Source: Treponema sp. (lineage in GTDB: Bacteria > Spirochaetota > Spirochaetia > Treponematales > Breznakiellaceae). From it: 11,240 bases of DNA. Positions within the stretch are counted from its first letter, which is position 1. Each line of letters starts with the position of its first letter. The stretch spans positions 1 through 11,240 of the forward strand of contig JAISLX010000088.1 of NCBI GenBank assembly GCA_031277045.1. Reading direction: 5' to 3'. The notes below the pieces were generated by a model. It was not told where the DNA came from. It saw only the letters and a program-made list of their open reading frames with translations, and made no database searches. The translations under genes and the position numbers were made by a program. This document shows, piece by piece, positions 1-11,240 of the stretch.

Positions 1-640
1 GGGTGGTGATCCGCACCTGGTAGACGCCGGCGGCAAGGGAGGGAATGACGGCGATGACTTCGGAGGGGTTGTTCACCACGATGTCCGACGGGTCAACCTT
101 GACCGGCGCGCCGCCTCCGGCGGGGACGAAATAAAGGCCCACCGAGGGGTCGTCCCCGGCGATCTTGAGCCTGGTTCCGGAGAGCTTGATGTCCCGGCCG
201 GGGGTGAGTTTGTCGTTCACGGTCCCGCTCTTCACGTCAAGCGCGGCGGTGATGACTGTCCCGGTAACGACCACGGCGATCTTCTTGAGCTTGATCCCCC
301 CCGCGGCGGCGCGCAGGGCGGTGCCGGGGTGCAGGTTTATCCTGACCTTGTGCTTGGCCGGGTCAACGGTCTCGTCTATCGTGGAGAAGCGTCCCGGGAT
401 GCTGGGGAAGGCGTTCAGTATTTCGGTGGTAAACCCCCCGCCCTCGGCGATAATCTGCGCCATCACCTGCTTCTCCGCCTCCAGCACCGACGCGATGTCC
501 GATCGGGTCAGTCCCGCGCCGATCTGCATGATACGGTCGACGATCTCGCTGGTCGTATACGACTTCACGTTCACTACCTGCGCCCGGTAGTCCCCGGGCT
601 CATCCGTCAGCAAATTCTCTTCCAGTGTGTATTCCAGCAT
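1..640 (-). CDS. HU-like DNA-binding domain / DUF4469 protein (3' end outside window)
   Basis: The visible part is 213 residues read leftward from an ATG at 640-638, cut by the window edge. Residues 1-125 resemble the IHF/HU-like DNA-binding domain of the Bvu_2165 group: an N-terminal segment with the YRAQVVN motif, a helical stretch around TRSDIASVLEAEKQVMAQII (46-65), and DPAKHKVRINLHPG (93-106), which matches the beta-arm region of such proteins. Residues 135-213 (KLTPGRDIKLSG, DDPSVGLYFV, PSLAAGVYQVRI) look like the Ig-like DUF4469 domain. No signal peptide is visible, so it is probably cytoplasmic and binds DNA. The start is supported by an AGGAGG five bases upstream. It follows the DUF4105 gene after 31 bases on the same strand and is probably co-transcribed. 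Family assignment is from memory of motif patterns; the actual target and role are unknown. Confidence 0.8.
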   Translation of the reverse strand, partial: MLEYTLEENLLTDEPGDYRAQVVNVKSYTTSEIVDRIMQIGAGLTRSDIASVLEAEKQVMAQIIAEGGGFTTEILNAFPSIPGRFSTIDETVDPAKHKVRINLHPGTALRAAAGGIKLKKIAVVVTGTVITAALDVKSGTVNDKLTPGRDIKLSGTRLKIAGDDPSVGLYFVPAGGGAPVKVDPSDIVVNNPSEVIAVIPSLAAGVYQVRITT

Positions 641-645
641 ATAAG

Positions 646-651
646 CCTCCT
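646..651 (-). promoter_or_regulatory. Shine-Dalgarno site of the HU-like gene
   Basis: The minus strand reads AGGAGG here, five bases before the ATG at 640. It is the strongest ribosome binding site in the window and decides the start of the HU-like gene. It lies within the 31-base gap after the DUF4105 stop codon, so the HU-like gene can be translated independently even if it shares a transcript. Confidence 0.8.
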
Positions 652-671
652 GCTCATGGTATATGGTAAGC

Positions 672-1952
672 CTAGCATAAAGTGTCCATAAAGAAAGCGT
701 GAGGGCCCCCGCTGCTGCGCGGGCTGGTCCGGTAATTGACGGCGCACAGGCAGAGCGCCAGGGGCAGGATAAGGGCCAGGGCGGACTGATTGCGCTGGAA
801 AAGGGCGGGGATTGGCCGTAGTAGCAGGGTAAGGACGCCGCCGCCGGCTACGCAGGTCCAGAGCGCCCGCAGGCAGGTTTCCGGTTTTAGGCGCGTCTTT
901 CCGGCGGCGGTCAGGATGCCCAGGGGCAGCGCCGCCAGGGGCAGGGGGTTCACGAACAGCAGGTTTAGGTTCTGCTGAATGTAGTCGTTTTTCATAAAGA
1001 ACTGGGCGTAGACCAGCGCGCAGCCCAGGAGTCCGATTGCAAGCCCTGCCAGGGCCTGGAAGATTCCCCAGGCGATCCGGCCTGCCAGGGGCTTTTTGCG
1101 GCGCAGGACCCCCAGCGCCGCCGCCAAAGCGGCCGGCAGCAGGCCTGTCAGCAGGACGCTGGGCCAGCGGTTTAACGGCGCGTTCAAAACGGGGGGCCGT
1201 TCCCTGCTGGCGTTGATTATCTCCACGGAGCGTACCAGTCTGCGTTCGGCGCCGGATGAGCCGGTGTACGAAAAACCGGTGATATTGCGGCCTAGTTCCA
1301 CCGGAAGGAACATCTCGTCCCACAGGGTAACCGGCGCGTCCAGGTCCCGGCCCATCAGAAAATCGAGGAGCCAGTCCTGGACGGGCCGTGACCAGGTAAA
1401 ACGCCGGACGTGCTGCCGGATCGAAAGGCGGCCTGAGGTTTTGGAGGCCCACTCTTTGAAGTGTCCCCCGGTTCCTATGTCGACAATGTCGCGGATACGG
1501 GTGGAACAGTTGTCGCGGAATTCGTGGTAATCGTAGTACGTGTTTTCAGGAAGGACGCTGTTCTCCGCGTAATCGAGGACGAGGTTCTTGGCGGCCGCCT
1601 CCAGGTCCAGCGTGTAGACTGTAATGTCCCGGTCTTCGCTGATATAGGGCTGGTAGTCCAGGGTTTCGGCGGCGCTGTGGTACTGTACCTGGTTGTTCAG
1701 GAAGTCCTGTAAAAAGCTGCCGCTTGGGTAGGAAAATATGCCCCAGTCAAAGACCCGGGAATAGCGCCACCGGGTGTTTTCCACGACCAGGGCGGCATGG
1801 CCCCACCAGATAAATATGTCGTCCGCGGGTCCGTACACCACAATTTTGAATACGAGGTCGTCAACGGGCCTTTGTCCGCTCTGCCCCCAGGCGCATATCG
1901 CGTGGAGCAGCAGCAGCGGCGCAAGCGCTGTGCCTTTGTTGTGAAATGCCAT
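672..1952 (-). CDS. DUF4105 (Lnb N-terminal periplasmic domain-like) membrane protein
   Basis: A 426-residue protein. Residues 1-23 form a signal peptide or N-terminal anchor (hydrophobic core APLLLLHAICAWG). Residues 30-230 carry the DUF4105 pattern: WWGHAALVVENT (49-60, with His52) and YHEFRDNCSTRIRDI (142-156, with Cys149). The conserved His and Cys of this family are usually taken as catalytic in an NlpC/P60- or papain-like fold. The C-terminal half has about five hydrophobic spans (near 264-283, 293-316, 329-349, 361-380 and 389-406), so the DUF4105 domain should face the periplasm while the tail is membrane embedded. The start ATG is at 1952; upstream is only a weak G-rich ribosome binding site (GGGGG). 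It is followed 31 bases later by the HU-like gene. Substrate and function are unknown; the name Lnb comes from a lacto-N-biosidase domain and does not prove glycosidase activity. Confidence 0.85.
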   Translation of the reverse strand: MAFHNKGTALAPLLLLHAICAWGQSGQRPVDDLVFKIVVYGPADDIFIWWGHAALVVENTRWRYSRVFDWGIFSYPSGSFLQDFLNNQVQYHSAAETLDYQPYISEDRDITVYTLDLEAAAKNLVLDYAENSVLPENTYYDYHEFRDNCSTRIRDIVDIGTGGHFKEWASKTSGRLSIRQHVRRFTWSRPVQDWLLDFLMGRDLDAPVTLWDEMFLPVELGRNITGFSYTGSSGAERRLVRSVEIINASRERPPVLNAPLNRWPSVLLTGLLPAALAAALGVLRRKKPLAGRIAWGIFQALAGLAIGLLGCALVYAQFFMKNDYIQQNLNLLFVNPLPLAALPLGILTAAGKTRLKPETCLRALWTCVAGGGVLTLLLRPIPALFQRNQSALALILPLALCLCAVNYRTSPRSSGGPHAFFMDTLC

Positions 1953-2068
1953 GCTTTAAGCCCCCGGTCCGGAGCCTATACCGGAACCAATATCGTGCTC
2001 AATGGGCTTGTTCGATGCGGATAGGCGCACGCGTAGAACTCCGCCCCGGAATGGATTACACTTTGGGC

Positions 2069-3559
2069 ATGGTAGATTTAATTCCCAGACCCGCGTCCCT
2101 TAAACCGCTTGAGGGACGCTTTGTTTTTCGGGGGATCCCCGCTGTCGAGGGGGATGCTATATTTAAGGCTGAAATGGACGCGGCACGAGGCCAGTTTTCG
2201 GCCATAACCGTTCCGTCTCCCGGTTCGGACAAGTCCGGCCGTCTCCGCTGTCTCCGTCTTGACGGTCCGCCTGAGGACAAAAACGGGGAGCGCTACCGTC
2301 TGAGTATCGGGACGGAGGAGATCACGGTAGAAGCCGCCGCCGGGGCGGGTATGTACCACGGTCTTCAGACGCTGCGGCAGTTGTTTCTTTCCGCCGCCGG
2401 CCGCGGGGACTACGCTGTCCCCTGTATGGAAATCGAGGACCAGCCCCGGTTCGGCTGGCGGGGGTATATGCTGGACTGTTCCCGGCACTTTTACTCGGTT
2501 CCTTTTGTCAAAAAGATCATCGACGCCCTTTCGCTGCACCATATCAACGTGTTCCACTGGCACCTTACCGACGATCAGGGCTGGCGTCTGCCTGTTCCCG
2601 CCTATCCCCTGCTTACGGAGATTGGCTCCCGCCGTTTCGACAACCGCCGGGGAAGGTATCTGGGGGGGTTTTACAGCCACGACGAGATCCGCGATGTGCT
2701 GGGTTTCGCCGCGGCCCGGCATGTCGAGGTGGTGCCGGAGATCGATCTTCCCGGCCACGCCGGTTCTATCCTTGCCGCCTATCCGGGGCTGGGCTGTACC
2801 GGGGGGCCTTACCGTGTGGAGGATCGTTTCGGCATATTCGAGGACGTGCTGTGCGCGGGAAACAACGGGATATTCGATCTGGCGGCGGCGGTGTTTGATA
2901 CGCTGGGGGAGCTTTTCCCCTCAAGGTATGTCCATATCGGCGGGGACGAGGTGCGTTTTAACCGCTGGAACGAGTGTCCCAAGTGCCGGGAACGGCTTCG
3001 TGAAACCGGTCTTAACGAGGGCAGGGAACTTCAAAGCTGGATCACCGTAAAACTGGCCGGGATGCTCAAAGAGCGGGGCAAAACCGCTATCGGCTGGGAC
3101 GAGGTGCTGGAAGACAATCCCCGTTACAGCCTGCCGGAAAATGTAGTGGTTATGTCCTGGCGGGGGGTTGCCGGCGGCGTCGAGGCTGTCCGGCGCGGCC
3201 GGCGGGTGATCATGTCCCCTAATACCGAAGGCTGCTATCTGGATTACAAGCACTGCGATGACCCGGAGGAGCCGGGCCAGCTTGGCGTTTCCCGGCTTTC
3301 CCGGCTTTACGCCCTGGACCCCCTTGCCGGCATGGGGGAGGAGGCCCGCGGCCTTGTCCTGGGAGCCCAGGCGAACCTGTGGTCCGAACTTATCTACTCC
3401 GGAAAGATCGCGGAGTACATGACCTTCCCCCGGATCTGCGCCCTGGCGGAAGCCCTGTGGACGGGGAACGGCGGCCTGGACGATTTTCTTGGCCGCCTTG
3501 CCGGGCACCGCAAGCGGCTTGATGCGCTGGGATTGCTTCAGTACCTTGGCGAGCCGTAG
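2069..3559 (+). CDS. GH20 beta-N-acetylhexosaminidase
   Basis: A 496-residue glycoside hydrolase family 20 enzyme, expected to release terminal GlcNAc or GalNAc by substrate-assisted catalysis. From the chosen ATG: residues 1-120 are the alpha/beta GH20b-like domain (IPRPASLKP near the start); the (beta/alpha)8 catalytic domain begins at RFGWRGYMLDCSRHF (127-141). Hallmarks are HINVFHWHLTDDQGWR (158-173), VVPEIDLPGHAG (221-232), the catalytic pair Asp293-Glu294 in HIGGDEVRF, WDEVLED (343-349), MSWRG (362-366) and ANLWSE (435-440). No signal peptide is seen, suggesting action on imported or recycled amino sugars. The open frame extends upstream to 1946, but that start would overlap the divergent DUF4105 gene. 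ATGs at 2051 and 2069 are the realistic choices; neither has a good ribosome binding site, and 2069 best fits the family N-terminus. The last codons and stop (LGEP, TAG) are also the first unit of the downstream repeat array. Confidence 0.92.
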   Translation: MVDLIPRPASLKPLEGRFVFRGIPAVEGDAIFKAEMDAARGQFSAITVPSPGSDKSGRLRCLRLDGPPEDKNGERYRLSIGTEEITVEAAAGAGMYHGLQTLRQLFLSAAGRGDYAVPCMEIEDQPRFGWRGYMLDCSRHFYSVPFVKKIIDALSLHHINVFHWHLTDDQGWRLPVPAYPLLTEIGSRRFDNRRGRYLGGFYSHDEIRDVLGFAAARHVEVVPEIDLPGHAGSILAAYPGLGCTGGPYRVEDRFGIFEDVLCAGNNGIFDLAAAVFDTLGELFPSRYVHIGGDEVRFNRWNECPKCRERLRETGLNEGRELQSWITVKLAGMLKERGKTAIGWDEVLEDNPRYSLPENVVVMSWRGVAGGVEAVRRGRRVIMSPNTEGCYLDYKHCDDPEEPGQLGVSRLSRLYALDPLAGMGEEARGLVLGAQANLWSELIYSGKIAEYMTFPRICALAEALWTGNGGLDDFLGRLAGHRKRLDALGLLQYLGEP

Positions 3560-5039
3560 TTCACCCGGCGAGCCGTAGTTTTCCAAGGGCGTGAGCGGGC
3601 CTCGACAACCCGGCGGGCTGTAGCTCCCTTGGCGGGCCGTAGTTTACCTGGCGAGCCGTAGTTTACCTGGCGAGCCGTAGTTCACCGGGGGCGTGAGCGG
3701 GCCTCGACAACCCGGCGGGCTGTAGTTCTTCTGGCTGGCCGTAGTTCCCTTGGCTGGCTGTAGTTCGCCGGGTAAGCCGTAGCTCACCTGGCGGGCCGTA
3801 GTTCCCTTGGCGGGCCGTAGCTCACCTGACAAGCCGTAGCTCCCTTGGCGGGCCGTAGTTCGCCTGGCGAGCCGTAGTTCACCGGGCGAGCCGTAGTTCA
3901 CCGGGGGCGTGAGCAGGCCTCGACAACCCGGCGGGCCGTAGTTCGCATGGCGCGCGGGAGTTCCCGTGCCGGGCCGTAGGTCGCAGGGCGGGCTGGACTT
4001 CTCCGGGCACGCCGACGTTCACCTGGCGGGTCGTAGCTCACCTGGCGGGCTGTAGTTCACCTGGCGGGCTGTAGTTCGCCGGGGGGCGTAGTTCTCCGGG
4101 CGGGCCGTAGCTCACCTGGCGGGCCGTAGTTCGCCGGGGACGTGAGCGGGCCTCGACAACCTGGCGGGCCGTAGTTCGCCTGGGGCGTGAGCGGGCCTCG
4201 ACAACCCGGCGGGCCGTAGTTCGCCGGGCAAGCCGTAGTTTTCCTGGCGGGCAGTAGTTCACCGGGCAAGCCGTAGCTCACCGGGCGGCGTGAGCGGGCC
4301 TCGGCAACCCGGCGGGCTGTAGTTCACCTGGCGGACCGTAGTTCCCTTGGCGAGCCGTAGTTCACCTGGCGGGCCGTAGCTCCCTGGCGGGCCGTAGTTC
4401 GCCGGGGGCGTGAGCGGGCCTCGACAACCCGGCGGGCTGTAGTTCACCGGGCGGGCTGTAGTTCACCGGGGGGCGTCCCGGCGGGCCGTAGTTCGCTGGG
4501 TGGGCCGTAGTTCGCCGGGGGCGTGAGCGAGCCTCGACAACCCGGCGGGTCGTAGTTCTCCTGACGAGCCGTAGTTCTCCTGGGGCGTGAGCGGGCCTCG
4601 GCAACCCGGCGGGCCCGTAGTTCACCGGGCGGGTCGTAGTTTTCCTAGCGGGCCATAGTTCACCTGGCGAGCCGTAGTTCCCTTGGTAAGCCGTAGTTCA
4701 CCTGGCAAGCCGTAGTTCACCGGCGGGCTGTAGTTCGCCGGGCGGGTCGTAGCTCCCTGGCGGACCGTAGTTCACCGGAGGCGTGAGCGGGCCTCGACAA
4801 CCCGGCGGGCCGTAGTTCACCTGGCGGGCTGTAGCTCACCTGGGACGTGAGCGGGCCTCGACAACCCGGCAAGCCGTAGTTCGCCGGGGACGTGAGCGGG
4901 CCTCGACAACCTGGCGGGCCGTAGTTCACCTGGCGGGCTGTAGTTCGCCGGGGGGCTGTAGTTCTTCTGGCGGGCCGTAGTTCCCTTGGCGGGTCGTAGT
5001 TCACCGGGGGCGTGAGCGGGCCTCGACAACCCGGCAAGT
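3544..5039. repeat. Degenerate 19-bp tandem array with embedded 26-bp inserts (about 60 units)
   Basis: Consensus unit on the plus strand: TCACCTGGCGGGCCGTAGT, 19 bp, repeated head to tail with no spacers. I parse 61 units including the one overlapping the GH20 stop codon. The first five bases vary most (TCACC, TCGCC, TCCCT, TCTCC, TTACC); the core GGCGGGCCGTAGT is best kept. Thirteen units (starting at 3580, 3682, 3898, 4131, 4176, 4278, 4399, 4512, 4576, 4772, 4836, 4881 and 5001) are 45-46 bp because they carry an extra 26 bp containing GCGTGAGCGGGCCTCGACAA. The last is cut off at about 5039. One unit at 4463 is 30 bp, apparently a partly deleted long unit; a few are 17-18 bp. Because 19 is not divisible by three, the array gives shifting open frames on the minus strand (NYGPPGELRPAR, RTTARQ, VVEARSRP), which I regard as incidental. 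The array lies between the convergent GH20 and CE7 genes. Origin and function are unknown. Confidence 0.95.
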
Positions 5040-5234
5040 TTCCCGCACGTCTTCGGCAAAAGGCCGTTTGAAGGCGTCGATCATGACCGGGGTGAACCGT
5101 ACTGAATTGCCCGCGTGTAAGTTTCAAAATCCGGGCTGTGCTCCGGATGCACGCAAAAGGGAACGGAACTTCCCCCAGGGTTTTAACCATGACGGCGAAG
5201 GTGTCCGCCGGCTCTCTGCCGGCCAAAACACGGC
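5040..5234. other. Unassigned spacer with possible coding remnant, between array and CE7 gene
   Basis: About 195 bases with no convincing intact gene. On the minus strand one frame contains a stretch reading PADTFAVMVKTLGEVPFPF near its upstream end, and a second frame reads FTPVMIDAFKRPFAEDV and continues into the first long repeat as RVVEARSRPR before a TGA. The change of frame suggests either a decayed short gene or chance open frames in GC-rich DNA. I do not recognise the parent family. Confidence 0.4.
5201..5231 (-). terminator. Hairpin just downstream of the CE7 stop codon
   Basis: GCCGGC (5207-5212) and GCCGGC (5218-5223) pair around a TCTCT loop, and the outer GTGT (5201-5204) and ACAC (5228-5231) can add to the stem. 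It begins four bases beyond the CE7 stop codon on the minus strand. There is no following U-run, so it is a weak candidate for an intrinsic terminator and might only be an RNA-stabilising stem. Confidence 0.35.
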
Positions 5235-6191
5235 TTACAAATCTGTTAGAAATTCAAATATCAGGTCGTCCGAATCCGGCAGTCCCTCGTGGCCAAAGTC
5301 GGGATAAAAACGCGCGCTTTTTTTCGCGGTAATGTTATTGTACATGGCGAACTGGCTTGAGGGCGGGCAGATGGTATCCATAAGTCCCGTGAACATGAGG
5401 ACTTCCGCCTTGATCCGCTGCGCCAAAAACTGGAGGTCCACATAGCCCAGGGTGGTAAATATTTCGTCTTCGCGCTCGTGCCGGGGATCAAAACAGCGAA
5501 AGTAATTCTGCAGTTCCTGGTAGGCCCCTTTGGCAAGGTCCATTTCCCAGACCCGCTTGTAATCGCAGAGAAAAGGATAAACAGGGGCCGCCTTTTTCAG
5601 ATTCGGGTAGAGGGCGGCGCAGGCCACCGTGAGGGCCCCGCCCTGGGAGCCGCCGAAAGCGCCCATGCGGTCCGCGTCAACTTCGTCAAAATCCGCAAGG
5701 ACCCTGGCCAGAGCCGCGGTATCGAGGAAAACGTTACGGAACAGAAGTTTGTCCGGATTCCCGCCCAGGCCCCGGATAATATGGCCGTTGAGGGTGTTGC
5801 CCGTAACGCCGCCGGAATCCTCGCTCCGGCCCCCCTGTCCCCGGACATCCATCGCGGCGGCGGCTATTCCCGCCGCGGCGTAGGGGAGCAGAAGAAACCA
5901 GTCCCCGGCGCTGCCTGAGTAGCCGTGGAATTTAAGTACGGCGGGGATTTTTCCCGCTGTTGCCTTGGGCCGCAGGTACCTGGAGTGAATCCGGGCGCCC
6001 CCCACACCGGTAAACCAAAGGTCAAAGCAGTCGGCGTAGGGACAGGTAAAGTCCGCGGGGATAAGTTCCGGTCTAAAGTCCTGGGCGTCCAGTTCCTCCA
6101 GGGCCCGGCCCCAGTAGGCATCGTGATCGGCGGGCCGCGGATTACGGCCCCTATAGCTGAGTAATTCTGAAACCGGTAAATCAATAAGCAT
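5235..6191 (-). CDS. CE7 acetyl xylan esterase / cephalosporin-C deacetylase
   Basis: A 318-residue alpha/beta hydrolase of carbohydrate esterase family 7 (AXE1 family), which removes acetyl groups from xylo-oligosaccharides and also from cephalosporin C. Visible hallmarks: RGQG at 117-120, the nucleophile elbow GGSQGG with Ser182, Asp272 in LMDTICPPS, and His301 in FGHEG, in the order and spacing expected for the CE7 triad. The length matches the usual 315-330 residues. The ATG at 6191 is chosen because the protein MLIDLPVSELLSY aligns with the family N-terminus; the open frame reaches 6287, but the extra 32 residues look unrelated. No clear Shine-Dalgarno precedes 6191. No signal peptide is seen, so a cytoplasmic role on imported acetylated oligosaccharides is likely. 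It converges with GH20 across the repeat array. True substrate is not decidable from sequence. Confidence 0.92.
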   Translation of the reverse strand: MLIDLPVSELLSYRGRNPRPADHDAYWGRALEELDAQDFRPELIPADFTCPYADCFDLWFTGVGGARIHSRYLRPKATAGKIPAVLKFHGYSGSAGDWFLLLPYAAAGIAAAAMDVRGQGGRSEDSGGVTGNTLNGHIIRGLGGNPDKLLFRNVFLDTAALARVLADFDEVDADRMGAFGGSQGGALTVACAALYPNLKKAAPVYPFLCDYKRVWEMDLAKGAYQELQNYFRCFDPRHEREDEIFTTLGYVDLQFLAQRIKAEVLMFTGLMDTICPPSSQFAMYNNITAKKSARFYPDFGHEGLPDSDDLIFEFLTDL

Positions 6192-6441
6192 AAACCGATT
6201 ATGGCAAGCGCGGCGCTTTTTGGCTAGAAGTTTGTGTCTTGCGCATACGGCCCCGCAGACTGCCGAAGGACCGCCTTTGGTGTCCAAAGGACGCCGGCCG
6301 GGTTTTTATGGATTTTTTCGCGGCAAGGCGCGCTTTCATGCCGCGTCCGCCGGATCTGTTATCCGGTTTAATCTCTTGGGGTTTAATTCTCCGCCCTTTG
6401 GGGCGGTTCAATTTATAAGCAAAATACGATAGATCTGAGGA
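6192..6441. other. Intergenic region with three short hairpins
   Basis: No gene is supported here. Three perfect inverted repeats are visible: CCTTTGG/CCAAAGG at 6274-6290 with a 3-base loop, CCGGAT/ATCCGG at 6350-6366 with a 5-base loop, and CCGCCC/GGGCGG at 6391-6406 with a 4-base loop. The last is followed on the plus strand by TTCAATTT and could be a weak terminator. The region must hold the promoter of the CE7 gene, but I cannot point to convincing -35 and -10 boxes. Confidence 0.5.
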
Positions 6442-7153
6442 GTGAATGCATACATACATCACATTATGAAAACCATACCGCAAATCACGGGAGGTAAACA
6501 AGGTCTTTTTGAAGGGTTTCATGAAATACAGAAATTCTTTGAGGATTTCAGTAACACCACCATTCCGGATACCATGCTGAACAGCCTGGTAAAAAAAGTG
6601 TACGGGAAACCGCCGGTGATACATATTTGCCGGGATTCCACCGCGATAGAAAGAAACAAAGAAGAGGGCACAAACCGCCTAAAAAGCATGGAAGGCGGGC
6701 GAAAAGTGCGCCAAAACCAGTAAAAGAACCAACGGCGCTTGAGGGTCAGAGCAAGAAAACCATTTCCAGGCTCAAAGATGAGGTGAATAAGGAATGCGCC
6801 TGGGGCCGCAAGAAAAACAGCCGGGGGAACATGAGCTATTGGAGAGGATATAAATTACACCCCGATGTTTCTGATATAAGTTTTCCGGTAAGCGTTCATG
6901 TGACCGGCACGAATGCCCATGACAGCCAGGCGGCGATACTGTTAGAAAAGATGACCATGGGAAAAGTCCGTCATTTTTTATACGGGAACGATATAAGATC
7001 AGAACAACCGTTGAACGGGCATATTCTCATTTGAAGGACAATCTGATTCCAAGAAAGATGTACGTCAAATGAGTTCAGAAGGTTTTTTGTTTAATGTCCG
7101 CTGTTTTATGTCCTGCCGCTCAAAAATAGTTACAATACTTTACCCCCGCATAA
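6442..7153 (+). pseudogene. Decayed DDE transposase remnant (IS4/IS5/IS1182-like)
   Basis: Pieces of one transposase appear in order in three different frames. Frame one (from a GTG at 6442) holds MKTIPQITGGKQGLFEGF, then KPPVIHICRDSTAIE, the expected first-Asp region. Around 6650-6665 the homology moves to the next frame: KPPKKHGRRAK and then YWRGYKLHPDVSDISFPV and GTNAHDSQAA, a typical second-Asp block. Near 6985-7000 a large part is missing and the third frame resumes with RTTVERAYSHLKDNLIP (the Glu region) from 7001. This is followed by in-frame stops at 7070 and 7128 and a C-terminal-like VFCLMSAVLCPAAQK and LQYF before the TAA at 7151. The element is therefore frameshifted, internally deleted and not active. 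I could not find convincing terminal inverted repeats. The exact IS family is inferred from remembered motif style. Confidence 0.75.
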
Positions 7154-7181
7154 TTTGATTTTGAGATCGGCTCATGTAAAT

Positions 7182-7222
7182 ATTGGACTTGTTCGATAAC
7201 CCGGTTGGTTATCTCACAAGTC
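7182..7222. repeat. Intergenic palindromic element, copy A
   Basis: GACTTGT (7186-7192) pairs with ACAAGTC (7216-7222) and GATAACC (7195-7201) pairs with GGTTATC (7207-7213), separated by two-base TC bulges on each side and a CGGTT loop. Bases 7182-7214 reappear inverted at 9733-9765 with a single mismatch, so this is a dispersed repeat and not just a local stem. Confidence 0.8.
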
Positions 7223-7227
7223 TCCCC

Positions 7228-7261
7228 AAAAACACGGATTTTGCCGAGAATCCGTGTTTTT
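7228..7261. terminator. Intrinsic terminator-like hairpin with T-run
   Basis: A 13-bp perfect stem, AAAAACACGGATT (7228-7240) with AATCCGTGTTTTT (7249-7261), closes an 8-base loop. It continues into a T-rich tail (TTTTTTGTTGTTTTT) on the plus strand, and its A-rich left side would give U residues on the minus strand. It could act in both directions: after the transposase remnant and against read-through from the minus-strand gene. Confidence 0.7.
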
Positions 7262-7279
7262 TGTTGTTTTTAAGCGGCT

Positions 7280-7309
7280 GTTGTTCAGAAACCGAAGTTT
7301 CTGAACAAC
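7280..7309. repeat. Dispersed hairpin element, second family, copy 1
   Basis: A perfect 13-bp stem, GTTGTTCAGAAAC with GTTTCTGAACAAC, closes a CGAA loop. Its layout (GGCTG before the stem, GAA in the loop, CT after it) recurs at 9771-9807 with compensated changes in the stem, and more loosely near 9814-9850. Confidence 0.75.
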
Positions 7310-7516
7310 TCTATTTTCTATTGCGCGCAGATCGGCATTGTCAATTGACAGCGCCATAAATGAAATGCATATAGAGATAAACAAAAAAGGTACTATTGGG
7401 CAAAAGAAAAAAGCAGATGCGGGTTCTTCCGGTGATATACCATTTTAATTTTTTGAAATATTCCTTAGGGTTCCTTGCCGCCCAGCGGCCGTATTCACGG
7501 CCGAAGCGTCTTCCGT

Positions 7517-9691
7517 CTACCTTTTCACGCTCCAGGACAGGCTGAGTTCCCAGGGGATGGACATGTCCTCCCAGGGGAAGGCAGGGCAGCTTAAACTGGC
7601 GCTGAGTCTGTCCCGGCTTCCGTTCAGCGCTGCGCGAAGGGTGAAGTTCCGGCTTGTTTCGAATTCTTCTTCCGCGTCCGGAACGCTTACCGTGTAGTTC
7701 AGTCCCGCCGCGAGGCGCAGCTTCCCCGGGCCGGCCCATCCGAAGCCCGGATTCACGGGTTTTGCCCAGCTTAGTTCCCCGCCGGCCTTGGCCGATTCGA
7801 AATAGTAGGAACCTCCGGGAACGGGCCAGGGTTCCCGGCCCGTTTTTCCCTGTCCCCAATCCCCGGCGGGGGAGCCTGTCAGGGAGCCGGAAACATTAAG
7901 GGTCAGGATGCCGGCCGCGCTGTTGGCTGCACCATTAGCCGTGCCGCCGCTTAGGCCGGCGACAAGGTTCTGGGGGTTTGCCGTAAGACTTATGTTCAGA
8001 TCGGCGCTGTCCTTGACGGTGTCCCGCGCATCCCGGTCCGCGCCAAGGGAAATCCGCGAAAGCCTCAGGGGCAGCTTTGTGGCGGGCGGACGGTAGTAAA
8101 ACCCGGAGGAACTGCGGTCAAAACGCAGGTCCAAATCCCCATCGCTGTTTATGGTAAGACCGGGACCGGAGACCGTGGTGTTGATCCCGAACTGCCCCGC
8201 CCGGCTGTGCCGCCATTCAAATTTTCCCCCGGCGCGGAATCCCGCTCCCGGATTCACGCCGTCGCTTCCGGTGTAGTTCCGTCCCGCCCCGTCCGCCGCG
8301 AGGGAAAGCTGCCAGCCGTTTCGCGGGCCTCCGGTGCGGAAACCCAGGTTCGCGTAGATGTCATCTCCCAGAATCGAGGTTCGGGACCACGCCAGGTCCC
8401 CGCTCAGGCTAAGGCGGGCCGTTTTGAACAGCATTCCCAGCGCGTAAAGGCTGAATTTTTGAGGGGGAAGAGGGCGCGTTTTCGAAAACCAGCTGGATGA
8501 TTTCCGGGCCGGAAGGGTGCTGGCGGTGTAAAAGCCTTCCAGACTAAAGGCCGCGGCCGTTCCCAGGCGGCCTTCCAGGGCGGCGGTCAGCGCCGTTCCT
8601 TCCCCCAGCGGAGGCCGGGGAATTTCTCCGGCCTCCGCCGCGCCAAGCCGCGCGGGATCCACGCGGGCCGAGGCAAAGCCCCGCAGCGTCAGGCCGGACC
8701 CCGTTCCCGGCGGTTCAAAAAAGGGAGTCCCCAGGTAGAGGTACAACGCCGGCTTTTTGGTTGAAGGGCTGGTCCGCAGATCCGCCCCCGATGCCTTCCG
8801 GGATTCGGCGAAAGGCAAAGCGCGGGCCCAGGGACCGCGAAGCCGTGCCGCCAGCCCCCATTCCTCCAGAGGGCCGTAGAGAAGCCGGGAACCTGTGGAC
8901 GCATGGTAAAGCCCGCCCAGAAGGTTTGTGGTCGCCTTGTCAACGTTCCAGGGAAGTCTGTGAAACAGAGTCTCCGGATCGCCGCCCCGGCGGTCCAGAA
9001 GTTCCGCCCGCAGGGTTAAACCGGGCCCGGCAAGGCGCAGCTTTAAATCCGCCCGGTTTGTCAGATTGGCCCCCTCTTTCCAGGAGCCGGTCCAGAGCAA
9101 ATCCCAGTCAGGAAAACCGGTGTTGGGCAGCCCATTGCTGGGCTGCCCAGCAATGGGCTGCCCGTTACCGGGCTGCCCGCGCGATCCCGGTGCCGTGTCC
9201 GCGGCGGCCGGAAGGGATGCCTGGTTTTTGACGGCGGAACCCCGGCCATTGGCTGCCGGAACAAGCGCGGGTTTCCGGTTTCCGGCGTCCTCGTTCCCGG
9301 TCTCCGCCGCAATGATTCGCGGCGTGGTACTTCGCGGCGTGGTACTTTGCGACGCGATATTTCGCGGCGCCGCACCCGCGCCCTGCGGCGGATTCCGGGC
9401 GGGGACTATGCCGGTGTCCGGGGCCCGCGCCCCGGTAAGCCCTGCGTAAACGAGACCCGAAGTCATAGCCTGACCGTTAAGCCGGTCCGCGGACTGCCCT
9501 GCGGTCCGGATATAAGCCGGCGCCGCGGCCCGGACCTCAGCCTGTCCTGCGCCTTCGGAAACCCGGGCCATAGAGCAGCTCTGAAAGCAGATCATCAACA
9601 GCGCCGTAACCCATGTCCAAAGCGGATGGATATTCATACCCATATATAGGGGCGGCCGCGCGCGGCGCTTGGTTTTTTGGGGAAAATTCAA
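7517..9691 (-). CDS. Exported protein of unknown function, beta-rich and outer-membrane-like
   Basis: A 724-residue protein that I do not recognise. Residues 5-12 are basic (KTKRRAR) and 24-36 hydrophobic (LWTWVTALLMICF), followed by FQSC at 36-39: a signal peptide, possibly with a permissive spirochaetal lipobox. Residues 45-190 are low-complexity, rich in Ala, Gly, Pro, Gln and Thr, with repeats STTPR and GQPxNGQP. From about 192 to the end, alternating polar/hydrophobic strands with many Gly, Leu and aromatic residues (LTLRAELLDRRGG, LYLYLGTPFFEPPG, ARLSLSGDLAWSR, LDLRFDRSSSGFYYRPP, WELSLSWSVKR) suggest an outer-membrane beta-barrel. The end WSVKR lacks the usual terminal Phe. The longest start is a TTG at 9691, which includes the basic region; ATGs at 9643 and 9637 are alternatives. 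None has a clear ribosome binding site. It stands alone on its strand, flanked on both sides by inverted copies of one intergenic repeat. Confidence 0.75.
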   Translation of the reverse strand: MNFPQKTKRRARPPLYMGMNIHPLWTWVTALLMICFQSCSMARVSEGAGQAEVRAAAPAYIRTAGQSADRLNGQAMTSGLVYAGLTGARAPDTGIVPARNPPQGAGAAPRNIASQSTTPRSTTPRIIAAETGNEDAGNRKPALVPAANGRGSAVKNQASLPAAADTAPGSRGQPGNGQPIAGQPSNGLPNTGFPDWDLLWTGSWKEGANLTNRADLKLRLAGPGLTLRAELLDRRGGDPETLFHRLPWNVDKATTNLLGGLYHASTGSRLLYGPLEEWGLAARLRGPWARALPFAESRKASGADLRTSPSTKKPALYLYLGTPFFEPPGTGSGLTLRGFASARVDPARLGAAEAGEIPRPPLGEGTALTAALEGRLGTAAAFSLEGFYTASTLPARKSSSWFSKTRPLPPQKFSLYALGMLFKTARLSLSGDLAWSRTSILGDDIYANLGFRTGGPRNGWQLSLAADGAGRNYTGSDGVNPGAGFRAGGKFEWRHSRAGQFGINTTVSGPGLTINSDGDLDLRFDRSSSGFYYRPPATKLPLRLSRISLGADRDARDTVKDSADLNISLTANPQNLVAGLSGGTANGAANSAAGILTLNVSGSLTGSPAGDWGQGKTGREPWPVPGGSYYFESAKAGGELSWAKPVNPGFGWAGPGKLRLAAGLNYTVSVPDAEEEFETSRNFTLRAALNGSRDRLSASLSCPAFPWEDMSIPWELSLSWSVKR
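9125..9163. repeat. Perfect 19-bp inverted repeat inside the coding region
   Basis: GGGCAGCCCATTGCTGGGC (9125-9143) and its exact complement (9145-9163) are separated by one base. The arms encode part of the Gly-Gln-Pro repeats, about residues 177-189 of the 724-residue protein. Related GGGCTGCCC units continue to about 9178. Confidence 0.9.
9316..9375. repeat. Four 15-bp tandem units inside the coding region
   Basis: Units at 9316, 9331, 9346 and 9361. The first two are identical (TTCGCGGCGTGGTAC); the third and fourth are diverged. Being a multiple of three they keep the frame and encode the STTPR-type linker around residues 106-126. Confidence 0.85.
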
Positions 9692-9732
9692 CGGCGTTTC
9701 GGCGCGGGAATGAGGATACCCTGGAAATTAGC

Positions 9733-9765
9733 AGATAACCAGCCGGGTTATCGAACAAGTCCAAT
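9733..9765. repeat. Intergenic palindromic element, copy B (inverted relative to copy A)
   Basis: The complement of this stretch matches 7182-7214 at 32 of 33 positions. Its own stem is GATAACC (9734-9740) with GGTTATC (9746-9752). It lacks the matching outer arm that completes copy A, so it is a shorter version. Confidence 0.8.
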
Positions 9766-9770
9766 CTAAG

Positions 9771-9807
9771 GAGGCTGTTCAAAAAACTGAAGTTTTGGAA
9801 CAGCCTC
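9771..9807. repeat. Dispersed hairpin element, second family, copy 2
   Basis: GAGGCTGTTC (9771-9780) pairs perfectly with GAACAGCCTC (9798-9807), with an inner stem AAAAC/GTTTT around TGAA. It matches the element at 7280-7309 in loop and overall plan. A looser relative follows at 9814-9838 (TTTTCAA/TTGAAAA around the palindrome GCGGCCGC). Confidence 0.75.
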
Positions 9808-9936
9808 AGTTAATTTTCAAGCGGCCGCTGTTTGAAAACTGAAATTCTTAACCGGGCCCGCCTTATATAAAAATCTATATGACCGATGGTATTTCCCGGC
9901 GAGGTTTTCGCGCTTGCTTTGGGAGACTTGCGGCCG

Positions 9937-9968
9937 GCCTTGTTATCGAACAAATTCAATAACAAGGC
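9937..9968. repeat. Hairpin related to the palindromic element, copy C
   Basis: GCCTTGTTAT (9937-9946) pairs perfectly with ATAACAAGGC (9959-9968). The stem and loop contain GTTATCGAACAA, the same core as copies A and B, so it looks like a diverged or rearranged family member. Confidence 0.65.
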
Positions 9969-10013
9969 TTCCCCACAACTTCAATTTTTGGAAAAGCTGT
10001 CCTGAGTTTATAT

Positions 10014-10041
10014 AAAAAAGCGGGCTTTAGACCGCTTTTTC
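10014..10041. terminator. Intrinsic terminator-like hairpin
   Basis: A 9-bp stem, AAAAAGCGG (10015-10023) with CCGCTTTTT (10032-10040), around an 8-base loop. Read on the minus strand the right-hand arm ends in a run of six T and then TATAT, so termination would be stronger for leftward transcripts; a rightward transcript has only five T followed by C. Confidence 0.65.
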
Positions 10042-10050
10042 GGAAGCTTC

Positions 10051-10075
10051 TCCCAAAATCAACCGGGTTTTGGGA
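10051..10075. repeat. Short hairpin
   Basis: TCCCAAAA (10051-10058) pairs perfectly with TTTTGGGA (10068-10075) around a 9-base loop. It lies directly after the terminator-like stem and may be part of the same structured segment. Confidence 0.55.
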
Positions 10076-10100
10076 AAATCCCTGACATGCGGAAAAATCA

Positions 10101-10142
10101 GCCGTGGTTACGGACAACGCCGCCGCCGCCTGTAACCACGGC
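10101..10142. repeat. 11-bp stem with GC-rich 20-base loop
   Basis: GCCGTGGTTAC (10101-10111) pairs perfectly with GTAACCACGGC (10132-10142). The loop contains CGCCGCCGCCGCC. The right arm is followed by GGATAAAAAACGG. It is the longest perfect stem in the region upstream of adhE and could be a terminator, an mRNA leader structure or a protein site. Confidence 0.6.
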
Positions 10143-10439
10143 GGATAAAAAACGGAACGTCTTGGCGCGATATTGGAATATATATGACATTATTCCGAAT
10201 TTATATTTCCCGCCGCCATATTTATTTGATAATTTCTTTATGAAAAACAAATCTATTGAAGAGAGGATTGCCTGCAGCCGAGGCGGAGTTACGGTGTATG
10301 AAACCTTCAACAGGGCGCTGGGTATTCCCGGCGGAAATGGGAAAACTTTTGCGCTGCTGTTACTACGATACCGAAGCGGATTTTTAGAATCCCGGAAGTT
10401 TTGCCGCATGTAAAAAAAGAGTTGTTTGGAAACCGGTAC

Positions 10440-10445
10440 GAGGAG
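10440..10445 (+). promoter_or_regulatory. Shine-Dalgarno site of adhE
   Basis: GAGGAG lies ten bases before the ATG at 10456, a slightly long but acceptable spacing. The protein N-terminus predicted from this ATG aligns with other AdhE proteins, so the start is well supported. Confidence 0.7.
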
Positions 10446-10455
10446 TTAAGTTAGT

Positions 10456-11240
10456 ATGGAAACGATTAACGCGCATGAAACGGTAAAAGACGCGGACACT
10501 TTGCGGAACGCGATAGCCCGGATCCGCGAAGCCCAGCGGATCTACGCGGGTTTTAGCCAGGAACAGGTGGACCGGATCTTTTTTGCCGCGGCCAGGGCCG
10601 CCGCCAAGGCGCGCATTCCTCTGGCGAAGATGGCGGTGGAAGAAACCGGCATGGGGGTGGTCGAAGACAAGGTAATTAAAAACCTCTACGCCTCGGAGTA
10701 TATCTACAACGCCTACAAAAACACGAAGACCTGCGGCGTCATCGAAGAAGACCGTGCCTGTGGTATACAAAAAATCGCCGGCCCCATAGGTCTGGTGGCG
10801 GCGGTGATCCCCACTACCAATCCTACTTCCACGGCTATCTGTAAGGCCCTGCTGGCCCTGAAAACCCGGAACGGCATTATCTTTTCGCCCCACCCCCGGG
10901 CAAAAAACTGTACCAACGCCGCCGCAAAGATCGTCCTGGACGCGGCCTGCGCCGCGGGTGCGCCGGAGGGCATCATCGGCTGGATCGATGAGCCGGGCCT
11001 GGAGCTGACCAACACGGTAATGAAGGAGGCGGACATAATCCTGGCCACCGGCGGCCCCGGCATGGTGAAGGCGGCCTACTCCAGCGGAAAGCCCGCCATA
11101 GGCGTGGGTTCCGGCAACGTACCGGCCATCATCGACGACAGCGCGGATATTCTGCTGGCCGTCAATTCCATCATCCATTCCAAGACCTTTGACAACGGTA
11201 TGATCTGCGCTTCGGAACAGTCGGTCATCGCATTAGACAG
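10456..11240 (+). CDS. adhE: Bifunctional acetaldehyde-CoA/alcohol dehydrogenase, N-terminal part (runs off window)
   Basis: The first 261 residues are present, very close in sequence to the acetaldehyde dehydrogenase half of E. coli AdhE, which reduces acetyl-CoA to acetaldehyde with NADH before a C-terminal iron-dependent alcohol dehydrogenase domain makes ethanol. Visible landmarks: AGFSQEQVDRIFFAAA (31-46), ARIPLAKMAVEETGMG (52-67), KVIKNLYASEYIYNAYK (72-88), IPTTNPTSTA (118-127), FSPHPRAKN (143-151), ATGGPGMVKAAYSSGKPAIG (197-216), and the catalytic Cys251 in DNGMICASEQS. Full-length AdhE is about 870 residues; only the first third is here, so presence of the alcohol dehydrogenase domain is inferred from similarity. 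A stand-alone acetaldehyde dehydrogenase is the alternative, less likely given the match. It is preceded by a long structured leader and probably forms its own transcription unit. The enzyme is cytoplasmic and forms filaments (spirosomes) in other bacteria. Confidence 0.93.
   Translation, partial: METINAHETVKDADTLRNAIARIREAQRIYAGFSQEQVDRIFFAAARAAAKARIPLAKMAVEETGMGVVEDKVIKNLYASEYIYNAYKNTKTCGVIEEDRACGIQKIAGPIGLVAAVIPTTNPTSTAICKALLALKTRNGIIFSPHPRAKNCTNAAAKIVLDAACAAGAPEGIIGWIDEPGLELTNTVMKEADIILATGGPGMVKAAYSSGKPAIGVGSGNVPAIIDDSADILLAVNSIIHSKTFDNGMICASEQSVIALD

Follow-up and report, generated by a model that had tools for sequence, protein, structure and literature searches.

The locus examined here raises the question of how an array of about 60 short tandem units, some of them enlarged by one and the same segment, came to lie at the end of a gene in a Treponema genome. 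The window, i.e. the whole analysed stretch of 11,240 bp that forms the single contig JAISLX010000088.1, contains this array together with its flanking genes. We consider it very probable that the array is a chimeric bacterial minisatellite, which grew by slippage or unequal exchange, became joined to a neighbour gene in decay, and copied the resulting junction to other places within itself. Nothing found points to a function, and the array probably does not form a functional system. In our judgement, it is rarely possible to see how a bacterial minisatellite arose. At this locus, one can point in sequence to the seed (the last codons of a gene), to early stages (sister species with two to three copies), to the long array, and to where a second class of units came from.

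The features of the locus, in window coordinates, are the following:

2051..3559, forward strand: GH20 beta-N-acetylhexosaminidase gene (Pfam PF00728, E 6.9e-104)
3541..5038, forward strand: entire array of 60 complete units, ending in a truncated long one (unit parsing, TRF)
3544..3562, forward strand: first short unit, trimmed to 19 bp, overlapping the GH20 stop codon
3582..3626, forward strand: long unit 1 (45 bp)
3684..3728, forward strand: long unit 2
3900..3944, forward strand: long unit 3
4133..4222, forward strand: long units 4 and 5, an adjacent pair (starts at 4133 and 4178)
4280..4325, forward strand: long unit 6 (46 bp)
4401..4445, forward strand: long unit 7
4465..4494, forward strand: 30-bp unit, a long unit with an internal deletion (by eye)
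4514..4558, forward strand: long unit 8
4578..4623, forward strand: long unit 9 (46 bp)
4774..4818, forward strand: long unit 10
4838..4927, forward strand: long units 11 and 12, an adjacent pair (starts at 4838 and 4883)
5003..5038, forward strand: long unit 13, truncated and running directly into the aldolase remnant (alignments begin in or just before this unit)
5015..5206, reverse strand: decayed 192-bp remnant from the interior of a class II aldolase gene (aligned to L103 5272-5467 and, as 4995-5211, to L102 4314-4533)
5235..6287, reverse strand: AXE1-type acetyl xylan esterase gene, open frame (PF05448, E 9.1e-122)

Parsing of the array gave 60 complete head-to-tail units at 3541-5002, followed from 5003 by a truncated 61st. 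The complete units are 19 bp (42 units), 18 bp (4), 17 bp (1), 30 bp (1), 45 bp (10), and 46 bp (2) long, with the consensus ACCTGGCGGGCCGTAGTTC for short units and GCCGGGGGCGTGAGCGGGCCTCGACAACCCGGCGGGCCGTAGTTC for long ones. There are 13 long units, 12 complete and the truncated one at the array end, and in all of them one and the same insert occupies a fixed point, after base 5 of the unit. An earlier sequence-only reading, which had described about 60 spacerless 19-bp units, thirteen of them enlarged by one 26-bp insert always placed after the fifth base, is confirmed by this parsing. It had also correctly recognized two adjacent pairs of long units, but the separation by 1-9 short units that it gave for the others has to be amended, as the gaps comprise 0-10 shorter units. 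Besides the 30-bp unit, the units of 17 and 18 bp at 4078 and 4947 also appear by eye to derive from deletions, and the existence of derivatives of 30, 18, and 17 bp suggests that long units can also be lost.

In the TRF output, the period-19 row scores 547, and for portions of the array it also contains longer periods, among them 216, 113, 103, and 64 bp (82-86% matches); these could be block duplications. The size of the array is exceptional among relatives, because the longest tandem array with a period of up to 70 found in them (607 kb, 62 loci) spans 216 bp. No second long array was detected among 195 genomes of the family, which come without completeness values, and the long array is known from one contig, built from reads of unknown type. 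Short arrays were surveyed in 197 kb of genome G008 and 291 kb of G013, both including loci picked for holding the unit, and in 400 kb of the control genome G007. Their density of 20.8 and 26.1 per 100 kb in the former two, versus 14.2 in the latter, proves little, being an excess over a single control genome of different base composition.

The left end of the array leads into the GH20 gene. The last codons of this gene, GGC GAG CCG TAG (Gly-Glu-Pro-stop, in a gene end that reads LLQYLGEP-stop), sit in the first repeat unit, and the stop codon occupies 3557-3559 within it. The array thus begins in GH20 coding sequence, and since unit 1 holds the last codons and the stop of GH20, it appears to have grown from the 3' end of the gene. 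The location between two convergent gene ends given by the sequence-only reading stands as far as the convergence of GH20 and AXE1 is concerned, but not for the array start, which is inside the coding sequence; on the right, the flank consists of a pseudogene remnant instead of plain intergenic DNA. A Gly-Glu-Pro C-terminus is present in nine of the 14 homologues listed, at 71-83% identity; eight end with QYRGEP and one with QYHGEP, while the ends of the others are GAP, GEL, GEL, DGL, and GV. Because most listed homologues also end with Gly-Glu-Pro, GGCGAGCCGTAG resembles the gene's own end. The best GH20 protein matches with names are proteins of Treponema and other spirochaetes, and isolate names of the kind given in termite-gut surveys are attached to the named genomes that stand nearest.

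Within the nearest genus, six of seven genomes matched in the GH20 search, and the gene end could be read in three of them. At locus L102 (genome G008, GH20 82% identical), three units with a 20-bp period are located at the stop codon (3800-3851, the last one partial), and at L103 (G013, also 82%) there are two (3774-3804) with a period of 19 bp, the second of them incomplete. No unit is found at the GH20 stop of L107 (G012, 76%). Copy number at the GH20 locus hence differs between species, from about 60 in the window to three, two, and zero, respectively, and the 2- and 3-unit versions at the equivalent place lend support to minisatellite growth, one of the possibilities raised by the earlier reading. 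In the genome with the most similar GH20 (G001, 85%), the match stops before the gene end, as the contig ends inside the gene; in G011 (64%) it likewise stops before the gene end, near the contig end, and the match in G009 (35%) looks like a different gene. In the more distant L003, L005, L006, and L007, no such unit occurs within the first 97 bases past the GH20 stop. A different array, comprised of 5.1 perfect copies of a 23-bp unit, extends in L002 (59%) from 13 bases past the stop to the contig end. A search for GH20 relatives in viral contigs led nowhere.

At its right end, the array passes directly into remains of a reverse-strand class II aldolase gene. This gene is found downstream in both L102, where it is intact, and L103 (PF01116 E 1.4e-77 in L102; NCBIfam for both). 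In L102 the aldolase comes directly past the units. In L103 a PfkB-type kinase gene is placed between GH20 and the aldolase, and AXE1 (5700-6659) adjoins the latter, so that the order GH20/PfkB/aldolase/AXE1 matches the order GH20/array/aldolase remnant/AXE1 in the window. Window positions 5015-5206 are about 80% identical to L103 5272-5467 (alignment score 216 versus a best of 32.5 in 50 shuffles; blastn E 1e-44), and positions 4995-5211 align with L102 4314-4533 (score 206.5 versus a shuffle best of 27.0). Both alignments include the last long unit, so that no break separates the insert from the gene remnant. A blastn search matched 20 bases of the insert perfectly to L103 5275-5294, six times within the array. 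The whole 26-bp insert differs by five edits from L102 and by five from L103, mostly in its left half. Inspected by eye, its reverse complement reads V-V-E-A, one extra base, and then A-H-A-P-G, and similar aldolase stretches are VVQAARPLGID in L102, VVEAACPMGID in L103, and THAMGID in a remnant at L203 of G012. According to the L103 coordinates, about 470 bp of the aldolase are missing in the window at the 3' side and about 170 bp at the 5' side. The aldolase is reduced to pieces in G012 as well, and the gene was therefore probably lost more than once. The other twelve long units probably descend from the truncated last one.

The earlier reading had also suggested a search with the two consensus sequences in related genomes. 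With up to one mismatch, an 18-mer of the unit was found in four of the 195 family genomes, in no more than three copies per genome. The exact insert pattern, used in an exact search only, had no match in the viral contigs or in the contigs of genomes other than that of the window.

Combining these observations, we propose the following course of events. The first step would have been a duplication, at a short palindrome, of about 19 bp from the GH20 3' end (the last three codons, the stop, and 7 bp), giving a state comparable to the two to three copies observed in the two sister species. In the lineage of the window, slippage or unequal recombination then probably expanded it to about 60 units. 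The reverse-strand aldolase lost both of its ends, leaving the 192-bp remnant that touches the array; the extent of this loss is seen against L103, while the order of events is presumed. A deletion probably fused the array and the aldolase at a chance similarity between GTAGTTCACCGGG and ACCTGGCGGG of the unit and GTCGATTCCCAGGGGC and ACCCGGCGGG of the aldolase. The junction unit, with about 26 bp of aldolase DNA, is present in copies at 12 further places of the array, to which it may have been carried by unequal exchange or gene conversion.

Mean identity to the consensus is 0.969 for the insert (in ten 45-bp units, with the two 46-bp units and the tail left out) versus 0.853 for short units (42 units of 19 bp). 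As the inserts are more alike than the short units, divergence of the latter probably preceded the spread of the insert. This marked difference would also suit a cassette that spreads within the array independently of its neighbours, by gene conversion or targeted copying, as a small selfish module. Consistent with it, the similarity among short units that flank long ones exceeds that of random units by no more than 1.8 sd (0.826, 0.810, 0.751, and 0.752 at offsets -2, -1, +1, and +2, with 8-10 flanking 19-bp units per offset for the 12 complete long units; null about 0.77, sd 0.03). We nevertheless regard such a cassette as unlikely, since the insert comes from the adjacent aldolase gene, its exact pattern is absent from the genome and viral contigs, and ordinary conversion between units yields the same picture without mobility. 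Autonomous mobile elements have copies with defined ends at unrelated loci, and the source found here is instead the adjacent gene. The mobile 26-bp cassette targeting the unit, as envisaged by the sequence-only reading, accordingly finds no support in that form, although the spread inside the array is real. A broader notion, which we put forward tentatively and as rather unlikely, is that an array can take up a piece of a neighbour gene and spread it by frequent conversion-like exchange that leaves the flanks unlinked, the 26-bp fragment being a selfish passenger. Similarity between neighbouring units was at chance level at all 29 lags tested (1-29, largest z 2.0), and exact repeats in the array were no commoner than after shuffling the order of the units 300 times. 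Traces of this sort would be expected from simple slippage or block duplication, and these results therefore count against both; the flank similarities given above likewise speak against simple block duplication. Either conversion-like exchange has shuffled the units, or short-read assembly lets through only those arrays that are well mixed; because recent long duplications break the assembler, the missing duplication traces may reflect selection for what short reads could assemble. One could go further and suspect an assembly artefact of the metagenome contig, given that the array is on a single contig without a second long array elsewhere and that its unit order is random-looking, as a tangled assembly graph might give. 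This is improbable: the longest exact repeat in the array is 55 bp and is resolved by k-mers above that length, although the actual array length may differ from that assembled, and the right end runs on into the correct syntenic gene remnant.

The fusion of a gene-derived minisatellite with the aldolase remnant has also to be weighed against readings that assign a role to the unit or derive it from a dispersed element. The 19 positions of the unit differ greatly in variability (chi-square 117.7), with positions 5, 10, 13, 15, 16, and 18 off consensus in at most one of 42 units, which may be due to mixing of a few founder variants or to selection. Such conservation, and about 60 sites at one locus, could be seen in an array whose unit core is a candidate binding site, with repeats that titrate or organise a protein, and an HU-type DNA-binding protein is encoded at window positions 2-640, separated from the array by two genes (PF14848, E 9.1e-26). 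Judged from sequence, this would be very improbable, as nothing connects the HU-type protein to the array, dispersed sites are few, and the sister species have just two to three copies. As for RNA structure, the seed unit forms a perfect hairpin (z -4.2 for the L102 copy and -3.4 for the L103 copy). All seven stem pairs are kept in 7 of 52 testable window units and six pairs in 35; the ancestral hairpin stem is weakened in the array, not lost, and a trace of it remains in some units. The good folding of single seed units, these stems, the 11 of 60 window units with z < -2, and the convergence of GH20 and AXE1 would agree with a structured transcript forming a hairpin or terminator zone between the genes. 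This is extremely improbable, however, as the mean z of the 60 units is -0.7, their commonest form is near 0, and neither the two-unit consensus nor 1 kb of the array folds better than shuffles (for 1 kb, z +0.5 on the plus strand and +2.5, i.e. worse than shuffles, on the minus strand). A terminator or promoter zone was rejected, because the segment 3400-5300 is without a promoter-like site and its single terminator-like site, against 2.0 expected by chance, falls in the aldolase remnant and not in the array; the structured antisense or termination zone suggested earlier lacks support on the same grounds.

The palindrome also makes it conceivable that the array started from a REP-like dispersed palindrome of the GTAG type, inserted at the GH20 3' end and supplying its stop codon. 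In addition to the perfect seed hairpin, a looser pattern detected 17 sites with similar palindromes in seven genomes of the genus, compared to 3 for a reversed control pattern, and at 16 of the 17 one particular stem pair is of Watson-Crick type. In Di Nocera et al. (2013; PMC3733652), GTAG-tagged REPs are described downstream of genes, often giving a TAG stop, and clustered in blocks in some genomes. Furthermore, two matches to the Y1 transposase family PF01797 (E 4.8e-8 and 7.1e-5) are found in G013, where the unit occurs at two loci. This family is present, however, in just two of the seven genomes (G011 and G013, not G008 or G010), and the copy number of the unit, as given above, is tiny. 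Eight of the 17 sites appear to fall in one orthologous gene, which weakens the idea of dispersed palindromes, and Gly-Glu-Pro-stop in the homologues may simply be native coding sequence. In the array, at most three of 42 units differ at any position of the GTAG motif, which falls in the loop and stem of the best hairpin; by eye, a different register in the tandem array would place it outside. The motif is not conserved at the other palindrome sites. Origin from an inserted REP is thus possible but doubtful, and the seed unit may be of GTAG-REP nature.

Several other repeat classes were rejected. Stops are present in all six frames of 3544-5039 (8-27 per frame) despite minus-strand open stretches of 106-124 codons, which excludes a protein repeat, in agreement with the earlier reading; six minus-strand ORFs gave no Pfam family above the cut-off and one weak collagen match (E 0.018). 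A tRNA reading was rejected, Rfam had no match at gathering score in the window, and a phage or plasmid repeat had no match in a 'distant' blastn search with the low-complexity filter on. CRISPR arrays, which the sequence-only reading had rightly set aside, likewise have many short direct repeats; here, unlike in CRISPR, the units are contiguous, without unique spacers, and the extra segment is always identical.

Among palindromes, the GTAG REPs of PMC3733652 are the nearest described ones found. Shared features are a short palindrome with GTAG, location 3' of genes or between convergent ones, TAG used as a stop, and, in some families, arrangement in blocks. The unit is different in its few copies per genome, in GTAG being located in the loop and stem of the best hairpin, and in the weakening of this hairpin in the array. 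A short palindromic stem-loop is present in the L102 seed unit, but high dispersed copy number is not observed in any of the 195 genomes, and for this reason the unit is not assigned to GTAG REPs. Among the literature matches listed for repeats of termite treponemes, the birth of minisatellites, MIRU, and DUF1388, none described this repeat.

The array fits the general kind of bacterial minisatellites or VNTR loci, with head-to-tail units in the range of about 10-100 bp and copy number that varies at the same locus among related genomes, in this case between species. MIRU-VNTR-type loci are comprised of head-to-tail non-coding units near gene ends, which sometimes overlap stop codons. The array resembles them in its head-to-tail units at a gene end and in copy number variation among relatives, and differs in its short 19-bp unit, its approximately 60 copies, and a second unit class derived from a captured fragment of a neighbour gene. 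It thereby provides a concrete case of an array joined to a decaying neighbour gene and distributing a fragment of that gene.

The palindromic unit, which can form a hairpin and is the seed of the 19-bp repeat, was also observed near another gene in the nearest genus. At locus L104 of genome G013, three copies lie at 3029-3084, the first of which begins 27 bases past a sigma-70-type gene. Palindromic repeats are likewise located at 3158-3235 of locus L106, where they are in frame within a threonylcarbamoyl-AMP synthase (Sua5/TsaC) gene. The peptide encoded by these repeats is of the PGELRS type, and Pfam DUF1388 matches there. Similar palindromes occur in four further genomes of the genus (loci L204, L205, L208, and L209), and seem to reside in the same Sua5/TsaC gene as in L106, the one locus among these five in which the family of the palindrome-bearing gene was tested.

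In the nearest-genus genome G012, pieces of an aldolase pseudogene (L203, 1751-1934) adjoin a PfkB-type gene. They represent the same aldolase gene as the window remnant, decaying at another place.

A distinct tandem array was detected in locus L002 of a more distant relative, with 5.1 perfect copies of a 23-bp unit (7511-7628) reaching the contig end. This array begins 13 bases past the stop codon of that relative's copy of the GH20 gene. In the window, two short arrays with a 15-bp period (9124-9178 and 9316-9369) are both contained within the reverse-strand ORF 7517-9691, for which no Pfam or NCBIfam family was matched at E 0.001. The ORF is flanked by an inverted repeat, identified by eye (7182-7213 and 9734-9765; ATTGGACTTGTTCGATAACCCGG.. 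and its complement).

Another window feature is a gene for an HU-type DNA-binding protein:

2-640, reverse strand, protein combining an HU-type DNA-binding domain (PF14848, E 9.1e-26) with DUF4469 (PF14734, E 2.3e-22)

Segment 6627-7034 weakly matches an IS1182-type transposase (E 4.8e-4, below the curated cut-off), and 6442-7034 as a whole looks like the broken remains of a transposase of this type.
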